A DNA stretch of 64,000 bases, from assembly GCF_023148685.1 (NCBI RefSeq), contig NZ_JAHXNL010000008.1, positions 62,001-126,000 of the forward strand. The letters are read 5' to 3'. Below the pieces are notes generated by a model. That model was not told the DNA's origin and made no database searches. It was given only the letters and a program-made list of their open reading frames with translations. Below, in pieces: positions 1 through 64,000 of the stretch; position 1 is the first letter of the stretch; every line of letters starts with the position of its first letter. A program made the translations under genes and the position numbers. Origin of the DNA: Georgenia sp. EYE_87 (GTDB taxonomy: Bacteria; Actinomycetota; Actinomycetes; Actinomycetales; Actinomycetaceae).

Positions 1-1
1 G

Positions 2-355
2 GCGACCCTGCGGCACCACGAAGCCGTGCTCGCCACCCTGCGGGGAGCCGGCCTCTCGCTGGAGATGACCGGACACGCCTACGCCCTCCTCGACGCCTTC
101 GTCTACGGGTTCGCGATCCAGGAGGCGGCGCTGCCGTTCGGACCAGACACCGCTCAGGAGGTCGTGGCCTCGATCGCGGCGCAATTCTCCGGCGGCGAGT
201 ACCCCTACCTCGCGGAGTACGCGACCGAGCGCGCCATGAAACCTGGCTACGACTTCGGTGACGAGTTCGAGTTCGGCCTCGGCGTCATCCTGGACGGGCT
301 CGAACGGCTCGCCGGGCCGATGAGAGTCACGTCGCCACGCGGCGCCGAGGCCTGA
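2..355 (+). CDS. TetR-family regulator, C-terminal part (5' truncated by window edge)
   Basis: Only the ligand-binding half of a regulator is present; the reading frame is open from the first bases, so the N-terminal helix-turn-helix lies outside the window. The roughly 117 visible residues are all-helical, with the MTGHAYALLDAFVYGFAIQE pattern typical of the TetR C-terminal domain of tetracycline-repressor type (TetR_C_1). The family is dimeric and binds an effector in this domain. The cupin gene 113 bp downstream on the same strand may be a neighbour in function, but no operator can be assigned. Family call is fairly secure; effector unknown. Confidence 0.7.
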   Translation, partial: ATLRHHEAVLATLRGAGLSLEMTGHAYALLDAFVYGFAIQEAALPFGPDTAQEVVASIAAQFSGGEYPYLAEYATERAMKPGYDFGDEFEFGLGVILDGLERLAGPMRVTSPRGAEA

Positions 356-468
356 CCACCGCCGGAGCCCGACGACCGACCCCACGCCTCTTTCTTGGAC
401 CTTCCCGCCATGGCGCCGGGCGGCGGCCGAGCGGACACTAGCCCCACCTACTCCGGAAGAAGTGCCCC

Positions 469-837
469 ATGGCCCGCGTCGAGACCAAGAACTTCAGCTC
501 GCCCGACGAGACACGCGAGTTCAAGGGAAAGGGCAGGGCGCAGGTCGTCGTCGTCAACGGCCGCTCGGTCAGCAAGAGCACCTTCGAGCCCGGCTGGAAG
601 TGGTCGGTGAACCTCAAGCCGATCGCCCAGACCGAGTTGTGCCAGGTCGAGCACTTCGGCTACGTCGTCTCCGGCAGGATGCGGGTCATCATGGCGGACG
701 GCTCCCAGTTCGAGGCCGGCCCCGACGATCTGTTCTCGCTCCCGCCGGGCCACGACGCCGAGGTGATCGGCGACGAGCCGTGCGTCCTGGTCGACTTCGG
801 TCAGGTCGACACGTACGCGAAGGCACCCGGGGACTGA
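469..837 (+). CDS. Small cupin-domain protein
   Basis: This 122-residue protein is a single cupin barrel. The centre reads EHFGYVVSGRMRVIMADG, followed by FEAGPDDLFSLPPGHDAEVI. These are the two cupin motifs: the first keeps His/Gly and a Glu, the second the PPGHDAEV metal-site pattern. Such proteins bind a metal or small ligand; many act as sensors or isomerases, and no specific reaction can be named. An ATG start follows the GGAAGAAG-like sequence about 10 bp upstream. It ends 16 bp before the convergent SnoaL-like gene. Confidence 0.75.
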   Translation: MARVETKNFSSPDETREFKGKGRAQVVVVNGRSVSKSTFEPGWKWSVNLKPIAQTELCQVEHFGYVVSGRMRVIMADGSQFEAGPDDLFSLPPGHDAEVIGDEPCVLVDFGQVDTYAKAPGD

Positions 838-853
838 GGACGCCGGGAACTGA

Positions 854-1339
854 TCACGACACACGCGCTCCCGGGCTCGTGGCCGCGGGAGCCGCGGGAG
901 CCGCGGGAGCCGCGGGAGCCGCGGGAGCCTCGGCCGCGGTGAGCTGACGCATGAGGGACGCGTCGTCGCGCACCGCCCAGTGCTCGACGGCCCGGCCGTC
1001 TCGCATCCGCAGCAGGTGTATCTGCCGGTAGCTGAAGGTGTTGCCGCTCGGTGCCAGGTCGAAGAACGGACCCGTGTGACGGCCGCTGTGGGTGCAGTGG
1101 AGGGCGACCATCTCGCCCTCCGCCACCACGTGGTGGACCGTCCAGGACTGCTCCGAGAACGCCCTCCCGAGCATGTGCATGAAGGGCGACACGCTCGGCA
1201 GGCCGGGCGGCGTCCCCGGGGGCGCCTCGTGGTTGACGAAGTCCGGGCTGACCAGCTCGGCGAGCGCGGCGTCGTCCTGCACGGGGAACACCTCCTCGAG
1301 AACGCGGCGAGCAGCCTTCTTCATCGCTTCGGTGTCCAT
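854..1339 (-). CDS. SnoaL-like ester cyclase / NTF2-fold protein with Ala-Pro tail
   Basis: The 161-residue protein has an NTF2-like fold of the SnoaL ester-cyclase type: an N-terminal helix (ARRVLEEVFPVQDDAALAEL), DFVNHEAPPGTPPG, then TVHHVVAEGEMVALHCTHSG and EHWAVRDDASLMRQL. Family members act on polyketide-like or other small hydrophobic substrates, or have no known substrate. The last 30 residues are a low-complexity Ala-Pro tail encoded by five perfect 9-bp repeats, not part of the fold. It is transcribed divergently from the TetR gene at 1409, 69 bp away, and is that regulator's most likely target. The reaction is unknown. Confidence 0.7.
   Translation of the reverse strand: MDTEAMKKAARRVLEEVFPVQDDAALAELVSPDFVNHEAPPGTPPGLPSVSPFMHMLGRAFSEQSWTVHHVVAEGEMVALHCTHSGRHTGPFFDLAPSGNTFSYRQIHLLRMRDGRAVEHWAVRDDASLMRQLTAAEAPAAPAAPAAPAAPAATSPGARVS
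882..926. repeat. Five tandem 9-bp repeats inside the SnoaL-like gene
   Basis: The unit GCCGCGGGA is repeated five times without interruption and encodes the Ala-Pro rich tail of the overlapping minus-strand gene. Since the unit is a multiple of three, copy-number change would alter tail length without breaking the frame. Confidence 0.9.
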
Positions 1340-1408
1340 CGCTCCTCCTTCGGAGCACCGCGGCCGGGAGTCGGCCGCGAGTTATTGGTGCCAGTATCAT
1401 TCCTCCCA

Positions 1409-2080
1409 ATGTCCGACAGTACAAGACCCCGCCGCCGCTACGACGCGCCTGTGCGTCGCGAGCGGGCGGCGCGCACCCGCGCCGCGGTCGTCGAGGCCGC
1501 CGCCCGGGTCTTCGTGGAGCGCGGGTACGCCGGCGCGACCATGGTGCAGATCGCGGCGGAGGCGGGCGTAGCCGTCGAGACCGTCTACCGCTCGGCCGAC
1601 GGGAAGGCCGCGCTGCTGGAGGCCGCGGTGCAGGCGGCTCTCGCCGGCGGCGCCGAACGCGCCAGTATTCGGGTGGAGGACCGCCCGGGGATCCGCCGGG
1701 TGATCGGGGAGCAGGACCCGCGCCGCCAGCTCTGGCTCTACGCCTCCACCCAGCCGGGCGTGTGGAGCAGGGCCGGTGACCTCCTGCGGGTTCTCGACGC
1801 CGCCGCCAGCAGCGAGCCCCAGCTAGCGGCGTTGCGCCTGGCACACGACCGCCAGCGGCACGACGGCCTGCTGCGGTTCGCGAGGCTGCTCGGCGAGCGC
1901 GGGCACCTGCGCGAGGGGATGTCGGCGGAACGAGCCGCGGACATCCTGTGGACCGTCTGCGCGCAGGCCAACTACGACAGCCTGGTACGCGCGTGCGGGT
2001 GGAGTCACGACGAGTACCGCACGTGGCTGGCAGACACCCTCGCCGGGGCGCTGCTCGGCACAGGCACCAGCTCCGCCTGA
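1409..2080 (+). CDS. TetR/AcrR-family transcriptional regulator
   Basis: The 223-residue protein carries an N-terminal TetR helix-turn-helix at about residues 18-65: RAAVVEAAARVFVERGYAGA, then MVQIAAEAGVAVETVYRSAD. The C-terminal domain is a diverged helical ligand pocket. I start it at the ATG at 1409, because the longer upstream frame only overlaps the divergent SnoaL-like gene in shadow. The 69-bp divergent spacer should hold both promoters and the operator, consistent with control of its own gene and the SnoaL-like enzyme. Downstream is the frameshifted NmrA-like gene. Effector unknown. Confidence 0.85.
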   Translation: MSDSTRPRRRYDAPVRRERAARTRAAVVEAAARVFVERGYAGATMVQIAAEAGVAVETVYRSADGKAALLEAAVQAALAGGAERASIRVEDRPGIRRVIGEQDPRRQLWLYASTQPGVWSRAGDLLRVLDAAASSEPQLAALRLAHDRQRHDGLLRFARLLGERGHLREGMSAERAADILWTVCAQANYDSLVRACGWSHDEYRTWLADTLAGALLGTGTSSA

Positions 2081-2229
2081 CCACCTGTCCCGGCCCATAG
2101 CCACGGCGCTCCTCGGCGTGGTCTCCTTGACCTTGTGAGCTCCGGCCGACCGGCCGAGGCCTCGAACCCGGCAGAGCGGTCGCGGCGAGCGACCCGCACC
2201 GCCGCCGAGAACCCTCGCCGTGGAGCGCC

Positions 2230-3050
2230 ATGATCACCGTGATGGCTGGTTCGGGTCAGTTCGGCCGCCTGGTCGTGGATCGCCTGCTCGAGCGGGTCCC
2301 CGCGGGCGAGGTCGCCGTCGCCGTGCGTGACACGGGCAGGGCCGCGGACCTCGCCGCTCGTGGGGTAGCGGTGCGCCACGGCGACTTCGACGACCCGGTC
2401 AGCCTCCGCTCGGCCTTCGCCGGCACCGACGTCCTCCTGTTCATCTCGGGGCCGTCTGAGGAGCCGGGTGCGAGGGTGCCCAGCACCGCAACGTCGTCGA
2501 CGCGGCGGTCGCCGCGGGCGTCGGCTCGATCGTCTACACGAGCGGGCTGGGTGCGGACTTCGTCGAGGACGGGCTGCTGGGCGAGCACCACGCCACCGAG
2601 CAGGCGATTCGCGACAGCGGGCTGCCGCACACCTTCCTGCGGCACCCCATCTACTCGGACTTCTTCTTCCACCCGGGCCTGTGGGCGGCGATCGAGGCCG
2701 GCGAGCTCACCGGCAGCGTCGGCGCCCGGGGCCTGAACACCGCCGGCCGGGCCGACCTCGCGGAGGCCGCCGCCAACGTGCTGACGGACGGCGACCACCG
2801 CGGCACCGCCTACGACCTCACCGGGCCGAGGTGGACCTACCCCGAGCTGGCCGCGGTGCTGGGCGAGCTCGGCGGGCGCACGGTCTCCTACCGGGAGGTG
2901 GAGGACGACGACGGCATCCTGGCGATGATCGGTCCCGCCGTCCGCGCGGGTGCCTTCGAGCGGCAGACGGGCGACCTCGCCCGTGTGCTGCGGCGTCCCC
3001 CCACGAGCCTGGGGAGCGCCGTCGCCGCCGCGCTCGGTGCCCGGGACTGA
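2230..3050 (+). pseudogene. NmrA-like NAD(P)-binding reductase, broken by a one-base frameshift
   Basis: The first part starts MITVMAGSGQFGRLVVDRLL, a Rossmann GxxGxxG nucleotide-binding motif, and reads to SGPSEEPGAR. The frame then fails, while the next frame continues AQHRNVVDAAVAAGVGSIVY and on to LGARD at 3050. Inserting one base near 2478 gives EPGARVAQHRNVVDAA, the normal family sequence at that place. The joined protein would be about 273 residues, as expected for NmrA/QOR2-type NAD(P)H-binding reductases. Either a recent inactivating deletion or a sequencing error explains this; no slippery heptamer is visible. It may be regulated by the TetR gene just upstream. Confidence 0.75.
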
Positions 3051-3136
3051 GCGGTCCCCGGCCCGGCAGACCCTGCCCACCGCCGTCCCGGCCCACCTCC
3101 GGCCGGCCCCCCGTGCGTCCGGCGACCGCCGGGCCC

Positions 3137-5662
3137 CTACCGGACCGTCACGGCCTCGCCCGCCGGCTCCGCCTCGTGCTGGTGGTGCCGCCGCTCCAGC
3201 GCGGCTCCCTCCACGTCGACGTCGGGCAGGAGGCGGTCGAGCCAGCGCGGGAGCCACCAGGCCCGGTCGCCGGCGAGGTGCATGAGCGCCGGCACGATGA
3301 GCATGCGCACGACGAAGGCGTCGAGCAGCACACCGAAGGCGAGGCCGAAGCCGATCGGCCGGATCATCGCCAGGTGGGAGAACATGAACCCGCCGAAGAC
3401 GGAGATCATGATGATCGCCGCCGCCGTGACCACTGCGCGGCCGGCGCGGCGCCCCTCGATCACGGCCTCGCGCGCGGGCGTGCCGTGCACGTACGCCTCC
3501 CGCATCCCGGAGACGAGGAAGAGCTGGTAGTCCATGGCGAGCCCGAACAGCACGCCGATGAGGATCGTGGGCAGGAAGCTCAGCACCGGCCCGGGCGTGT
3601 GGACCCCGAAGATCTCGCCCAGCCAGCCCCACTGGTAGATGGCGGTGACACCGCCGAACGCCGCGAACACGGACAGGATGAACCCGCCGGTGGCGATGAG
3701 CGGCACGAGGATCGAGCGGAACACCAGCACGAGGATGATCAGCGACAGCCCGATGACCAGGCCGAGGTAGGCCGGCAGCGCGTCGGAGAGCTTCTCGGAG
3801 ATGTCGATGTTGCCGCTGGCCGCGCCGGCGACAGCCAGCTCGACGTCGGGCTCACCGTCGACGTCGAGCCCGCGCAGGGTGTGGACCAGCGCCTCGGTGG
3901 ACTCGCTGCTCGGGCCGTCGGCGGGGACCACCTGGAACGCGGCGAGCGTCGCGTCCTCGGAGGTCCCGACGGGGGCGACCGCGTCGACGTCGTCGAGGGC
4001 GAGGATCTGCCGGCCGACGGCGACCTGGAGCGCGGCCACCTCGGCGTCGTCGGTTCCGGCGGGGAGCTCGGCGACGACGAGCAGCGGGCCGTTCTGGCCG
4101 GCGCCGAACTTCTCATCGACCACGGAGTAGGCCTCGTACTGGGTGGAGTCCTGCGGCTCGGCGGAGCCGTCCGGCAGGCCGAGGCGCATGTCGAGCGCGG
4201 GCAGGGCGATCACGACGAGCGCGGCGATACCCACGACCAGCGAGAGGATCGCGGCGCCGGTGGACATCGCCCGGGCCGGCCGCCGGACGTGCGTGGGGGC
4301 GCCGTGGTGCCGCTGGCGGCGGGGCAGGACCCGGTGGCCGACGAGCCCGAGGAGGGCGGGCATGAGGGTGACGGCGACGAGGACGGCGATCGCCACGCAG
4401 GCCGCGGCGACCGTGCCCATCAGTCCCAGGAACCCGATGCCGGTGACGTTGAGGGCGAGCAGCGCGATGAGGACCGTCAGCCCGGCGAAGACGACGGCGT
4501 TGCCGGAGGTGCCGGTGGCGAGCCCGATGGACTCGTGCAGCTCGAGGCCCTCGCGCAGCTGGCGCCGGTGGCGGTTGAGGATGAACAGGGAGTAGTCGAT
4601 GCCGACGGCGAGGCCGAGCATGAGGCCGAGGACCGGTGTCACGCTGATCATCTCGATCGTGCCGGACAGCGCCAGCGCCCCGAGGGAGCCGACGGCCACG
4701 CCGATGAGGGCGGAGAGGATGGGCAGCCCGGCGGCCACGAGCGAGCCGAGCATGATGATGAGGACGGCGACGGCGACCGCCAGGCCGATGGCCTCGGCGG
4801 CGCCGGCGATGCTGTCGATGCTCTGGGTGATCTCGGCGGAGTAGTCCACCTCGACGCCGTCGACCGGGTTGCCCTCGAAGGCAGCCTCGATGCCCACCTT
4901 CGTCTCGGTGGGCACCTCGTAGAGCGGGTCGTCGAACTGCACGACCGCCGTGGCGGCGGAGCCGTCGTCGGACACCGTGCTGACGCCGCTCGCCAGGGCG
5001 AGCTGCTCGGCGCCGAGCTCGAGCTCGGCACTGCCGGCCTCGAGCTCCGCGCGCTGCGTCTCCAGTTCGGCGGCCCCCGTCTCCAGCTCGGTGCGGGCGG
5101 CGTCGAGCTGGGCCTGCTGGGCGTCGAGCTGGGGCTGCGCCTGGGCCAGGAGGCCGGCGGCCTCGGCCTGGGCGCGGGCGGCGTCGAGCTCGGCCTGCCC
5201 GGCGTCCAGCTGCGCGCGGGCGGCGTCGAGCTGCTCCTCGCCGGCGGCGATTCGCTCCCGGCCGGCCGCGATCTGCGCGCGCCCCTCGGCGAGCTGCGCC
5301 TCCTGGTCCGCGAGCTGGGTCCGCACCGCGAAGGGGTCGACGACGGAGCGGACGCCCTCGACGTCGGACACCTCGGCGAAGACGTCGGTGAGCGCGTCCC
5401 GCTGGGCGTCGGTGAACGCGGCCCCGTCGGCGGTGTGGAGGACGACGATGCCCGTGCCGCCGGCGGCGTCGGGGAACTCGGCCTGGAGCCGGTCGGTGAC
5501 CTCCGCCGTCGGAGTTCCGGGGATGGTGATGGCGGTGCTGAGCGTGCCGCCGAAGGTGGCGAACGCGGCGCCGACCGCGACCAGCACCACGAGCCAGGCC
5601 GAGACGACGAGCCAGGCGCGGCGGGCGGCGAACCTGCCGAGCCGGTAGAGCAGTTCTGCCAT
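3137..5662 (-). CDS. MMPL-family RND transporter with an inserted coiled coil
   Basis: This 841-residue membrane protein belongs to the MMPL branch of the RND exporters, which use the proton gradient to export lipids or hydrophobic drugs. Transmembrane segment 1 is at about residues 15-38. Two further clusters of helices contain motifs such as GLMLGLAVGIDYSLFILNRH and IGVLFGLAMDYQLFLVSGMR, the duplicated MMPL core with the transport-associated Asp. Between helix 1 and the first cluster, residues about 115-225 form a heptad-rich coiled coil (QLDAARA, QLDAGQA, ELDAARA). It is divergent from the TetR gene at 5790 across a 33-bp palindromic site, so it is probably that regulator's efflux target. 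Substrate unknown. Confidence 0.88.
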   Translation of the reverse strand: MAELLYRLGRFAARRAWLVVSAWLVVLVAVGAAFATFGGTLSTAITIPGTPTAEVTDRLQAEFPDAAGGTGIVVLHTADGAAFTDAQRDALTDVFAEVSDVEGVRSVVDPFAVRTQLADQEAQLAEGRAQIAAGRERIAAGEEQLDAARAQLDAGQAELDAARAQAEAAGLLAQAQPQLDAQQAQLDAARTELETGAAELETQRAELEAGSAELELGAEQLALASGVSTVSDDGSAATAVVQFDDPLYEVPTETKVGIEAAFEGNPVDGVEVDYSAEITQSIDSIAGAAEAIGLAVAVAVLIIMLGSLVAAGLPILSALIGVAVGSLGALALSGTIEMISVTPVLGLMLGLAVGIDYSLFILNRHRRQLREGLELHESIGLATGTSGNAVVFAGLTVLIALLALNVTGIGFLGLMGTVAAACVAIAVLVAVTLMPALLGLVGHRVLPRRQRHHGAPTHVRRPARAMSTGAAILSLVVGIAALVVIALPALDMRLGLPDGSAEPQDSTQYEAYSVVDEKFGAGQNGPLLVVAELPAGTDDAEVAALQVAVGRQILALDDVDAVAPVGTSEDATLAAFQVVPADGPSSESTEALVHTLRGLDVDGEPDVELAVAGAASGNIDISEKLSDALPAYLGLVIGLSLIILVLVFRSILVPLIATGGFILSVFAAFGGVTAIYQWGWLGEIFGVHTPGPVLSFLPTILIGVLFGLAMDYQLFLVSGMREAYVHGTPAREAVIEGRRAGRAVVTAAAIIMISVFGGFMFSHLAMIRPIGFGLAFGVLLDAFVVRMLIVPALMHLAGDRAWWLPRWLDRLLPDVDVEGAALERRHHQHEAEPAGEAVTVR

Positions 5663-5721
5663 GGAGGACTCCTGGGATGCGGGCGCGGGCGGTGCTGGCC
5701 TCGGCTAAGCGGATTCGGTCT

Positions 5722-5754
5722 ATCCGGTTCCGTACCGTACCCAGGTAACCGGAT
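5722..5754. promoter_or_regulatory. Inverted repeat between MMPL exporter and TetR gene (probable operator)
   Basis: ATCCGGTT (5722-5729) and AACCGGAT (5747-5754) are perfect 8-bp arms separated by 17 bp. The spacer itself contains GTACCGTAC, a smaller symmetric core. The site lies 36 bp before the regulator start and 60 bp before the exporter start, as expected for a TetR dimer-of-dimers operator controlling both. Confidence 0.65.
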
Positions 5755-5789
5755 AAGGCGCATCCACATGCATCCGTATGCTTCGTCAC

Positions 5790-6491
5790 ATGAGCAGCGA
5801 CGGCGGAGCCGCGGACGAGAGGGCTCCGGGCGGGCGGCCGGCAGGCGCCCCGGCCGAGCGGCCGCTGCGCCGGGACGCCGAGGAGAACCGGCTGCGCATC
5901 ATCCGCGCCGCCCGAGAGGTCTTCGCCGCCCAGGGCCTCGGGGTGGGGTTCAACGACATCGCCCGTCACGCCGGCGTGGGGGTCGGGACGGTGTACCGGC
6001 GGTTCCCGGACAGGGCCACGCTCGTCCGGGAGGCGCTGCAGGGCGAGGTCGCCCAGATCCTCGCGGTCGCCGACGAGGCGCTGGCCGCCGAGCCGGCCTG
6101 GGACGGGCTGATGCTGCTGATCGGGCACGTGGCGGACCTGCTCGCCGCGAACCTCGGGCTGCGCGACGTCGCGCTCGGGCCGGGCCAGCTCTCGGAGGAT
6201 TTCGACGACGTGGCGGAGCGGGTCGCCCGCCACGTCGAGGAGCTCCTGGAGCGGGCCAAGGACGAGGGGGCCGTGCGGCCAGACGCCACCCCGCAGGACC
6301 TGACGATGATGTTCCTGATGATCACGGAGCTCGCCATGCACGCGACGGCGTCGAACCCGCGGGCCTACCGGCGCTACCTGGCGATCTTCACCGACGGGCT
6401 CCGGGTCACCGGCTCGGACGCCCCGCTCCCCGACCGGCTCGGCGAGGCGGACGCGGAGGACGTGGCGCGGCGCTGGACGTCGCGGGGCTGA
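5790..6491 (+). CDS. TetR-family regulator, probable repressor of the MMPL exporter
   Basis: The 233-residue protein has a Pro/Ala-rich leader and a TetR DNA-binding domain at about residues 35-85: RLRIIRAAREVFAAQGLGVG, then NDIARHAGVGVGTVYRRFPD. The helical C-terminal domain resembles SbtR-like regulators. An in-frame ATG 12 bp upstream (5778) is possible; 5790 is chosen because MSSDGG starts are commoner than MLRHMSS. Divergent arrangement and the shared palindrome point to autorepression and control of the exporter. The effector is presumably an exported compound, which is inference. Confidence 0.85.
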   Translation: MSSDGGAADERAPGGRPAGAPAERPLRRDAEENRLRIIRAAREVFAAQGLGVGFNDIARHAGVGVGTVYRRFPDRATLVREALQGEVAQILAVADEALAAEPAWDGLMLLIGHVADLLAANLGLRDVALGPGQLSEDFDDVAERVARHVEELLERAKDEGAVRPDATPQDLTMMFLMITELAMHATASNPRAYRRYLAIFTDGLRVTGSDAPLPDRLGEADAEDVARRWTSRG

Positions 6492-6538
6492 GCGGGGTCG
6501 CGGGGCTGAGCCGGGCGCCTCCCCGGGGAACGCTCTGG

Positions 6539-7027
6539 TTACCGCTGCCCCGTGGGGAGCCCCTCGGCGCGGAGCCGCTCGGCGTGGGAGCGCAGCTCGC
6601 GCAGCACCCAGGAGCCCAGCCCGCCCAGGACGGCCGCCGCGCCCAGCGCGAACACTCCGGCGAAGAGGGCGAGCTCGCAGAACAGGGTGCAGCCCGCGTC
6701 ACGGGAGCCGGCGGCGACCCAGCTCAGCCCGGCCAGGCCCAGCGCCATGGAGACGGCGAGGAGAGGCCACAGCCACCGGGACGCCCCGTGCGCCCGGGAC
6801 GCCCGGGTGGCGGAGACCAGGGCGGCCACGGGCCACGCGGGCAGGGTGGCGGCGGCGAGCGCCACGGCGGCTCCCGCGGCGGCGCCGCTTCTGAGGAGGT
6901 CCTCGGCCATGAGACCGAGGAGGCCGAGGACCGCGAGCGCCACGAGGCAGGTGAGCAGCACGAGCAGCGTGCCGGCCACCTGGAGCGACCGCGGGAGGGC
7001 GACCCGGCCGCCGTCGTCGGCCGTCAC
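6539..7027 (-). CDS. Hypothetical integral membrane protein
   Basis: I do not recognise a family. The protein has four hydrophobic stretches: LQVAGTLLVLLTCLVALAVL, AVALAAATLPAWPVAALV, WLWPLLAVSMALGLAGL and ELALFAGVFALGAAAVLGG. It ends in a basic tail, RSHAERLRAEGLPTGQR. The GTG at 7027 gives a soluble MTADDGGRVALP start before helix 1. GTG codons at 7072 and 7069 are alternatives, and the frame extends further but then only shadows the kinase gene. It lies between convergent TetR and divergent kinase genes and has no clear partner. A three-cysteine region (AGCTLFCEL) is the only notable motif. Confidence 0.5.
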   Translation of the reverse strand: MTADDGGRVALPRSLQVAGTLLVLLTCLVALAVLGLLGLMAEDLLRSGAAAGAAVALAAATLPAWPVAALVSATRASRAHGASRWLWPLLAVSMALGLAGLSWVAAGSRDAGCTLFCELALFAGVFALGAAAVLGGLGSWVLRELRSHAERLRAEGLPTGQR

Positions 7028-7213
7028 CGGGCCCCCGCCCGCCCCGGCGACGGCGACGGCGACGCCCACCACGACGTCGACCGGACTTTCGGACGGGGAA
7101 CCTTCACAGGCGCATGCTCCCAGCGTCCCGGCACCGCCGTCCCGCGAACGAGCCGCGAGCGCGGCGCGCGCCCGGACCCGAGCTGTTGACGCCGGCGATC
7201 GCGGCGCACCACA

Positions 7214-8335
7214 GTGACCGGTGTGACGCGGGCGCTGGTGCTCCTGACCTGCGGCGCGCTGCTCACGCTCGTCGTCGAGGTGACCGACACCTTCCGGCGG
7301 CCGTGGCAGGAGCCGTGGGCGCTCGTGCTCGCCGGCGCGTTCACGCTGGTCGCCACGGTCGGCTTCGCCTGGGTGCGCGGCCGCGGCCGCGCCTGGGCGG
7401 CCGCCTACGTGGCGGGGCAGCTCGTGCTCGGCATGGTCATGTTCGGCGCCGCTCACCTGGAGGTGGGCGCGACGCTGCTCATGGTCGTCCTCGTCATGCA
7501 GGCCGTGGTGCTGCTCGGGCTTCCCGCGGGCGTCGTCGTGGCCGCCGTGGTTCCGCTCGGGCACCTCGGCATGTCCGCCCCGGAGGGGCTGCGGGCGGGG
7601 CTCGGCACGCTGGCCGCGGTGGTCTTCGGGCTGGTGCTGGCCGAGCTGCTGGTGCGGGAGCAGCGGGCACGGGACCAGCTGGCGGAGGCGCACGCCCAGC
7701 TGCGCGGGTACGCGGCGCAGGCGGAGCAGCTGGCGACGACGCAGGAGCGCAACCGCCTGGCCCGCGACATCCACGACGGCCTCGGCCATCACCTCACGGT
7801 CGTGCAGATGCAGCTCCAGGCCGCCCGGGCGGTCCTCGCGTCGGACTCCGCCCGCACCGAGGAGCTGCTCGCGAAGGCGCAGGGCCAGGCGGAGGCGGCC
7901 CTGGCGGAGGTGCGCCGGTCGGTCTCTGCGCTGCGCGAACCGGGCACCGCGCGCCCCCTGCCGGACAGTCTCCGCGGGTTGACGGAGGAGGCGTCCGCGG
8001 CCGGCGTCCCGGCCGAGCTGCAGGTCGCCGGGCCCGCCCGTCCGCTGCCGGCCGAGGCCGAGGAGGCGTTGTTCCGTGCCGCCCAGGAGGGGCTGACCAA
8101 CGTGCGCAAGCACGCCCGGGCGAGCCGGGCCAGCGTCGTCCTGGACTACCGCGACCCGGCCGCCGTCGCCGTCGAGGTCCGCGACGACGGCGTGGGCGCC
8201 GACCCCCGCGCGGGAACCCCGCTCGGCTTCGGGCTCCTCGGCGCCCAGGAGCGGGCGGAAAGGTTGGGCGGACGGCTTCGCGTGGACTCCGCGCCCGGGC
8301 GCGGCCTGACGCTGCGGGTGGAGGTGCCCGGGTGA
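7214..8335 (+). CDS. Two-component sensor histidine kinase, NarL/DesK type
   Basis: The 373-residue kinase has about four or five N-terminal transmembrane helices (residues 5-145) and a short coiled linker. A HisKA_3 box follows with the phospho-accepting His187 in ERNRLARDIHDGLGHHLTV. The C-terminal HATPase domain includes EEALFRAAQEGLTNVRKHAR (N box) and VEVRDDGVGADP. It has no extracellular sensing domain, so it probably senses a membrane signal. The stop codon overlaps the GTG of the response-regulator gene by 4 bp, so the pair is translationally coupled. Start is GTG; the signal is unknown. Confidence 0.9.
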   Translation: MTGVTRALVLLTCGALLTLVVEVTDTFRRPWQEPWALVLAGAFTLVATVGFAWVRGRGRAWAAAYVAGQLVLGMVMFGAAHLEVGATLLMVVLVMQAVVLLGLPAGVVVAAVVPLGHLGMSAPEGLRAGLGTLAAVVFGLVLAELLVREQRARDQLAEAHAQLRGYAAQAEQLATTQERNRLARDIHDGLGHHLTVVQMQLQAARAVLASDSARTEELLAKAQGQAEAALAEVRRSVSALREPGTARPLPDSLRGLTEEASAAGVPAELQVAGPARPLPAEAEEALFRAAQEGLTNVRKHARASRASVVLDYRDPAAVAVEVRDDGVGADPRAGTPLGFGLLGAQERAERLGGRLRVDSAPGRGLTLRVEVPG

Positions 8336-8994
8336 GCGCCGCGGGCCCGGTTCGGGTGCTCGTCGTCGACGACCAGGCGCTGTTCCGGGAAGCCCTCGCC
8401 ACCCTGCTGTCCGTCCGGGACGAGATCGAGGTGGTCGGCGAGGCCGGCGACGGGCTGGAGGCGGTCCGGCTCGCGGCGGCCCTCTCCCCCGACGTCGTCC
8501 TGATGGACCTGCGGATGCCGGTGCTCGACGGGATCGGCGCGACCCGACGGCTGCACGTGGACCAGCCCGCGGTCCGGGTGCTCGCGCTGACCACCTTCGA
8601 CGAGGACGAGGAGGTCTTCGCCGCCCTGCGCGCCGGCGCCCTCGGGTACCTGCTCAAGGACGTCTCCGCCGACCGGCTGGTCGAGGCCGTGCTCGCGGCG
8701 GCGCGCGGCGAGTCGGTGCTCCAGCCGTCGGTCGCCGCCAAGGTCGTCGCGCGGTTCGCCCAGCTGGACGACACCCCGGCGCCCGCCCAGCCGCTCGCCG
8801 TCCCGCTGAGCGACCGGGAGCTGGAGGTCGTCCGCCTGGTGGCGCGGGGCCGGAGCAACCGGGAGATCGCCGCGGAGCTCTACCTCGCGGAGGGCACGGT
8901 GAAGAACCACGTCACGAACGTGCTCCTCAAGCTCGAGGCGCGGGACCGGACGCAGGCGGCGCTGCGTGCCCGGGCGCTGGGGCTGCTGGAGTAG
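8332..8994 (+). CDS. NarL/LuxR-family response regulator
   Basis: The 220-residue regulator has a receiver domain with acidic pair Asp13-Asp14 (LVVDDQALFR), phospho-acceptor Asp59 (VVLMDLRMP), Thr in LALTTFDEDEE and Lys in YLLKDVSAD. A LuxR-type helix-turn-helix follows: LSDRELEVVRLVARGRSNRE, then AAELYLAEGTVKNHVTNVLL. It starts with GTG overlapping the kinase stop. It should bind DNA after phosphorylation by the kinase encoded just upstream. Candidate targets are not evident; the downstream DJ-1-type gene is 94 bp away beyond a hairpin. Confidence 0.92.
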   Translation: MSAAGPVRVLVVDDQALFREALATLLSVRDEIEVVGEAGDGLEAVRLAAALSPDVVLMDLRMPVLDGIGATRRLHVDQPAVRVLALTTFDEDEEVFAALRAGALGYLLKDVSADRLVEAVLAAARGESVLQPSVAAKVVARFAQLDDTPAPAQPLAVPLSDRELEVVRLVARGRSNREIAAELYLAEGTVKNHVTNVLLKLEARDRTQAALRARALGLLE

Positions 8995-9010
8995 CCGGGC
9001 ACACGGGCCA

Positions 9011-9035
9011 GGGGTCACGCCGAGGTCGTGACCCC
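9011..9035 (+). terminator. Hairpin after the two-component operon
   Basis: GGGGTCACG and CGTGACCCC form a perfect 9-bp stem with a 7-nt loop, starting 16 bp after the regulator stop codon. There is no T-run, as is common for actinobacterial terminators. Confidence 0.55.
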
Positions 9036-9088
9036 CGGCATGACGTTCGGCACCTGGCACCGGCGGCGTACGCGCGCACCTTGGAGCC

Positions 9089-10468
9089 ATGAACCGATCG
9101 ATCCGCATCCTCGCCCTGGTTCTCGCCGCGCTGCTCCTGCCCGCAGGGGTCGGGGTCGTCCGCGCCCTGGCCGCCGTCGAGCGCCAGTACGCGCCCCTCG
9201 ACCCGCCCGCCGTCGTCGAACCCGCCGACGGCGGTCGCCCGCACGATCCCGGCCGGCCCACCGCCGTCGTGGTCCTCGGCGCGAACGGCGCCGAGGTCTC
9301 CGACGTCCTCGCCCCCTACGAGGTCCTCGCGACCTCCGGGGCGTTCAACGTCTACACCGTCGCCCCCGGGCGTGAGGTCCTGCCGCTGACCGGCGGCCTG
9401 CACCTGGCCCCGGACCTGACCTTCGCCGAGCTCCGTGACCGGCTGGGTGCGCCGCCCGACGTCGTCGTGGTCCCCGCCATGCCCGACGTCGGCGAGCCGG
9501 ACGCGGAGCCGGTCTCCGCCTGGCTGCGGGAGCAGTCGGCGGGCGGGTCGCTCCTGGTGAGCGTCTGCAACGGCGCGGAGGTGCTCGCGGCGGCGGGCCT
9601 CCTCGACGGGCGCGACGCCACCTCGCACTTCGCGCGGCTCGACGCCCTGGAGCGCCGGTACCCGGAGGTGAGCTGGCGGCGCGGCACCCGCTACGTCGAC
9701 GACGGCGAGGTCATCTCCACCGGCGGCCTGCTGTCGAACATCGACGGCTCGCTGCGGGTGGTGGAGCGGCTCGCCGGCGCGGACGTCGCCAGCCGGACCG
9801 CCGACGAGATCGGCTGGGACCACTACTCCCCCGGCGCGCCGGCCGCGCTGCCTGTGCAGCAGCTGGGCCCGGGCGCCGTGATCTTCCCGGTCAACGCGGC
9901 CTACCGCACCACCGATCTGGGCGTGGTGCTCACCGACGGCGTCGGCGAGCTCGAGCTCGCCTCGGTCTTCGACACCTACAGCGGGCAGTCCCTCGCCGCG
10001 CGCACGGTCGCGGTGACGGTGGCCGACGACGTCGTGACGTCCCGGCACGGACTCCGCTTCGTGCCGGTGGCGGACCTCGACCGGGTCGGGGGCCTCGACC
10101 GCCTCCTGGTGCCCGGCGCCGACGCCGCGGGCCGTCGCGACCCCGACCTGGCCGCCCGGGCCGACGCCCTCGGGCTCGCGCCGGAGTACGTGCACGCCGA
10201 GGCCGGCTTCCCGTTCGAGGCCACCCTGCGCGACCTGGCCCGCACCACAGACCGGCCCACCGCCCGCTGGGCCGCCAAGGTGCTGGAGTACCCGGTCGAC
10301 GGCCTCCGGCTCACCGGCCCGTCCTGGCCCTGGTCCGTGCTGGTCCTGCCGTCCCTTCTCACCCTCGCGGGGCTGGCCGTCGTCGCCGGCGTCGCGCTCA
10401 CCGTCCGCCGACGGGCCCTCTGCCACCGGCTCCGCCCCACCGACCGTCTCACCTGGAGGTTGTCATGA
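9089..10468 (+). CDS. Membrane-anchored tandem DJ-1/PfpI-like protein
   Basis: The 459-residue protein has an N-terminal membrane segment (residues 5-29) and a C-terminal one (WSVLVLPSLLTLAGLAVVAG). Between them lies a DJ-1/PfpI (type 1 glutamine amidotransferase-like) domain with nucleophile-elbow Cys160 in LLVSVCNGAEVLAAAG and a nearby His180. From about residue 265 a second, weaker domain of the same fold (LGVVLTDGVGELELASVFDT, RLLVPGADAAGR) has no Cys at the elbow. Soluble relatives are proteases, glyoxalases or ligand sensors; the catalysed reaction here is unknown. Its stop overlaps the next gene's ATG, so the two are probably made together. Confidence 0.75.
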   Translation: MNRSIRILALVLAALLLPAGVGVVRALAAVERQYAPLDPPAVVEPADGGRPHDPGRPTAVVVLGANGAEVSDVLAPYEVLATSGAFNVYTVAPGREVLPLTGGLHLAPDLTFAELRDRLGAPPDVVVVPAMPDVGEPDAEPVSAWLREQSAGGSLLVSVCNGAEVLAAAGLLDGRDATSHFARLDALERRYPEVSWRRGTRYVDDGEVISTGGLLSNIDGSLRVVERLAGADVASRTADEIGWDHYSPGAPAALPVQQLGPGAVIFPVNAAYRTTDLGVVLTDGVGELELASVFDTYSGQSLAARTVAVTVADDVVTSRHGLRFVPVADLDRVGGLDRLLVPGADAAGRRDPDLAARADALGLAPEYVHAEAGFPFEATLRDLARTTDRPTARWAAKVLEYPVDGLRLTGPSWPWSVLVLPSLLTLAGLAVVAGVALTVRRRALCHRLRPTDRLTWRLS

Positions 10469-10923
10469 CCGTCGTCCGCACCGCCCACCCCCGCACCCCC
10501 CTCTCCGGCGCCACCCGCCCCGGAGTCCGCACGGCCCGCCGGAGCTGGCGCGCCACCGTCACCGACCGGCACTCCGTCCTCCACCTGCTGCAGATGGTGA
10601 TCGCCATGGTCGCCGGGATGGTGGTGCTCATGCCGGTCGCGATGCTCCTCGACGACGGGGCCGGCGTCGAGGTCCGCGCCCTGCTGATGGCGACGACGAT
10701 GACCGTCGGCATGACGGCGTGGATGGCGTTCCGCCGTCACAGCTGGGCCGCCATCGCCGAGATGGGCCTGGCGATGTACCTGTCCTTCGCCGTGCTGTTC
10801 CCGGTGCACTGGCTCGGCGTCCTCCCCGAGGCCGCGCTGATCACGCTCGGCCACGTCCTGATGCTGCCGGCGATGGCGGTGGCGATGCTGCGCCGCCGCG
10901 AGGAGTACCTCGGCGGACACTGA
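10465..10923 (+). CDS. Small four-helix membrane protein coupled to the DJ-1-like protein
   Basis: The 152-residue protein has a basic N-terminus and about four transmembrane helices: LHLLQMVIAMVAGMVVLMPV, ALLMATTMTVGMTAWMAF, AEMGLAMYLSFAVLFPVHW and ALITLGHVLMLPAMAVAMLR. They are unusually rich in methionine. No known family is recognised. The ATGA overlap with the DJ-1-like gene implies translational coupling and perhaps a membrane complex. The Met-rich helices could suggest metal or oxidant exposure, but this is speculative. Confidence 0.65.
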   Translation: MTVVRTAHPRTPLSGATRPGVRTARRSWRATVTDRHSVLHLLQMVIAMVAGMVVLMPVAMLLDDGAGVEVRALLMATTMTVGMTAWMAFRRHSWAAIAEMGLAMYLSFAVLFPVHWLGVLPEAALITLGHVLMLPAMAVAMLRRREEYLGGH

Positions 10924-10958
10924 GGCGGGCGCCACCCCTGCACCGCGACCTGTGACAG

Positions 10959-10996
10959 CCCGGCGAGACGTCACGAACTCGTGACGTCTCGCCGGG
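10959..10996. terminator. Perfect 18-bp inverted repeat between convergent genes
   Basis: CCCGGCGAGACGTCACGA and its exact complement are separated by only 2 bp, and a further TGACGTCTCG follows at 11000. It sits between convergent genes and probably terminates both. The GAGACGTCA core recurs in the tandem repeats at 55933-56008. Confidence 0.7.
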
Positions 10997-11028
10997 CGGT
11001 TGACGTCTCGGTGCACCGGGCACAGAGG

Positions 11029-11454
11029 TCAGGTGGCGGCCGGGACGTCGGCGAGCTGGGCCACCCGGACGTGGTTGCCGAACGGGTCGCGCAGGCCGAA
11101 GTCGAGCCCGTAGGGCCGCGTGGTCGGCTCGTCGGTGATGTCGACCCCGCGCTCCACGAGCTGCTCGTACAGGGCCTGGGCGTCCTCGCAGGTGAAGAAG
11201 AGGTGCCCGCCGGCGGCGCCCTTGGTCACCAGGTCCCGGACCTGCTCGGCGGTGCGCTCGTCCATCGAGGGCGGGCCGGGCCGCTCCAGCAGGATCTTGT
11301 GGTTCGGGTCCCCGGGCACCGCCACGGTGAGCCAGCGCATGAACCCGAGGTCCTGGTCGTCGGAGACCTCGAGCCCGAGGGTGCCGACGTAGAAGTCGAG
11401 CGCCTCCTGCTGGTCAAGGACGTAGATCTGGCTGATGCGCAGTGACGTGATCAT
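11029..11454 (-). CDS. VOC (glyoxalase/bleomycin-resistance fold) protein
   Basis: The 141-residue protein is a two-module vicinal-oxygen-chelate fold. Module one starts ISQIYVLDQQEALDFYVGTL; module two contains GGHLFFTCEDAQALYEQLVE and ends DFGLRDPFGNHVRVAQL. Metal-site residues can be placed at His in GGHLFF and in the terminal region, but the substrate cannot. It is divergent from nothing and shares its strand with the AraC-type gene 54 bp upstream, so the two may be co-transcribed, with the AraC regulator controlling it. That link is inference. Confidence 0.8.
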   Translation of the reverse strand: MITSLRISQIYVLDQQEALDFYVGTLGLEVSDDQDLGFMRWLTVAVPGDPNHKILLERPGPPSMDERTAEQVRDLVTKGAAGGHLFFTCEDAQALYEQLVERGVDITDEPTTRPYGLDFGLRDPFGNHVRVAQLADVPAAT

Positions 11455-11508
11455 GACGCTCTCCTGGTCCGGGCCGCCCCGGGCGGGCGGCCGATGCGAC
11501 GACGCTAT

Positions 11509-11943
11509 TCAGCCCCGGCCGCTCGAGGCTTCTCCGAAACTGCTCGGTCTGCTCCACCGCTTGGTGAAGCAGGTCGGTACCGGCGCCGGCGGCGGTTCCG
11601 ACCGGAACTCGCTCGGCGACCGGCCGACGATGTCGTGGAACGTGCGGCTGAACGAGCCGAGGCTGGTGAACCCGACGCTCATGCAGATGTCGGTGACGGA
11701 CCGGTCCGTCTCCCGGAGCAGGTTCATCGCCCGCTCGACGCGCCGGCGCTGGAGGTAGCGGTGCGGGGTCTCGCCGAACGTCTCCTTGAACGTGCGGATG
11801 AAATGGGCCTCCGAGACCAGGGCGATGCGCGCGAGCGCCGGGATGTCGAGCGGTTCGGTGTAAGCACGGTCCATGGCGTCGCGGGCGCGCAGCAGCCTGC
11901 GGTTCGCCTGCTCCGACTCCCGGCTCACGCCGTCATCCAACAC
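11509..11943 (-). CDS. AraC-family regulator reduced to its DNA-binding domain
   Basis: The 144-residue protein is mainly the AraC double helix-turn-helix at about residues 18-118: LDIPALARIALVSEAHFIRT, FGETPHRYLQRRRVERAMNL and SVTDICMSVGFTSLGSFSRT. No effector domain precedes it, making it one of the short stand-alone AraC regulators. It is followed on the same strand by the VOC gene, its likely target. The last 25 residues are a Pro/Ser-rich tail. Confidence in family is high; targets are inferred only from position. Confidence 0.85.
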   Translation of the reverse strand: MLDDGVSRESEQANRRLLRARDAMDRAYTEPLDIPALARIALVSEAHFIRTFKETFGETPHRYLQRRRVERAMNLLRETDRSVTDICMSVGFTSLGSFSRTFHDIVGRSPSEFRSEPPPAPVPTCFTKRWSRPSSFGEASSGRG

Positions 11944-12067
11944 CCGCCGGCGGGCGTGCGACAGGGTGCGCGCAACCTCCGCGTGCCGGCGTGCGGCGGG
12001 AGCGGCGACGTCGGCGCTCCCGCTTCCGGTCAGGTCCCGAGCGACGCCCCGCCCGCCCGGTCCACGG

Positions 12068-12511
12068 TCAGCTCGATCGCTCCACGGTCGGCTCGATCAG
12101 CACGAGGGCGATCTCCCGGCTGGTGCGCGCCTGGTACCGGGCGTAACCCGGGTAGGCCGCCGTCACCTCAGGCCACAGCGCCCGGCGCTCGGCCGGAGCT
12201 GCCACCCGTGCCCGGGCCGCCCGGGCGGGCCCGCCGTGCAGCCGCACCTCCACCTCCGGCGTGTCCCGGAGGTTGAGCAGCCACGCCGGTGGGCGGTCGT
12301 CCCCGCCGCGGGAGGCGACGACGACGAACGCGTCGCCCGCCCGGGCCGGGGAGGTCAGCAGCACCCGGTGCGGGCGGCCGCTCCGCCGCCCGGTGGTGGT
12401 GAGCTCCAGCACCGGCATGCGACCGGCGTCCCAGCCGCTGCGCCCGCGGGTCAGGCCGATCCATGCCCGGTGCACGGCGTTCAGGGTCTTCAGGGTGAGG
12501 TCACGCGGCAC
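12068..12511 (-). CDS. Deazaflavin (F420)-dependent nitroreductase-family protein
   Basis: The 147-residue protein is of the DDN/nitroreductase-family deazaflavin-dependent oxidoreductase type: VLELTTTGRRSGRPHRVLL, DAFVVVASRGGDDRPPAWLL, NLRDTPEVEV and WPEVTAAYPGYARYQARTSR. These match the split beta-barrel F420-binding family. It starts at GTG 12511; the longer frame upstream has no family similarity. Members reduce quinones or nitro compounds with reduced F420 in actinobacteria. A second family member lies at 53405. Specific substrate unknown. Confidence 0.85.
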   Translation of the reverse strand: MPRDLTLKTLNAVHRAWIGLTRGRSGWDAGRMPVLELTTTGRRSGRPHRVLLTSPARAGDAFVVVASRGGDDRPPAWLLNLRDTPEVEVRLHGGPARAARARVAAPAERRALWPEVTAAYPGYARYQARTSREIALVLIEPTVERSS

Positions 12512-12722
12512 GGGCCTGCTCCTCGTCGATCGCGGTTCACGTCCCGACCATACGAGCCGGGTCCTGCGGCCGCGCGCCCGCGGTTCCACGCGGACGAAGC
12601 CCGGGGCCGACCCCGTACGGGACCGCCTGATCTTGCGGGCACGCCCACCGTCCGTCACGCTTCCAGGACCGCGGAAGAGTCGGGGCGGCGTAGCCCCTGG
12701 AGCTCGAGAGGTGGTGGCCCGC

Positions 12723-14012
12723 GTGGCGACCAGTGCCGTGCCGGCGGCTCCGGCGTCGGGAAAGGCGCGGCTCGTCGAACGCGAGCTGGCCGTCCCGTTC
12801 ATCCTGCTCGTGCTGTGCTTCGCCGCCTGGGGCGCCGCCGCGAACCTCACCGACGTCCTGGTCGGCGTGTTCCGCAGCATCTTCGACATGTCGAACTTCC
12901 AGTCCTCGCTGGTCCAGTTCGCCTACTACGGCGCCTACTTCACGCTCGCGCTGCCCGCCGCCTTCATCACCAGGCGGTTCGGCTACAAGGCGGGCGTGCT
13001 GACCGGGCTGGGTCTCGCGGCGGCCGGCGCCCTGCTCTTCATCCCGGCGAGCCAGGTGCTCGTCTACGAGTTCTTCCTCCTCGCCCTGTTCGTGCTTGCC
13101 GCCGGGCTCTCCATCCTCGAGACCTCAGCCAACCCGTTCGTCATCGCCATGGGGGACGAGAAGAGCGCGACGCAGCGGCTCAACCTGGCCCAGGCGTTCA
13201 ACCCGATCGGCGCGAACATCGGCGTGCTCCTCGGCGCCCTGCTGATCCTGCCGCGCCTGACCTCGGAGGCGTCCAAGACGATCATGTCGCCCGAGGAGCT
13301 GCGGCAGAGTCAGGAGCGCGACCTCTCGCTCGTGCTCCAGCCCTACCTCGGCATCGCGGTCGTCCTCGTGCTGATCTGGCTGCTCATCGCGTTCCGGAAG
13401 ATGCACCTGCCGACGGCGGTGGAGGTCGAGGCGGTGCCCGGCGGCAACGTCGCCGGCCGGCTCTGGAAGAACCGCCACTACCGCTACGGGGTGGCCGCCC
13501 AGTTCTTCAACGTCGCCGCCCAGACCTGCGTGTGGACCTTCACCATCCTGTACGCGCAGGACGTGGTCGGGCTCTCCGCCGAGGCCTCGGGCTGGTACCT
13601 GCAGGCGAGCCTGATCCTCTTCCTGGTCTCGCGCTTCGTGATGACCTGGCTGCTCGGGATCTTCCGCCCCACCCTGCTGCTGCTGATCATGGCGCTCTTC
13701 GGCGTCGCCTGCTGCCTGGTGGCGATGTTCTCGCTGAACATGCTCGGGCTCTACGCCGTGGTCGCGATCTCCGCGTCGCTGTCGCTGATGTTCCCCACCA
13801 TCTACGGGGTGTCCCTGCGCGGGCTGGGCGACGACGCGAAGTTCGGCGCCGCGGGCCTCGTCATGGCCATCCTCGGCGGCGCCCTCCTGCCCATGGTGCA
13901 CGCCGCGGTCATGGACACCCAGGGGGCGGCGCGGGGCTACGTGGTGCCCGGGGTGTGCCTGGCGCTCGTGGCCGCGTACGCGCTCTTCGATCTGCGCACC
14001 AGCCGGGAGTGA
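12723..14012 (+). CDS. fucP: FucP-like sugar:proton symporter (MFS)
   Basis: The roughly 429-residue protein has 12 predicted transmembrane helices and the FucP/GluP/HexP family marks. These are an acidic residue in helix 1 (AANLTDVLV) and a Gln/Asn-rich helix 4-5 segment (ILETSANPFVIAMGDEKSAT, then QRLNLAQAFNPIGANIGVLL), which match the L-fucose permease signature closely. It would import a hexose or 6-deoxyhexose with a proton. The GTG at 12723 has GAGAGG about 10 bp upstream; GTG at 12714 or 12711 is possible. It is followed after 5 bp by a sugar-binding lipoprotein, an unusual pairing for an MFS permease. Confidence 0.85.
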   Translation: MATSAVPAAPASGKARLVERELAVPFILLVLCFAAWGAAANLTDVLVGVFRSIFDMSNFQSSLVQFAYYGAYFTLALPAAFITRRFGYKAGVLTGLGLAAAGALLFIPASQVLVYEFFLLALFVLAAGLSILETSANPFVIAMGDEKSATQRLNLAQAFNPIGANIGVLLGALLILPRLTSEASKTIMSPEELRQSQERDLSLVLQPYLGIAVVLVLIWLLIAFRKMHLPTAVEVEAVPGGNVAGRLWKNRHYRYGVAAQFFNVAAQTCVWTFTILYAQDVVGLSAEASGWYLQASLILFLVSRFVMTWLLGIFRPTLLLLIMALFGVACCLVAMFSLNMLGLYAVVAISASLSLMFPTIYGVSLRGLGDDAKFGAAGLVMAILGGALLPMVHAAVMDTQGAARGYVVPGVCLALVAAYALFDLRTSRE

Positions 14013-14017
14013 GGACG

Positions 14018-15034
14018 ATGACGCAGCTTCGTCGCGGACGGTGGACGCGGTCCGGCGTGGTCGTCGTGGCCGCCGGCGTGCTCGCCCTGGGCGTCGCCGC
14101 CTGCGGAGCGGGCACCGAGCGCGTCACGGTCGGGCTCATCACCAAGCAGGAGACCAACCCGTACTGGGTCACGATGCGCGAGATCGCCCAGGACGAGGCA
14201 GGTGAGCACAACGTGGAGCTGCTGACCGCGACCGGGCAGAGCGACGTCGACGTGGAGAGCCAGATCGAGGCCCTGGAGCGGATGACCGCTGAGGGCGCGG
14301 ACGGCATCCTCATCGCCCCCACCGACTCCGAGGCCGTGGTGCCCGCCATCGAGCAGGCCCGGGAGGCCGGGGTCATCGTGATCGCCGTGGACACGCCGAC
14401 GGACCCGGCCGACGCCGTCGACGCCTTCTTCGGCACGAACAACCTGCGGGCCGGCGAGCTGATCGGCGCCTACGCCCAGGCGAGGGCCGACCGGGACGGG
14501 GTCGAGCCGCGGATCGCGATGCTCGACCTGGCGCCCGGGATCGAGTCCGGGGACCAGCGGCACGAGGGCTTCCTCGAGGGGTTCGGGATCCAGGACGACG
14601 ACGAGCAGATCGTCGGTTCCGTGGAGACGCAGGGCGACGAGGAGCGGGCGCGCGCCGGCCTGGAGGAGCTCCTGACGGAGAACCCGGACATCAACGTGGT
14701 GTACACGGTCAACGAGCCCGCCGCCTTCGGGGCGATCGCGGCGCTCGAGGCGGCCGGGACGAGCATGGACGACGTCATCGTCGTCTCCGTCGACGGCGGC
14801 TGCGAGGCCGTCAAGAACGGCGTCCGGCCCGGTGACATCGACGCGACGGCCCAGCAGTTCCCGGAGAACATGGCCCGGGAGGGCGTGCGGGCGATCGCCC
14901 AGGCGGTGCGCGGCGAGGCCGAGCCGCCCAGCGGCTACCTCGACACCGGCGTCCGGCTCATCACCGGTGACCGGGTGCCGGGCGTCGAGTCCGAGGACGT
15001 GGCCTTCGGCGTGCGGAACTGCTGGGGCGACTAG
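14018..15034 (+). CDS. Sugar-binding lipoprotein (ABC-type substrate-binding protein), orphan
   Basis: The 338-residue protein has a lipoprotein signal ending LGVAAC, the cleaved lipobox, and a Peripla_BP_4 ribose/fructose-binding fold: VTVGLITKQETNPYWVTMR, ADGILIAPTDSEAVVPAIEQ, FFGTNNLRAGELIGAYAQ and VVSVDGGCEAVKNG. Such proteins deliver sugars to ABC importers. No ABC ATPase or permease lies nearby; instead the gene follows the FucP-like symporter by 5 bp, on the same transcript. It may capture sugar for that symporter, serve a distant importer, or act as a sensor. The function of the pair is inference. Confidence 0.85.
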   Translation: MTQLRRGRWTRSGVVVVAAGVLALGVAACGAGTERVTVGLITKQETNPYWVTMREIAQDEAGEHNVELLTATGQSDVDVESQIEALERMTAEGADGILIAPTDSEAVVPAIEQAREAGVIVIAVDTPTDPADAVDAFFGTNNLRAGELIGAYAQARADRDGVEPRIAMLDLAPGIESGDQRHEGFLEGFGIQDDDEQIVGSVETQGDEERARAGLEELLTENPDINVVYTVNEPAAFGAIAALEAAGTSMDDVIVVSVDGGCEAVKNGVRPGDIDATAQQFPENMAREGVRAIAQAVRGEAEPPSGYLDTGVRLITGDRVPGVESEDVAFGVRNCWGD

Positions 15035-15038
15035 CTCC

Positions 15039-15227
15039 TCAGCGCGTGGCGGTGACCACCGGCAGCGCGGTGGTCGACGCGCTGCGGGTGGCCGGGTAGG
15101 CCGCGATCTGGCGGGAGAGGGTCGAACGGTTCGCGCGGCGGGCGCGGACCCACTCGCGGACGGCGGCGAGCGGGCGGCCGACCGAGCGGGGCCCGGCGAG
15201 GGCGGTGGTCTGCGTCTGGGAGGTCAT
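15039..15227 (-). CDS. Small basic protein, DUF1127-like
   Basis: The 62-residue protein begins MTSQTQTTALAGPRSVG and contains the basic helix VREWVRARRANRSTLSRQIA, similar to the DUF1127/YjiS pattern of an Arg-rich amphipathic helix ending near YP. GGAGG lies 6 bp before the ATG. It is divergent from the LysR gene 77 bp away, a frequent arrangement for LysR targets. Small DUF1127 proteins in other bacteria affect carbon, phosphate and RNA metabolism; no role can be assigned here. Confidence 0.55.
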   Translation of the reverse strand: MTSQTQTTALAGPRSVGRPLAAVREWVRARRANRSTLSRQIAAYPATRSASTTALPVVTATR

Positions 15228-15281
15228 GCCTCCACTGTTCCCCGCCCAGGTCCATGCGTCCAATGTCTTCCTCGTATGCCA

Positions 15282-15302
15282 CCCATGATCTAGCGTCATG
15301 GG
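15282..15302. promoter_or_regulatory. Inverted repeat before the LysR gene
   Basis: CCCATGA and TCATGGG are perfect 7-bp arms separated by 7 bp, ending 3 bp before the LysR start codon. It overlaps the translation start region and suits LysR autoregulation, though LysR boxes are usually T-N11-A. Confidence 0.45.
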
Positions 15303-15304
15303 TC

Positions 15305-16213
15305 ATGGACACCCAGTCTTTGCGCTGGTTCCAGCTGGTGGCGGACGGCGTCACGGTCACCGAGGTCAGCGCGATGGAACGAACGTCACAGCCGGGCGTC
15401 TCCCGCGCGCTCGCCCGGCTCGAGGCGGAAGTGGGCACCCCGCTGCTGCGCCGCACCGGGCGCACGCTGCGGATGACCCACGCCGGCGTCGCGTTCAAGC
15501 ACCACGTCGACGCGATGATGCACAGCCTCGACGACGGGCTGGCCGCCGTGCAGCAGCTCATCGACCCCGAGTCGGGCACCGTGACGCTCACCTTCGAGCC
15601 CTCGCTCGGCGGCTGGCTCGTCCCCGGGCTCGTCGCCGGGTTCCGGGCGCGCCACCCGCGGGTCCGCCTCGACCTCCGGCCCAAGCGCGACGAGCTGGCG
15701 ACGGCCGTGCGCGCGCGGGGCGACGTCGACCTCGAGCTCTCCACGCTGCGCCCGACCGGCCGCGGGGTCGGCTGGCGCCGGCTCGGGCGCGAGCCGCTGC
15801 GCCTGGCCGTGGCCGGGGACCACCCGCTCGCGTCCCGCACGGAGGTGTCGCTGGGCGACGTCGCGGGCCTCGCGTTCGTCGCGACGCCCCCCACCTCGCA
15901 GCTGCGGCGGGCGAGCGACGAGCTGTGCGCCCGCGCGGGGTTCGAGCCGGACGTCGCGTTCGAGTGCGACGACCTGCCCACCCTGGCCGGCTACGTGGCG
16001 GCGGGGCTCGGCGTCGCCGTCGTCCCGGCGCTCGCCGCCGCCGCACCGGCGAGGGCGGGCGAGCGGCTCCGTCGCCTGCCGATCACCGACGCGGGCGCGG
16101 TGCGCGAGATCGGGATGGCGTGGTCGACGGAGCGCACGCTCCTGCCGGCCGCCGAGCTGTTCCGCGCCCACGTCCTGGGGCACGCGGGCGCCGAGCTCGT
16201 CACCGGCGGCTAG
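15305..16213 (+). CDS. LysR-family transcriptional regulator
   Basis: The 302-residue regulator has the N-terminal LysR helix-turn-helix (LRWFQLVADGVTVTEVSAME, then QPGVSRALARLEAEVGTPLL) and a periplasmic-binding-like effector domain beginning VTLTFEPSLGGWLVPGLVAG. It resembles the group that regulates MFS drug or metabolite exporters. The start at 15305 gives the usual MDTQSLRWF N-terminus; an upstream in-frame ATG at 15254 would overlap the divergent promoter. The likely target is the divergent small protein gene. Its stop lies 6 bp from the convergent ScyD/ScyE-like gene. Confidence 0.9.
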   Translation: MDTQSLRWFQLVADGVTVTEVSAMERTSQPGVSRALARLEAEVGTPLLRRTGRTLRMTHAGVAFKHHVDAMMHSLDDGLAAVQQLIDPESGTVTLTFEPSLGGWLVPGLVAGFRARHPRVRLDLRPKRDELATAVRARGDVDLELSTLRPTGRGVGWRRLGREPLRLAVAGDHPLASRTEVSLGDVAGLAFVATPPTSQLRRASDELCARAGFEPDVAFECDDLPTLAGYVAAGLGVAVVPALAAAAPARAGERLRRLPITDAGAVREIGMAWSTERTLLPAAELFRAHVLGHAGAELVTGG

Positions 16214-16219
16214 TCGTCG

Positions 16220-17257
16220 TCACCGGTCGCGGTGGCCGCCATGGTGCCGACGGTCGTCCCGTCCGTCGTGGTGCCGGCCCGGCAGGTCCACGGTCCACAC
16301 CTCGCCGTCGAACGTGACCACGTAGGCGGTGCCGCGGACGATCTCGAACGACGTCGGCCGGTCCAGCTCGTCGGCGACGACGTCGAACCCGCCGTCGTCG
16401 ACGCGGAGCAGCTCACCGGTGTCCGGCGACGCGGGCGACCCCTCCGGTCCGCCGAGCGGCCACACGCCCTGCGCCAGGGCGTAGAGCTGGCGGTGGCGTC
16501 CGAGCTCGACGTCCACCAGCAGCCGGCCGCCCGAGGCGACCTCGCGCGGCTCGGGCGAGCGCAGCCGGAAGGTGAGGACCCTGCCGTCCTCCGGCAGGTG
16601 CGGCACCGGCCCGGCCTCCGTCATCCAGACCCGGCGGCCGCGCGCCTCCAGGCCCGTGGGCACCGTGTTCCCGAAGGCGACCAGCACACGGATCTCGCCG
16701 TCGTCGCTGACGTGGAGCACACGGTTGAGATGACCGTCCGTGACCAGGAAGCCGCCACGCACGGCCTCGATCGCGTAGGGCACGCCGCTGGGGACGAAGA
16801 AGTCGGTGTCGGGCGGGTTGGCGACGTTGAAGGCGCCGAGGTCGGCGAGGACGCTCAGCTCGTGCGGGCCGTCGACCCGGTAGATGCCGACGACGTCCGA
16901 GCCGCCGACGTCCGCACCGACCAGACCGACGAGGACGTAGGCGACGCCGTGGCGGAAGACCACGTCCATCGCCCCGCCGGTGCCGACGGCGGGGATCATG
17001 GCCGGCAGCCCGTCCGCGAACGTGGTGGTGTCGCCGGTCTGGCGATCGATCCGGGTGATCTCACCGACGAGCGGCTCGGTGACGTACAGCGCCCCGTCGG
17101 GGCCGACGGTGCTGCCGGCGCCGCGGCCGAGACCGGCGACGAGCCGCTGGACCTCCGGGTCGTCCGCCCGGTCGCCGGCGGTCGAGGAGGCGGTGGGAAT
17201 GATCGTGACGGCGAGGGTCGCACCGAGGAGCGCGGCCGTCCGTCGGAGGACGTTCAT
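16220..17257 (-). CDS. Secreted ScyD/ScyE-family beta-propeller protein
   Basis: The 345-residue protein has a signal peptide (RRTAALLGATLAVTIIPTAS) and repeated blades such as GSTVGPDGALYVTEPLVGEI, VVFRHGVAYVLVGLVG and SFEIVRGTAYVVTFDGEVWT. These match the ScyD/ScyE family of NHL-like propellers, named after a cyanobacterial scytonemin locus but widespread in actinobacteria. The tail is His/Arg/Asp-rich (RHHDGRDDRRHHGGHRDR) and could bind metal. Start at 17257 is chosen for the signal peptide; the frame is open 29 codons upstream. Enzymatic activity is unproven for the family. Confidence 0.8.
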   Translation of the reverse strand: MNVLRRTAALLGATLAVTIIPTASSTAGDRADDPEVQRLVAGLGRGAGSTVGPDGALYVTEPLVGEITRIDRQTGDTTTFADGLPAMIPAVGTGGAMDVVFRHGVAYVLVGLVGADVGGSDVVGIYRVDGPHELSVLADLGAFNVANPPDTDFFVPSGVPYAIEAVRGGFLVTDGHLNRVLHVSDDGEIRVLVAFGNTVPTGLEARGRRVWMTEAGPVPHLPEDGRVLTFRLRSPEPREVASGGRLLVDVELGRHRQLYALAQGVWPLGGPEGSPASPDTGELLRVDDGGFDVVADELDRPTSFEIVRGTAYVVTFDGEVWTVDLPGRHHDGRDDRRHHGGHRDR

Positions 17258-17422
17258 GAGGGTGTCTTTCTCGACGAGGGTTGCCGGACGAGGGTTACCA
17301 GATGACCGACTCGGCGGTGCATCCCGTCGGATCGGTGACGGCACGATCCAGCTCGGGGCCGCTCTGCCCCGGGCCTTCGAGGGTACGCCCGTGCGCGGGG
17401 CGCGTACATGCCGCCGGGCGAC

Positions 17423-18847
17423 TCAGCGGGCCCCGAGCGCGTCCAGCGTCTCGGTCAGCCCGGCGGCGAAGACGTCCACGTCGGGCACGAGCCGCGCGTC
17501 GGCGACCACGTCGATCCCCAGCGTCCCGGCGTAGGACAGCACGCCCACGGAGATCCCGAGGTTCCCCTGGTTCTGCCCGAGCTGGAACAGCTCGAGCACC
17601 GGCGCCCCGGCGAACATCAGCGGCTCCGGCGGCCCGGGCAGGTTCGTCAGGAGCAGGTTGACCATCCGCTGCCGGCGCATGACCGCGACCATCCCGTGCC
17701 GCAGGAGCCGCCCGCCGGGCTGCATCGGTGGCCGGGACCGCTGCGCCGCGGTCGACGCCACGACCCGCTCGAGGCGGCGGACGGGGTCGGGCTCGCCCAC
17801 CGGCACCGGGATCACCCGCACGCCGGTGCGGTTGCCGCCGGCGGTTTCCGCCGACGACGGCGGACCCGCCGCCCCGGCAACGGGAGCCGGGCCGGCTGTC
17901 GCGCCGGCCGTCGGGCCGCGCAGGGAGGCGATGACCGAGACCCGCAGCGTCAGCTCGTCCGTCAGCTCCCCACGTTCGGCGAGCAGGCGCCGCGCGCCGC
18001 CCCCGACGGCGGCGAGCACGACGTCGTTGACCTTCCCGCCGTGGGCGTGGGCGACGGCCTTCGTCCGCGCCAGGTCCGCCCGGGCGAGGACGATCCGGGT
18101 GGGCCCGCCGACCGGCCGGTTGAAGGACAGGGCGGGCGCCCGCCCGGCCCGCACGAGGTCCGCCACCTGCGCGACGCGGGCCGCGGTCAGGCCCGCGGCG
18201 GCCGCCCCCCACCGGGCGAGCGAGGCGCGGCCGGCCGGGGCCCGACCTCCCGGCGGCGCCCCGGCGGGTACGGCGGGGGGCCGGGAGCCGGCCTCGCCGT
18301 CGCCGGGCCGGGGTTCCGCACCCTGCCCGGGGTCCGGCGGTGCGGCCGAGGCTACGGGCGCCGGGTCCAGGAGCGAGCTGAGCAGCGCGAGGGAGGCGAC
18401 GCCGTCGGCGATGACGTGATGGAGGCGGACGAGCAGCGCGACCCGCCCCTCCCCCAGCCCGGTGAGCAGCCACATCTCCCACAGCGGGTACCGCCGGTCC
18501 AGCGGTCGCTCGTTGAGGCGGCAGCACAGCTCGAGCAGCGCGGCCTCGTCCGCCGGCGCCGGCACCTGCTGGGTGCGGACGTGCCGGGTGAGGTCGACGG
18601 CGGCGGGCGCCGCCCAGTGCGGCCGCCCCCGCCCGCGCGGCGGCACCACGAGCCGCTGCCGCAGCCGTCGCGGCAGCCGCTCACCCACGAGCGCCCGCAC
18701 CGCCCCCAGCCGCAGCTCGCCCGTGCTCGGGTCCAGCAGCGGGGCGCCGCCGAGGACGGCGAGCGCGGCCACGTGCATCGGCGCCCCGTGGGACTCGACG
18801 ACGAGGTTGGTGACGTCGAGCGCGCTCAGCCGGTCCGCCGCGTCCAA
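17423..18847 (-). CDS. WS/DGAT wax-ester synthase / acyl-CoA:diacylglycerol acyltransferase
   Basis: The 474-residue protein has the N-terminal WES acyltransferase domain with the catalytic HHVIADG motif at residues 143-149 (the HHxxxDG signature), plus ERPLDRRYPLWEMWLL and a C-terminal DUF1298 domain with NDVVLAAVGGGARRLL and LLTNLPGPPEPLMFAG. These enzymes esterify acyl-CoA to diacylglycerol or long-chain alcohols, making storage lipid in actinobacteria. A low-complexity Pro/Ala/Gly loop (about residues 175-215) is inserted after the catalytic motif. It lies 12 bp downstream of the ATPase gene at 18860, so both may share a transcript. Confidence 0.88.
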   Translation of the reverse strand: MDAADRLSALDVTNLVVESHGAPMHVAALAVLGGAPLLDPSTGELRLGAVRALVGERLPRRLRQRLVVPPRGRGRPHWAAPAAVDLTRHVRTQQVPAPADEAALLELCCRLNERPLDRRYPLWEMWLLTGLGEGRVALLVRLHHVIADGVASLALLSSLLDPAPVASAAPPDPGQGAEPRPGDGEAGSRPPAVPAGAPPGGRAPAGRASLARWGAAAAGLTAARVAQVADLVRAGRAPALSFNRPVGGPTRIVLARADLARTKAVAHAHGGKVNDVVLAAVGGGARRLLAERGELTDELTLRVSVIASLRGPTAGATAGPAPVAGAAGPPSSAETAGGNRTGVRVIPVPVGEPDPVRRLERVVASTAAQRSRPPMQPGGRLLRHGMVAVMRRQRMVNLLLTNLPGPPEPLMFAGAPVLELFQLGQNQGNLGISVGVLSYAGTLGIDVVADARLVPDVDVFAAGLTETLDALGAR

Positions 18848-18859
18848 GGCGCCCTCCTG

Positions 18860-19294
18860 CTACTGGCGGGGGAAGCGGGCCCAGACGTGCTTGGCCATGC
18901 CGTCCGGGTACCAGGCGACTTCCAGCGCGATGCGCTGGGCGATCTTCAGGCCGGCCCCGCCCTGGCCGAGCTCGCGGTGCTCGGCGATCAGGGGCGGGAT
19001 GTCCGGGGCGTGGTCGATGACGTCGAGCACGAACTCCTCCGCGCCCACGAGCAGCTGCACCCGGGTGGGCGGCAGGGCGTGGGTGATGGCGTTCGTCGCC
19101 AGCTCGGACGCCACGAGCACCATCTGGTCGGCGATGCCGGTGAGGCCGCCGGAGTAGGAGGCGCCTTGGTCCAGGAGGGCCTGGGTCAGGTCCGCCCGGA
19201 ACGAGGAGAGGTGCTCGGGGCGGTCGAGGAGCCAGTGAGCGACGACGTCGTAGGCCTCCGGCGGGTACGACTCGGTCGGCAGTCCGGGGTTCAC
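18860..19294 (-). CDS. Anti-sigma-factor-type ATP-binding protein (RsbW/SpoIIAB-like)
   Basis: The 144-residue protein is a stand-alone HATPase_c_2 domain: DQMVLVASELATNAITHALP (N box), EEFVLDVIDHAPDIPP (G1) and LGQGGAGLKIAQRIALEVAW (G2). This matches RsbW-type serine kinases that hold alternative sigma factors, or the many streptomycete relatives without a fixed partner. No sigma factor or anti-anti-sigma gene is adjacent, so its partner must be elsewhere. It is divergent from the DUF554 gene and precedes the WS/DGAT gene by 12 bp, suggesting stress-linked lipid storage; this link is inference. Confidence 0.85.
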   Translation of the reverse strand: MNPGLPTESYPPEAYDVVAHWLLDRPEHLSSFRADLTQALLDQGASYSGGLTGIADQMVLVASELATNAITHALPPTRVQLLVGAEEFVLDVIDHAPDIPPLIAEHRELGQGGAGLKIAQRIALEVAWYPDGMAKHVWARFPRQ

Positions 19295-19422
19295 GGGGCT
19301 CCTCAGCTCGGATGGTGACGCCTCATCGTCCAGGCAGCGGGACGGGGCGGCAACCGGACCGGCGGCGCGCTTGCATGACCCCGGGTCGCCACCCCGCGAC
19401 CGTGAGGACGGAAGGAGAGCGC

Positions 19423-20193
19423 GTGGACGGCACCGTCCCCGGCCTGGGCACGCTCGTCAACGTGGCGGCGATCGTCGTCGGCTCCGTGCTCGGCATGGCG
19501 GTGGGCCACCGCCTGCCGGAACGGGTCCGCGACGTCGTCACCGACTGCCTCGGGCTGGTCACCCTCCTCATCGCGGCGCAGTCCGCCACGAGCGTGGCCG
19601 ACCCCGCGCTCGCCGGGGCGGTGGGGGCGGGAGCACCCGTGCTCATCGTGCTCGGGGCGCTGCTGATCGGGGGCATCGCCGGCTCCGCGCTCCGCCTCGC
19701 CGACCGCCTCGAGGGGCTGGCCGGCCGGGTCCACGCCTGGACCATCCGGCCCGGCACCGTCCGGCTCGAGGCGCGGGAGGTGAGGCAGCGGTTCGTCGAC
19801 GGCTGGCTCACCGCCACGCTGCTGTTCTGCGTCGGCCCGCTCGCGGTGCTGGGCAGCCTCTCCGACGGGCTGGGCCGCGGCATCGACCAGCTGGCGCTCA
19901 AGGCGGTGCTGGACGGCTTCGCCGCGCTGGCGTTCGCCTCCACCTTCGGGGTCGGGGTGCTGCTCTCCGCCGTCTCGGTGGGGGTGGTCCAGGGTGCCCT
20001 GACCGTGGTCGGGATGCTGCTCGGCTCGGTGGTCCCGGACGCGCACGTGGCGGCGCTGACGGCGACCGGCGGGCTGATGCTCGTGGGGATCGGTCTGCGG
20101 CTGCTGCGGGTGCGCGAGGTCCCGGTGGCCGACATGCTGCCCGCCCTGCTGGTGGCCCCGGTCCTCACGCAGGTCGTGGTGCTGCTGCGCTGA
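19423..20193 (+). CDS. DUF554 (YqgA-like) membrane protein
   Basis: The 256-residue protein has about seven transmembrane helices and the DUF554 marks: GTLVNVAAIVVGSVLGMAVG at the start, TDCLGLVTLLIAAQSA, LLIGGIAGSALRLADRLEGL, FVDGWLTATLLFCVGPLAVL and GIDQLALKAVLDGFAALAFA. It is possibly a transporter; no substrate is known for the family. GTG start at 19423 is preceded by GAAGGAG. Its 3' end overlaps the convergent methyltransferase gene by 29 bp. Confidence 0.85.
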   Translation: MDGTVPGLGTLVNVAAIVVGSVLGMAVGHRLPERVRDVVTDCLGLVTLLIAAQSATSVADPALAGAVGAGAPVLIVLGALLIGGIAGSALRLADRLEGLAGRVHAWTIRPGTVRLEAREVRQRFVDGWLTATLLFCVGPLAVLGSLSDGLGRGIDQLALKAVLDGFAALAFASTFGVGVLLSAVSVGVVQGALTVVGMLLGSVVPDAHVAALTATGGLMLVGIGLRLLRVREVPVADMLPALLVAPVLTQVVVLLR

Positions 20194-20833
20194 CCGGGGT
20201 CGCGGCGGTGAGGCACCAGATCGCGCCGTTCTCGCTCCCGGCCGGCTCGAGGCCGTGGGCGCGCAGGACGGCGAGGATCTCCGCCGGCGGGCGGACGAAC
20301 GCCCGGTAGGGCCGGCCCAGGAGCGCGGTGACGCCGTTCTCGACCGCCATGAGCCCGCGCGTGAACGGGTTCGACCGCGGGTAGGTCAGCACGAGCAGCC
20401 GCCGGGCGCGCCCGGCGGCGGCGCCGAGGAGCCCGGAAAGGTCGGGGTAGCAGCACACGACGCGGTTGAGCACGACGACGTCCGCCGGCTCCACCGCGGC
20501 CGGGTCTGCGGCGAGATCGAGCAGCCGGCGCCGCACGCGACCGGTCATCCCCGCCTCGGCGAGCAGCTCGGCGGCGTCGCGCTCGTACGTCCCCACCAGC
20601 TCGAGGTTGGTGGCGGTCGCGGCACCGCGGCGCAGCAGCTCGAGGTGCAGCTCCCCCACACCGCCGCCGATCTCCAGGACGGTGGCGCCCTCGATGCCGT
20701 GGTCGACGCAGCGCCGGACGACCTTGGCCGTGAGCCGGTCCAGGCCCCGCCGCCGGTACCGCCGCGCCAGCCGGCGGGCGAACCTCGGGGTGAAGGTCGC
20801 CTCGTAGCCGCGCGGGTCGCAGCACCCCGTCAT
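20165..20833 (-). CDS. Class I SAM-dependent methyltransferase
   Basis: The 222-residue protein has a Rossmann methyltransferase fold with motif I EGATVLEIGGGVGELHLELL, then DVVVLNRVVCCYPDLSGLLG and RLLVLTYPRSNPFTRGLMA. The N-terminal CCDPRGYEATFTPRFARRLA resembles the magnesium-protoporphyrin O-methyltransferase-like subgroup that is common in actinobacteria lacking chlorophyll, so the real substrate is unknown. It lies 29 bp downstream of the TetR gene and could be the last gene of the creatininase/argB transcript, or simply adjacent. ATG start at 20833. Confidence 0.75.
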   Translation of the reverse strand: MTGCCDPRGYEATFTPRFARRLARRYRRRGLDRLTAKVVRRCVDHGIEGATVLEIGGGVGELHLELLRRGAATATNLELVGTYERDAAELLAEAGMTGRVRRRLLDLAADPAAVEPADVVVLNRVVCCYPDLSGLLGAAAGRARRLLVLTYPRSNPFTRGLMAVENGVTALLGRPYRAFVRPPAEILAVLRAHGLEPAGSENGAIWCLTAATPVSAAAPRPA

Positions 20834-20862
20834 GCGACCAGTATGGGCCGCCGGGCGGCGCG

Positions 20863-21450
20863 CTACAGCACGTGGTGGAGGAGCCGCTCCGCCGTCCTGC
20901 GCACGTCCCGCCCCTCGCTCAGGGCCGTGACCGCGGCCCCGTCGACGACGGCGATGACGAGCTCGGGCGGGCAGTCGATCTCCAGCCGCCGCAGCACCCG
21001 GGCGACCGCGCCGTTGAGCCGGTCGCGGCCGGTGCGGTAGGCCGACGTCACCGGCGCGGCGCCGGCCGACGCGATCAGCTGCAGGTAGTGGCCGAGCAGC
21101 GCGTCCCCCTCCGGCAGGCAGGCGCGCAGGATCAGCGCGGTGATCTCGTCCCGGTCCGTCGGCGGCGGCTCCCCCTCGACCGCCTCCGCCACGGCCTCGG
21201 CGCGCGAGGCCCACAGCCCGATGTTGATGCGCCCGGCCTCCCCGAGGAGCTCGTCGAGGCTCTCGAAGTAGTACGTCGTCAGCGACAGCGAGCAGCCGAC
21301 CCGGCGCGCGACGGTGCGGTGCGAGACGCCGGCCGGCCCCTCCTCGCGCAGGATGGCCGCCGCGGCCTCGGCGATCTCGGCCCGGCGCCGCCCGCCCCGG
21401 CCCGTCGTGCTAGGGCGGGCGGCGGACGCGGGGTGGCTCACGGTCGTCAT
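20863..21450 (-). CDS. TetR-family regulator at the end of the creatininase/argB transcript
   Basis: The 195-residue protein has a TetR helix-turn-helix at about residues 22-70 (RAEIAEAAAAILREEGPAGV, then TVARRVGCSLSLTTYYFESL) and a helical effector domain. Its ATG overlaps the stop of the ArgR-like gene by 4 bp, so it is translated with it and is the natural candidate to regulate the permease-creatininase-argB operon. No operator can be assigned with certainty. The effector may be a guanidino compound or arginine, which is inference from context. Confidence 0.85.
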   Translation of the reverse strand: MTTVSHPASAARPSTTGRGGRRRAEIAEAAAAILREEGPAGVSHRTVARRVGCSLSLTTYYFESLDELLGEAGRINIGLWASRAEAVAEAVEGEPPPTDRDEITALILRACLPEGDALLGHYLQLIASAGAAPVTSAYRTGRDRLNGAVARVLRRLEIDCPPELVIAVVDGAAVTALSEGRDVRRTAERLLHHVL

Positions 21451-21824
21451 CTCGTCTCCTCCGCGGGGGCGTCCGGCGTCCCCTTCCGTCGTCCGTCCCC
21501 CGCCGTGCGGGCGGGGCGGGCGCCCCGGACCTCGGCGACGGCCGCGAGATATCTGGCGACGACCCCGGCCGCGATGGTCGAGCGGGTCCTGGTCAGGACG
21601 GTCGCGTCCCCGGCAACGGTAGCGAGGATTGGCGCGATCCGAGCGCGCTCGATGGCCGCCGCGACCGTCGGCGCTCCGCCCGGCGCGGTCGTGAGGAGCA
21701 CCAGGTCGTCCGCCGCGACGACGTCCCGGACGAGGCCGTGGAGGACACGTCCGAGGGGCGGTTCCCCGGCGTCGACCGGCGCCGCCGCCACCGGGGCCGT
21801 CCTCTCCTGCGTCGCGCTGCTCAC
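21447..21824 (-). CDS. ArgR C-terminal (arginine-binding/oligomerisation) domain protein without a DNA-binding domain
   Basis: The 125-residue protein matches only the ligand and oligomerisation half of the arginine repressor: [40 protein letters not shown] and [16 protein letters not shown]. The usual winged-helix N-terminal domain is absent; the GTG start overlaps the argB stop by 4 bp, so there is no room for it. The normal tandem Asp of the arginine site (GDDT) reads GDAT at residues 72-75, one Asp replaced by Ala. It may co-oligomerise with a complete ArgR elsewhere, or sense a related guanidino ligand. Function is inference; the domain match is clear by eye but needs a profile search. 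Confidence 0.65.
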
Positions 21825-22753
21825 AGGGCACCGTCCGGGAGCACCATCGTGCCCATGTCGTCGTCCGTGAAGATCTCCAGGAGCATCGAGTGCTCGAGCC
21901 GGCCGTCGATGACGTGCGCCTGCGGCACGCCGTCGCGCACCGCGTGCAGGCACGCCTCCATCTTCGGGGCCATCCCGGACTGCAGGCCCGGGAGGATCTC
22001 GGCCAGCTCGGACACCGAGACCCGGCGCAGGATCGAGGAGCGGTCGGGCCACCGGGTGTACAGGCCCTCCACGTCGGTGAGCACCACGAGCTTGCGGGCG
22101 CCCAGCGCGACGGCGAGGGCCGCGGCGGCGGTGTCGGCGTTGACGTTCAGGACGTGCTCGGGGTCGCCGATGTCCGGCGCGACGGTGGAGATCACCGGGA
22201 TGCGGTCCGCCGCCAGCAGGTCCTCGACGGCCTGGGGGTTGACGGCGACGACGTCACCGACCATGCCGACGTCGACCTCCTCGCCGTCGACCAGCGCCCG
22301 GCGGCGCCGCGCGCGGAAGAGCCCGCCGTCCTCCCCCGAGATCCCGACGGCGTGCGCGACCTGGGCGTTGAGCAGGCCGACGAGGTCGCGCTGCACCTGG
22401 CCGGTCAGGACCATGCGGACGACGTCCATGATCTCGGGGGTGGTGACCCGCAGCCCGCCGCGGAACTCCGTGGCGATGCCGAGCCGGTCGAGCATGTGCG
22501 AGATCTGCGGGCCGCCGCCGTGGACGACGACGGGCTTGAGGCCCACCCGGTGCAGGAACAGCACGTCCTGGGCGAAGGCCCGCTGCAGCGCGGGGTCGAC
22601 CATGGCGTGACCGCCGTACTTGATGACCACCCGGCCGCCGGCGAAGCGCTCGAGCCAGGGCAGCGCCTGGATGAGGACCTCGGCCTTCTGGTCCGGGCGC
22701 AGGTCCCGCTCCGTGCTGAACGCGGGCGTCCGGTCGATGTGGGCGATGCTCAT
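21821..22753 (-). CDS. argB: N-acetylglutamate kinase
   Basis: The 310-residue enzyme phosphorylates N-acetylglutamate in arginine biosynthesis. Amino-acid-kinase motifs are intact: [66 protein letters not shown] and [20 protein letters not shown]. Its length and sequence are those of a normal ArgB. It is not beside argC, argJ or argD, but follows an NCS1 permease by 12 bp and is coupled to the ArgR-domain gene. ATG 22753 has AAGGGTG upstream; GTG 22762 is an alternative. It may be the only argB of the genome or an extra copy tied to arginine salvage; that cannot be told here. Confidence 0.9.
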
Positions 22754-22765
22754 GGGTGGCACCCT

Positions 22766-24418
22766 TCAGACGGCTCGGTGGCCGAGGATGAGTTTGCGCG
22801 GGCGAGGGGCGGACCCGGGGCGGGGCGACGTCGCCGGACGGGGCGACGTCGCGCTGCCCGCAGGTCCTGAGGTGCTCGCCGACGCGGCGGGACGGTGCGG
22901 GGTCGAGGCACGCGACGGCGTCGTCGGGGCGGCCGCCCGAGCGGCTGGGCCGTTCGCCCGCGAGCTCGACGGCCGCAGCGCCGGGTCCTTCCGGGTCAGC
23001 AGGTAGTACACGGTGCCCGAGCTGAGCCCGGCGGCGAGCCAGGACAGGTCCAGCCCGTGCAGGGCGGCGGACAGCGGGCCCTGGAGCGCGGGGACCATCC
23101 CGTGCATGAACAGCCAGGCGGACAGCAGCCCGGTCCCGAAGGCCGCGAGCGCACGCCAGTCGACGTCCCGCAGCCGCGGCGTCCCCACCGGGTCGAAGTG
23201 GTGGCTGAAGTCGGTGGTCCGGCGGTCGAGCACGAAGTAGCGCACGCCGACGATCGCGCCCCAGGTGGCGGTCCAGCCCACGCAGGCGGACAGCCAGGCG
23301 TCGAGCGACCTCGCCATGTCCTCGGAGAAGACGAACGCGGTGACCGCGCCCATGGCCGCCACGCCGACCCCGATGTTGATCGCGCGCCGGCCGAGCCTGA
23401 TGTCGAGGCTCTGGAGGGTCACGGTGAAGGTGTAGATGTTCAGGATGTTGGTCGCGATGGGCCCGTGCAGCACCAGCAGCAGGACGGGGATGGCCATCGC
23501 GCCGAAGTTGTCGACGATGAGCTCGCCGGGGTCCACCGACCCGTTCGTGGTGGCGAGCGTGGCGCCCAGGAGGCCGAGCCACAGGACGGGCAGGATCTGG
23601 CCCCCCGCGCTGGCCAGGTAGAGCTTCCGGCGCGGCACGGCGTTGCTGACGAAGCGCGAGTAGTCCGAGGCGTACCCCAGCCAGGTCAGGCCCCACCCGA
23701 CGCCGATGGCGGTCATTACGCCCGACATCGCGACGATCCGCTCCCAGCCGGTCAGCGCGCCGCTGGGCGGGCCCGCGTAGGACCAGTCGATGTCCATGAA
23801 GAACCAGGCGGCGATCGACATCGCGACGAGGATGGCGATCGTCGGCGGGACGGTCCACCTCTCGAACGTGGAGATCGCCCGGTAGCCGAACAGGGCGATG
23901 GCCACCTGCAGGCACATCACGGCCGCGGCCACGGCGAACTTCCAGCCGTAGTTGGTCAGGCTCGGGTCGACCAGGCCGATCTTCCCGAACAGCGCCATGA
24001 CCAGGTCCAGGACGATCCACGTGTTGACGGCGCACCAGCCGATGACCACCGTGCACTGGATCAGCGCCGGCAGGTAGTTCCCGCGGCGGCCGAAGACGCC
24101 CCGGCCCAGGACCATGCCGGTGACGCCGCTGCGCTGACCGAGGAGAACGAAGAAGCCGAAGACCACCATGCCCAGGACGTTGCCGACGGCGAGGACGCCG
24201 AAGGTGTCCCAGAGCCCGAGACCCATGTTGATGCCCAGGGCACCGAGGACCCAGTTGATGGGGGCGATGTTCGCGCCGGCCCAGATCCAGAACTGGCCGC
24301 CGACCTTCGTGGTGCGCCGCTCGTCCGGGATGGGCTGCAGCGTCTCCTCCACGTCGCCACGTACGTCGCCCACCTCGGCCGGACCGGCCGAGGGGGCGCC
24401 ATGCGCGTGTCGGAGCAT
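22766..24418 (-). CDS. NCS1-family (cytosine/allantoin-type) permease, possible creatinine importer
   Basis: The 550-residue protein has 12 transmembrane helices of the nucleobase:cation symporter-1 family: GGQFWIWAGANIAPINWVLG, VVFGFFVLLGQRSGVTGMVL, RGVFGRRGNYLPALIQCTVV and GWGLTWLGYASDYSRFVSN. NCS1 carriers import purines, cytosine, allantoin or hydantoins, all ring compounds of similar size to creatinine. It begins 5 bp after the creatininase stop, and permeases of this type accompany creatininase genes in other bacteria, so creatinine uptake is the leading hypothesis. The C-terminal 75 residues are a disordered Pro/Ser/Ala tail. Substrate is inference. Confidence 0.85.
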   Translation of the reverse strand: MLRHAHGAPSAGPAEVGDVRGDVEETLQPIPDERRTTKVGGQFWIWAGANIAPINWVLGALGINMGLGLWDTFGVLAVGNVLGMVVFGFFVLLGQRSGVTGMVLGRGVFGRRGNYLPALIQCTVVIGWCAVNTWIVLDLVMALFGKIGLVDPSLTNYGWKFAVAAAVMCLQVAIALFGYRAISTFERWTVPPTIAILVAMSIAAWFFMDIDWSYAGPPSGALTGWERIVAMSGVMTAIGVGWGLTWLGYASDYSRFVSNAVPRRKLYLASAGGQILPVLWLGLLGATLATTNGSVDPGELIVDNFGAMAIPVLLLVLHGPIATNILNIYTFTVTLQSLDIRLGRRAINIGVGVAAMGAVTAFVFSEDMARSLDAWLSACVGWTATWGAIVGVRYFVLDRRTTDFSHHFDPVGTPRLRDVDWRALAAFGTGLLSAWLFMHGMVPALQGPLSAALHGLDLSWLAAGLSSGTVYYLLTRKDPALRPSSSRANGPAARAAAPTTPSRASTPHRPAASASTSGPAGSATSPRPATSPRPGSAPRPRKLILGHRAV

Positions 24419-24423
24419 GGTTC

Positions 24424-25203
24424 TCACATCCCGAACTCGTGCCGCACGGCGGCGACCATCCCGGCGGACGCGCGGTCGAGCAGGATCCGACCCTTCTCCG
24501 CGGTGGCGTCGGCGCCGGAGGAGAGGCAGCCGGACGACGGCGTGACCTCGGGGATTGCGGGCAGGACGTCGTAGGTGGGCAGCACGGCGGGCGGGATGTC
24601 GGCGACCCGGCTCATGTCCACCCTGTCGGGGTGGAGCAGGAGCATGAGGGAGGTCTCCAGGACACCCCCGTGCTCGAGGTCCCAGCCGGGGAAGCCGTCC
24701 GGGTAGAGCGTGGCGATGGTGTCGTCGTCGACGAAGTCCCAGTAGGACAGCAGCATCACCTTGATGTCCCGCACGCCCTCGAGGTGCAGCTCGCGCACCG
24801 CGAGGTCCACCCCCTCGTAGAGGAACTGGTAATTCTCGTAGTGACCGTTGACGAAGGCCACCTTCCGCACGCCGTGGCGGGCGAGCTCGAGCACCAGGCG
24901 CTTCGCGATGGAGATGACCGTCTCGGCGTCCATGCTCGTGGTGCCGGTCAGGTGGTTTCCCCCGCCGGAGCGCTGCTGGGACTTGTAGCCGTAGACGACC
25001 GGTGCGGCCACGAGCGACGCTGTCTGCCCGGCGACCGCGCCCGCCATCGCACGCGAGAGCAGGACGTCGACGTTCATGGGCATGTGCGGCCCGTGCTGCT
25101 CGATGGAACCGACCGGGATGAGCACCGGCGCGCCCTGCGCGACCCGCTCGCGGTAGGTGAAGGCGTCGAGCTCCTCCATGTAGACGGTGTCGCGCTCGGT
25201 CAT
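24424..25203 (-). CDS. crnA: Creatininase (creatinine amidohydrolase)
   Basis: The 259-residue protein matches true Pseudomonas-type creatininase across its length, not just the wider creatininase/MftE family. Metal ligands are present at Glu35, His37, Asp46, His121 and Glu123, and catalytic His178. The lid tryptophans Trp155 and Trp174 are kept, as are KSQQRSGGGNH, FVNGHYEN, LLSYWDFV and GWDLEHGG. It interconverts creatinine and creatine in the cytoplasm. The ATG overlaps the DMT-permease stop (TGATG), and the NCS1 permease follows after 5 bp. No creatinase (creatine to urea plus sarcosine) is found in the window; a GATM-type amidinotransferase is encoded upstream instead. Confidence 0.9.
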   Translation of the reverse strand: MTERDTVYMEELDAFTYRERVAQGAPVLIPVGSIEQHGPHMPMNVDVLLSRAMAGAVAGQTASLVAAPVVYGYKSQQRSGGGNHLTGTTSMDAETVISIAKRLVLELARHGVRKVAFVNGHYENYQFLYEGVDLAVRELHLEGVRDIKVMLLSYWDFVDDDTIATLYPDGFPGWDLEHGGVLETSLMLLLHPDRVDMSRVADIPPAVLPTYDVLPAIPEVTPSSGCLSSGADATAEKGRILLDRASAGMVAAVRHEFGM

Positions 25204-26234
25204 CACAGCTCAGCTCCCACGTTCTCCTTGACGGCGCGCCCACCGACCGGCACGCCCTTCCTGCGCCTGCTGCGCCGCCCGCCGGCGGTGCCGCCCTGGG
25301 TGAAGGCCTCGACGGCGTCGGGGCTCTTTCTCGTCGAGATGAGGATCTGGCTCACGCCGCCGGCGATGATGAGCAGGCCGCCCAGCCCCTGCCAGAGCGT
25401 CATCGCCTCCGAGAAGAGGATCCAGCCCAGGATGGAGGCCATGATGGTCTCCTGGTAGGCGATCGTGGCGAGCTCGCCGGCGAAGAGGATCTTGGTCGCC
25501 AGCGTCATGAAGTAGAACGCGCCGAAGCCGGTGATGGTGGCGGCGATCGCGAGCACGACCCAGCCGCGCGTCGTCATCTCCGACAGGTCGGGGCGGCTGA
25601 AGATCAGGATGATGCCGATCGTGATCGTGGCGAACGTGAAGTTGAACCAGGACCGCGTGTTGGAGTCCACGTCGGTGCGGTAGCGGCTGACGAAGAGGTA
25701 GAGACCGTACGCGACGCCGGAGCCGAGGGCGATGAGGTTGCCCGTCATGTACTGCGGGTCGAGCGAGAGGGTCATGCCGAGCCCGCCGCCGGGGCTGTAG
25801 GTGATGATGCCGATGATGATCAGCATGCCGAGGATCACTGCGCCGAGCGAGCCGAACATCGACTTCTTGAAGGGCTCCTTCAGGAAGATCGACGCCAGCA
25901 CGGTGGAGTACACGGGACCTGTGTAGATCAGGAACGACGCGTTGGCCAGGGTCGTCATCTGCGTGGAGATGACGTACAGCGCGGACAGCAGGCCCAGGAA
26001 GACGCCGGAGAACACGATCCCGGGGGTGATCCGGGTGTTCCTCACGTGGACGAAGCGTCGGCCGATCATGAAGATCAGCGTCATCCCGATGAACCCGGCC
26101 GCGTTGCGACAGAACGAGATGAACTCGCCCGGGGCCTCGATGTAGCGGGCGAACGCACCGATGCCGCCCATGAGCGACGATGACAGGAACATGAAGCCGA
26201 AGCCGCGAAGCTTGAGCTTTCTTGCGGGATCCAT
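25203..26234 (-). CDS. EamA/DMT-superfamily permease
   Basis: The 343-residue protein has ten transmembrane helices arranged as two EamA halves: MFLSSSLMGGIGAFARYI, SFLIYTGPVYSTVLASIFLK and LATIAYQETIMASILGWILF with the second-half glutamate. Members carry amino acids, nucleotide sugars or small metabolites in or out. GAAGGAG lies before ATG 26234. It is the first gene of the transcript with creatininase and the NCS1 permease; export of a by-product such as sarcosine, glycine or ornithine is conceivable but unproven. The tail is strongly basic (GGRRSRRRKGVPVGGR). Confidence 0.85.
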   Translation of the reverse strand: MDPARKLKLRGFGFMFLSSSLMGGIGAFARYIEAPGEFISFCRNAAGFIGMTLIFMIGRRFVHVRNTRITPGIVFSGVFLGLLSALYVISTQMTTLANASFLIYTGPVYSTVLASIFLKEPFKKSMFGSLGAVILGMLIIIGIITYSPGGGLGMTLSLDPQYMTGNLIALGSGVAYGLYLFVSRYRTDVDSNTRSWFNFTFATITIGIILIFSRPDLSEMTTRGWVVLAIAATITGFGAFYFMTLATKILFAGELATIAYQETIMASILGWILFSEAMTLWQGLGGLLIIAGGVSQILISTRKSPDAVEAFTQGGTAGGRRSRRRKGVPVGGRAVKENVGAEL

Positions 26235-26272
26235 CGGGACTCCTTCGGGAATCACGAGACAGAGCTGAGGGT

Positions 26273-26371
26273 ACGTACCGCGGGGCCGTGGGCCCTGGTG
26301 CGGGGCCGGTGGGCCCCTTCTGCAGGGCCCTCTGGCCCTCGGGTCGGGGCCTGCCGCGCCCCGCGGTACGT
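26273..26371 (-). promoter_or_regulatory. Structured leader upstream of the DMT permease/creatininase operon
   Basis: Fourteen-base complementary arms at 26273-26286 and 26358-26371 (ACGTACCGCGGGGC and its complement) enclose 71 bp rich in GGGCCC-type segments that can form inner hairpins. The element ends 38 bp before the permease ATG within the 194-bp gap. It could be a regulatory RNA leader; I could not match it to a known guanidine riboswitch class. Confidence 0.4.
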
Positions 26372-26381
26372 GGGTGTGGTG

Positions 26382-26423
26382 CTGGTCGGGGCCGGGCGGC
26401 CGATCCCGCCCGACCCCGACCAG
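26382..26423 (-). terminator. Hairpin terminator after the amidinotransferase gene
   Basis: CTGGTCGGGG (26382-26391) pairs with CCCCGACCAG (26414-26423), with an inner GGGCGG/CCGCCC stem. It begins 5 bp after the amidinotransferase stop and separates that gene from the permease operon. Confidence 0.65.
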
Positions 26424-26428
26424 AGCTG

Positions 26429-27556
26429 TCAGACGAGGGTGGGGTCCTCGACCTGGTTCGGGAAGTAGTCCTCCATCGAGCCCTCGCGGTAGACGTCCGC
26501 GGTGGCGCAGTGCAGACCGCCGCCGAAGGCGTACGCGTCGCGGAACGGCACCGGGATGACGTTCATCCCGAGCTTGTCCATCTGCTCCGCCTGGTAGACC
26601 TCGGACTCCTCGACGATGACCGTCTTGTGGTCCAGGACCAGGCAGTTCATCGACAGCCACACCGAGGAGTAGCACAGCGGCGGCGGGTCGTCGTGGGCCG
26701 GCTTGGCGGCCTCGACGATCTGCCAGTCGTTGGCCTCGAAGATCGCCCGCTGCTCCACCGGGAGAGGGCGGTGGGGGTTGTTGATGATCAGGCCCGGGCG
26801 CAGCGGGACGAAGGTCGCGTCGATGTGGATCGGGTAGGGGTCACCGGGGAAGTTGACCGAGTGGACCCGCATGTCCGGGTAGTACCGCTTGAACCACTCC
26901 ATGGCCTTGCGGTTGGTGGTCAGGCCGTGCTGGATGAACAGGTCCTTGCCCACGCGCATCACGTCGGCCGCGTCCCACATGGGCTCGACCTCGGTGGTGA
27001 CGAAGTCCTTGTTGGCGGTGCGCTCGAGGCGCTCCTCCAGCGAGATCTTCTCGTCGTAGTAGTTGTGCTTGTAGGACTTGTCCGTCAGGCGCGGGCGGGG
27101 CGCCTGCGACCATTTGAACTCCGGGTCGTTCTCGAAGTACTCGTTCATCAGCGGCCAGTACGCCAGGTACTCGAAGTACCGGCACCGGAACGAGTTCGCC
27201 GAGGCCATGATCTCGTTGCCGATGGTGAGCAGGATGTCGCGGGGCGGCATCTGGGTCATCCCGGACTCGGTGCGGAAGTCAGGCGTCTTGATCTCCTGGT
27301 TCCACTGCAGCGGGGTGGGCCGGTCGACCTTGACGCCGTGCTTCTCGAGCACCTTGACGTAGTTGTCGAGCTGCGCGTTGGCCTTCTCCACGGTCTCCGT
27401 GGGGCGGGGGCCCCACATGCCGCGCATCTCCGAGTCGACCGGGACCTTCTCCGAGGTGGCCGGCTCCTCCGGGGGGATGACGCTCATGTCGGCGCGGCCC
27501 ACGATCGCGTGCTTCAGCGGGTCGAAGTCGTTCCACGAGTTGACGATCTTTGGCAT
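26429..27556 (-). CDS. GATM-type amidinotransferase (L-arginine:glycine amidinotransferase family)
   Basis: The 375-residue enzyme aligns along its length with vertebrate glycine amidinotransferase: NSWNDFDPLKHAIVGRAD, KTPDF, MPPRDILLTIGNEIM and DATFVPLRPGLIINNPHRP. The catalytic triad is intact as Asp195 (MWDAADVMR), His244 (YPIHIDATF) and Cys350 (GGGLHCATADV), with the Asp-His spacing of 49 seen in human GATM. The family reversibly moves an amidino group between arginine and an amine acceptor such as glycine or ornithine. Placed between the arginine-deiminase genes and creatininase, it could run towards arginine from guanidinoacetate or creatine; that direction is inference. ATG 27556 has GAGGAG at good spacing; GTG 27568 is a poorer start. 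Confidence 0.85.
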   Translation of the reverse strand: MPKIVNSWNDFDPLKHAIVGRADMSVIPPEEPATSEKVPVDSEMRGMWGPRPTETVEKANAQLDNYVKVLEKHGVKVDRPTPLQWNQEIKTPDFRTESGMTQMPPRDILLTIGNEIMASANSFRCRYFEYLAYWPLMNEYFENDPEFKWSQAPRPRLTDKSYKHNYYDEKISLEERLERTANKDFVTTEVEPMWDAADVMRVGKDLFIQHGLTTNRKAMEWFKRYYPDMRVHSVNFPGDPYPIHIDATFVPLRPGLIINNPHRPLPVEQRAIFEANDWQIVEAAKPAHDDPPPLCYSSVWLSMNCLVLDHKTVIVEESEVYQAEQMDKLGMNVIPVPFRDAYAFGGGLHCATADVYREGSMEDYFPNQVEDPTLV

Positions 27557-27579
27557 CTCAGAACTCACTCCTCATTCGC

Positions 27580-27630
27580 GGTGCGCGGGGTCGCGCACCT
27601 TCTTCTGTGTCTGGTGCGTGTGTCGCACCT
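27580..27630 (-). promoter_or_regulatory. Two related hairpins upstream of the amidinotransferase
   Basis: Within the 199-bp gap between arcC and the amidinotransferase, GGTGCGCG/CGCGCACC (27580-27599) and GGTGCG/CGCACC (27614-27630) form hairpins sharing the GGTGCG arm. They may mark the end of the arc transcript, or a leader of the amidinotransferase. I see no gene in the gap. Confidence 0.4.
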
Positions 27631-27755
27631 CCCCGCCCCCTTCGGGCGGGTCCGTCTGTCCGCCACGGGGTCGCGGCGGGGTCCTGCTGGGCAGTTATGG
27701 CTGGTGCGTCGGTGACATCACCTCGGTCCGGCGCGGTCGGTGGCCGGCGGGGCGC

Positions 27756-28736
27756 TCATGCCCGGCGCACCCTGGTCTCGGGCGGCTGGGGCACGGGCGG
27801 GCGGATGTCGTCCGGCCCGCCGTAGTTGCCGCCCGGGGTGATGACGGTGCCCGCGGTGCCGGCGATGATCGCCATCGCGTCCTCCAGGCGGCCGATGGCG
27901 GCCATGTCCCCGGTGAGCTCGACGAACCGGCAGGCGGCGTCGACCTTCGGGCCCATGGAGCCGGCGGCGAAACCCAGGTCGCGCATCGCGCCGGGCGTGG
28001 ACCGGTGGATCTCGCGCTGGGTCGGCGTGCCGTAGTCGGCCATGACGGCGGGGACGTCGGTGAGGATCATCAGCGCGTCGGCCTCGAGCGCCTCCGCCAG
28101 GACGGCGGCGGTGAGGTCCTTGTCGACGACGGCCTCGACGCCCTGGAGCTTGCCGAACTCGTTGCGGATGACCGGCACGCCTCCACCGCCGGCACAGACG
28201 ACGACGGCGCCCGCGGACAGCATGGTGCGGATCAGCCGCGTCTCGATGACGCGCTGGGGGCGGGGCGAGCCGACGACGCGGCGGTAGTACTCGCCGTCGG
28301 CCTTCATGACCCAGCCGCGCTCGGCGGCGAAGGCGTCGGCCTCCTCCTTGGAGTAGACCTGGCCGACGAACTTGGTGGGGTTCTTGAAGGCCGGGTCGCC
28401 GGCGAGGACGAGGGTCTGGTTGACGATGCTGGCCACGTGCCGCCCGGGCAGGTTGTTCTGCAGGGCCTGCAGCAGCCAGTACCCGATCATCCCCTGCGTC
28501 TGCGCGCCGAGAGTGTCGAAGGGGTACGGCTCGCTGAGGTTGGGGTCGTTGGCGGACTCCAGGGCGAGGACACCGACCTGCGGGCCGTTGCCGTGGGTGA
28601 TGACGAGCTCGTGCTCCTCCGCCAGGGGCGCCAGGGCGCGGACGGCGGTCTCGACGTTGTCGATCTGGACGGCGGCGTCGGGACGCTCGCCCCGCTTGAG
28701 GAGGGCGTTGCCGCCGAGGGCTACGACGATGCGCAC
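27756..28736 (-). CDS. arcC: Carbamate kinase
   Basis: The 326-residue enzyme makes ATP from ADP and carbamoyl phosphate, releasing NH3 and CO2, the last step of the arginine deiminase pathway. Signatures are RIVVALGGNALLKRGE, HELVITHGNGPQVGVLALES, GAVVVCAGGGGVPVIRNEFG, VEAVVDKDLTAAVLAEALEA and MGPKVDAACRFVELTG. Length is normal. It starts with GTG 3 bp after the arcB stop. The downstream gap of 199 bp holds two hairpins before the amidinotransferase. Confidence 0.95.
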   Translation of the reverse strand: MRIVVALGGNALLKRGERPDAAVQIDNVETAVRALAPLAEEHELVITHGNGPQVGVLALESANDPNLSEPYPFDTLGAQTQGMIGYWLLQALQNNLPGRHVASIVNQTLVLAGDPAFKNPTKFVGQVYSKEEADAFAAERGWVMKADGEYYRRVVGSPRPQRVIETRLIRTMLSAGAVVVCAGGGGVPVIRNEFGKLQGVEAVVDKDLTAAVLAEALEADALMILTDVPAVMADYGTPTQREIHRSTPGAMRDLGFAAGSMGPKVDAACRFVELTGDMAAIGRLEDAMAIIAGTAGTVITPGGNYGGPDDIRPPVPQPPETRVRRA

Positions 28737-28739
28737 GGC

Positions 28740-29804
28740 TCAGCGCCCCAGTGTGGCGACCATGACCGCCTTGATCGTGTGCATGCGGTTCTCGGCCTGG
28801 TCGAAGACCACGGACGCCTCGGACTCGAAGACCTCGTCGGTGACCTCGAGGGCGTCCATGCCAGTCTTCTGGTAGATGTCCTCCCCCACCTTGGTGCCGC
28901 GGTCGTGGAACGCGGGCAGGCAGTGGAGGAACTTCACGTCCGGGTTCGCGGTGGCGGCCATGAGCTCGGCGTTGACCTGGTAGTCCTTCAGCAGGGCGAT
29001 CCGCTCGTCCCAGACCTCCTTGGGCTCGCCCATGGAGACCCACACGTCGGTGTAGACGAAGTCCACGCCCCTCACGCCCGCGGTGACGTCGTCCGTGACG
29101 GTGATCCGGGCACCGGTGGCGGCCGCGATCTGGCGCGCCTGCTCGACGATCTCGGGGGCGTTCTGCAGCGCCGCGGGGGCGACCATGCGCACGTCCATGC
29201 CGAGCATGGCGCCGGAGATCAGCAGGGAGTTGCCCACGTTGTTGCGGGCGTCGCCGAGGTAGGCGAAGGCGATGTCGCCGTCGGCCTTGCCGGAGTGCTC
29301 GCGCATGGTGAGCTGGTCGGCGAGCATCTGGGTGGGGTGCCACTCGTCCGTCAGGCCGTTCCACACCGGCACGCCGGACTGCGCCGCGAGGACCTCCACG
29401 GCCTCCTGGCTCTTGCCGCGGTACTCGATGCCGTCGTAGAAGCGGCCGAGCACGCGGGCGGTGTCCGCCACCGACTCCTTGTGGCCCATCTGCGAGCCGC
29501 TCGGGTCGAGGTAGGTCACGTGGGCGCCCTGGTCGAAGGCTGCGACCTCGAACGAGCACCGGGTACGGGTGGAGGTCTTCTCGAAGATCAGGGCGATGTT
29601 CTTGCCGGCCAGGCGCGGGATCTCGGAGCCGGACCGCTTCTCCGCCTTCAGCGCGGCGGAGAGGTCGAGCAGCGAGCGCCACTCGTCCGGGGTGAAGTCG
29701 AGCTCCTTGAGGAAGCTGCGCCCGTGGAGGGGGTGGGGCATGCGGGTCGGCGCGCTGGCCGTCGTGCGGGTGGGGTTGGCGATCCCCGGGTGTACCTGCG
29801 ACAT
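28740..29804 (-). CDS. arcB: Ornithine carbamoyltransferase (catabolic, arcB-type context)
   Basis: The 354-residue enzyme has the carbamoyl-phosphate motif [20 protein letters not shown], the ornithine-side segment [20 protein letters not shown] and catalytic [14 protein letters not shown], with [20 protein letters not shown] near the end. Here it most likely runs phosphorolytically, citrulline plus phosphate to ornithine plus carbamoyl phosphate, because it sits between arcA (2-bp gap) and arcC (3-bp gap). A strong GAGAGGAAA ribosome site precedes the ATG at 29804. The same fold serves biosynthesis (argF), so direction rests on context. Confidence 0.94.
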
Positions 29805-29806
29805 TT

Positions 29807-31063
29807 TCAGATTTCCTCTCGGATGGTGGGGCAGCTCATGCACCGCGGACCTCCGCGTCCGCGGCCGAGCTCGGTCCCGGGGACCTCCAGCACCTCGATG
29901 CCGTTGGCCCGCAGGTAGGCGTTGGTCGCGACGTTCCGCTCGTAACCGACGACGACGCCGGGGGCGACCGCGAGCGTGTTGCAGGCGTCGTCCCACTGCT
30001 CGCGCTCGGCGGCGTGGGAGTCCTGCGGGGTGGTGAGGATCCGGATGTCCGCCAGGTCGAGCGCGCCGGCGATGACCCGGTGCATGTCCTCCGCCGGGTG
30101 GCGGGTGACGCTCAGCTCCTTGGGGGTGCGTCCGGGACGGATGGACAGGGAGGGCAGCATGCCCAGCCCCGCGTACTTGGTGAAGGACTCCTGGTCGACC
30201 ATCGTCATGACGGTGTCGAGGTGCATGAACGCGCGCGCCTTCGGCATCTCCAGGGCGATGACGTGGTCGGCGGACCCCTCGGCGAACAGGCGGCCGGCGA
30301 GGCGCTCGACCCCCTGCGGCGAGGTGCGCTCGCTCAGCCCGACGAGGACGGCGCCGTTGCCGATGACGAGGACGTCCCCGCCCTCGACGGTCGCGGCCCC
30401 CTCGTCCGAGCCCGTGGACCACACGTGCTGGCCGCCGTCGGCGAATCGCGGGTGCCAGCGGTAGATGGCCTCGTAGTTGACCGTCTCGCGCATCCGGGCG
30501 ACCTTGCGCATCGAGTTGATGGCCACGCCGTCGTAGACCCAGCAGGAGGTGTCGCGGGTGAAGAGGTGGTTCGGCAGGGGCGCGAGGACGAAGTCGTCGG
30601 CGCCCATCGTGCCGAGGGCCACGGAGCTGGGCTCGACGATCTGCTCGAGCAGCTCGCCCTTGGTGATGCCGGCTATCAGGACGCTGGCGAGCGCGGCGCC
30701 GTCGAGGTTGTCGGCGTGGTTGCGCAGGGCGTCGATGGCGCCGAGGCCGAAGATCCGCTCGTCCAGGACGTGGTCCAGGACGTGCCGGCGGGCACTGAGG
30801 TTCTCGAGCGTCTCGGCGAGGAGCTCCTCGAGGTAGAGGACCTCGATGTCCCGGTCGCGCAGCACCTGGGCGAACCGGTCGTGCTCCCACTGCGCCTGGC
30901 TGACCCACAGCACGTCGTCGAACAGGAGGTCGTCCTTGTTGGACGGCGTCAGCCGCATCATCTCCCGGCCGGGGCGGTGGAGGATCACCTGCCTCAGCGG
31001 GCCGACCTCCGAGCCGACCCGGTAGGTCGTGCCACTAGCCGTGGCCGCTACGTTCAACGTCAT
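29807..31063 (-). CDS. arcA: Arginine deiminase
   Basis: The 418-residue enzyme hydrolyses arginine to citrulline and ammonia. Catalytic features are visible: [56 protein letters not shown], the [13 protein letters not shown] His segment and the terminal nucleophile Cys in [15 protein letters not shown]. It is the first gene of arcABC. I start at ATG 31063; GTG 31069 is equally possible. A palindromic site (31141-31158) lies about 80 bp upstream. With arcB and arcC it yields one ATP per arginine. Confidence 0.95.
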
Positions 31064-31463
31064 CGTCACTTGCCCTTCGTCTCGTCGTCGAGGACCGATG
31101 AGATGAGCAAACACCTTCCTGCACGCCCGTTCAGGGGACCTTGTACCTAAGGTCACAAAATTGGCCTGGCGAATGCGGTTCGAGCCTGCACGTGCGTTCA
31201 GGTCTTACGGACGGAAGGCGGCTTCGTTGCGTTCGCCGGCGCGCGAGCGCGGCATTTGGGCCACGAACGCTGCCCCCGAGCCACGAGCGCGGCACCTGAC
31301 TGGCCAGCGCTGCGCGACACGCGAGCACGGTGGGCGAGAGGCGAGCGGGGCAGGCGTGTGCCGCGGAGCAGAACGGGGTGCGGCGCGGAGATTCGCGTCT
31401 CATCTGCCACCGGCGGGCGTCAGGGCGATGGCTTATTGGCCCGCCGTGGCATACAACTCGTCT
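31064..31463. other. 400-bp intergenic region between arcA and a divergent MFS gene
   Basis: Apart from the dyad at 31141-31158, I see no credible gene: all open frames here lack ribosome sites and continue as extensions of flanking genes. Imperfect GAGCGCGGCA/GAGCGCGGCAC direct repeats occur around 31245-31300. It should hold both divergent promoters. Confidence 0.5.
31141..31158. promoter_or_regulatory. Near-palindrome upstream of arcA (candidate operator)
   Basis: TTGTACCT, one base, then AGGT-C-ACAA form a nearly perfect 17-18-bp dyad 78 bp upstream of arcA in the gap shared with the MFS gene. The TTGT..ACAA ends resemble GntR- or Crp/Fnr-type half-sites. No regulator of those families is encoded in the island. 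Confidence 0.4.
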
Positions 31464-33011
31464 GTGAGCGACGATCCCGATCTCATCCGCGTCGAGGGCA
31501 CCGACAGGGTCTTCCGGCGCAGCCGTGTCCTCGTCGTCCTGCTCATCCCCATCGCGATGGCGCTCGTCGCCGTCTCCTCGATCAACGTCGCCCTGCCGAC
31601 GATCTCGCAGACCCTCGACGCCACCGACTCCGACCTGCAGTGGGTGCTCTCCGGGTACGCGCTCACCTTCGGCATCAGCCTGGTGCCCTCGGGGCGCGCG
31701 GGGGACGTGCTCGGCCGGGGCCGGTTCTTCGTCCTCGGCCTCCTGGTGTTCTCGCTCGCCTCGCTGGCCTGCGGGCTGGCCCCGAACGCGGAGTTCCTCA
31801 ACGTCTCGCGGTTCGTCCAGGGCGTCGGGGCGGGCATGTACAACCCCCAGACGATGGGCATGATCCAGCAGTACTGGCACGGCCTGGAGCGGGCCAAGGC
31901 CTTCGCCCTCTTCGGCCTGGTCGTCGCCTTCTCCGTGGCCGTCGGCCCGGTGCTGGCCGGCTCCATCATCCAGACGTTCGGCCCCGAGATCGGCTGGCGG
32001 GCCACCTTCGTCATCAACTTCCCGTTCGGGCTGCTCGGCTGCTTCCTGGCGCTGCGCTGGTTCCCGTTCGGCAAGGAGCGCGCCCGGCGGGCTGCGAAGC
32101 GGGCCGCGAAGCGGGCCGCGAGGACCGCCCGGGCGGACGCGGCGGCGGGCGGCGCCGTCGTCCCCGCCCTGCCGCGCGAGAGGGTGGACCTCGACCCCGT
32201 GGGCACGGTGCTCCTCGTTCTCGCCGTGCTCTGCGTGATGCTGCCGTTCATGTCCGGCCGCGGCGGGGCGGCGTGGCTGCTGCTGGCGGCGGGCGCGGTG
32301 CTCGTGGCCGCCTGGGTGCTCTGGGAGCGGCGCTACAAGGCGCGCGGGCGGGCGCCGATGGTGGACCTGGCGCTCTTCTCGTTCGCGTCGTTCTCCAACG
32401 GCACCGCCGTCGCCGGCACGTTCTTCCTCGGCTCGACGTCGATCTTCGTCGTCGTCGCCCTCTACATGCAGAACGGCCTGGGCGCGAGCGCGCTCGAGAC
32501 CGGCCTGATCGGGCTGCCCAACGCGATCGTCTCCGCCTTCGCCTCCATGTGGGCCGGGCGCCGGACCATGACCAGCGGCCGCACCATCATCATCGGCGCG
32601 CTGGCCCTGGTGATCGCGGGCGTCGGGCTCAGCGTGGGCGTGGCGGTGCTGATCGAGCAGTACGGCATCAGCTTCTGGTGGCTGGCCCTCACGCTCATGC
32701 TGTGCGGGCTGGGGCAGGGCGGCCTCGGCGCCGCGAACCAGACGCTCTCCCTCGAGGACGTCCCCACCACCTACGGCGGCACTGCCGGCGGGGTGAAGTC
32801 CACCGCCGAGCGCATCGGCACCGCCGTCGGCAACGCGATGATCACCGGCGTCTTCTTCGGCTTCGTGGGCGGCGGCGCCTGGACCACCGGCTTCGCCGCC
32901 GCGTACGGGGCGATCGCCCTGTGCCTCCTGGTCGCGCTGCTGGCCGCCGTGCACGACCGCAAGGTCTGCGGGGACGGTCCGCCCGCGCCGCCGCGGCGCG
33001 CGGTGCCGTAG
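31464..33011 (+). CDS. MFS drug/metabolite exporter, EmrB/QacA (DHA2) type
   Basis: The 515-residue protein has 14 transmembrane helices of the DHA2 family: ALVAVSSINVALPTISQTLD (helix 1), LQWVLSGYALTFGISLVPSG, RAGDVLGRGRFFVLG (motif A region) and FVQGVGAGMYNPQTMGMI. These are proton-driven exporters of drugs, cations or metabolites. The GTG at 31464 gives MSDDPDLIRVEG; TACAAC 12 bp upstream could be a -10 box and the mRNA leaderless. ATG 31428 is an alternative. Its divergence from arcA may indicate co-regulation, but no functional link is shown. Confidence 0.87.
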   Translation: MSDDPDLIRVEGTDRVFRRSRVLVVLLIPIAMALVAVSSINVALPTISQTLDATDSDLQWVLSGYALTFGISLVPSGRAGDVLGRGRFFVLGLLVFSLASLACGLAPNAEFLNVSRFVQGVGAGMYNPQTMGMIQQYWHGLERAKAFALFGLVVAFSVAVGPVLAGSIIQTFGPEIGWRATFVINFPFGLLGCFLALRWFPFGKERARRAAKRAAKRAARTARADAAAGGAVVPALPRERVDLDPVGTVLLVLAVLCVMLPFMSGRGGAAWLLLAAGAVLVAAWVLWERRYKARGRAPMVDLALFSFASFSNGTAVAGTFFLGSTSIFVVVALYMQNGLGASALETGLIGLPNAIVSAFASMWAGRRTMTSGRTIIIGALALVIAGVGLSVGVAVLIEQYGISFWWLALTLMLCGLGQGGLGAANQTLSLEDVPTTYGGTAGGVKSTAERIGTAVGNAMITGVFFGFVGGGAWTTGFAAAYGAIALCLLVALLAAVHDRKVCGDGPPAPPRRAVP

Positions 33012-33130
33012 CGGCCGCCGCCGCCGCCGGGTGAGCACCCTCACACCGCGTCCCGGACGCCGGTCCCACCGGGCGCAGGCCGGGCGTTCGTAGCGTGGCA
33101 GGGTCCCCGCCCCGGCACGGAAGGCCGCCC

Positions 33131-33967
33131 ATGTCCTACGTCGAGCCCTCCGCCGTCGTCGACTCGATGGTCGCCCTCGGGACCAAGAAGGCCCACCTCA
33201 GCCGCGGCCAGCTCACGCTGCGCGGCGCGCTCGGCGGGATGTTCCTCGGGGCCGCCACCATGCTGGCGCTGACCGCCTCGACCCAGACCGGGCTCCCCGT
33301 CGCCGGGGCGCTCCTCTTCCCGGTCGGCTTCGTCATCGTGCTGCTGCTCGGCTTCGAGATGGTCACCGGCTCCTTCGCGGTCGTCCCGCTCGCCGTCCTC
33401 GAGCATCGGGCGGTGCCCGTCGAGATGGCACGGACGTTCTGGTGGGTGATCGTCGGGCACGCCCTCGGCGGGGCCGTCCTCGGCCTGCTGTTCGCGGCCA
33501 CCGTCAGCGAGATGTGGACGACGCCGGACGCCCCCGTCGCGCAGGCCCTCGTCGACCTCGCCGTGCACAAGACCCTTGACCACCAGCACCTCGGCGCGGC
33601 CGGGATCCTGCTGGTGGTGATCAAGGGCGTGCTGTGCAACTGGCTGGTCGGCACGGGCGTGGTCCTGGGGCTGACGTCGACGAGCACCGGCGGGAAGATC
33701 CTCGCGATGTGGCTGCCGGTGATGACGTTCTTCGCGCTCGGCCTCGAGCACGGCGTGGTGAACCTGTTCGTGATCCCCGCGGCCATGATGCTCGGGGCGC
33801 CGATCGGGTTCGGCGACTGGTGGCTGTGGAACCAGATCCCGGCCCTCGTGGGCAACTTCCTGGGGGCGCTGGTGCTCGTCGCGCTGGGCATGTACGTGGC
33901 GCACCGGCGCCCCGCGGGCTCCCCCGCCGCCCGGCCGGTCGAGCCCGCGGTGGGCGAGGCCGCCTGA
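33131..33967 (+). CDS. Formate/nitrite transporter (FNT) family channel
   Basis: The 278-residue protein has six transmembrane helices and the FNT marks: KAHLSRGQLTLRGALGGMF, LLLGFEMVTGSFAVVPLAVL, IKGVLCNWLVGTGVVL and LGLEHGVVNLFVIPAAMMLG with the central His. Pentameric members pass formate, nitrite or hydrosulfide, and some act in acetate or lactate efflux. The sequence is divergent within the family (EMVTGSF in place of the usual ELFTGN), so substrate is not assigned. It is convergent with the carboxylation island and has no obvious partner. Confidence 0.82.
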   Translation: MSYVEPSAVVDSMVALGTKKAHLSRGQLTLRGALGGMFLGAATMLALTASTQTGLPVAGALLFPVGFVIVLLLGFEMVTGSFAVVPLAVLEHRAVPVEMARTFWWVIVGHALGGAVLGLLFAATVSEMWTTPDAPVAQALVDLAVHKTLDHQHLGAAGILLVVIKGVLCNWLVGTGVVLGLTSTSTGGKILAMWLPVMTFFALGLEHGVVNLFVIPAAMMLGAPIGFGDWWLWNQIPALVGNFLGALVLVALGMYVAHRRPAGSPAARPVEPAVGEAA

Positions 33968-33974
33968 GACTGCG

Positions 33975-35342
33975 TCAGGACCGCAGCGGCACCGCCTGCG
34001 GCCCGTGCTCGGCGACGTACGTCAGAGCGTTCTTGTACATCCCCCGGTCGAACGTGCCCGGCGGGTACGCCTCGACGGCGACCCTGACCCGCAGCTCCTG
34101 ACGCACCCGCTCCTCGATCCGGGCGGCCAGGTCCGTGAGCACATCGGCCCCCACGGCGGAACGGGTCTGGAGCTCCACCGGGATCGGCTCGTCGAACCGA
34201 ACCTGGTCGGCAGCGGACTTGCGCACCCGGACGACGTCGTCGATGAGGTCGGCCCCCTCGGCGACGGCGATGTCCCGGATCGAGGCCGGGAACACGTTCA
34301 TCGCTTTGTAGATCAACATGTCGTCGGTTCGGCCGATGCACCGGATGCGTGGCGTACGCCGCCCGCACGAACAGTCGGTGCCGGTGACGACGATGTGGTC
34401 GCGTGAGCGGAACCTCAGCACCGGTGTGGCCTCACGGGTGAAGGTCGTGTAGACCGCCTCTCCCTGCCCGCCCTCCACCCAAGGACGCTGCTCTCCGGTG
34501 GCCGGGTCGATGATCTCGACCAGCACGTGGCGCCCGGCGGTGAGGTGCATGCCTTCCCCCGCCTCGCACTCACCCCACACGCCGGAGCAGACGTCGCCGA
34601 GGCCCATGACCTCGCTGACCCGGTTCGCGCCCCACAGCTCCTGGATGCGGGAGCGGATCTCCGGCTGTCCGAAGCCCGGCTCGCCGCCGCCGACGACCGT
34701 GCGCACCGGCAGGGTGGACGCGTCCCTGCCCAGCAGCTCTGTGACCTTGTCCGCGAAGAAGCTGGCGAACGACGCGGTTCCCACCAGTGTGTCCACGCGG
34801 AGCCGCTCCATGGCGGACGCCATCCGCGCGGTGGTCTGACCGCCGATCCACGCCAGGGTCGAGCCGGTCTCCCTGATGCCGTCCGCGTACGGCATCCCGC
34901 CGGCGACCATCGGCATCGCCGTGGACAGCGCGGTCGTCGTGCCCCGTCGCACCCCGGCGGTGAAGTACATGGTGGCGATGGACTGACGCCAGGCAGCCAG
35001 GTCTGCGGCGGTGAGACCGAAGTACACAGGCCCCCCGGTGGTCCCCGAGGAGGTGATGACCTGGACGACGTCCTCCGTGGGCGCCGCCTGCTGCAGCCCG
35101 AGCAGCGGTCCGTTCGGCCCGGCCTGACCGCGGCGCAGGTCGTCCTTCTCGGTGGTAGGCAGCTCGGCCAGGTGCTCGACCGTCGTGATCGCCTCGGCGT
35201 CAACCCCGGCCAGCCGGTCGCGGTACAGCAGCGACCGTTCCTGCAGCCTGCGGACGTAGGCGGGCAGGTGCCCGACCTGCCACGCGACGGTCTCGCCCCA
35301 GGGCCGCGTCTCGACCTCCGGATCCCAGTACGTCCGATCCAT
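33975..35342 (-). CDS. PaaK-like adenylate-forming ligase (phenylacetate-CoA ligase family)
   Basis: The 455-residue protein has the AMP-binding loop ITSSGTTGGPVYFG (residues 97-109), a YTTFTREATPVLRFRSRDH segment, a CGRRTPRIRCIGRTDDMLI hinge and NVFPASIRDIAVAEG at the C-domain, as in PaaK and related aryl-CoA ligases. It activates a carboxylate with ATP, usually to a CoA thioester. It is the last gene of the seven-gene chain, its ATG overlapping the previous stop by 1 bp. In this context it probably ligates CoA to the carboxylated product, which is inference; an F390-synthetase-like role is possible. Confidence 0.85.
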   Translation of the reverse strand: MDRTYWDPEVETRPWGETVAWQVGHLPAYVRRLQERSLLYRDRLAGVDAEAITTVEHLAELPTTEKDDLRRGQAGPNGPLLGLQQAAPTEDVVQVITSSGTTGGPVYFGLTAADLAAWRQSIATMYFTAGVRRGTTTALSTAMPMVAGGMPYADGIRETGSTLAWIGGQTTARMASAMERLRVDTLVGTASFASFFADKVTELLGRDASTLPVRTVVGGGEPGFGQPEIRSRIQELWGANRVSEVMGLGDVCSGVWGECEAGEGMHLTAGRHVLVEIIDPATGEQRPWVEGGQGEAVYTTFTREATPVLRFRSRDHIVVTGTDCSCGRRTPRIRCIGRTDDMLIYKAMNVFPASIRDIAVAEGADLIDDVVRVRKSAADQVRFDEPIPVELQTRSAVGADVLTDLAARIEERVRQELRVRVAVEAYPPGTFDRGMYKNALTYVAEHGPQAVPLRS

Positions 35343-36445
35343 CAGCTCGCCCTGGCCTCGTGCTGGTGCCCGACGGCGGAGCCGCCGGCCGGGGCGCCGG
35401 AGATGCTGCCGGTGATCCAGGACATCATGCCTGCCGTGGCGTCGAATGCGGGCTTGCGCTCCACGCCCGACCACACGGTCTCCGGCCGGCACTGCAGAAG
35501 GATCGCGTTGTCCCCGGCGGGCAGGTCCTCGTCCAGCGCGAACTCGATGTCCTGCGCTGTCCCGTGCATCTTCTCCAGCCGCTTGCCGAGCTCGGCGAGG
35601 GCAGTGATCTCCACGTCGCTGAGGCAAGGGACGTGCCGGCGCTCCTCCGGGACCGGCACCGTCGCGTCCCCGCGGCGGTACTCGATCTCCTTCGTCCCCA
35701 GAGTGCGTTCGACGATGGCGAGGCCGACCTTGTCGACGAGGAACCGGTCGGGGGTGACCTCCCCACCCACGACAGACAGCCCGAGGCCCCAGCTGGCCTC
35801 GATCGCCACCTTGGACCGGTCCCCGCTCGTGGGGCTGAGGGTGAACATGACCCCGGCCGCGCGGGCTCGGACGGTCTTCTGGATCACGACGGCCATCTCG
35901 ATGACGTCGGGCAAGATGTGCTTCTCGGCGAGGTAGGACATCACCCGTGCGGAGAAGACGCTGCGGTAGCACCGGGCCACGTGCTCGACGACGGAGTCCT
36001 CACCGACGACGTCGACCCAGGTCTCGAACTCGCCCGCGAAGCTCGCCCCGACCGAGTCCTCCGCGGTGGCGCTGGAGCGGACGGCGACGGCGACGTCCGG
36101 CACGCCCAGGGTCTCACCCAGCTTTCGGTACCGGGCCCGGACCTCGGCGGCCACGTCGGCGGGAAGCGCGGCGGTGGCGAACCGCTCCTCGAGCCGTCGC
36201 GCCGCGGCGTCGAACCTGGCGCGGTCGTGGGTCTGCCCGAGCTCGTCGGCGACCGCCGAGGCGAACTCGCCGAGGCCGTCGCGGGCTAGAAACTCCCGGT
36301 ACGCGGCAGCGTTGACCACGAACCCGGGGGCCACCGGCAGGCCGGCAGCGGTCATCTCCGCGAGGCCGGCAGCCTTGCCGCCCACCTGCCGGGCGTCGCG
36401 GCACGCCCCGTCGGCGAAGTCGATCGTGTAGATGGTGCCGCTCAT
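35342..36445 (-). CDS. Phenylphosphate-synthase beta-like subunit (PEP-synthase ATP-binding domain)
   Basis: The 367-residue protein is only the N-terminal ATP-grasp domain of PEP synthase/PPDK enzymes: RQVGGKAAGLAEMTAAGLPV, VAVRSSATAEDSVGASFAGE, FETWVDVVGEDSVVEHVARC, PDVIEMAVVIQKTVRARAAG and MHGTAQDIEFALDED. It has no swivelling His domain or PEP/pyruvate barrel. The beta subunit of phenylphosphate synthase has this same composition and size (about 40 kDa), partnered by a separate His-bearing subunit. Here that partner is the preceding gene, overlapping by 4 bp. It should transfer the beta-phosphate of ATP to the partner's His; the acceptor is unknown. Confidence 0.75.
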   Translation of the reverse strand: MSGTIYTIDFADGACRDARQVGGKAAGLAEMTAAGLPVAPGFVVNAAAYREFLARDGLGEFASAVADELGQTHDRARFDAAARRLEERFATAALPADVAAEVRARYRKLGETLGVPDVAVAVRSSATAEDSVGASFAGEFETWVDVVGEDSVVEHVARCYRSVFSARVMSYLAEKHILPDVIEMAVVIQKTVRARAAGVMFTLSPTSGDRSKVAIEASWGLGLSVVGGEVTPDRFLVDKVGLAIVERTLGTKEIEYRRGDATVPVPEERRHVPCLSDVEITALAELGKRLEKMHGTAQDIEFALDEDLPAGDNAILLQCRPETVWSGVERKPAFDATAGMMSWITGSISGAPAGGSAVGHQHEARAS

Positions 36446-38349
36446 CGACCGGCTCCCGTCGTCGTGGCATCCGCGGGCGCGGCCTGGGTGCTGCCGTCCG
36501 CCGGCGACTCGGCGTCGTCGCCCTCGTCCTCGAGGACCGTGACGGTGCCGGCCCTGCCGTCGATGCGGACGCGCTGGCCGGTGGAGAGGCGGGTCGTGGC
36601 GAACCCGGTGCCGACGACGGCCGGGAGACCGTACTCGCGGCAGACGATGGCGGCGTGGCACATCATGCCGCCGATGTCCGTGATCACCCCAGCGGCGACG
36701 GCGAAGGCCGGCGCCCACGACGGTGCGGTGATGGGGGCGACGAGGATCTCGCCGGCCTGGAGGCTGGGCAGATCGAGCTCGGACCTGAGCACGCGGACCC
36801 TGCCCTCGACCACGCCCAGCGAGCCGGGGCCACCGGTCAGGACGTTGTCCCCGCCGTCGGAGGTGCCGAGCCACTCGGCCACCCGCTCGGTGGTGACGCC
36901 GTAGTTCATGACGGCGAACGGGTCCGTGACCTGGGCCGGCGGGACGCCGAACGCCGGAGAAGGGGGCGGTGAGGCCTGCAGCGCCGCGACGACGCCGCGG
37001 CGGCGCTGGATCTCCCTCTGCCAGCGCGTCTTGCCACGGGGCTCGACGCCGATCGCCCAGGACTGCAGGACGTCGGCGAGCGCCTCGTCGAGCTCGAACC
37101 GGTTGAGGTAGAACATGTCGTCGCGCTGCTGCGTGAAGCCGGCGGACAGAAGCACGTCGGCGAGCTCCCACGCCTTCTGCCAGAAGACGTTGTGCGCCCA
37201 GTGTTCGACGAAGATGTTGTGCTCCTCGATGTACGGGAACACCTTCACCGCCAGCCCCACCAGCTCGTCGAACTGCTTTGCCTCAGCCTCGCTGAGCAGG
37301 GCGCGGTACTCGGCGATGATCTCGTCCCGCTCGGACCGCAGGCGCTCGACCGGCCGGGCGATGTCCTCACCGGCAGCGAGCATGGTCGCGTAGCGGGCGA
37401 TGCCCTGGAGCGGGATGGACAGGTCGGAGGCCCAGGTCTCCTGGTCATGGGTGAACCCGTACTCGGCGAAGTAGTTGAACCACGGCTCCTTGGCCTGCTC
37501 GAAGGCCTCGAGCCACTGCCGGCCGTTCTCGTTGGTGCCGAGCTCGTGGAGGACCTCCTCGGGCGTGGCGCCGTCGCGGGTGAGCACGCCGGTCAGGCCG
37601 AGGTCCCCCGCGAGGACGGCGAGCTTGCGAAGCTCGTCGTCGGGGCGGAAGGCGAGGACGTCGACGCCGGCGACCATGCGGGAGATCGTCTGGTCGGTGA
37701 TGAGGGGGAACGCCTGCTTGCAGAACTGGAAGAAGGTGATGTAGCCGCCGTAGCCGAGGTTGAGGAACTCGAAGTGGTACTGCCAGATGGCGAAGAACTC
37801 GTCGATGAGGCGGTGGTAGTTCTCGGCGAGGGCAACTGAGGAGGAGCGCCCGCGGGCCTCGGTGACCACCTCGGCCGGGTCGACGTCGGGCAGGGGGGCG
37901 AACTCGATGGACCGGAGCGACTCGATGGCGCCGGCCATCTTCTCCTTCCACTTTCCGTACAGCTCGTCCCAGTTGGCGTAGTAGTGGCCCGCCCGTTCCT
38001 GGAACGTGGCCACGCGCCGCTGGATCTCGTCGGGGTCGGTCACGCCCTGCGGGGCGATGTAGACGTAGCCGTTGACCACACGGACGTCCAGACCGAGGGA
38101 GACCGGCAGCGTGAAGATCCGGGTCGAGAACGCCCCGGCGCCGTAGTAGACGGCCTCGGCGCCGATACTGTCGAACGGGTGGCACCCGCGCGACCAGTGC
38201 ATGGTGTCGGCGAACCAGAACAGCGAGTTCTCGTGCTGCCGCGTCTCTTCCGAGGGGACGAGGTAGTAGGGGTACATCGACTGCCAGCCCTCCGCGCCTT
38301 CGGGCGTGGTGGCCTCGTCGAAGTAGGGGAAGCGCTTCTGCTCGGTCAT
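36442..38349 (-). CDS. Phenylphosphate-synthase alpha-like subunit (phosphohistidine swivel domain)
   Basis: The 635-residue protein (about 70 kDa) ends in a PEP-utilising mobile domain with phospho-accepting His565 in DIGGMMCHAAIVCREYGLPA. Residues 1-470 are a helical substrate domain (EGWQSMYPYYLVPSEETRQH, HFEFLNLGYGGYITFFQF). There is no C-terminal PEP/pyruvate barrel, so it is not PEP synthase. Size and order match the phenol-phosphorylating alpha subunit of phenylphosphate synthase; rifampin phosphotransferase has a comparable central domain. It likely receives phosphate from the beta-like subunit and passes it to a small phenolic or enolic hydroxyl. The third (CBS) subunit known in Thauera is not present. 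Substrate is inference. Confidence 0.72.
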   Translation of the reverse strand: MTEQKRFPYFDEATTPEGAEGWQSMYPYYLVPSEETRQHENSLFWFADTMHWSRGCHPFDSIGAEAVYYGAGAFSTRIFTLPVSLGLDVRVVNGYVYIAPQGVTDPDEIQRRVATFQERAGHYYANWDELYGKWKEKMAGAIESLRSIEFAPLPDVDPAEVVTEARGRSSSVALAENYHRLIDEFFAIWQYHFEFLNLGYGGYITFFQFCKQAFPLITDQTISRMVAGVDVLAFRPDDELRKLAVLAGDLGLTGVLTRDGATPEEVLHELGTNENGRQWLEAFEQAKEPWFNYFAEYGFTHDQETWASDLSIPLQGIARYATMLAAGEDIARPVERLRSERDEIIAEYRALLSEAEAKQFDELVGLAVKVFPYIEEHNIFVEHWAHNVFWQKAWELADVLLSAGFTQQRDDMFYLNRFELDEALADVLQSWAIGVEPRGKTRWQREIQRRRGVVAALQASPPPSPAFGVPPAQVTDPFAVMNYGVTTERVAEWLGTSDGGDNVLTGGPGSLGVVEGRVRVLRSELDLPSLQAGEILVAPITAPSWAPAFAVAAGVITDIGGMMCHAAIVCREYGLPAVVGTGFATTRLSTGQRVRIDGRAGTVTVLEDEGDDAESPADGSTQAAPADATTTGAGR

Positions 38350-39215
38350 GAGGGGGCTCCTTGCGTCATCGGAAGGGTTCTGGACAGCAGGTCGTGCAGG
38401 GCGGCGACGTCGTCGAGAGCGAGGTCCGGGACGTCGTCCGGGGTGAGTCCGGCCAGACCGCCTGGCCCGACGGCGCCCGAGAGGACGAGCACGCTGGTTG
38501 CGCCCATCCGGCGGGCGAGGCGGACCTCGACGGCGGCGTCGCCGACGACGGCGGTCTCGGCGGCGGACGCGCCCAGGCGGCGTCCCAGCGCCTCGGCGAG
38601 AAACGCCGAGGGCTTGCCGACCACGGCGGGCCGCACCCCCGTCGCCCAGCCCACGGCGGCGGCGATGGTGGCGGAGACCGCGACGGACTTGCCGACGCCG
38701 CCGTGGAACCAGGGGACGTCGACCGTCGTGTACAGCGACGCCCCGGCGTCGACGGAGAGGCAGGCCGCGTTGATGAGCCGGGTGGCGTAGCCGTCGGCCG
38801 CGCCGACCACGACGACATCGGCGAGGTCGCCGTCCGGGTCCACGAGCTCCACGCCGCGTTCGCGCGCCGGTCCCGCGATGCCCTCGTCACCGACGACGAG
38901 CACCCGTGCGCCCGGGTGGTGCGCGAGAACGTGGTCGACGGCCGCACTGCCGGCAGTGACGAAGTCGTCGTCAGCGATGTCGATGCCGAGGTCACGCAGG
39001 TGGGCGGCGTACTCGCGCGGTGGCCGCTGCGAGGCGTTGGTGCAGACCACGACGGCGTGCCCGGCCGCATGCAGCAGGTCCACCAGCTCCCCGGCGAGCG
39101 GCATGGCTTCTCCCCCGGCTCCCCCGGCGCGGCGGGTGCGCACGAGGCAGCCGTCGACGTCGAGGACCCAGGCCCGCACGCGGTCGAGCGCGCGGTTCTC
39201 CCCGGGTGCGCTCAT
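38346..39215 (-). CDS. HAD-superfamily phosphatase, NagD / 4-nitrophenylphosphatase type
   Basis: The 289-residue protein has HAD motif I WVLDVDGCLVRT with nucleophile and acid Asp, motif II VVCTNASQRPP, Lys in VVGKPSAFLAEALG and motif IV TAVVGDAAVEVRLARRMGA. The large cap between motifs II and III marks the class IIA (NagD) group, which includes p-nitrophenyl and phosphoglycolate phosphatases. Encoded inside the chain with overlaps of 4 bp on both sides, it may release or proofread an aryl or enol phosphate made by the dikinase-like pair. That role is inference. Confidence 0.82.
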   Translation of the reverse strand: MSAPGENRALDRVRAWVLDVDGCLVRTRRAGGAGGEAMPLAGELVDLLHAAGHAVVVCTNASQRPPREYAAHLRDLGIDIADDDFVTAGSAAVDHVLAHHPGARVLVVGDEGIAGPARERGVELVDPDGDLADVVVVGAADGYATRLINAACLSVDAGASLYTTVDVPWFHGGVGKSVAVSATIAAAVGWATGVRPAVVGKPSAFLAEALGRRLGASAAETAVVGDAAVEVRLARRMGATSVLVLSGAVGPGGLAGLTPDDVPDLALDDVAALHDLLSRTLPMTQGAPS

Positions 39216-40669
39216 GGGGTTCCTCCGGCCCGCGCAAGGCTGAAGGCCGTGGTGCCGTCGCTGACGGAGATGGCGGTGGCACTGCTTCCGGAGACGGTGT
39301 CGAGCAGCCGCTGGATGGTGGCGGCCGGCTTGTCCCGTGCGGCCCGGTACATCGCGTCCACCTGGTCCGCCGGCATGACGGCCCGCAGGAGCAGCTCCTC
39401 GTCGCTGATGCTCTTGCCGAACCGTCGGCGCAGCTCGCCGATGGTGATGTCCCCGCCGTCATTGACCGGCTGCCGGCCGCGCCTGGTGGACAGCGCGCGG
39501 TCGAGCAGCTCGGGGTTCACCTCGCCGGGCAGGGGCCCGAAGTCGCCGCGGAGGAGGTCGATGACCTCGTCGGAGATCTGCTTGTAGCGCTCCCCGGTGA
39601 TGACGTTGAGGGTCGCCTGGGTGACGATGTACTGCGCGAACGGCGTCATGACGATGGGCCAGCCGAGGTCCTGCCGGACCTGGACCGACTCCTCGATGAC
39701 TGCGTCGAACAGCTCCGGCCGGCGGATCTCCGCGAGCTGGCGCCGGGTGGTCGACTGGACCCCGCCGGGGATGGTGTGGCGGTAGTAGGCCTCGTCGTAC
39801 TGGGCCGGCGAGCTGACCGGCAGGTTCTTGATGCGGGCCTGCCGCGTCAGGTAGGCCGAGGCCCGGTTCATGGCGTCGACGTCGACGTCGACCTCGTGGC
39901 CACGGGCCCGCAGGTTGGTGACGAGCTGCTGGGCCTGCGGGTGCGAGGGGCCGTCGGCGAGCGGCGGGAGCGCGCAGTGGATGGTCGGGACGCCGAGGTC
40001 GGCGGCGTCAAGGACGGTGAGGGGCGAGACGCCGGTGGTGCTGTGGGAGTGGATCTCCGCGAGCTGCAGGCGGGACAGGCTCGACTGGAGCATCGGGACC
40101 AGGCTGCGCACTCGCTCGGGCGTGAGCAGTCCGGCCGGGTCCTTGAGGTAGACGGAGTCGAAGGCCCCGCCCGCGTCGAGCTCCGCCGTCCTCGCGGCGT
40201 AGTACTCGTCGGTGTGCACCGGGCTGGTGGTGTAGCAGATCCCGCCGACGACCTCCTCGAAGCCGACACGCTTGGCCATCTCCGCGGTGCGCTGGGCGCC
40301 TGCCATGTCGTGCATGGGGTCGATGACCCACAGCCGTCTAATGCCGTGGCGGGCGAGCAGGGTGAACGCCAGCTCGAAGACCGCGTCGGGGGTGCGGTGG
40401 AAGGTGATGAACCGCTTGCCGGTGGTGAGGAAGCCCAGCTGCGTGTTCGGCAGCCGGTCCCGGGCCACGCGGATGCGCTCCCACGGGTCCTCGCGGTGGT
40501 AGCGCACCGCCGTCGCCATCGTGGTGCTCGAGAGCAGCTCGATCGCGCGGTAACCGACCTCGTCGAGGTGCGGGGTGACACCGGCCATCATGCGGGTGGT
40601 GATGCCCATGGCGCTCCACACGCTCTGGTTGCCGTCGCGGAGCGAGACATCGATCAGCTCGACCTTCAT
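39212..40669 (-). CDS. HMGL-type carboxyltransferase subunit (OadA/PycB/5S-like)
   Basis: The 485-residue protein has a TIM-barrel carboxyltransferase domain with Asp12 (DVSLRDGNQS), Lys176 (VYLKDPAGLLTP, the normally carboxylated Lys) and His207/His209 (AEIHSHSTTG) as metal ligands. A C-terminal conserved-carboxylase domain follows (TIPGGVQSTTRRQLAEIRRP, NVITGERYKQIS). In known enzymes this subunit moves CO2 between carboxybiotin and a keto acid such as pyruvate. It lacks a fused biotin domain, as BCCP is a separate gene. GAGGAGGG precedes its ATG, which also overlaps accC by 4 bp. It is diverged from pyruvate enzymes (LRDGNQS for LRDAHQS), so the CO2 acceptor is open. Confidence 0.82.
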   Translation of the reverse strand: MKVELIDVSLRDGNQSVWSAMGITTRMMAGVTPHLDEVGYRAIELLSSTTMATAVRYHREDPWERIRVARDRLPNTQLGFLTTGKRFITFHRTPDAVFELAFTLLARHGIRRLWVIDPMHDMAGAQRTAEMAKRVGFEEVVGGICYTTSPVHTDEYYAARTAELDAGGAFDSVYLKDPAGLLTPERVRSLVPMLQSSLSRLQLAEIHSHSTTGVSPLTVLDAADLGVPTIHCALPPLADGPSHPQAQQLVTNLRARGHEVDVDVDAMNRASAYLTRQARIKNLPVSSPAQYDEAYYRHTIPGGVQSTTRRQLAEIRRPELFDAVIEESVQVRQDLGWPIVMTPFAQYIVTQATLNVITGERYKQISDEVIDLLRGDFGPLPGEVNPELLDRALSTRRGRQPVNDGGDITIGELRRRFGKSISDEELLLRAVMPADQVDAMYRAARDKPAATIQRLLDTVSGSSATAISVSDGTTAFSLARAGGTP

Positions 40670-42105
40670 CGTCCCTCCTCCGGGGTCGTCGTCGCGGACG
40701 CCGTGGTCGCTGCCACCACCGGCTGCGCCGCCGCCGTGGGCGCGTCTGCCGGTTCCGCCGGGTAGCGGCCCGCCGCCATGGCGGTGTCGAGCCACCGGGT
40801 GGTCACCGCGTTGGCTGCGTAGTCGGGCTCGTCGAGGATCCAGCGCAGGAGCGGGAGCGAGGTGGTGACGCCGTCGACGTCGAAGTCGGCGAGGGCGCGG
40901 CGCATGCGGCCCACGGCGTCGTCCCGGTCGGTGCCCCAGGCGATCTGCTTGCCCATGAGGGCGTCGTAGAAGGGCGGGAACCGGTAGCCCTCGTAGACGT
41001 GCGAGTCCAGGCGTAGGCCGCCGGCGGCGGAGGGTCGCCAGCGCGTGACGGGGCCGGGTGACGGCACGAGGCCGCGGCTCGGGTCCTGCGCGGTGATGCG
41101 GGCCTCGATCGCGTGTCCGGTGACTCTTACCTCGTCCTGGGTGAGCCTGAGCGGCTCGCCCAGAGCCACCAGCAGGTGCTCACGGACGAGGTCGATGCCG
41201 GTGACGGCCTCAGTGACGGGATGCTCGACCTGGATCCGCGGGTTGACCTCGAGGAACGCCAGCGCGTCGCGGTCGACGTCGTAGAGGAACTCGACGGTGC
41301 CCAGGCCTGTGTACCGGAGCGCCCGCGCGATACGCACCGCGCTCTCGTGGAGCAGCGACCGGGTGACCGGCGGCAGCGCCGCGCAGGGCGCCTCCTCAAT
41401 GACCTTCTGGTAGCGGAACTGCACCGAGCACTCCCGCTCACCCAGATGGACAACGTGACCGTGGGCGTCGCCGAGCACCTGGACCTCGACGTGCTTGGCG
41501 TCCTCGACGAAGCGTTCGAGGAAGACGGTGCCGTCACCGAAGGACGCATGGGCCTCCGAGGAGGCCATCTGCCAGGCACCAACGAGCTCGGCCGGCTCAT
41601 GAACGAGCTTCATTCCCCGGCCGCCACCGCCGTGGGCGGCCTTGACCAGAACGGGGAATCCGATCGTGCGTGCGAGGTTCTCGGCCTCCTCGGCCGTCTG
41701 CGTGGGCCCGCCGGCGGAGACGGGAACGCCGACGGACTCGGCGAGCCGCCGGGCGGCGAGCTTGTCGCCCAGCGCGCGCAAGGCCTGCGGCGCGGGTCCC
41801 ACGAAGGTCAGGCCGTTCTCGGCACAGGCCTCGGCGAAGTCGGCGCGCTCGGCGAGGAAGCCGTACCCGGGATGGACCAGCGTGCAGCCCGTGCCGGCGG
41901 CTGCCTCGACCACCGCGGGAATGTTGAGGTAGCTGTCCGAGGCACGCGGCGGGCCCAGCGTGATGACGCGGTCGGCCCGGCGCGCGCCGAGCGTGTCACG
42001 ATCCGCCGTGGAGATGCCGAGGACGGTCTCGAGGCCCAGGCGCTGGGCGGCGTCGATGATCCGCAGCGCGATCTCGCCCCGGTTGGCGACGAAGACCCGT
42101 GTCAT
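40666..42105 (-). CDS. accC: Biotin carboxylase
   Basis: The 479-residue protein carboxylates biotin on BCCP using ATP and bicarbonate. Motifs include RVFVANRGEIALRIIDAAQR, VHPGYGFLAERADFAEACAE, VKAAHGGGGRGMKLVHEP, VEVQVLGDAHGHVVHLGERE and the catalytic ALAFLEVNPRIQVEHPVTEA. Length matches stand-alone AccC apart from a Pro/Ala/Thr-rich tail. It overlaps BCCP and carboxyltransferase genes by 4 bp each. It is unlikely to be the housekeeping acetyl/propionyl-CoA carboxylase, which in actinobacteria usually fuses biotin carboxylase and BCCP. Confidence 0.92.
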   Translation of the reverse strand: MTRVFVANRGEIALRIIDAAQRLGLETVLGISTADRDTLGARRADRVITLGPPRASDSYLNIPAVVEAAAGTGCTLVHPGYGFLAERADFAEACAENGLTFVGPAPQALRALGDKLAARRLAESVGVPVSAGGPTQTAEEAENLARTIGFPVLVKAAHGGGGRGMKLVHEPAELVGAWQMASSEAHASFGDGTVFLERFVEDAKHVEVQVLGDAHGHVVHLGERECSVQFRYQKVIEEAPCAALPPVTRSLLHESAVRIARALRYTGLGTVEFLYDVDRDALAFLEVNPRIQVEHPVTEAVTGIDLVREHLLVALGEPLRLTQDEVRVTGHAIEARITAQDPSRGLVPSPGPVTRWRPSAAGGLRLDSHVYEGYRFPPFYDALMGKQIAWGTDRDDAVGRMRRALADFDVDGVTTSLPLLRWILDEPDYAANAVTTRWLDTAMAAGRYPAEPADAPTAAAQPVVAATTASATTTPEEGR

Positions 42106-42662
42106 GCGGGCTGCCGGACTGCGAAGATCGGCTGGTCGAACTCGACGAGCGCCCCGTCCTCGACGAGCACCTCGACGACCTCGCCGGCAACACCGGCGGG
42201 CACCGAGTTCATCAGCTTCATCACCTCGATGATGCAAAGCACGGAGTCGGCCTCGACGGCGTCACCCACCTGCACGAACGGCTCCTCCCCCGGCTTGGGA
42301 GCGCGGTAGAAGTGGCCGAGCATCGGGGCGCGGACGACGGTGACGCCGTCGCTCGCCCGTCCGTCGGTAGCCGGGGCGGCCGGAGCCGGCGTCGTCGTCC
42401 GGGTGTCCGTCCTTCCCGGCCCCGACGCCGACTCCGGGGGCTCCGTCGCCCCAGCCGCCGGCGGCGCGGTCGCACCGAGGATCGAGGACGCACCCTGAGG
42501 CGTTGAGGTGCGCACCGCTCCCGAGGTCAGGGCATCGGTCCCCAGGTGCCCGCCCCGCAGCACGCGGATCCGCAGATCACCCTTCTCGAAGGCGAAGTCG
42601 GTGAACTCGGTCTTGTCGAGCTGCTCGATGATGGCGGCCAGCTCTTCGAGGTCGACGTCCAT
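42102..42662 (-). CDS. accB: Biotin carboxyl carrier protein
   Basis: The 186-residue protein has an AccB-like N-terminal region (LAAIIEQLDKTEFTDFAFEK, then LRIRVLRGG), a long Pro/Thr/Ala linker and a C-terminal biotinyl domain. The biotinylation site is EVMKLMN, followed by VPAGVAGEVVEVLVEDGALV. It carries CO2 between biotin carboxylase and carboxyltransferase. It is the first gene of the seven-gene chain and has a palindrome about 20 bp upstream. The start at 42662 gives MDVDLEELAAI; ten codons further upstream are open but include no better ribosome site. Confidence 0.92.
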   Translation of the reverse strand: MDVDLEELAAIIEQLDKTEFTDFAFEKGDLRIRVLRGGHLGTDALTSGAVRTSTPQGASSILGATAPPAAGATEPPESASGPGRTDTRTTTPAPAAPATDGRASDGVTVVRAPMLGHFYRAPKPGEEPFVQVGDAVEADSVLCIIEVMKLMNSVPAGVAGEVVEVLVEDGALVEFDQPIFAVRQPA

Positions 42663-42681
42663 GTGGCTCCCTTGCCCGACT

Positions 42682-42699
42682 ATGTGGCCCACACCACAT
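42682..42699. promoter_or_regulatory. ATGTGG-CCACAT dyad upstream of the BCCP gene (candidate IclR operator)
   Basis: Perfect 6-bp arms with a 6-bp spacer lie 20 bp before the BCCP start codon. A second dyad, GGGGA-TAT-TCCCC, lies at 42745-42757 in the same 157-bp gap behind the iclR gene. Both are in place to control the whole chain. Confidence 0.5.
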
Positions 42700-42819
42700 C
42701 TGAGGCGACACTACGAAAGCATCCCTCATCAGGCAATGACGATCGGGGATATTCCCCATGCCGGAACCGGCGGGCCCAAGGTCCCACCAGCCCGCGGTCA
42801 GAGCTCGCCTCGCGTGGTA

Positions 42820-43593
42820 TCAGTCCGCCGTGCGCGCCGTGTGGAGCCGATCCTCGATGTTCTCCCGACAGGCCCGCAGCATCGGGAGGAACTCCTCCAG
42901 CTGCTCCTTGCCGAAGCGGGCGCTCGGGAGTGCAACGGTGACGGCAGCGACGGGGGCGCCGGCCGCCGAATGAACGGCCACGCCGAGCCCCACGACACCA
43001 CGCTCCGTCTCCTCGAAGTTCGTGCCGAATCCGGCCCGCCGAGCCTCGGCGAGATGACGTTTGAGGTCGGCGACGGTGCGGAACCGGGAGGTCGGCCACG
43101 GCGGCAGGCCCTGCCGGTAGAGCTGCTCGAGGTCGGCGGGGTTGAGCTCGGCAAGGATCGCCTTGCCTCCCGCGGAGCAGAAAGCGGGCATGAGGTCGCC
43201 GATGCGGACCGCGACCCGCAGCGTCAGGCGGCCCTCGAGCCCGTCGACGAACTGAATGTTGCCGCCGCGAAGGATCATCAGCTGCACGGTCTCCCCGACG
43301 GCCTCGTGGAGCACGTTGAGCGGCTCTCGGGCCACCTCGCGCAGCCGGGAGAGGCTCAGAGGCTCGACCATCACCTCCCCGAGCGTGGGGCCGGGCCGGT
43401 AGCGCCGCTGACTGTCCTGTGCAGCGAAGCCGCGGTGGGCGAGCGCGCTGAGGAGGCGGTGGGCGGTGGAGGGAGCGACGTCGAGGCTCGTGGCGGCGTC
43501 CTTCACGGAGAGCGCCTGCTCCGAGCGCAGCAGCACGATCAGCTGCAGTGCCTTGTCGACCGAGCCGAGCGGCGAGACCTCGGTGTTCCGCAT
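42820..43593 (-). CDS. IclR-family transcriptional regulator
   Basis: The 257-residue protein has the N-terminal winged helix (VDKALQLIVLLRSEQALSVK, then AATSLDVAPSTAHRLLSALA) and a GAF-like effector domain (ETVQLMILRGGNIQFVDGLE, MPAFCSAGGKAILAELNPAD, TNFEETERGVVGLGVAV). IclR members commonly regulate aromatic or glyoxylate catabolism and bind small acids. It precedes the BCCP-to-ligase chain on the same strand, 157 bp upstream, and is the obvious regulator of that island. ATG at 43593. Effector unknown; a phenolic compound or its acid would fit. Confidence 0.9.
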   Translation of the reverse strand: MRNTEVSPLGSVDKALQLIVLLRSEQALSVKDAATSLDVAPSTAHRLLSALAHRGFAAQDSQRRYRPGPTLGEVMVEPLSLSRLREVAREPLNVLHEAVGETVQLMILRGGNIQFVDGLEGRLTLRVAVRIGDLMPAFCSAGGKAILAELNPADLEQLYRQGLPPWPTSRFRTVADLKRHLAEARRAGFGTNFEETERGVVGLGVAVHSAAGAPVAAVTVALPSARFGKEQLEEFLPMLRACRENIEDRLHTARTAD

Positions 43594-43679
43594 GCGCGAA
43601 TTATGCACTGCATCATTCCCAGATGCGGTCTGCGGTTCGCATCGCTTCCTAGGCGGCAAGGCGGCCGGGACAGGCAGCG

Positions 43680-46010
43680 CTAGGTCCGCGGCTCGCGCCC
43701 GGCGGGCTGCGTCGGCTCGGCGAGCAGCGGCGCCGGCGCCCGGAGGGGCGCCCGCACGGGTGAGCCGGCCGCGACGCTCAGGCAGGCGCCGTCGACGACG
43801 ACGTCGACCGGCCCGGTCCCGCGCTCGAGCGTGACCGTGGTCCCCCCGGCGGTGGTCTCCACGCCCAGCAGGGCCCCGCGCCAGGTGACGCGGTAGGCGG
43901 TGCGGGTGATCCCGGAGGGCAGGAGCGGGGCGAGCTCGAGGTGCTCGTGGTCCTCGCGCAGCCCGCCGAGGCCGGCGGCGAACGCCAGCCACGTGCCGCC
44001 GATCGACGCCAGGTGCAGCCCCGTGGCGGTGTTCCCCTGGACGTCGAGGAGGTCCACGAGGGCGGACTCGCGCAGGTAGCGCAGGGCCAGGTCGGGGTGC
44101 TGCGCCTGCGCGCACACGACCGCCTGGACGGCCGCGGAGAGGGAGGAGTCGCGCACGGTGCGGGCCTCGTAGTACTCGAGGTCGCGGGCCACCTCCTCGG
44201 CGGTGAAGTCGTCGCGGCACCACCACAGGGCCTGGACGAGGTCCGCCTGCTTGACCACCTGGCGCCGGTAGAACTTCGCGTAGTGCTGGTGGTCCTGGAT
44301 CGGGTAGGAGTCGCGCTTGTCCTCGAAGCGCCACTCCCGGTAGGCCGTGAAGTTCTGGTTCGCGGGGTGCACGCGGAGGCCCTCGTCCCACGGGACATGG
44401 ACCGCCTCGGCGGCCGCCCGCCACGCGGCGGCCTCGGTGTGGTCCACCCCGAGCTCGGCCGCGCGGTCCTGCCGCTCCTGACAGACGTCCGCGGCCCGCA
44501 GGAGGTTGTGCCGCGCCATGAGGTTGGTGAAGACGTTGTCGTCGACCTCGCCGGTGTACTCGTCGGGGCCCGTCATGCCGAACAGGTGCCACCCGCCGGC
44601 CGCGTCCTCGTGGCCCATGGACATCCACAGCCGGGCCGTCTCGACGAGCACCTCGAAGCCTCCGACCGAGTCGAGGTCCTCGCCGGTCACGTTGCGGTAG
44701 AGCCAGAACGCGCGGGAGATGTCGGCGTTGACGTGCGTCGCCGCCGTGCTGGCGGGCCAGTACGCGGAGGTCTCCCGCCCGTCGATCGTGCGCCACGCGA
44801 AGGCGGCGCCCTCGAGCTGCAGGGTGTCGGCGCGCTCCCGTGCGGCGTCGAGCGTGCCCGCGCGCCACAGCAGGAGCCGGGCCGCCGCGTCGGGGCGGAG
44901 GAGCGTCAGCGCCGGCAGCACGAACCCCTCGATGTCCCAGAAGGTGTGGCCGCTGTACCCCGTACCGGTGAGCCCCTTGGCGCTCACTGGCGCGTCGGTG
45001 ACGCAGGCCGCGGCGCAGAACAGCTGGAAGAGGTTGTACCGCAGCGCCTGCTGGAGCTGGGGGTCGCTGTCGATCTCGACGTCGGCCGTGGCCCACAGCT
45101 CGTCCAGGACCGCCCGCTGGGCCTGCACCAGGCCGTCCCAGCCGCGGTCCCGGCCCGAGCGCACCGCGGCCGACGCCTCCGCGGCGAGCGAGTCGGCCCC
45201 GGCCTCGCGCGCCCAGCTGTACCCGATGGTCTTGACGACGACGAGGCCCTCCCCCGCCGCGAGCTCGGCCGCGACGGTGGTGACGACCCGGTCGTCGTCG
45301 GCCTCGGTGTGCACGCGCCCGGACCCGACGTCGTGGTGCACGGCCGCGGCGACGCCGATGCGCGAGCGGCGCGTCCGCAGCACGAGCGCACCCCCGGCCT
45401 CGGTGCGCCTCCTCCCGAGGGTCTCGAACGGGTCGTCGAGCAACTCGGCCACGCGCGGGTCGTCGCTCTCGACCTCCGGCGGGGCGACGCCGGCGGCGAG
45501 GTCGGAGCGGATCACGACGTGCGCGGGACCGTCGAGCGCCCGCACCTCGTACCGGACCGCGCACACCGACCGCTCCGCGAGCGAGACCAGCCGGCACGTC
45601 CGCACCTCGAGCGTGGTTCCCGACAGGGCGGTCCAGCGCACCCGCCGCTCGAGCGTGCCGGCGCGCAGGTCGAGCGTGCGCTCGTGCACCTGCGGCCGGG
45701 CGTCGCGCACGTCCAGCGGGACGCCGTCGACGAGGAGGCGCAGCGCCGTGCCGTCGGGGACGGCGACCATCGCCTGGCCCTCCTCGGGGTGGCCGTACCC
45801 GCCCTCGGGGTACGACAGCGGGTGCGTCTCGTGGACGCCGGAGAGGAACGTCCCGCGCCGGGCGGACGGGTCGACCTCGTCGAGGGTGCCCCGCACACCG
45901 ACGTACCCGTTGGACAGGGACAGGACGGACTCGGCGACGGCGAGGGTCCCGGGGTCGACGCACGGCTCCCGCAGGAGCCAGGGGTCGACGTCGAAGGCTG
46001 GCGCGCTCAC
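43680..46010 (-). CDS. GH65 glycoside phosphorylase (trehalose/maltose/kojibiose-type)
   Basis: The 776-residue protein has the full GH65 layout: N-terminal beta-sandwich (SVLSLSNGYVGVRGTLDEVD), helical linker, (alpha/alpha)6 catalytic barrel and C-terminal sheet. Catalytic Glu484 lies in FGMTGPDEYTGEVDDNVFTN; GYSGHTFWDIEGFVLPAL and KQADLVQALWW (phosphate-site region) are present. It phosphorolyses an alpha-glucosyl disaccharide to beta-glucose 1-phosphate. Specificity within the family cannot be read by eye. Start is GTG 46010. No sugar importer is adjacent, though a sucrose phosphorylase lies 4.5 kb away. Confidence 0.87.
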   Translation of the reverse strand: MSAPAFDVDPWLLREPCVDPGTLAVAESVLSLSNGYVGVRGTLDEVDPSARRGTFLSGVHETHPLSYPEGGYGHPEEGQAMVAVPDGTALRLLVDGVPLDVRDARPQVHERTLDLRAGTLERRVRWTALSGTTLEVRTCRLVSLAERSVCAVRYEVRALDGPAHVVIRSDLAAGVAPPEVESDDPRVAELLDDPFETLGRRRTEAGGALVLRTRRSRIGVAAAVHHDVGSGRVHTEADDDRVVTTVAAELAAGEGLVVVKTIGYSWAREAGADSLAAEASAAVRSGRDRGWDGLVQAQRAVLDELWATADVEIDSDPQLQQALRYNLFQLFCAAACVTDAPVSAKGLTGTGYSGHTFWDIEGFVLPALTLLRPDAAARLLLWRAGTLDAARERADTLQLEGAAFAWRTIDGRETSAYWPASTAATHVNADISRAFWLYRNVTGEDLDSVGGFEVLVETARLWMSMGHEDAAGGWHLFGMTGPDEYTGEVDDNVFTNLMARHNLLRAADVCQERQDRAAELGVDHTEAAAWRAAAEAVHVPWDEGLRVHPANQNFTAYREWRFEDKRDSYPIQDHQHYAKFYRRQVVKQADLVQALWWCRDDFTAEEVARDLEYYEARTVRDSSLSAAVQAVVCAQAQHPDLALRYLRESALVDLLDVQGNTATGLHLASIGGTWLAFAAGLGGLREDHEHLELAPLLPSGITRTAYRVTWRGALLGVETTAGGTTVTLERGTGPVDVVVDGACLSVAAGSPVRAPLRAPAPLLAEPTQPAGREPRT

Positions 46011-46379
46011 GCTTCCTGTCCTACCGGGCCGTGCGCCCGCGCGCGATCGGTAGCACGCCGCCGGAGACCGGCTCCGGACGACCGCCCTCACCGCACGATC
46101 GCCGTCACCGGATGGGCGCTGTCGCCACCCCGGACCAAGGTCCCCTCGACCTCGCGGCGCAGAGGTGGGAGGATGGCGGTAGCTGGACGGCACGACGATC
46201 GAACCACCCGCAGCGCTCCGGTCCCCACGCAGGGGCCGCCGGGCAGCACGGTTGGCCACGGTCGGCCGGGTCGACCAGCGGCAGGGAGACGCGACGGGCG
46301 CGCCCCCGAAGTCCCGTCTACGAGAGCCGGTGATGCGACGCCAGTGGTAACGACGACACTGCTACCAGGCTGTCAGGCG

Positions 46380-46507
46380 ACTCGCGGACATATCGGCCGT
46401 TGATGCTCTGAGGAGCACCGGCACCGCCCAGGATCGGGCACAGGACGAGCGTCTGACCCCCAGGTCAGCACAGAGCGACGGCCCGGGCGTACGCGCCCGG
46501 GCCGTTT
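46380..46507 (+). ncRNA. Candidate small RNA ending in a strong intrinsic terminator
   Basis: On the plus strand CTGACC-CCCA-GGTCAG (about 46452-46467) forms a hairpin with a C-rich loop, followed by a 12-bp GC stem with TACG loop (46478-46505) and TTT. No protein gene on the plus strand ends here, so the terminator may close a small RNA. The 5' end is a guess and no known RNA family was recognised. Confidence 0.25.
46478..46505. terminator. Intrinsic terminator, 12-bp stem with UACG tetraloop
   Basis: ACGGCCCGGGCG and its exact complement flank a TACG loop; TTT follows on the plus strand. It lies 8 bp beyond the stop of the minus-strand TauE-like gene and probably ends that transcript too. 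Confidence 0.75.
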
Positions 46508-46513
46508 CGCTGC

Positions 46514-47248
46514 TCAGAGCCGGGCGGCGCCGTCGGCGATCGTGGCCAGCGCGCCCGCCGCCGCGAGCGCGACGATGAGTCGGCGCGCCGCGACGGCGGT
46601 GAGCCAGCGGGCCACGAGCTCACCGAGCGCGACACCCACCAGCATCGCGACGGCGATCGACGCCCACGTGGGCGCGGACAGGCCGCCGGCGGCGGTCGGC
46701 TCGACGACCAGGCGCACGGCCACCGTGACCACGCCGATGACGACGAAGTACGGCTGCAGGGTCGCCGCGAACCGCACGTGGTCCCACCGGGTGAGCACCG
46801 AGAGCACGGCCATCGCGGGACCGCCGACGCCCGCGAGCGCCCCCATCGCCCCCGAGGCGACGCCGCTGGCGGTGACGAGGCCGGTGCTCCGCGGCAGCGT
46901 GCGAGCGCGGACGACGACGGCCGAGCCGATCAGCCCGAGCAGGATCAGGGCTCCCGCGAGAATCTGCGCCCATTGCGGGGCGAGCACGGCGGCGAGGGCG
47001 GTGCCGGCCCCGATGCCGACGAGCGCACCGGGGAGGAGCCTTCCGAAGGTTCCCCACTCGACGTCGGCGCGCACCCGGCCGAGCACGATGAGCGAGGCGG
47101 CGATGCCGAGCACGTTGATCACGACCACGCCCGCGGCCGGACCGAGGACGAGGATCACGAACGGCGAGGACACCAGCGCGAACCCCATGCCGGTGACCCG
47201 CTGCATGACCGCGCCGACGAGGACGGCGAGGACGAGCGCGACGGTCAC
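46514..47248 (-). CDS. TauE/SafE-family membrane protein (possible sulfite/organoacid exporter)
   Basis: The 244-residue protein has about eight transmembrane helices and the repeated TauE/SafE motif: VGAVMQRVTGMGFALVSSPF and VTASGVASGAMGALAGVGGP. Members export sulfite, sulfoacetate or other organic anions. Its direction and substrate cannot be read from the sequence. It is followed by the terminator at 46478 and has its own start 75 bp from the epimerase-like gene upstream on the same strand. Confidence 0.85.
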   Translation of the reverse strand: MTVALVLAVLVGAVMQRVTGMGFALVSSPFVILVLGPAAGVVVINVLGIAASLIVLGRVRADVEWGTFGRLLPGALVGIGAGTALAAVLAPQWAQILAGALILLGLIGSAVVVRARTLPRSTGLVTASGVASGAMGALAGVGGPAMAVLSVLTRWDHVRFAATLQPYFVVIGVVTVAVRLVVEPTAAGGLSAPTWASIAVAMLVGVALGELVARWLTAVAARRLIVALAAAGALATIADGAARL

Positions 47249-47323
47249 GGCGCCCGTCCGCCGTCGTGGCGGGGGTTGCGGACGGGACGCGGCACAGGCT
47301 CAGGCTACCCAGCCCGGCGGCTC

Positions 47324-48262
47324 CTACCCGCGCGTGCGCCGCTTCCCGACCACCGCCGCCAGCCCGTCGCGCACGCTCGGGTACCGCGGCGTCCAGCCGA
47401 GCTCCCGCCTCGCCTTCGTGGTGTCGAGGTGGAGGCCGACCCGGGTGACGACGGTGCCGAGGTAGGGCGAGACTCGGAAGACGACGTCGGGCAGCCGCCA
47501 CGGGCGCGGCGCTCCCGCCGCCTCGGCGAGGGCGTCGAAGTACTCCGACCACGTCAGCGGGTGGTCGTCCGCGACGTTGTACGCCTCTCCCGCCCGGCCG
47601 CGCTCCAGCGCGGCGACCGTGGCCGCCGCCGCGTCGGCGACGTGCACCAGGGACATGTTGCTCCCGTGCGCGGGCGCCGGCAGCAGGCGGCGCCCGGCCA
47701 GGTCGAGGAGCTCCCGCGTCGTGGGCTCGTTGCCGTAGAAGAACGCGTAGCGCATCGCGACACCCTCGAGGCCCGAGCGGAACACCTGCTGCTCGGTGGA
47801 GCGCATCGCGGCGACGTGCCGGCCGAACTCGCCGTCGCCGGACGGCCCGAGCGGGGCATCCTCGCGCACGGGGGCGTCGCCGTGGTCGACGAAGCCGTAC
47901 ACGAACAGGAAGGACTGGGTGACGAAGCGCCGGGCGCCGACGGCCCGCGCCGCGAGCAGCAGGTTCGCGGTGCCACGGGTGCGCAGCACGTTCGTGGGGT
48001 ACAGGTCGCGGTGCCGCACCGGGGTGCGCGAGAGCGCGGTGCCCTCGTGGATCACCGCGTCCGCACGCTCGCCGTCGAGCGCCAGAAGCAGCGCGGGGCG
48101 GTCCAGGACGTCGGCGACCACGGGCTCGGCGCCGGCGTCGCGCAGCCGGTCGGCGCCCTGGCCGCGGCGGGTCAGCCCGACCACCTCGTGCCCGGCGTCG
48201 AGGAGCTGGCGGGTCAGCTCAGTGCCGATCGTGCCGGTGGCGCCGGCGAGGAGCACGCGCAC
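47324..48262 (-). CDS. NAD-dependent epimerase/dehydratase family protein
   Basis: The 312-residue protein is an extended SDR with nucleotide motif VRVLLAGATGTIGTELTRQL and the active-site region FVTQSFLFVYGFVDHGDAPV. It keeps the YGF tyrosine region but not the plain YxxxK motif, the Tyr being followed by Gly. WSEYFDALAEAAGAPRPWRL and LGWTPRYPSVRDGL match the C-terminal part of epimerases. It would act on a nucleotide sugar or a related ketone with NAD(P). GTG start 48262. It lies divergently from the MFS gene at 48370. Substrate unknown. Confidence 0.82.
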   Translation of the reverse strand: MRVLLAGATGTIGTELTRQLLDAGHEVVGLTRRGQGADRLRDAGAEPVVADVLDRPALLLALDGERADAVIHEGTALSRTPVRHRDLYPTNVLRTRGTANLLLAARAVGARRFVTQSFLFVYGFVDHGDAPVREDAPLGPSGDGEFGRHVAAMRSTEQQVFRSGLEGVAMRYAFFYGNEPTTRELLDLAGRRLLPAPAHGSNMSLVHVADAAAATVAALERGRAGEAYNVADDHPLTWSEYFDALAEAAGAPRPWRLPDVVFRVSPYLGTVVTRVGLHLDTTKARRELGWTPRYPSVRDGLAAVVGKRRTRG

Positions 48263-48369
48263 GGGACCTCCCACGTCTCGTCTGTGCCGCCCATCCTGCC
48301 CCGTCATGGTGACGCGGAGCACCCGATATTCGGTCGAGCGACGTGGGCGCGCTCGGCCACACTCGGCAG

Positions 48370-49800
48370 GTGACCACCCCCTCCTCGGAGCCGTCGCCCG
48401 CGGCCGCCGGCTCCGCCGTCGACGCCGAGCTCCCAGCCGCCACGGACGGCGACCGGCCGACCTGGCGCCGCGACACCGCGCTGTTCCTCAGCGGCCAGAC
48501 GGTCTCCCTGTTCGGCTCGATGCTCGTACAGTACGCGGTGATGTGGCACCTGACGCTGGAGACCCGGTCCGGCTCGGTCATGGCGCTGGCCGCGCTGTTC
48601 GGCTTCCTGCCGCAGGCCGTCGTGTCGATCTTCGGCGGCGTGTGGGCGGACCGGCACGACCGCCGGAAGCTGGTCATGACCGCGGACGCCGTCATCGCGG
48701 CCTCCACGCTCGCCCTCGCGCTGCTCATGCTGGGCGGCGTCACGGACCTGTGGCTGGTCTACGCCACCCTCGCCGTCCGCTCGGCGGGCGCCGGCGTGCA
48801 GACGCCGGCCGTGACCTCGCTGCTGCCGCAGATCGTGCCGACGGCGAAGCTCATGCGGGTCAACGGCATCAACGGGACCATCCAGTCCGCCATGGTGCTC
48901 CTCGCGCCCGCGGTGGCGGCGCTGGTCTACGCGAACTTCTCGATCGTCGCGGTGTTCTTCGTCGACGTCGTCACAGCGGTGGTCGGCATCGGCCTGCTCG
49001 CCGTGCTCACCGTCCCGCCCCTCGTCCGTCCCGGCGGCGAGCGGCCCGGCTACCTCGACGACCTCCGCGACGGCATCCGCTACGTCAGCGCGCATCGTTT
49101 CGTGCGCTGGGTGCTGGTCCTGTTCGCCGTCGTCTTCATCCTCGTCGTGGCCCCCTCCGGGCTCACGCCGCTGATGGTGGTGCGCACCTTCGGGGAGGAG
49201 GTGTGGAAGCTCACCGCGCTCGAGGTCGCCTACGGCGTCGGGATGATGATCGGTGGCGCGGTGATCGCCGCCTGGGGCGGGCTGAAGAACCGCGTCGTCA
49301 TGATCGTCGCCTCGGTGTTCGTCTTCGGCGCCCTCGCCGTCGCCATGGGGCTCTCGACGAACCTGTGGGTGTTCCTGGCCTTCATGCTGCTCCTCGGCGT
49401 CGCCGTGCCGGCGTTCTCCACGCCGGCGATGACGGTGCTGCAGGAGACGGTCGAGCCGGAGCGGCAGGGACGGGTGTTCGGCTTCGTCAGCATCGTCATG
49501 GCGGTGTCGATGCCGCTGGGGATGGTGGTGTTCGGGCCGCTGGCGGACCGGTTCAGCGTCGAGTCCCTGCTCGTGGCCTCCGGGGCGCTGATGTTCCTGG
49601 TGGCGACCGTCGCCGTCGTCCTGCCCTCGGGCCGCCGGGCGATCGCCGGCGCGGGTGCGGGCGCGGCCGCGGCCGGCGTGGCGGACGGGTCGGGTGCGGC
49701 CGTCGTGGCCGATGAGGCTGGGTCTGATCTGGCGGACGCTACGGATGAGGCGGAGGAGACGGACCTCCCGGCGGACAGGGTCACGGCACCCGTGCCGTGA
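48370..49800 (+). CDS. MFS transporter, macrolide/enterobactin-exporter-like (MefA/EntS type)
   Basis: The roughly 476-residue protein has 12 transmembrane helices in the MFS_3 family. Helix 1 is ALFLSGQTVSLFGSMLVQYA; motif A is GGVWADRHDRRKLVMTADAV; TVLQETVEPERQGRVFGFVS is the helix 10-11 loop shared with MefA-like exporters. Such proteins export macrolides or siderophores. The first 35 and last 50 residues are disordered, the tail Ala/Glu/Asp-rich. GTG 48370 is preferred; GTG or ATG at 48343 would add nine residues. Substrate is unknown. Confidence 0.85.
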   Translation: MTTPSSEPSPAAAGSAVDAELPAATDGDRPTWRRDTALFLSGQTVSLFGSMLVQYAVMWHLTLETRSGSVMALAALFGFLPQAVVSIFGGVWADRHDRRKLVMTADAVIAASTLALALLMLGGVTDLWLVYATLAVRSAGAGVQTPAVTSLLPQIVPTAKLMRVNGINGTIQSAMVLLAPAVAALVYANFSIVAVFFVDVVTAVVGIGLLAVLTVPPLVRPGGERPGYLDDLRDGIRYVSAHRFVRWVLVLFAVVFILVVAPSGLTPLMVVRTFGEEVWKLTALEVAYGVGMMIGGAVIAAWGGLKNRVVMIVASVFVFGALAVAMGLSTNLWVFLAFMLLLGVAVPAFSTPAMTVLQETVEPERQGRVFGFVSIVMAVSMPLGMVVFGPLADRFSVESLLVASGALMFLVATVAVVLPSGRRAIAGAGAGAAAAGVADGSGAAVVADEAGSDLADATDEAEETDLPADRVTAPVP

Positions 49801-49873
49801 GTACCGTGGCTCCGTAGCGGCGGGCGAGCTCGTCCCACGTGCCCGCCACCGGGCGAGGGTGCGAGGTGACACT

Positions 49874-50260
49874 GTGAGGATCAAGCAGCAGGTCGTGGTG
49901 TTCGACGCCGCCGACCTGTCCACGGAGAGCCGCTTCTGGGCCGGCCTGCTGGGCGGCACCGTCGCCGCCGACGACGACTGGCACATGGTGCTGGTCGACG
50001 GCGAGCCGCGGGTGGCGGTCCAGCTGGCGCCGAACCACGTGCCGCCCGAGTGGCCGGACGGCAATCCGCAGCAGATCCACCTCGACCTCTGGGTCGACGA
50101 CATCGACGCCTCCCACCAGGAGGTCATGTCCCTGGGCGCCACGCTCCTCCAGGCCGCGGAGGAGACCGACGACCCGGACGCCTTCCAGGTCTACGCGGAT
50201 CCTGCCGGGCACCCGTTCTGCCTCTGCTGGGTCAAGGACGTGCCCCCGGCCCTGGACTGA
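49874..50260 (+). CDS. VOC-family (glyoxalase-like) protein
   Basis: The 128-residue protein is a VOC fold of the actinobacterial Glyoxalase_6 type: VVVFDAADLSTESRFWAGLL, EWPDGNPQQIHLDLWVDDID with the first metal His, and YADPAGHPFCLCWV with the second metal region. Enzymatic activity is unassigned for this subgroup. It starts with GTG after the MFS gene by 73 bp. The region between its stop and the sucrose phosphorylase is GC-skewed simple sequence. Confidence 0.82.
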   Translation: MRIKQQVVVFDAADLSTESRFWAGLLGGTVAADDDWHMVLVDGEPRVAVQLAPNHVPPEWPDGNPQQIHLDLWVDDIDASHQEVMSLGATLLQAAEETDDPDAFQVYADPAGHPFCLCWVKDVPPALD

Positions 50261-50477
50261 TGCGAAAGGACCCTGCCGCCCCACGCCACGCAACGGTCGC
50301 GACCGGCACGGCCGGCGACCGGCGCGACCGGCGGGACCGACTGCACGCCCGGCACGGCCCCGCCCCTCCGGCATGACCGGCGGACCGGCCGCGTCGGGGG
50401 CACACTGAGACAGCAGAGCCCGACCGCGACCGAGACGGCAGAGCCCAACCCGACCACCCCCCGACCCGAGGAGCACC

Positions 50478-50498
50478 GTGAGCCGAGGAGCACCGTGA
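50478..50498 (+). promoter_or_regulatory. Duplicated ribosome site/start codon with a six-codon leader ORF
   Basis: The 17-bp unit GAGGAGCACCGTGAGCC occurs twice in tandem (from 50469 and 50486). The first GTG (50478) opens a six-codon frame whose TGA (50496-50498) overlaps the GTG start (50495) of sucrose phosphorylase. This gives a leader peptide with stop/start coupling, probably from slipped duplication of the initiation site. Confidence 0.6.
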
Positions 50499-51961
50499 GC
50501 CGACGACGTCACGGCGTGCAGCTCATCGCCTACGCCGACCGCTTCGGCGGCTCCGTCCGCGGGCTGCGCGAGCTGCTCGACGGGCCGCTCGCCGGGACCT
50601 TCGACGGCGTGCACCTGCTGCCGTTCTTCACGCCGTTCGACGGCGCCGACGCAGGCTTCGACCCCGTCGACCACACCGCCGTCGACCCCCGCCTGGGCAC
50701 CTGGGCGGACGTGCGGGAGCTGGCCGGCCGCTACACGCTGATGGCCGACCTGATCGTCAACCACGTCTCCGCCGACTCGGCCGAGTTCCAGGACGTCGTC
50801 GCCCGCGGGGACGCCTCGGAGCACGCCGGGATGTTCCTGACCATGTCCGACGTCTACCCGGACGGCGCGGACGAGGCTGAGCTGGCCGGCATCTACCGGC
50901 CTCGGCCCGGGCTGCCGTTCACCCCCATGACCCTGGGCGGGCGCCGCCGGCTCGTGTGGACCACGTTCACGCCGCAGCAGATCGACCTCGACCTGGCCGA
51001 CCCGGCCGGGCAGGCGTACCTCGACCGGGTGCTGACCGCACTGACCGCCGGCGGGGTGTCGATGGTGCGCCTCGACGCCGTCGGGTACGCGGTGAAGACG
51101 GCGGGGACATCCTCGTTCATGACGCCGCAGACGTTCGCCTTCATCGACGACCTCACCGCCCGCGCGCGGCACCGGGGCGCCGAGGTGCTGGTGGAGATCC
51201 ACTCCCACTTCGAGCGTCAGGTGGCCATCGCGGGCCAGGTGGACCGGGTCTACGACTTCGCCCTCCCCCCGCTGCTCCTGCACACGCTCTACACCGGCGA
51301 CGCCGCGGCGCTGCGGCACTGGCTCGACGTCCGGCCCGCCAACGCCGTCACGGTGCTGGACACCCACGACGGCATCGGCGTCGTCGACGTCGGACCGGAC
51401 CAGATCGACGTGGGCCGCCCCGGGCTCCTGACCCCGGAGCAGGTCCACGACCTGGTCGAGGGGATCCACACCCGCTCCGGCGGGCAGTCCCGGCAGGCCA
51501 CCGGGTGGGCCGCCTCGAACGTCGACATCTACCAGGTCAACTGCACGTACTACGACGCCCTCGGCGACGACGACGCCTACCTCCTCGCCCGCGCCGTGCA
51601 GCTCTTCGTGCCCGGCGTGCCGCAGATCTACTACGTGGGCCTGCTCGCCGGCCGCAACGACATGGAGCTGCTCGCCCGCACCGGGGTGGGGCGTGACATC
51701 AACAGGCACCACTACACCCGCGAGGAGATCGAGACCGATCTCGGGCGCCCGGTGGTGCGCCGGCTGCTGGAGCTGATCCGGCTGCGCAACACCCACCCGG
51801 CGTTCGACGGCAGCTTCCGGGTTGCGGGCGAGGGCTCCGCTGTCGAGCTGATCTGGGAGGCGGGCGAGCACCGGGTGAGCCTGGAGGCCGACGTCGCCGC
51901 GGTGCGTTTCCGCGTCCGGTCGACGCCGGAAGCGAACGCTCCGTCGCCGTCGAGCAGGTAG
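50495..51961 (+). CDS. Sucrose phosphorylase (GH13 subfamily 18)
   Basis: The 488-residue protein splits sucrose with phosphate into alpha-glucose 1-phosphate and fructose in the cytoplasm. Catalytic residues are nucleophile Asp194 (VRLDAVGYA), acid/base Glu234 (VEIHSHF) and Asp292 (LDTHDGIG), each two residues on from the Bifidobacterium enzyme. The acceptor-loop segment YVGLLAGRNDMELLARTGVG, then RDINRHHYTREEI, agrees with true sucrose phosphorylases rather than glucosylglycerate enzymes. Glucosylglycerol activity cannot be excluded. The GTG start sits in a duplicated initiation site. Confidence 0.88.
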   Translation: MSRRRHGVQLIAYADRFGGSVRGLRELLDGPLAGTFDGVHLLPFFTPFDGADAGFDPVDHTAVDPRLGTWADVRELAGRYTLMADLIVNHVSADSAEFQDVVARGDASEHAGMFLTMSDVYPDGADEAELAGIYRPRPGLPFTPMTLGGRRRLVWTTFTPQQIDLDLADPAGQAYLDRVLTALTAGGVSMVRLDAVGYAVKTAGTSSFMTPQTFAFIDDLTARARHRGAEVLVEIHSHFERQVAIAGQVDRVYDFALPPLLLHTLYTGDAAALRHWLDVRPANAVTVLDTHDGIGVVDVGPDQIDVGRPGLLTPEQVHDLVEGIHTRSGGQSRQATGWAASNVDIYQVNCTYYDALGDDDAYLLARAVQLFVPGVPQIYYVGLLAGRNDMELLARTGVGRDINRHHYTREEIETDLGRPVVRRLLELIRLRNTHPAFDGSFRVAGEGSAVELIWEAGEHRVSLEADVAAVRFRVRSTPEANAPSPSSR

Positions 51962-51997
51962 CGCACGCTCCTCCGTCGCCGTCGAGCAAGAAGTCTC

Positions 51998-52035
51998 GTG
52001 CCGAGAAAGAACTCCGAAACCTACTTTCTCGGCAC
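51998..52035. terminator. 12-bp inverted repeat after the sucrose phosphorylase gene
   Basis: GTGCCGAGAAAG and CTTTCTCGGCAC are perfect complements around a 14-nt loop, 37 bp beyond the stop. A 19-bp direct duplication (CTCCGTCGCCGTCGAGCA) straddles the gene end at about 51939 and 51970. Terminator is the simplest reading; an operator for the next gene is possible. Confidence 0.5.
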
Positions 52036-52201
52036 AGAGCCTCTTGGTCGGCACGCTGTCGCCACGACGAGGGCCACGAACGAGTGCGGCAGACGGAGCG
52101 GCCCGCACTCGGCACCCCGTTCCCGGCCCTCAAAGACCTCGCGCCGGACGCCGCCCGAGCACCAGACTGGGCGCACCATCCGACTGAGCGAGGAGTTCAC
52201 C

Positions 52202-52618
52202 GTGACCACCCGACTCAACCCGTACATCTCCTTCCGGGACAACGCCCGCGAGGCGCTCGAGTTCTACCACGGCGTCTTCGGCGGCAACCTCGACCTGAGC
52301 ACCTTCGCCGAGTTCCACGCCAGCGAGGACCCGGCCGACGCCGACAAGATCATGCACGGGCAGGTCGAGGCCCCCAACGGGATGACGCTCATGGCGTCCG
52401 ACACCCCGAGCTCCATGGACGTCGCCGACTCGAGCAACATCACCATCTCCCTGAGCGGGGACGACGAGTCCGAGCTGCGCGGGTACTGGGACAAGCTCTC
52501 CGACGGCGGCACCGTCACGATGCCGCTGGAGATGGCGCCGTGGGGCGACTACTTCGGCCAGCTCACCGACCGCTTCGGCATCTCCTGGCTGGTCAACATC
52601 GCGGGCCAGCGCTCCTGA
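52202..52618 (+). CDS. PhnB-like VOC-family protein
   Basis: The 138-residue protein has the PhnB/3-demethylubiquinone-9 methyltransferase-like VOC fold: LNPYISFRDNAREALEFYHG, GNLDLSTFAEFHASEDP, IMHGQVEAPNGMTLMASDTP and MPLEMAPWGDYFGQLTDRFG, ISWLVNI. No enzymatic function is established for most such proteins. GAGGAG precedes the GTG start at 52202. It ends 15 bp before the AlkD-like gene, with which it may be co-transcribed. Confidence 0.85.
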   Translation: MTTRLNPYISFRDNAREALEFYHGVFGGNLDLSTFAEFHASEDPADADKIMHGQVEAPNGMTLMASDTPSSMDVADSSNITISLSGDDESELRGYWDKLSDGGTVTMPLEMAPWGDYFGQLTDRFGISWLVNIAGQRS

Positions 52619-52632
52619 CGCCGGCCTCCCCG

Positions 52633-53337
52633 GTGCACCGCGACCTCGTCGCGGCGGTCCGCCGCACGCTGGCCGACGGCGGGGACCCCGTCCGCGCCGC
52701 CGGCCAGCGGCAGTACCTGCGCTCCGAGCTGCCCCTGCGCGGCTTCCGCCTCGCCGAGCTGCGCGCCGCGCTGCGGCCGGTCCTCGCCGCTCCGGGCCAC
52801 GCCATCGACGACGCCCGAGCCTGGGACGCGACGGTCCGCGCCCTGTGGGACGGGGCCGGGTACCGCGACGAGCGCCACGCCGCGATCGCGCTCGCCCGCC
52901 ACCGCCCGTACCGGACGTGGGCGACCGACCCCGCCGCCCTGCCGCTCTACCGGCACCTCGTGGTCACGGGGGCGTGGTGGGACCTCGTCGACGACGTCGC
53001 CACCCACCTGCTCGCCCCGCTCGTGCGCGCGCACCCGGACGAGGCCGCCACCGTCCGCGCCTGGTCGTCCGACGCGGACCTGTGGGTGCGACGCGCCGCG
53101 ATCCTGGCCCAGATCGGTGCCCGCGAGCGCACCGACCCCCGGCTGCTGGCGGACTGCGTCGAGGCGAACCTGCTGGGCAGCCGGCACGGCGACGAGTTCT
53201 TCGTCCGCAAGGCCGTCGGGTGGGCGCTGCGCGACTACGCCCGCACCGACCCGGCCTGGGTCGCCCGGTACGTCGAGGCGCTCGGGGACCGGCTGGCCCC
53301 GCTGTCCCGGCGGGAGGCGCTCAAGCACCTCGGATGA
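52633..53337 (+). CDS. AlkD-like DNA alkylation repair protein (HEAT-repeat glycosylase family)
   Basis: The roughly 234-residue protein matches the DNA alkylation repair family: AAGQRQYLRSELPLRGFRLA, WDGAGYRDERHAAIALARHR, WWDLVDDVATHLLAPLVRAH, WVRRAAILAQIGARERTDPR and FFVRKAVGWALRDYARTDPA, WVARYV. AlkD removes N3/N7-alkylated purines using HEAT-like helices; the WDLVD and FFVRKAIGW motifs are typical. GTG 52633 is chosen; no strong ribosome site is seen. It is convergent with the deazaflavin-type gene at 53405. Confidence 0.87.
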   Translation: MHRDLVAAVRRTLADGGDPVRAAGQRQYLRSELPLRGFRLAELRAALRPVLAAPGHAIDDARAWDATVRALWDGAGYRDERHAAIALARHRPYRTWATDPAALPLYRHLVVTGAWWDLVDDVATHLLAPLVRAHPDEAATVRAWSSDADLWVRRAAILAQIGARERTDPRLLADCVEANLLGSRHGDEFFVRKAVGWALRDYARTDPAWVARYVEALGDRLAPLSRREALKHLG

Positions 53338-53404
53338 CGGCGCGGCGCGGCACCCGGGCGAGGAGAACGCTCCCACGCCACCGCCGTCGCCGCGCGACCG
53401 CGCG

Positions 53405-53854
53405 CTACTCCCCCGTCGGCTCGAGGAGGAACACCGGGATCTCCCGCTCGGTGCGGTTCTGGTAGTCCGCGTAGTTCGGGAAGGCCGCCACGGACCGCTC
53501 CCACCACTGCACGCGCTCGGGGCCCGTCACCACTCGCGCCCGGGCGGCCACGACCTCGGCGCCGTCCTGGACGAGGACCTCCGGGTGGGCGAGGAGGTTG
53601 TGGTACCACTGCGGGTGCCTGGGTGCCCCGCCCTGCGAGGCGACCGCCACGTACGTGCCGTCGTGCTCGACGCGCATCAGCGGCACCTTGCGGACCTTGC
53701 CGGACCTCGCCCCGCGCATGGTCACGACGACGATCGGAAGGCCCTTCATCGTGTTGGCCCGCGTCCCCCGCGAGGCCTCGTACTCCGCCACCTGGCGTCG
53801 CACGTGCTCCTGCGGGCTCGCCTCGTACTCGGTGCCCAGCTCCTGAATCCCCAT
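53405..53854 (-). CDS. Deazaflavin (F420)-dependent nitroreductase-family protein
   Basis: The 149-residue protein is of the DDN family: LPIVVVTMRGARSGKVRKVP, YVAVASQGGAPRHPQWYHNL, AHPEVLVQDGAEV and VAAFPNYADYQNRTEREIPV. It should bind coenzyme F420 and reduce nitro compounds or quinones. It starts at ATG 53854 after GGAAGAGGGCAGC. Together with the homologue at 12068 and the PPOX protein at 56748, it suggests that the organism makes F420. No substrate can be named. Confidence 0.88.
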   Translation of the reverse strand: MGIQELGTEYEASPQEHVRRQVAEYEASRGTRANTMKGLPIVVVTMRGARSGKVRKVPLMRVEHDGTYVAVASQGGAPRHPQWYHNLLAHPEVLVQDGAEVVAARARVVTGPERVQWWERSVAAFPNYADYQNRTEREIPVFLLEPTGE

Positions 53855-53999
53855 GCTGCCCTCTTCCGAAATCGACCGTTCCCCACACCCTAGGGCGGCA
53901 CACCGGTGCACGACGCACCCGGCGACCTCCGACCCCGCTCCGGCGCCGCCGCCTCGATAAGACGTCGACACCGCGCGGGACCGGCGCCATCCTTGTCCG

Positions 54000-55922
54000 G
54001 TGACAATTTCCGGACGACGCCGTCCCATCGTGCTCGCGGCCGTCCTCCTGGTCTCGACCGCGCTGACCTCGTGCAGCACCACCGGCGACCCCGCGACCGA
54101 CGCGGAGGACCTCGCCGAGGCGCTCGAGACGGGCGAGACGAGCGACGCACGGGGCCTGGTGTCGGACGAGAACCTCGCCACCATGCTCGGGGAGATCTCC
54201 GAGCTGCCGCGGACCGTCGAGGTGGCCGGGGTCGGTGAGCCCCGTGAGATCACGGACAGCAGGATCAAGGTCGTCGACGTCGACCTGGACTGGGCGTGGG
54301 ACCTCGACGCCGACGGCGAGCCCGACTGGAGCTACACGAGCACCGCCCGGCTGGTGGAGGACGACGAGGGCGCCTGGAACGCCGAGGTCCACCCCGACTC
54401 GCTCGTGCCGGGCGTCGGCCCACAGGCGGCGGTGGTCCTCGAGCGCGTGCGCGGCGTGCGCGGGGAGGTGCTCGCCGGCGACGGCTCCGCGATCGTCACC
54501 GACCGTCCCGTGCTGCGGGTCGGCTTGGACAAGACCCGCCTGGAGGGCGCGCCGGAGGCGGACCTGCGCGCGAGCGCCGAGGCCGTCGCGACGCTCGCGG
54601 GCTACGACGACCCGGGGGCGTTCGCGGACCGGGCGGTCGCCGCGGGCCCGCGCGCCTTCGTCGAGGCGATCGTCGTGCGCGACGGGACCTCCGACGTCGA
54701 CCTCCAGGCCCTGGCCGAGGTGCCCGGCGGCGTGGCCCTGCCCGACGAGATGCCGCTCGCGCCGACGTCGGCGTTCGCCCGGGCGCTGCTCGGCCGGGTC
54801 GGCGAGGCCACGCAGGAGATCGTCGAGGCGTCGGAGGGCCGGGTGGCGGCCGGGGACACGGTCGGGCTGTCGGGACTGCAGGAGCAGTACGACGCCACGC
54901 TCGCCGGGAAGCCCGGGCTGCGGGTCAGCAAGCAGGTCGGGGCGGAGCTGACCCCCCTGTTCGAGCGGCCCGTCGCCGACGGCGCCGACCTTCACCTCTC
55001 CCTCGACACCGGGGTGCAGACCCCCGCCGAGGCGGCGCTGGCGGGCACCACCTCCCCCGCCGGCCTGGTCGCCCTGCGGCCGTCGACCGGCGAGGTGCTC
55101 GCCGCCGCGTCCGGCCCGGGCAGCGAGGGCCAGAGCACCGCCATGCTCGCCACGCTCGCGCCAGGCTCGACCTACAAGATCGTCACCGCCCTCGCGCTGC
55201 TGCGGGCCGGCGTGGGGCCGCACGACGTCGTCTCCTGCACGCCGGACGCCACGGTCGAGGGCTACACCGTGGGCAACTACCCCGGCTACCCCGCCGCGTA
55301 CCTGGGCGAGATCACCATGTCCGACGCCGTCGCGCAGTCCTGCAACAGCGCCCTGATCAACGCCCGGGACGCCCTCACACCGGAGGCGATGGCCGACGCC
55401 GCAGCCGCCCTGGGACTCGGCCGAGACCTGGCGGGATCCTGGCCGGGCTTCCTCGGCTCGGTCCCGGCGGACGCGTCCGGCACCGGCTTCGCCGCCTCGC
55501 TCATCGGCCAGGGCGAGGTCCTCGCCTCCCCGCTGGCGATGGCGACCGTCGCCGCGTCCGTGCAGGCCGGGACCGCCGTCGCCCCGACGCTCGTGCTCGG
55601 GCCGGTCGACATCGCCGACGACCCGGCCGGGGTGGCCGCGCCGTCGGCGCCGCTGACCGCGGAGGAGGCGGAGGTGCTGCGCGGGTACATGCGCGGGGTC
55701 GTCACCGGTGGGACCGCAACCCTGCTGGCCGGCGTGCCCGGGGAGCCCGTGCACGCCAAGAGCGGCTCCGCCGAGGCCGGCGGGGGCGATGACGCGCGGG
55801 TGGACTCGTGGATGATGGCGTACCGCGGCGACCTCGCCGTCGCCGTCATGGTGCAGGGCGGCGGGCACGGCTCCGGCGTCGCGGGCGGCATCGTGCGGGA
55901 CTTCCTCTCCGCCGTCGCCTAG
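54000..55922 (+). CDS. Lipoprotein penicillin-binding transpeptidase (PBP2/MecA-like)
   Basis: The 640-residue protein has a lipobox (LTSC, Cys25), an NTF2-like MecA_N domain at about residues 30-140, a dimerisation region (RVRGVRGEVLAGDGSAIV) and a C-terminal transpeptidase. Active-site motifs are SxxK at Ser390-Lys393 (APGSTYKI), SxN at 447-449 (SCN) and KSG at 587-589. It cross-links peptidoglycan outside the membrane. A lipid anchor instead of a transmembrane helix is less usual; low-affinity PBPs of this domain layout can confer beta-lactam tolerance, but that cannot be concluded here. Start GTG 54000. Confidence 0.88.
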   Translation: MTISGRRRPIVLAAVLLVSTALTSCSTTGDPATDAEDLAEALETGETSDARGLVSDENLATMLGEISELPRTVEVAGVGEPREITDSRIKVVDVDLDWAWDLDADGEPDWSYTSTARLVEDDEGAWNAEVHPDSLVPGVGPQAAVVLERVRGVRGEVLAGDGSAIVTDRPVLRVGLDKTRLEGAPEADLRASAEAVATLAGYDDPGAFADRAVAAGPRAFVEAIVVRDGTSDVDLQALAEVPGGVALPDEMPLAPTSAFARALLGRVGEATQEIVEASEGRVAAGDTVGLSGLQEQYDATLAGKPGLRVSKQVGAELTPLFERPVADGADLHLSLDTGVQTPAEAALAGTTSPAGLVALRPSTGEVLAAASGPGSEGQSTAMLATLAPGSTYKIVTALALLRAGVGPHDVVSCTPDATVEGYTVGNYPGYPAAYLGEITMSDAVAQSCNSALINARDALTPEAMADAAAALGLGRDLAGSWPGFLGSVPADASGTGFAASLIGQGEVLASPLAMATVAASVQAGTAVAPTLVLGPVDIADDPAGVAAPSAPLTAEEAEVLRGYMRGVVTGGTATLLAGVPGEPVHAKSGSAEAGGGDDARVDSWMMAYRGDLAVAVMVQGGGHGSGVAGGIVRDFLSAVA

Positions 55923-55932
55923 CCCCTCCCGC

Positions 55933-56008
55933 GAGACGTCAAGTTCTCGAGGAGACGTCAAGTTCTCGGCGAGCGGTCAAGATCTCGACCAGACGTCAGA
56001 TTCTCCCG
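55933..56008. repeat. Four tandem 19-bp repeats between convergent genes
   Basis: The unit GAGACGTCAAGTTCTCG plus two variable bases repeats at 55933, 55952, 55971 and 55990, the last two copies diverged. It fills the gap between convergent genes. The same GAGACGTCA core builds the inverted repeat at 10959-10996. Confidence 0.85.
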
Positions 56009-56010
56009 AG

Positions 56011-56646
56011 CTACGACAGGTGGGCACGAGCCCTCAGGGTCGCGACCCCGTCACCCTCCAGCTCGTCGCAGTACGCCACCCTCCCGGTCATCGCCATGAT
56101 CAGCGCCAGCGTGGTGCCCCGCACCAGCGGCCCGGCGCCGGTGGTGAAGGGGCCGTCCGTCGCACGCAGGCGGAGCCCGCGCACGCGCCCCTTCGCCAGC
56201 ACGACCAGGTCCGACCGCCGGTAGTACTCCGCCACCTGGGTGAGCGTCTCGACCGGGTGGTCCCGCCGGATGCCGAGCGGACGCCGGATGTCCTCGGAGT
56301 GGACGACCACCTCGCCGAGCCACGCCACGACGGGGCCGGGCGGCGCCGTCGTGCTGTCGCGCACCCGGCGAAAGCGGGTCAGCGTCTCGGCCGGTGTGGC
56401 GCCGACGTGCTCGGCCAGGCGCATGGCCACCTGTTCGTCGAAGTCGAACCGGCACCGGACCACGCCCGCCAACCAGGTGATCGGGTTGAGCGTCGCGGCG
56501 GCCGTCATGTGGGCCAGCACCTCCCGGACGGACAGGCCGACGCAGAGGGACGGCGTCGCCCACGCCCGCTCGGGCAGGTCGGCAAGGTCCTCCGCCAGCG
56601 CGGCCCGCTCGGCGTGCACACGGCCCCAGGTCTCGCCTCGCCCCAT
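56011..56646 (-). CDS. Maleylpyruvate-isomerase-family (DinB-like, mycothiol-type) protein
   Basis: The 211-residue protein matches the actinobacterial TIGR03083/MDMPI group: RAALAEDLADLPERAWATPS, LCVGLSVREVLAHMTAAATL, LRFRR-like helix and GEVVVHSEDIRRPLGIRRDH, which carries the metal-site His/Glu of the DinB four-helix bundle. Such proteins are thought to catalyse mycothiol- or metal-dependent reactions. It ends in a second small domain (GPLVRGTTLALIMAMTGRVA). ATG start 56646; divergent from the PPOX gene 101 bp away. Substrate unknown. Confidence 0.83.
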   Translation of the reverse strand: MGRGETWGRVHAERAALAEDLADLPERAWATPSLCVGLSVREVLAHMTAAATLNPITWLAGVVRCRFDFDEQVAMRLAEHVGATPAETLTRFRRVRDSTTAPPGPVVAWLGEVVVHSEDIRRPLGIRRDHPVETLTQVAEYYRRSDLVVLAKGRVRGLRLRATDGPFTTGAGPLVRGTTLALIMAMTGRVAYCDELEGDGVATLRARAHLS

Positions 56647-56747
56647 GGCAGCAACCTATCGGCCCGGTCGGGTCTCACCGGCAGACAAATGATCCGGTTC
56701 GGCCGGCCCGGAGGCGACTAGCCTGGACGCGGCGAGAGGAGACGAGG

Positions 56748-57197
56748 ATGTCCTTCACCGACGATGAGATCGCCTTTCTGAGATCGCAGTCGACCGCCCG
56801 GTTCGCGACCGTCGGGCCCGGCGAGCAACCCGACGTCGTCCCGGTCGCCCTCGAGTTCGACGGCACCTACTTCTGGGTCGGCGGCGTCGGCGGCCAGGTG
56901 CTCGAGACCCGCAAGTTCCGCAACGTCGAGGCCGGCTTCCACAAGGTGGCACTCGTCGTGGACGACATGCTGTCGTTCAACCCTTTCGTCGTCCGGGGCA
57001 TCCGCGTGTACGGCCGGGCGGAGGGGCCGATCCAGCGAGTGGGTGTGGTGGGGCCGGGGTACTTCCTCCGGGTCACCCCGACGGTCTCGTGGAGCTGGAA
57101 CATGGCGGGCCAGCCGGTCGGCGAGACGTGGTACGACACGCCGCGGACCGAGCACGCTCCGCCGTCGGGGAGCGCCGCTCAGGCGGCTGCGCGATAA
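56748..57197 (+). CDS. PPOX-class F420-dependent oxidoreductase
   Basis: The 149-residue protein has the split-barrel flavin/F420 fold of the pyridoxamine-phosphate-oxidase class: FLRSQSTARFATVGPGEQPD, VVPVALEFDGTYFWVGGVGG and VALVVDDMLSFNPFVVRGIR, VYGRAE. It agrees with the actinobacterial PPOX/F420 subfamily. The reaction is unknown; relatives reduce biliverdin or quinones with F420H2. GAGGAGACGAGG precedes the ATG. Its 3' end overlaps the convergent SRPBCC gene by 19 bp. Confidence 0.88.
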   Translation: MSFTDDEIAFLRSQSTARFATVGPGEQPDVVPVALEFDGTYFWVGGVGGQVLETRKFRNVEAGFHKVALVVDDMLSFNPFVVRGIRVYGRAEGPIQRVGVVGPGYFLRVTPTVSWSWNMAGQPVGETWYDTPRTEHAPPSGSAAQAAAR

Positions 57198-57655
57198 CGA
57201 CGGGCAAGGCGTCGGTGCCGGTGCCGGAAGACGAGCCCGACCACCGATGCCATCAGCGGCCGCAGCGGCTCCCAACGCGGGGCGAACGAGACGCGGTCGG
57301 TCAGCCGAGTGCCGCCGTCGAGCGGCTCGACGGTGCGCTCGTGCTCCCACACCCGCGAGGTCAGCATGCTCGAGCGCTCGAGGAACCGGCGGCCGGGGAC
57401 GATCTCGTCGAGCACGAGATCGTCGTACTCCACCGGCAGGACGCCGCCGAGCAGCAGCCAGGAGCGGAAGAGCGGACGTCCCGGCTCGATCGTGCCGGGA
57501 TCCAGGGCGGTGACACCGGGCGGGGCGGTCATCCGCAGCCACGGGTAGAGCTCGCCGTTGATCCCCGCGAACCGCGTGGCGTGCCGCCAGACCAGGTCGG
57601 GCGCTGCCGGAAGGGTGGAGACGAAGGTCTGGGTCGTCAGGTGCTCGGTAGTCAC
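57179..57655 (-). CDS. SRPBCC (START-like) domain protein
   Basis: The 158-residue protein is a small hydrophobic-ligand-binding SRPBCC fold: TQTFVSTLPAAPDLVWRHAT, PVEYDDLVLDEIVPGRRFLE, WEHERTVEPLDGGTRLTDRV and the C-terminal long helix LMASVVGLVFRHRHRRLARR. These proteins act as cyclases, lipid carriers or stress proteins. No specific ligand can be named. It is on the same strand as the SDR at 57804, 148 bp downstream of it. Confidence 0.82.
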   Translation of the reverse strand: MTTEHLTTQTFVSTLPAAPDLVWRHATRFAGINGELYPWLRMTAPPGVTALDPGTIEPGRPLFRSWLLLGGVLPVEYDDLVLDEIVPGRRFLERSSMLTSRVWEHERTVEPLDGGTRLTDRVSFAPRWEPLRPLMASVVGLVFRHRHRRLARRYRAAA

Positions 57656-57803
57656 CGCGCGAACCTAGCGGCGATCGTCCTGGCAGCGGGCACCGCGCGG
57701 ATGGCGCCACGAAGTCGCTCGGAACGGGGTCCTCCAGGTGCAGATTAGGCTCCTCGAACGGACTTTGTGGCGCGTTCCTGACGCTCGAAGGGAATCGCCG
57801 TCC

Positions 57804-58598
57804 TCATTCCCGCGACGTCCGGTGGGCGTAGCGGCGCGCCAAGAAGTCCGACCAGGTGCGGGTGCCGACCGGGAGCGCGGGGGTCGTCGCGGCGCCGTCG
57901 CGGAACGCGGCCAGCATCCGGCCCGGCCCGCGGACGGGCAGGATGCGGCGACGCCGCCCGGTGGCGGCCATCCACGCGCGGAGCGCGGCGTCGCCGGTGA
58001 GCACCTCCGGCCCGCCCAGCTCGACCGTGTCCCGGGCCGGGCCGGCGGCGACCAGCTCGACGAGGAGGTCGGCGACGTCTGCCGTGTCCACCGGTTGCGC
58101 GCGGATGCCGCGGTCGACGGGCACGACGGGCAGGCGGGTCAGCGCCGCGAGCGCCGTGTCGAGGAGGTCGAAGAACTGCGTCGCGCGCAGCACCGTCCAC
58201 GGCGTGCCCCCGCGCGCCACCTCCCGCTCGGCCTCGAGCTTGATCCGGAAGTACCCCCACGGCACCCGGTCGACCCCGACGATCGACATGAGCAGCAGGT
58301 GGTCCACGCCCGCCGCGCGCGCCGCGGCGACCAACCGGGCCGTCCCCGCGACGTCGACCTCGCGGGTGTAGGCCCGCTGGTACGGCGCCGACGCCAGGTG
58401 CACGACGGCCCCGACGCCCTCGACGGCGTCGGCCAGCCCCTCCCCCGTGGCCAGGTCGGCGCGCACCCAGGTCTCCGCGCCACCGGTGCGGCCGGGCTTG
58501 CGGCTCGTCGCGCGCACCTCGTGGCCGGCGGCGACCAGCGCCGGCACGGCGGCGCGCCCCAGCGTGCCGGTCGCTCCGGTGACGAGGACGGTGCTCAC
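57804..58598 (-). CDS. NmrA-like NAD(P)-binding atypical SDR
   Basis: The 264-residue protein begins VSTVLVTGATGTLGRAAVPA, a full GxxGxxG Rossmann motif, then AVVHLASAPYQRAYTREVDV, HLLLMSIVGVDRVPWGYFRI with the KLEAE segment, and FFDLLDTALAALTRLPVVPV. Members are atypical SDRs lacking the YxxxK catalytic pair, often redox sensors or quinone reductases. GTG start at 58598 overlaps the upstream gene's stop by 4 bp. It is the intact counterpart of the broken NmrA-like gene at 2230. Confidence 0.87.
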   Translation of the reverse strand: MSTVLVTGATGTLGRAAVPALVAAGHEVRATSRKPGRTGGAETWVRADLATGEGLADAVEGVGAVVHLASAPYQRAYTREVDVAGTARLVAAARAAGVDHLLLMSIVGVDRVPWGYFRIKLEAEREVARGGTPWTVLRATQFFDLLDTALAALTRLPVVPVDRGIRAQPVDTADVADLLVELVAAGPARDTVELGGPEVLTGDAALRAWMAATGRRRRILPVRGPGRMLAAFRDGAATTPALPVGTRTWSDFLARRYAHRTSRE

Positions 58599-59047
58599 GC
58601 CGACCTGCCGTCGGGCGTCCTGGGCGAGGGGTCGAGGGCCGTGCGCCGGTGCTCGCGCACCGGCCCCTCCGTCGAGCCGCGGGCGACTCGCCGCAGGCGC
58701 AGCACCAAGCCTGCCGCGAGCGCGAGGGCCAGGAGCGAGAGCAGGTACGGGTCCGACGCCCGGCCGCCGAGGTCGCGGTCGATCACGTGGGACGCGGCGT
58801 GGACGACGGCGCCGGCCGTGGCACCCGCCAGCGCGACGGCGACGGCGTCCCGCCAGGCCAGCGCCGCCAGCAGCGCGACGCCGATGCCGATCTGGAACGC
58901 GCCCAGGTCGTGGAAGAGGTGGAGGTTGAACGGGTCGAACTGCGCCACGGTTTCGTGGAACGACCGCGGCCACCCGAACGACCACACCCCCGGGACCAGG
59001 AACGCCACGGCCCCGAGCACCACCAGCGCGCGCACCGATCGTGTCAT
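58595..59047 (-). CDS. Four-helix membrane protein of unknown function
   Basis: The 150-residue protein has four transmembrane helices: RALVVLGAVAFLVPGVWSFG, LGAFQIGIGVALLAALAW, AVAVALAGATAGAVVHAASH and LLSLLALALAAGLVLRLRR. The pattern WPRSFHETVAQFDPFNLHLF between helices resembles the DUF4345/DoxX-like type. Start 59047 follows GGGAGGGACG. Its stop overlaps the SDR start by 4 bp, so the two are translationally coupled. Function unknown; membrane redox partnership with the SDR is possible. Confidence 0.7.
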   Translation of the reverse strand: MTRSVRALVVLGAVAFLVPGVWSFGWPRSFHETVAQFDPFNLHLFHDLGAFQIGIGVALLAALAWRDAVAVALAGATAGAVVHAASHVIDRDLGGRASDPYLLSLLALALAAGLVLRLRRVARGSTEGPVREHRRTALDPSPRTPDGRSA

Positions 59048-59130
59048 CGTCCCTCCCCGTTCGACGACGCTACTCACGCCGCCCTGGCGGTCAACGGTTT
59101 TCTCGTCCTCGCGCTTCTTCGCCGGCGAGC

Positions 59131-59889
59131 TCACGTCGTCGTCCGGGCCTGGTCGAGGGCCCGGTGGACGGGCGGCTCAGGCCCGCCTGACGCGCCCGCG
59201 CCCGCGCCCGCGCCGTGCGCCGCGACGCGGTCCTGCGCCCGTGCGCTGACGACCGCGAGCCCGAGCGCGGCGAACGCCGCCGCGGTGATCGCCGCGACCA
59301 GGTCGGCGTCGTCGACCCCGGCCAGCGCCTGCAGGAGGACCGTGCCGGGCATCAGGGCCAGGTAGCCGAGCACCGCGGCCGCGAGGGCGCCACGCCACAG
59401 CGGGGCGAGCGCGCGTGCCACCGAGCCCGGCGGACGCCGTCCGACGCCGAGCGTCGCGAGCCCCAGAACCAGCCCGAGCAGCGGGGGCCCGAACCCGCCC
59501 CCGACGAGCAGCAGGACCACCGACAGGGCGATGAGGACCAGGCCGCCGCGGGGTCGTCGGAGGTACAGCGCCGACCACACGGCGACGGCGGCCCCCACCG
59601 CCACGCTGACCGTGCCGGAAAGCTGCATCGTGGGCAGGAGCGACATCGCCGGCTCGCCGTCGAGCGGGGCGAACGCCGCGACGCCGGGCCAGGACTCGAA
59701 GACGACCGACTGGACCGGGGCCGGTCCCTGCCCGAGCTCACCGACGCCGTGCTCGATCCCGACCAGCCCGGCGAGCACGCCGAGCACGGAGACGACGACG
59801 CCGGTCGCGCCGCCGAGCTCGCCCGGGGACGTCGCGGCCGCCGGCCGGTGCCGCCGGGCGGCGACGCGTGGGTCAAGGGTGGACCGCAT
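59131..59889 (-). CDS. Hypothetical integral membrane protein
   Basis: The 252-residue protein has about six transmembrane helices (VVVSVLGVLAGLVGIEHGVG, TVSVAVGAAVAVWSALYL, LVLIALSVVLLLVGGGFGPP, GALAAAVLGYLALMPGTVLL and others). An acidic external loop contains QSVVFESWPGVAAFAPLDGE. I recognise no family. GGAGGAGGG precedes the ATG at 59889. It lies 83 bp upstream of the four-helix protein on the same strand and could share its transcript. Confidence 0.65.
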   Translation of the reverse strand: MRSTLDPRVAARRHRPAAATSPGELGGATGVVVSVLGVLAGLVGIEHGVGELGQGPAPVQSVVFESWPGVAAFAPLDGEPAMSLLPTMQLSGTVSVAVGAAVAVWSALYLRRPRGGLVLIALSVVLLLVGGGFGPPLLGLVLGLATLGVGRRPPGSVARALAPLWRGALAAAVLGYLALMPGTVLLQALAGVDDADLVAAITAAAFAALGLAVVSARAQDRVAAHGAGAGAGASGGPEPPVHRALDQARTTT

Positions 59890-60032
59890 GGTGGTTCCCT
59901 CCTCCGGGTACCTCCGCACTCGACCTCGCTCCCTACCGTCGCCGGGCAGAGACGGGAGCGCCACGGACGAACGTCCTCGCCGAGGAAATATGGGCTGTGC
60001 CCGCGCCCAAGATGCGGTTAACGTTCGGCGCC

Positions 60033-60488
60033 ATGACCGTGGAGAGGAACGCAGAGAAGACCGCAGCGCGCACCGGCGAGGACCTCGGCCTCGATGCCGC
60101 GAGCCTGGCCGAGATCCACGAACTGGTCCGCCGGGCGCAGGACGCCCAGTTCGAGCCGGGGCCGTTCCTCGACCTGCACACCCCGGACGCCGTCGTCGTC
60201 AACATCGCGGGCCGCCGCGTGCTGGGCCGGGACGCCCTGGGTGAGGCCATGCGGGCAGCGCTCACCTCGCCCCTGAGGGATGTGGTGACGACGGCGGAGG
60301 TCCACGACGTCCGGCTGGTGGCCCCCGGCGTCGCGCTGGTCAGCTGCACCAAGCGCGTGGAGGACGCCCGGCCGGAGCCGGCGGCCGGGCTGCCCACCGT
60401 GGGCGTGCTGACGTACGTGGTGGTGCGCTCGCAGGGCCGCTGGCGCATCGCGTCGGCGCAGACGACGCCGGTCGTCCAGCCCGGCTGA
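60033..60488 (+). CDS. SgcJ/EcaC-type NTF2-like protein
   Basis: The 151-residue protein has the SnoaL-like NTF2 fold of the SgcJ/EcaC group: AASLAEIHELVRRAQDAQFE, PFLDLHTPDAVVVNIAGRRV, LGRDALGEAMRAALTSPLRD, VALVSCTKRVEDARP and VRSQGRWRIASAQTTPV. Members bind small molecules; some are polyketide cyclase accessory proteins. No reaction is assigned. ATG 60033 is chosen; an upstream in-frame start at 59868 would run over the divergent gene. GGAG is not evident before the start. Confidence 0.8.
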   Translation: MTVERNAEKTAARTGEDLGLDAASLAEIHELVRRAQDAQFEPGPFLDLHTPDAVVVNIAGRRVLGRDALGEAMRAALTSPLRDVVTTAEVHDVRLVAPGVALVSCTKRVEDARPEPAAGLPTVGVLTYVVVRSQGRWRIASAQTTPVVQPG

Positions 60489-60538
60489 ACCGGCGCCTCC
60501 AAGCCCGCCAGCACCTCCCGAACGTGCACCGACCGCCG

Positions 60539-60877
60539 TCAGCGCTTCTTCCGCGCCGGCTTCGGCGGCAGCGTCGCCGTGTGCTCGGCTGCGCGGGCCA
60601 CGAGCCGGGCCGCGTCGGCGCCGTCGGGCACCGTGACCCAGCCGCCCATCGGGCGCTCGGGTGGCCCGAAGTCGCCCCCGCCCGCCGCGCGGAGCTCCGC
60701 CGCCTCTGCCTCGGGCAACTTCACCCCGAGCTGGGAGCCGAACAGGCCGGCGAACATGTGGCCGCCGAGGAACGCGCCGACGTTGCCGAACATCGGCCTC
60801 ACCTCAACGCGCGGGTCGTCGGGGACGGCGGCACGAAAGCGCGCCACGTCCTCCTCGGTGGGTCTGGGCATCTGCAC
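60539..60877 (-). CDS. TfoX N-terminal-domain protein
   Basis: The 112-residue protein is a stand-alone TfoX_N domain: EVRPMFGNVGAFLGGHMFAG, LFGSQLGVKLPEAEAAELRA and RPMGGWVTVPDGADAARLVA. In gamma-proteobacteria, TfoX regulates competence; in actinobacteria this short form has no known role. The tail is basic (PPKPARKKR). It is divergent from the LolA-like gene by about 100 bp and convergent with the SgcJ-like gene. Confidence 0.85.
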   Translation of the reverse strand: MQMPRPTEEDVARFRAAVPDDPRVEVRPMFGNVGAFLGGHMFAGLFGSQLGVKLPEAEAAELRAAGGGDFGPPERPMGGWVTVPDGADAARLVARAAEHTATLPPKPARKKR

Positions 60878-60977
60878 GGTCGTCCTCCAGCCGCTCGACC
60901 ATCATCCTCCGGGAGGATGGCGGCGGCCGCGCGCGCGACGTACCGTCGTAGCACGCATCGAGGGAGAGTGTGTGCTC

Positions 60978-62054
60978 ATGTCCCGCTGGTACCGGTGGCT
61001 CCCCGCGGCGGCCGTCCCCGCCGTCGTCGCAGCCGCCTCGCTGACGTCCCAGGCCGGCGCGGCCGACCTCCCCGACAAGTCCCCCGAGGACGTCCTGGCC
61101 ATGCTGGCCGACCACTCCGTGGAGGCGTTCTCCGGGTCCTTCGCGCAGGCCTCCGACCTCGGCCTGCCCGCGCTGCCCGGTGGCCTCGCCGGCCCCGGCG
61201 GCCAGGGCGGCGAGGAGATCGCCGAGGCGGTCGAGCTCCTCACCGGCGACCACACCGGCCGCGTCTACGTCGGCGGGGACGCCGCCCGCCTGCAGGTCAT
61301 GGACTCGTTCTCCGAGCGCGACCTCGTACGCAACGGCGACGAGGTCTGGCTCTACGACTCCCGCGACAACTCCGCCGTGCACCTCACGCTGCCCGACCAC
61401 GCCGGCTACCCCGGGCACCCGGGCGCCGGCGCTCCGGGCGCGGCCCCGATGCCGGAGGAGATGGCGGCGAAGTTCGTCGAGGTGGCCGGGCCCAGCACCG
61501 AGCTCACGGTCGCCGACGACGTGTCCGTGGCCGGCCGCGACGCCTACGAGCTCGTCATGACCCCGCGGACGGACGGCACGCTCGTCGGGTCCGTGGCGAT
61601 CGCCGTCGACGGCGAGACGGGCTTCCCGCTGCGCGTCACCGTCGAGGCGCGCGGCCAGGAGGACCCCGCCTTCGAGCTCGCCTACACCTCCTTCACCCTC
61701 GGCGAGCCCGACGCCGCCCGCTTCGAGTTCACCCCGCCGGCCGGCGCCACCGTCGAGGAGAAGTCGCTTCCCGACGCCGAGGGCCACTGGGCCCCCTACC
61801 CCGACGCCACCGCCCCCTCGGCCCCGGCGGGTCCGATGCCGACGGTCGTCGGCGAGGACTGGGAGTCCGTCGTCGTCCTGCCGACCGGCGCGGCCGACCT
61901 GGCCGCCGACCCGATGCTCGCCCAGGTGACCCAGCCGGTCGACGGCGGCCGTCTCCTGTCCACCGCTCTCGTCAACGTCCTGATCGCCGACGACGGCCGC
62001 GTGCTCGTCGGGTCGGTCCCCGTCGAACGGCTCCAGGCCGTCGCCGGGTCGTGA
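60978..62054 (+). CDS. Secreted LolA-like / DUF2092-type protein
   Basis: The 358-residue protein has a signal peptide (WLPAAAVPAVVAAASLTSQA) and a LolA-like half-barrel: FSGSFAQASDLGLPALPG, GRVYVGGDAARLQVMDSFSE, RDLVRNGDEVWLYDSRDNSA, and VAGRDAYELVMTPRTDGTLV, where V-A-G-R-D-A-Y is a family mark. Actinobacterial members are thought to sense or carry lipids at the cell surface. GTG follows by overlap into the ABC ATPase gene, so it probably serves the same transporter. ATG 60978 has GAGGGAGAG upstream; GTG 60972 is possible. Confidence 0.78.
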   Translation: MSRWYRWLPAAAVPAVVAAASLTSQAGAADLPDKSPEDVLAMLADHSVEAFSGSFAQASDLGLPALPGGLAGPGGQGGEEIAEAVELLTGDHTGRVYVGGDAARLQVMDSFSERDLVRNGDEVWLYDSRDNSAVHLTLPDHAGYPGHPGAGAPGAAPMPEEMAAKFVEVAGPSTELTVADDVSVAGRDAYELVMTPRTDGTLVGSVAIAVDGETGFPLRVTVEARGQEDPAFELAYTSFTLGEPDAARFEFTPPAGATVEEKSLPDAEGHWAPYPDATAPSAPAGPMPTVVGEDWESVVVLPTGAADLAADPMLAQVTQPVDGGRLLSTALVNVLIADDGRVLVGSVPVERLQAVAGS

Positions 62055-62704
62055 CCGCCGCGACGACGGCGGACCCCGCCGGTCCGGGGCCCGCGGTCGA
62101 GCTCGCCGTCGAGACCCACGGCCTGACCAAGCGGTTCGGGCGTCAGAAGGCCGTCGACGGCGTCGACCTGGCCGTCCCGGTGGGCTCCGTCTTCGGCTTT
62201 CTCGGGCCCAACGGGTCCGGGAAGACCACGACGATCCGGGTGCTGCTCGGGCTGGCGTCGGCGACCGCCGGGCAGGTCCGCGTGCTGGGTCGCGAGATGC
62301 CCCGCCACGGCCGGGAGGTCCTGCCCCGCGTGGGCGCCCTGGTCGAGGGGCCGGCGTTCTACCCGTACCTCTCCGGCGAGGCGAACCTCCACCGGCTGGA
62401 CACCGCCAACCGCTACGCGCCGGCGGCGACCCGAGCGGCGCGGGTGGGGGCCGCGCTCGAGCGTGTCGGGCTGAGCCACGCCGCGCACAAGAAGGTGCGC
62501 GCGTACTCGCTGGGCATGAAGCAGCGCCTGGGCATCGCGAACGCGCTGCTCACCCCGCGCGAGCTCCTTGTGCTCGACGAACCCACCAACGGCCTCGACC
62601 CGCAGGGCACCCGCGAGGTGCGCTCGCTCGTGCGCTCGCTCGCCGCGGGCGGCACCACCGTCTTCGTCTCCAGTCATCTGCTCGCCGAGGTCGAGCAGAT
62701 GTGA
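62051..62704 (+). CDS. ABC transporter ATPase, nucleotide-binding domain (frame ends early)
   Basis: The 217-residue product carries Walker A GPNGSGKTTTIRV, Q-loop region, signature YSLGMKQRLGIANALLTP, Walker B LLVLDEPTNGLDPQG and H-loop FVSSHLL, a complete nucleotide-binding domain of the CcmA/NatA exporter type. It stops at QM-TGA, where homologues run on into the linker and C-terminal domain. That remainder (THAAVMSVGRLVAHG on) is encoded in the next frame from 62701. A one-base deletion near 62703 is the simplest explanation; GTGA coupling of two polypeptides is the alternative. GTG start overlaps the LolA-like stop by 4 bp. Confidence 0.82.
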   Translation: MTAATTADPAGPGPAVELAVETHGLTKRFGRQKAVDGVDLAVPVGSVFGFLGPNGSGKTTTIRVLLGLASATAGQVRVLGREMPRHGREVLPRVGALVEGPAFYPYLSGEANLHRLDTANRYAPAATRAARVGAALERVGLSHAAHKKVRAYSLGMKQRLGIANALLTPRELLVLDEPTNGLDPQGTREVRSLVRSLAAGGTTVFVSSHLLAEVEQM

Positions 62705-63093
62705 CGCACGCGGCGGTGATGAGCGTCGGCCGGCTGGTCGCCCACGGCAGCCTGGCGGAGCTGCGCCGCGCCGGCCGCGCCCACGTCCGGGTGCTCACCC
62801 CGGACCCCGCGGCAGCCCGCCGCGAGCTCGTCCGCCTCGGCATGACCCCAGACGAGAGCTGGTCCGTGACGCCCGGCTCCGACGGCGGGCGGGACTCCGG
62901 CGGCGGACCGGACGTCGAGGGCGTGACGAGCGCCGTCGTCGCCCTCATGCCCGACGGCGCGCCCGCGCCCGAGGCGATCGCCGCGGCACTGGTGGGGGCG
63001 GGGGTGCGGCTGCGCGGGTTCGCCGTCGAGCAGGCCAGCCTGGAGGACCGTTTCGTCGCGCTCACCGGGGAGGGGTTCGACGTTGCCCAGTGA
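62701..63093 (+). CDS. C-terminal domain of the ABC ATPase in a shifted frame
   Basis: The 130-residue frame begins THAAVMSVGRLVAHGSLAEL, the segment that normally follows SSHLL-EVEQ in one polypeptide, and continues with the ABC C-terminal alpha/beta domain (AHVRVLTPDPAAARRELVRL, FAVEQASLEDRFVALTGEG). It would start at a GTG overlapping the preceding TGA. It probably is a frameshifted fragment of one ATPase gene, unless the two parts are made separately and assemble. The end overlaps the TTG start of the permease gene. Confidence 0.7.
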   Translation: MTHAAVMSVGRLVAHGSLAELRRAGRAHVRVLTPDPAAARRELVRLGMTPDESWSVTPGSDGGRDSGGGPDVEGVTSAVVALMPDGAPAPEAIAAALVGAGVRLRGFAVEQASLEDRFVALTGEGFDVAQ

Positions 63094-64000
63094 CCAGGCT
63101 CCGCCGACGACGCACGAGCCCGCCCCGCCCGCCTCCGCCGCCGACGCCGGCACGCCCCCCTCCCCCGACCGCGGCGCGACAGCCGCCCGGCCGTCGGCGG
63201 GCTGGGCGCTGCTCGGCTCGGAGCTGGCCGTGCTCTTCCGGCGCCGCCGCACCTGGGCGATGCTCCTGGCGCTGGCGGCGATCCCGGTGATCATCGCGGT
63301 GGCCGTCCGGCTGTCCTCCAGCCCGCCCGGTCCGGGTGAGGGACCGCCGTTCCTGGACCGTGTCACCCAGAACGGGCTGTTCGTCTCCGTCACCGCCCTG
63401 GTGGTCACCGTGCCGCTGTTCCTGCCGCTGACCGTCGCCGTCGTCGCGGGCGACACCATCGCCGGCGAGGCCGGCCACGGGACGTTGCGGTACCTGCTCG
63501 TCGCGCCGGCCGGCCGGCTGCGGCTGCTGCTGGTGAAGTACGCGGGCGCCGCGGCCTTCTGCGTGGCAGCGACGCTGATCGTGGTGCTGACCGGCGCGGC
63601 GATCGGCGCCGCCCTCTTCCCCGTGGGGCCGGTCCCGCTGCTCTCCGGCGACACGATCGGCGTCGGGGAGTCCGTGGTGCGCTCCCTGCTGGTCGCCGGC
63701 TACGTGAGCGTCTCCCTGCTCGGCCTCTCCGCGCTCGGGCTGTTCGTCTCGACGCTCACCGACGTACCCGTGGGCGCCATGGCGACGACCGCGGTGCTCA
63801 GCATCGTGGCGCAGGTCCTCGGCTCCCTCGACCAGCTCGCGTGGCTGCACCCGTGGCTGTTCACGAACCACTGGCTCGGGTTCGCCGACCTCCTCCGCGA
63901 ACCCGTGGTGTGGACGTCGTTCGCGGACAACGCCCTGCTGCAGGCCGGGTACATCGCGATGTTCGGAGCGCTGGCCTACGGCCGGTTCGCCACCAAGGAC
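63083..64000 (+). CDS. ABC-2-type transporter permease (3' end beyond window)
   Basis: The frame is open to the window end (at least 306 residues). After a disordered Pro/Ala leader it has a membrane segment AMLLALAAIPVIIAVAVRLS, an exoplasmic part, and helices VSVTALVVTVPLFLPLTVAV with the VVAGDTIAGEAGHGTLRYLL coupling region typical of ABC-2 permeases. Further helices follow to the edge. TTG 63083 follows GGAGGGG and overlaps the ATPase fragment. It should form the exporter with the ATPase and may cooperate with the secreted LolA-like protein. Substrate unknown. Confidence 0.8.
   Translation, partial: MPSDQAPPTTHEPAPPASAADAGTPPSPDRGATAARPSAGWALLGSELAVLFRRRRTWAMLLALAAIPVIIAVAVRLSSSPPGPGEGPPFLDRVTQNGLFVSVTALVVTVPLFLPLTVAVVAGDTIAGEAGHGTLRYLLVAPAGRLRLLLVKYAGAAAFCVAATLIVVLTGAAIGAALFPVGPVPLLSGDTIGVGESVVRSLLVAGYVSVSLLGLSALGLFVSTLTDVPVGAMATTAVLSIVAQVLGSLDQLAWLHPWLFTNHWLGFADLLREPVVWTSFADNALLQAGYIAMFGALAYGRFATKD

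Follow-up and report, generated by a model that had tools for sequence, protein, structure and literature searches.

What becomes of creatine in a bacterium whose creatininase gene stands beside a gene for an amidinotransferase (AT), and not one for a creatinase, is the question raised by an operon in the window analysed here, a 64,000-nucleotide stretch of DNA from Georgenia sp. EYE_87. Creatinine serves as the standard kidney-function marker, and both it and creatine are guanidino compounds made available to bacteria by their animal hosts; the products of creatinase are sarcosine and urea, without ATP. Passages of PMC10215027 give three bacterial creatinine routes, none with an amidinotransferase. 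We consider, with a probability of roughly 0.7, that the operon encodes a pathway that breaks down creatinine and creatine with a yield of ATP and in which AT replaces creatinase. The first-pass annotation knew of no described pathway of this form, and our search of the open-licence literature (subscription papers and preprints lying outside it) likewise found no description, with no mention of one in passages of PMC4617892 and PMC8745165.

Gene content of the operon

The genes form an intact minus-strand run in the order arcA-arcB-arcC, AT, DMT permease, creatininase, NCS1 permease, argB, and a TetR-like gene (Table 1), the last two being a same-strand continuation absent from the first-pass annotation. 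That annotation had placed arcABC on one strand, and rightly so, as all three genes are found there intact, with ArcB and ArcC passing their NCBIfam cut-offs. ArcA passes NF002381 (517.8, cut-off 414) and falls just below TIGR01078 (477.6, cut-off 489.1), a cut-off passed by just 6 of 199 genomes. Also borne out were the tight junctions around creatininase, where the DMT stop (25203) overlaps its GTG start (25206) and a possible ATG start for NCS1 (24418) lies 5 bp downstream of its stop. Because the gene order recurs in other genera, a chance arrangement is argued against. A TetR family gene comes next in 54 of 79 AT loci.

Table 1. Genes of the operon, with positions in the window
Gene or product	Position	Strand	Basis
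arcA, arginine deiminase	29807..31063	-	Pfam ADI 394.9 bits; ATG 31063
arcB, ornithine carbamoyltransferase	28740..29804	-	TIGR00658 414.6, cut-off 280.85
arcC, carbamate kinase	27756..28736	-	TIGR00746 363.3, cut-off 358.25
GATM-type amidinotransferase (AT)	26429..27568	-	full-length human AGAT match; alternative ATG 27556
DMT/EamA permease, creatininase-linked clade (type A)	25203..26234	-	Pfam EamA 87 bits; tree
creatininase (creatinine amidohydrolase)	24424..25206	-	TIGR04448 339.8, cut-off 235; 1j2t alignment
NCS1-family permease	22766..24418	-	Pfam Transp_cyt_pur 124.6 bits; TIGR00800 107.7, below cut-off
argB, acetylglutamate kinase	21821..22762	-	TIGR00761 236, cut-off 151.3
TetR-like regulator	20863..21450	-	TetR_N 20.6 bits, below cut-off 24; over-long start scanned

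The creatininase proved as canonical as had been claimed, clearing its family cut-off and keeping, in the alignment to 1j2t, E34, H36, D45, H120, and E122, which we take to be the metal ligands, W154 and W174, presumably the lid tryptophans, and also H178. It belongs to the creatininase family, and conversion of creatinine to creatine is predicted from its sequence.

The lack of a creatinase, likewise noted at the outset, holds for the whole of the window's genome at E 1e-60. Its sole Creatinase_N protein was considered as a candidate and rejected, the PDB matches being prolidases, aminopeptidase P, and ectoine hydrolase, with no creatinase chain among the 34. Neither a SoxB-type sarcosine oxidase (at E 1e-40; monomeric sarcosine oxidases lay outside this search) nor an arginase-family hydrolase gave a match in this genome. 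Urease is present, so that urea from a creatinase would be no waste here, which counts against our main reading.

Relationship of the amidinotransferase to human AGAT

AT is the full-length GATM-type enzyme that it had been taken for, having human AGAT as best PDB match (1jdx, E 4.8e-83), with residues corresponding to Asp254, His303, and Cys407 conserved, and SxtG, HsvA, and StrB as the next ones. With GATM/AGAT and these bacterial kin it shares family, full length, and the catalytic Asp/His/Cys, invariant in 90 of 90 AT sequences; unlike AGAT, all 90 have Tyr and Ile at the human pocket positions N300 and M302, and a reverse, catabolic use is proposed for it. With these two residues replaced, AT is not classed as an arginine:glycine amidinotransferase proper, and its pocket is unlike that of the sole close homologue with a known substrate, so that a creatine donor cannot be read from the sequence. 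There is no NCBIfam match, and Pfam ADI matches only below threshold (20.7 bits, cut-off 22.8). We infer that AT would act as a creatine (or guanidinoacetate):ornithine amidinotransferase; either donor to ornithine is possible, with genomic support short of proof.

Partners of creatininase and the amidinotransferase in related genomes

A survey of 199 related genomes, in which creatininase was counted when over cut-off, lends genomic support to the earlier proposal that AT takes the place of creatinase. Sixteen creatininase genes were found, 10 adjoining AT, 4 adjoining a creatinase (identified by a 1chm match of 567 bits), none adjoining both, one at a contig end, and one beside neither. Here, the partner of creatininase is either creatinase, in genomes that also have SoxB, or AT with a DMT permease, mostly accompanied by arcABC, and the combination of creatininase, AT, and arcABC without creatinase recurs in relatives, both partners never being at one locus. 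Of 15 genomes searched for SoxB, the four with creatinase (G001, G002, G003, and G159) are the only ones to have it. Ten genomes contain AT together with creatininase (Fisher p 3.8e-6, a value that ignores kinship in a genome set where Georgenia is over-represented). Georgenia thermotolerans has both the creatininase-AT and the creatininase-creatinase arrangements, at separate loci. Counting against replacement are G001, in which both systems are present, and G078, a creatininase genome with neither AT nor creatinase.

An arcA match is found in 34 of 34 AT genomes, as against 82 of the 165 others (p 1e-9, kinship ignored), where the 34 of 199 include G087, whose arcA match consists of contig-end fragments only, the 165 include G056, which has a partial AT match of 27% identity and was not counted as an AT genome, and the 82 include a few weak matches, such as those in G009 and G033. 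The two genes lie at most 5 kb apart in 28 of the 34. That AT loci without adjacent arcABC lack the arginine deiminase pathway was considered and rejected, since all 34 genomes have the arcA match.

Parts of the cluster are found again in many relatives from the mouth, gut, and urinary tract. A further point against our reading is that creatininase is present at only 14 of the best 79 loci (of 338 AT relatives), which means that the common substrate is not creatinine. Each of the 14 named creatininase loci contains AT and a type-A DMT permease.

Transport genes

The NCS1, BCCT, and ProP-like families usually work in the direction of uptake. Our guess is that the NCS1 permease, for which the PDB gave no match, imports creatinine; a creatinase locus (L118) has an NCS1 gene 58% identical to that of the window and adjoining creatininase. 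That NCS1 follows creatininase everywhere was rejected, as only one of the 14 named loci shows this order, and in seven a BCCT-like gene occupies that place. Most AT loci seen (best 79 of 338 relatives) have a ProP-like MFS importer in place of creatininase, and creatine or guanidinoacetate may be their direct substrate.

In a FastTree analysis of the DMT permeases (SH-like support, with a long-branch warning), 19 of 19 creatininase-adjacent members fall on one side of a branch and 50 of 50 MFS-adjacent members on the other, 9 of the 78 rows adjoining neither and being uncounted. The creatininase-adjacent branch spans Georgenia to gut Eggerthellaceae, and the four creatinase loci have no DMT match. 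Both clades occur within one operon in L043, L052, and L122, which counts against our reading, being hard to explain if both modules release sarcosine. For AT itself, a clade of creatininase-linked sequences was sought and rejected, with 11 changes of context, at least 5 of them forced by starred branches, and an identical AT in both contexts; six contig-cut rows of this tree carried no label, and two sequences that precede a type-B DMT gene, L059_13834 and L066_8345, received the creatininase-linked label on the basis of distance.

Proposed route from creatinine to ATP

In the proposed route, NCS1 would import creatinine and creatininase would convert it to creatine, from which AT, in the catabolic direction, would form sarcosine and arginine with ornithine. 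Amidino transfer is a reaction type near equilibrium. ArcA, ArcB, and ArcC, by their established families, would take arginine to ornithine, two NH3, CO2, and one ATP; as arcABC regenerates ornithine, the latter would act as a catalyst, with ArcA giving the pull, and the extra argB could supply this catalytic ornithine. Export of the amine product by the type-A DMT permease is proposed because no SoxB was found to consume it. By our own balance, creatinine + 2 H2O + ADP + Pi would give sarcosine + 2 NH3 + CO2 + ATP. In most relatives seen, the ProP-like MFS and the second DMT clade would serve AT instead, the substrate probably being creatine or guanidinoacetate.

This route resembles the creatininase-creatinase-sarcosine oxidase pathway in its creatininase start, its sarcosine product, and the NCS1 or BCCT carriers of sister loci, and differs in having AT instead, creatinase and SoxB not being found in the window's genome, and in putatively giving ATP, not urea. 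With the arginine deiminase pathway it has in common a complete arcABC, first in the operon, but no ArcD-type arginine/ornithine antiporter is found among the operon proteins (a TIGR00905 search of the genome gave three weak matches, none over cut-off and none on contig C37), and arginine would come from creatine via AT. The creatinine deaminase route, via N-methylhydantoin, is one of the three bacterial creatinine routes given in passages of PMC10215027, but no such enzyme is in the operon.

Alternative functions of the amidinotransferase

Alternatively, AT could be catabolic with guanidinoacetate (or another guanidino acid) as true donor and glycine freed, creatininase being a side entry or opening cyclic guanidinoacetate. 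This would suit the closeness of AT to arginine:glycine amidinotransferase, as well as the fact that most AT loci have no creatininase but MFS and the other DMT clade, as if another product were exported. Yet we consider it unlikely, for the creatininase-linked and MFS-linked ATs form no separate clades and can be identical, so that one enzyme serves both; MFS relatives adjoin creatininase without AT in L116 (a creatinase locus) and L120, which points to creatine; and no creatinase is found where AT accompanies creatininase, which leaves creatine in need of some outlet.

Very improbable is the synthetic direction, in which arginine and sarcosine or glycine would give creatine or guanidinoacetate, with creatininase making creatinine for export: the arcABC of the same operon would consume the arginine donor, creatininase pairs with creatinase in sister loci, and the partner carriers (NCS1, BCCT, ProP-like) come from uptake families. 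In its favour, this is how the family normally runs when creatine is made (passages of PMC2242806). That AT serves a secondary metabolite and has no pathway in common with the adjoining arcABC and creatininase is barely plausible, for although polyketide synthesis was put forward for the biofilm rise of AT and ArcABC in A. massiliense (Actinobaculum; passages of PMC6314084), and prokaryotic amidinotransferases are said to act mainly in antibiotic and toxin production (part of PMC2242806), the conserved neighbours in the 79 loci are arcABC, DMT, MFS, TetR, and creatininase, no recurring polyketide synthase family was seen there among the clusters annotated, which are only some of them, and the A. 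massiliense polyketide synthase (01364) is numbered far from AT (01650).

Taking up the catabolic route again, we find it fairly probable that it belongs to an undescribed energy pathway widespread in Actinomycetota that are largely host-associated, in which creatine, creatinine, and probably guanidinoacetate would pass their amidino group to catalytic ornithine via AT, an enzyme dedicated to this task, for ATP formation by arcABC, with interchangeable transport cassettes (type-A DMT, creatininase, and NCS1 or BCCT; or type-B DMT and MFS) on a constant AT core. If true, this would be a further bacterial creatinine route and a catabolic use of transamidination, adding an energy-conserving role to a family of enzymes with known functions in making creatine, antibiotics, and toxins, and the retention of the cluster in oral, gut, and urinary Actinomycetota would be explained by a yield of ATP and ammonia in place of urea. 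Moreover, it would make sense of an otherwise unexplained abundance of AT, ArcA, ArcB, and ArcC in the A. massiliense proteome, where, as a point in favour of the route, catheter biofilm exceeds the in vitro level of each by more than 8-fold (passages of PMC6314084).

Operon structure and active site

The window's genome, at 4.35 Mb and 99% completeness, carries arcABC, the GATM-type amidinotransferase (AT), a DMT permease, creatininase, and an NCS1 permease all on one strand, just as the first-pass annotation had described. Its call of a canonical creatininase likewise holds, with the score above the curated cut-off (TIGR04448, 235 bits) and both the metal ligands and lid tryptophans kept.

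Table. Genes of the window operon and the two genes divergent to it (window positions)
Gene	Position	Strand	Remark
arcA (arginine deiminase)	31063-29807	minus	
arcB (OTC)	29804-28740	minus	
arcC	28736-27756	minus	
AT	27568-26429	minus	GATM-type amidinotransferase
DMT/EamA permease	26234-25203	minus	
Creatininase	25206-24424	minus	above curated cut-off
NCS1 permease	24418-22766	minus	
argB	22762-21821	minus	
TetR-like gene	21450-20863	minus	
MFS gene	31161-33011	plus	drug-efflux-like; divergent
Membrane protein	33095-33967	plus	formate/nitrite transporter-like by eye; divergent

AT was also said to be full length with its Asp/His/Cys intact, and indeed it aligns with human AGAT end to end, the equivalents of D254, H303, and C407, together with those of D170, D305, R322, S354, and S355, being invariant in 90 AT sequences. 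At the positions of human N300 and M302, all 90 have Tyr and Ile. Judging from these residues, AT should be an active enzyme with a pocket differing from that of AGAT. We infer that it would convert creatine (or guanidinoacetate) and ornithine to sarcosine (or glycine) and arginine, from which ArcABC would return ornithine with a gain of ATP.

Recurrence and the arginine deiminase link

A scan across named genomes turned up 338 relatives of AT; the 79 best loci were retained, and every one of these was examined. Across these best 79 of 338, identity to the window AT is 81-95% (nearest named, Georgenia thermotolerans, 95%), as against 37-87% for arcA, and AT is thus much the more conserved. The loci come from Actinomyces, Schaalia, Mobiluncus, Actinobaculum, Cutibacterium, Austwickia, and many Eggerthellaceae. 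One Georgenia-group genome (G005) has tandem AT copies, 99.2% identical (L124:6987-8156 and 8375-9625). Clustering of neighbors over the 79 loci, many of which end at contig edges, placed MFS in 67, DMT in 63, TetR in 54, arcC in 41, arcB in 40, arcA in 35, and creatininase in 14. At least one arc gene occurs in 11 of these 14, with L071, L085, and L092 starting at or near a contig end.

In a survey of 199 related genomes, AT was found in 34 (one partial match dropped). All 34 have an arcA match (G087 through fragments), compared with 82 of the 165 others, and in 28 it lies within 5 kb of AT. An ArcD-type antiporter is absent from the window operon proteins, with none above the TIGR00905 cut-off in the window's genome; G012, G050, G052, and G068 have one away from AT. 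The extra argB in the operon fits a need for catalytic ornithine. A second arcA-arcB pair of the window's genome (L034:1903-5462) neighbors arginine-biosynthesis-like genes (named by eye).

In a catheter-biofilm proteome of A. massiliense, the in vivo levels of AT, ArcA, ArcB, and ArcC are listed as exceeding those in vitro more than 8-fold, and its authors suggest a polyketide pathway (PMC6314084). In strain FC3, the locus reads arcABC-AT-DMT-MFS-TetR, and the examined stretch has no creatininase.

Alternative partners of creatininase

Creatininase above the cut-off is encoded by 16 genes in 14 of the 199 genomes, and creatinase occurs in eight genomes. Ten of the 16 adjoin AT (G000, the window's genome, G001, G005, G007 with two, G012, G037, G050, G068, and G098), four adjoin creatinase (G001, G002, G003, and G159), and none adjoins both. 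A creatininase-AT combination lacking creatinase, which the first-pass annotation proposed to search for in actinobacterial genomes, is recurrent at the level of the locus. G. thermotolerans (G001) has one cluster of each type. Elsewhere, the G052 creatininase sits beside a type-A (creatininase-adjoining) DMT at a contig end, and that of G078 is MFS-adjacent with neither AT nor creatinase. Creatinase matches by tblastn over 126 sequences were confined to loci L116-L119. Sarcosine oxidase (SoxB) was found in four of 15 genomes searched, a set taking in four of the eight creatinase genomes, and these were exactly G001, G002, G003, and G159. Such alternative partnering, along with the SoxB pattern, is what is expected in gene content if AT does creatinase's job.

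Genome-wide searches of the window's genome found no creatinase (E 1e-60), in agreement with the absence claimed earlier, no SoxB (E 1e-40), and no arginase-family hydrolase. Its sole Creatinase_N protein was rejected as a creatinase, since the matches are peptidases and ectoine hydrolase; it adjoins genes that look by eye like those of hydantoinases B and A (L035:4478-9589). A second creatininase-family match (G000:C34:52303-52884) scores 105.5 bits, below the cut-off. Among the 15 genomes, urease is found in three of 11 with AT, the window's included.

The first-pass annotation knew of no described pathway of this kind, and our searches of open-licence full-text literature returned no description of an AT-arcABC creatinine route. 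An infant-gut nitrogen review gives three creatinine routes, with an amidinotransferase in none (PMC10215027), and a study of cyanobacterial arginine catabolism links the amidinotransferases of prokaryotes chiefly to the making of antibiotics and toxins (PMC2242806).

Transport cassettes

In a FastTree phylogeny, a single branch (SH-like support 100, with a long-branch warning) separates 19 creatininase-adjacent DMT sequences (Georgenia to Rubneribacter and Gordonibacter) from 50 MFS-adjacent ones; both clades occur together in L043, L052, and L122. The AT tree is at odds with this split, creatininase linkage taking 11 changes, at least five of them forced. In Rubneribacter, the creatininase and MFS contexts share identical AT proteins. 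From these trees, AT looks like a constant core among exchanged transport cassettes.

In the window, and likewise in four loci of the Georgenia group, the gene after creatininase is NCS1. Among the 14 named creatininase loci, a BCCT-like gene follows in seven (one member scanned) and an MFS in six. Scans of two members show the MFS of AT loci to be a metabolite:H+ symporter closest to ProP. Zwitterions resembling betaine are the substrates of BCCT and ProP-like carriers; creatine is similar to these, and creatine or guanidinoacetate are candidate substrates for the MFS-type loci. No DMT match was found in the four creatinase loci, which fits a putative role in sarcosine export where the oxidase is absent.

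Among Eggerthellaceae, a conserved protein of about 186-189 residues without a Pfam match (cluster 35, 10 loci; L085:3895-4455, L100:11585-12154) sits between DMT and creatininase or MFS. Also in this family, genes that by eye encode a binding protein, a permease, and an ATPase of an ABC transporter lie upstream of AT in L079, L081, L082, L094, L100, L102, L111, and L114, perhaps as a further substrate supply.
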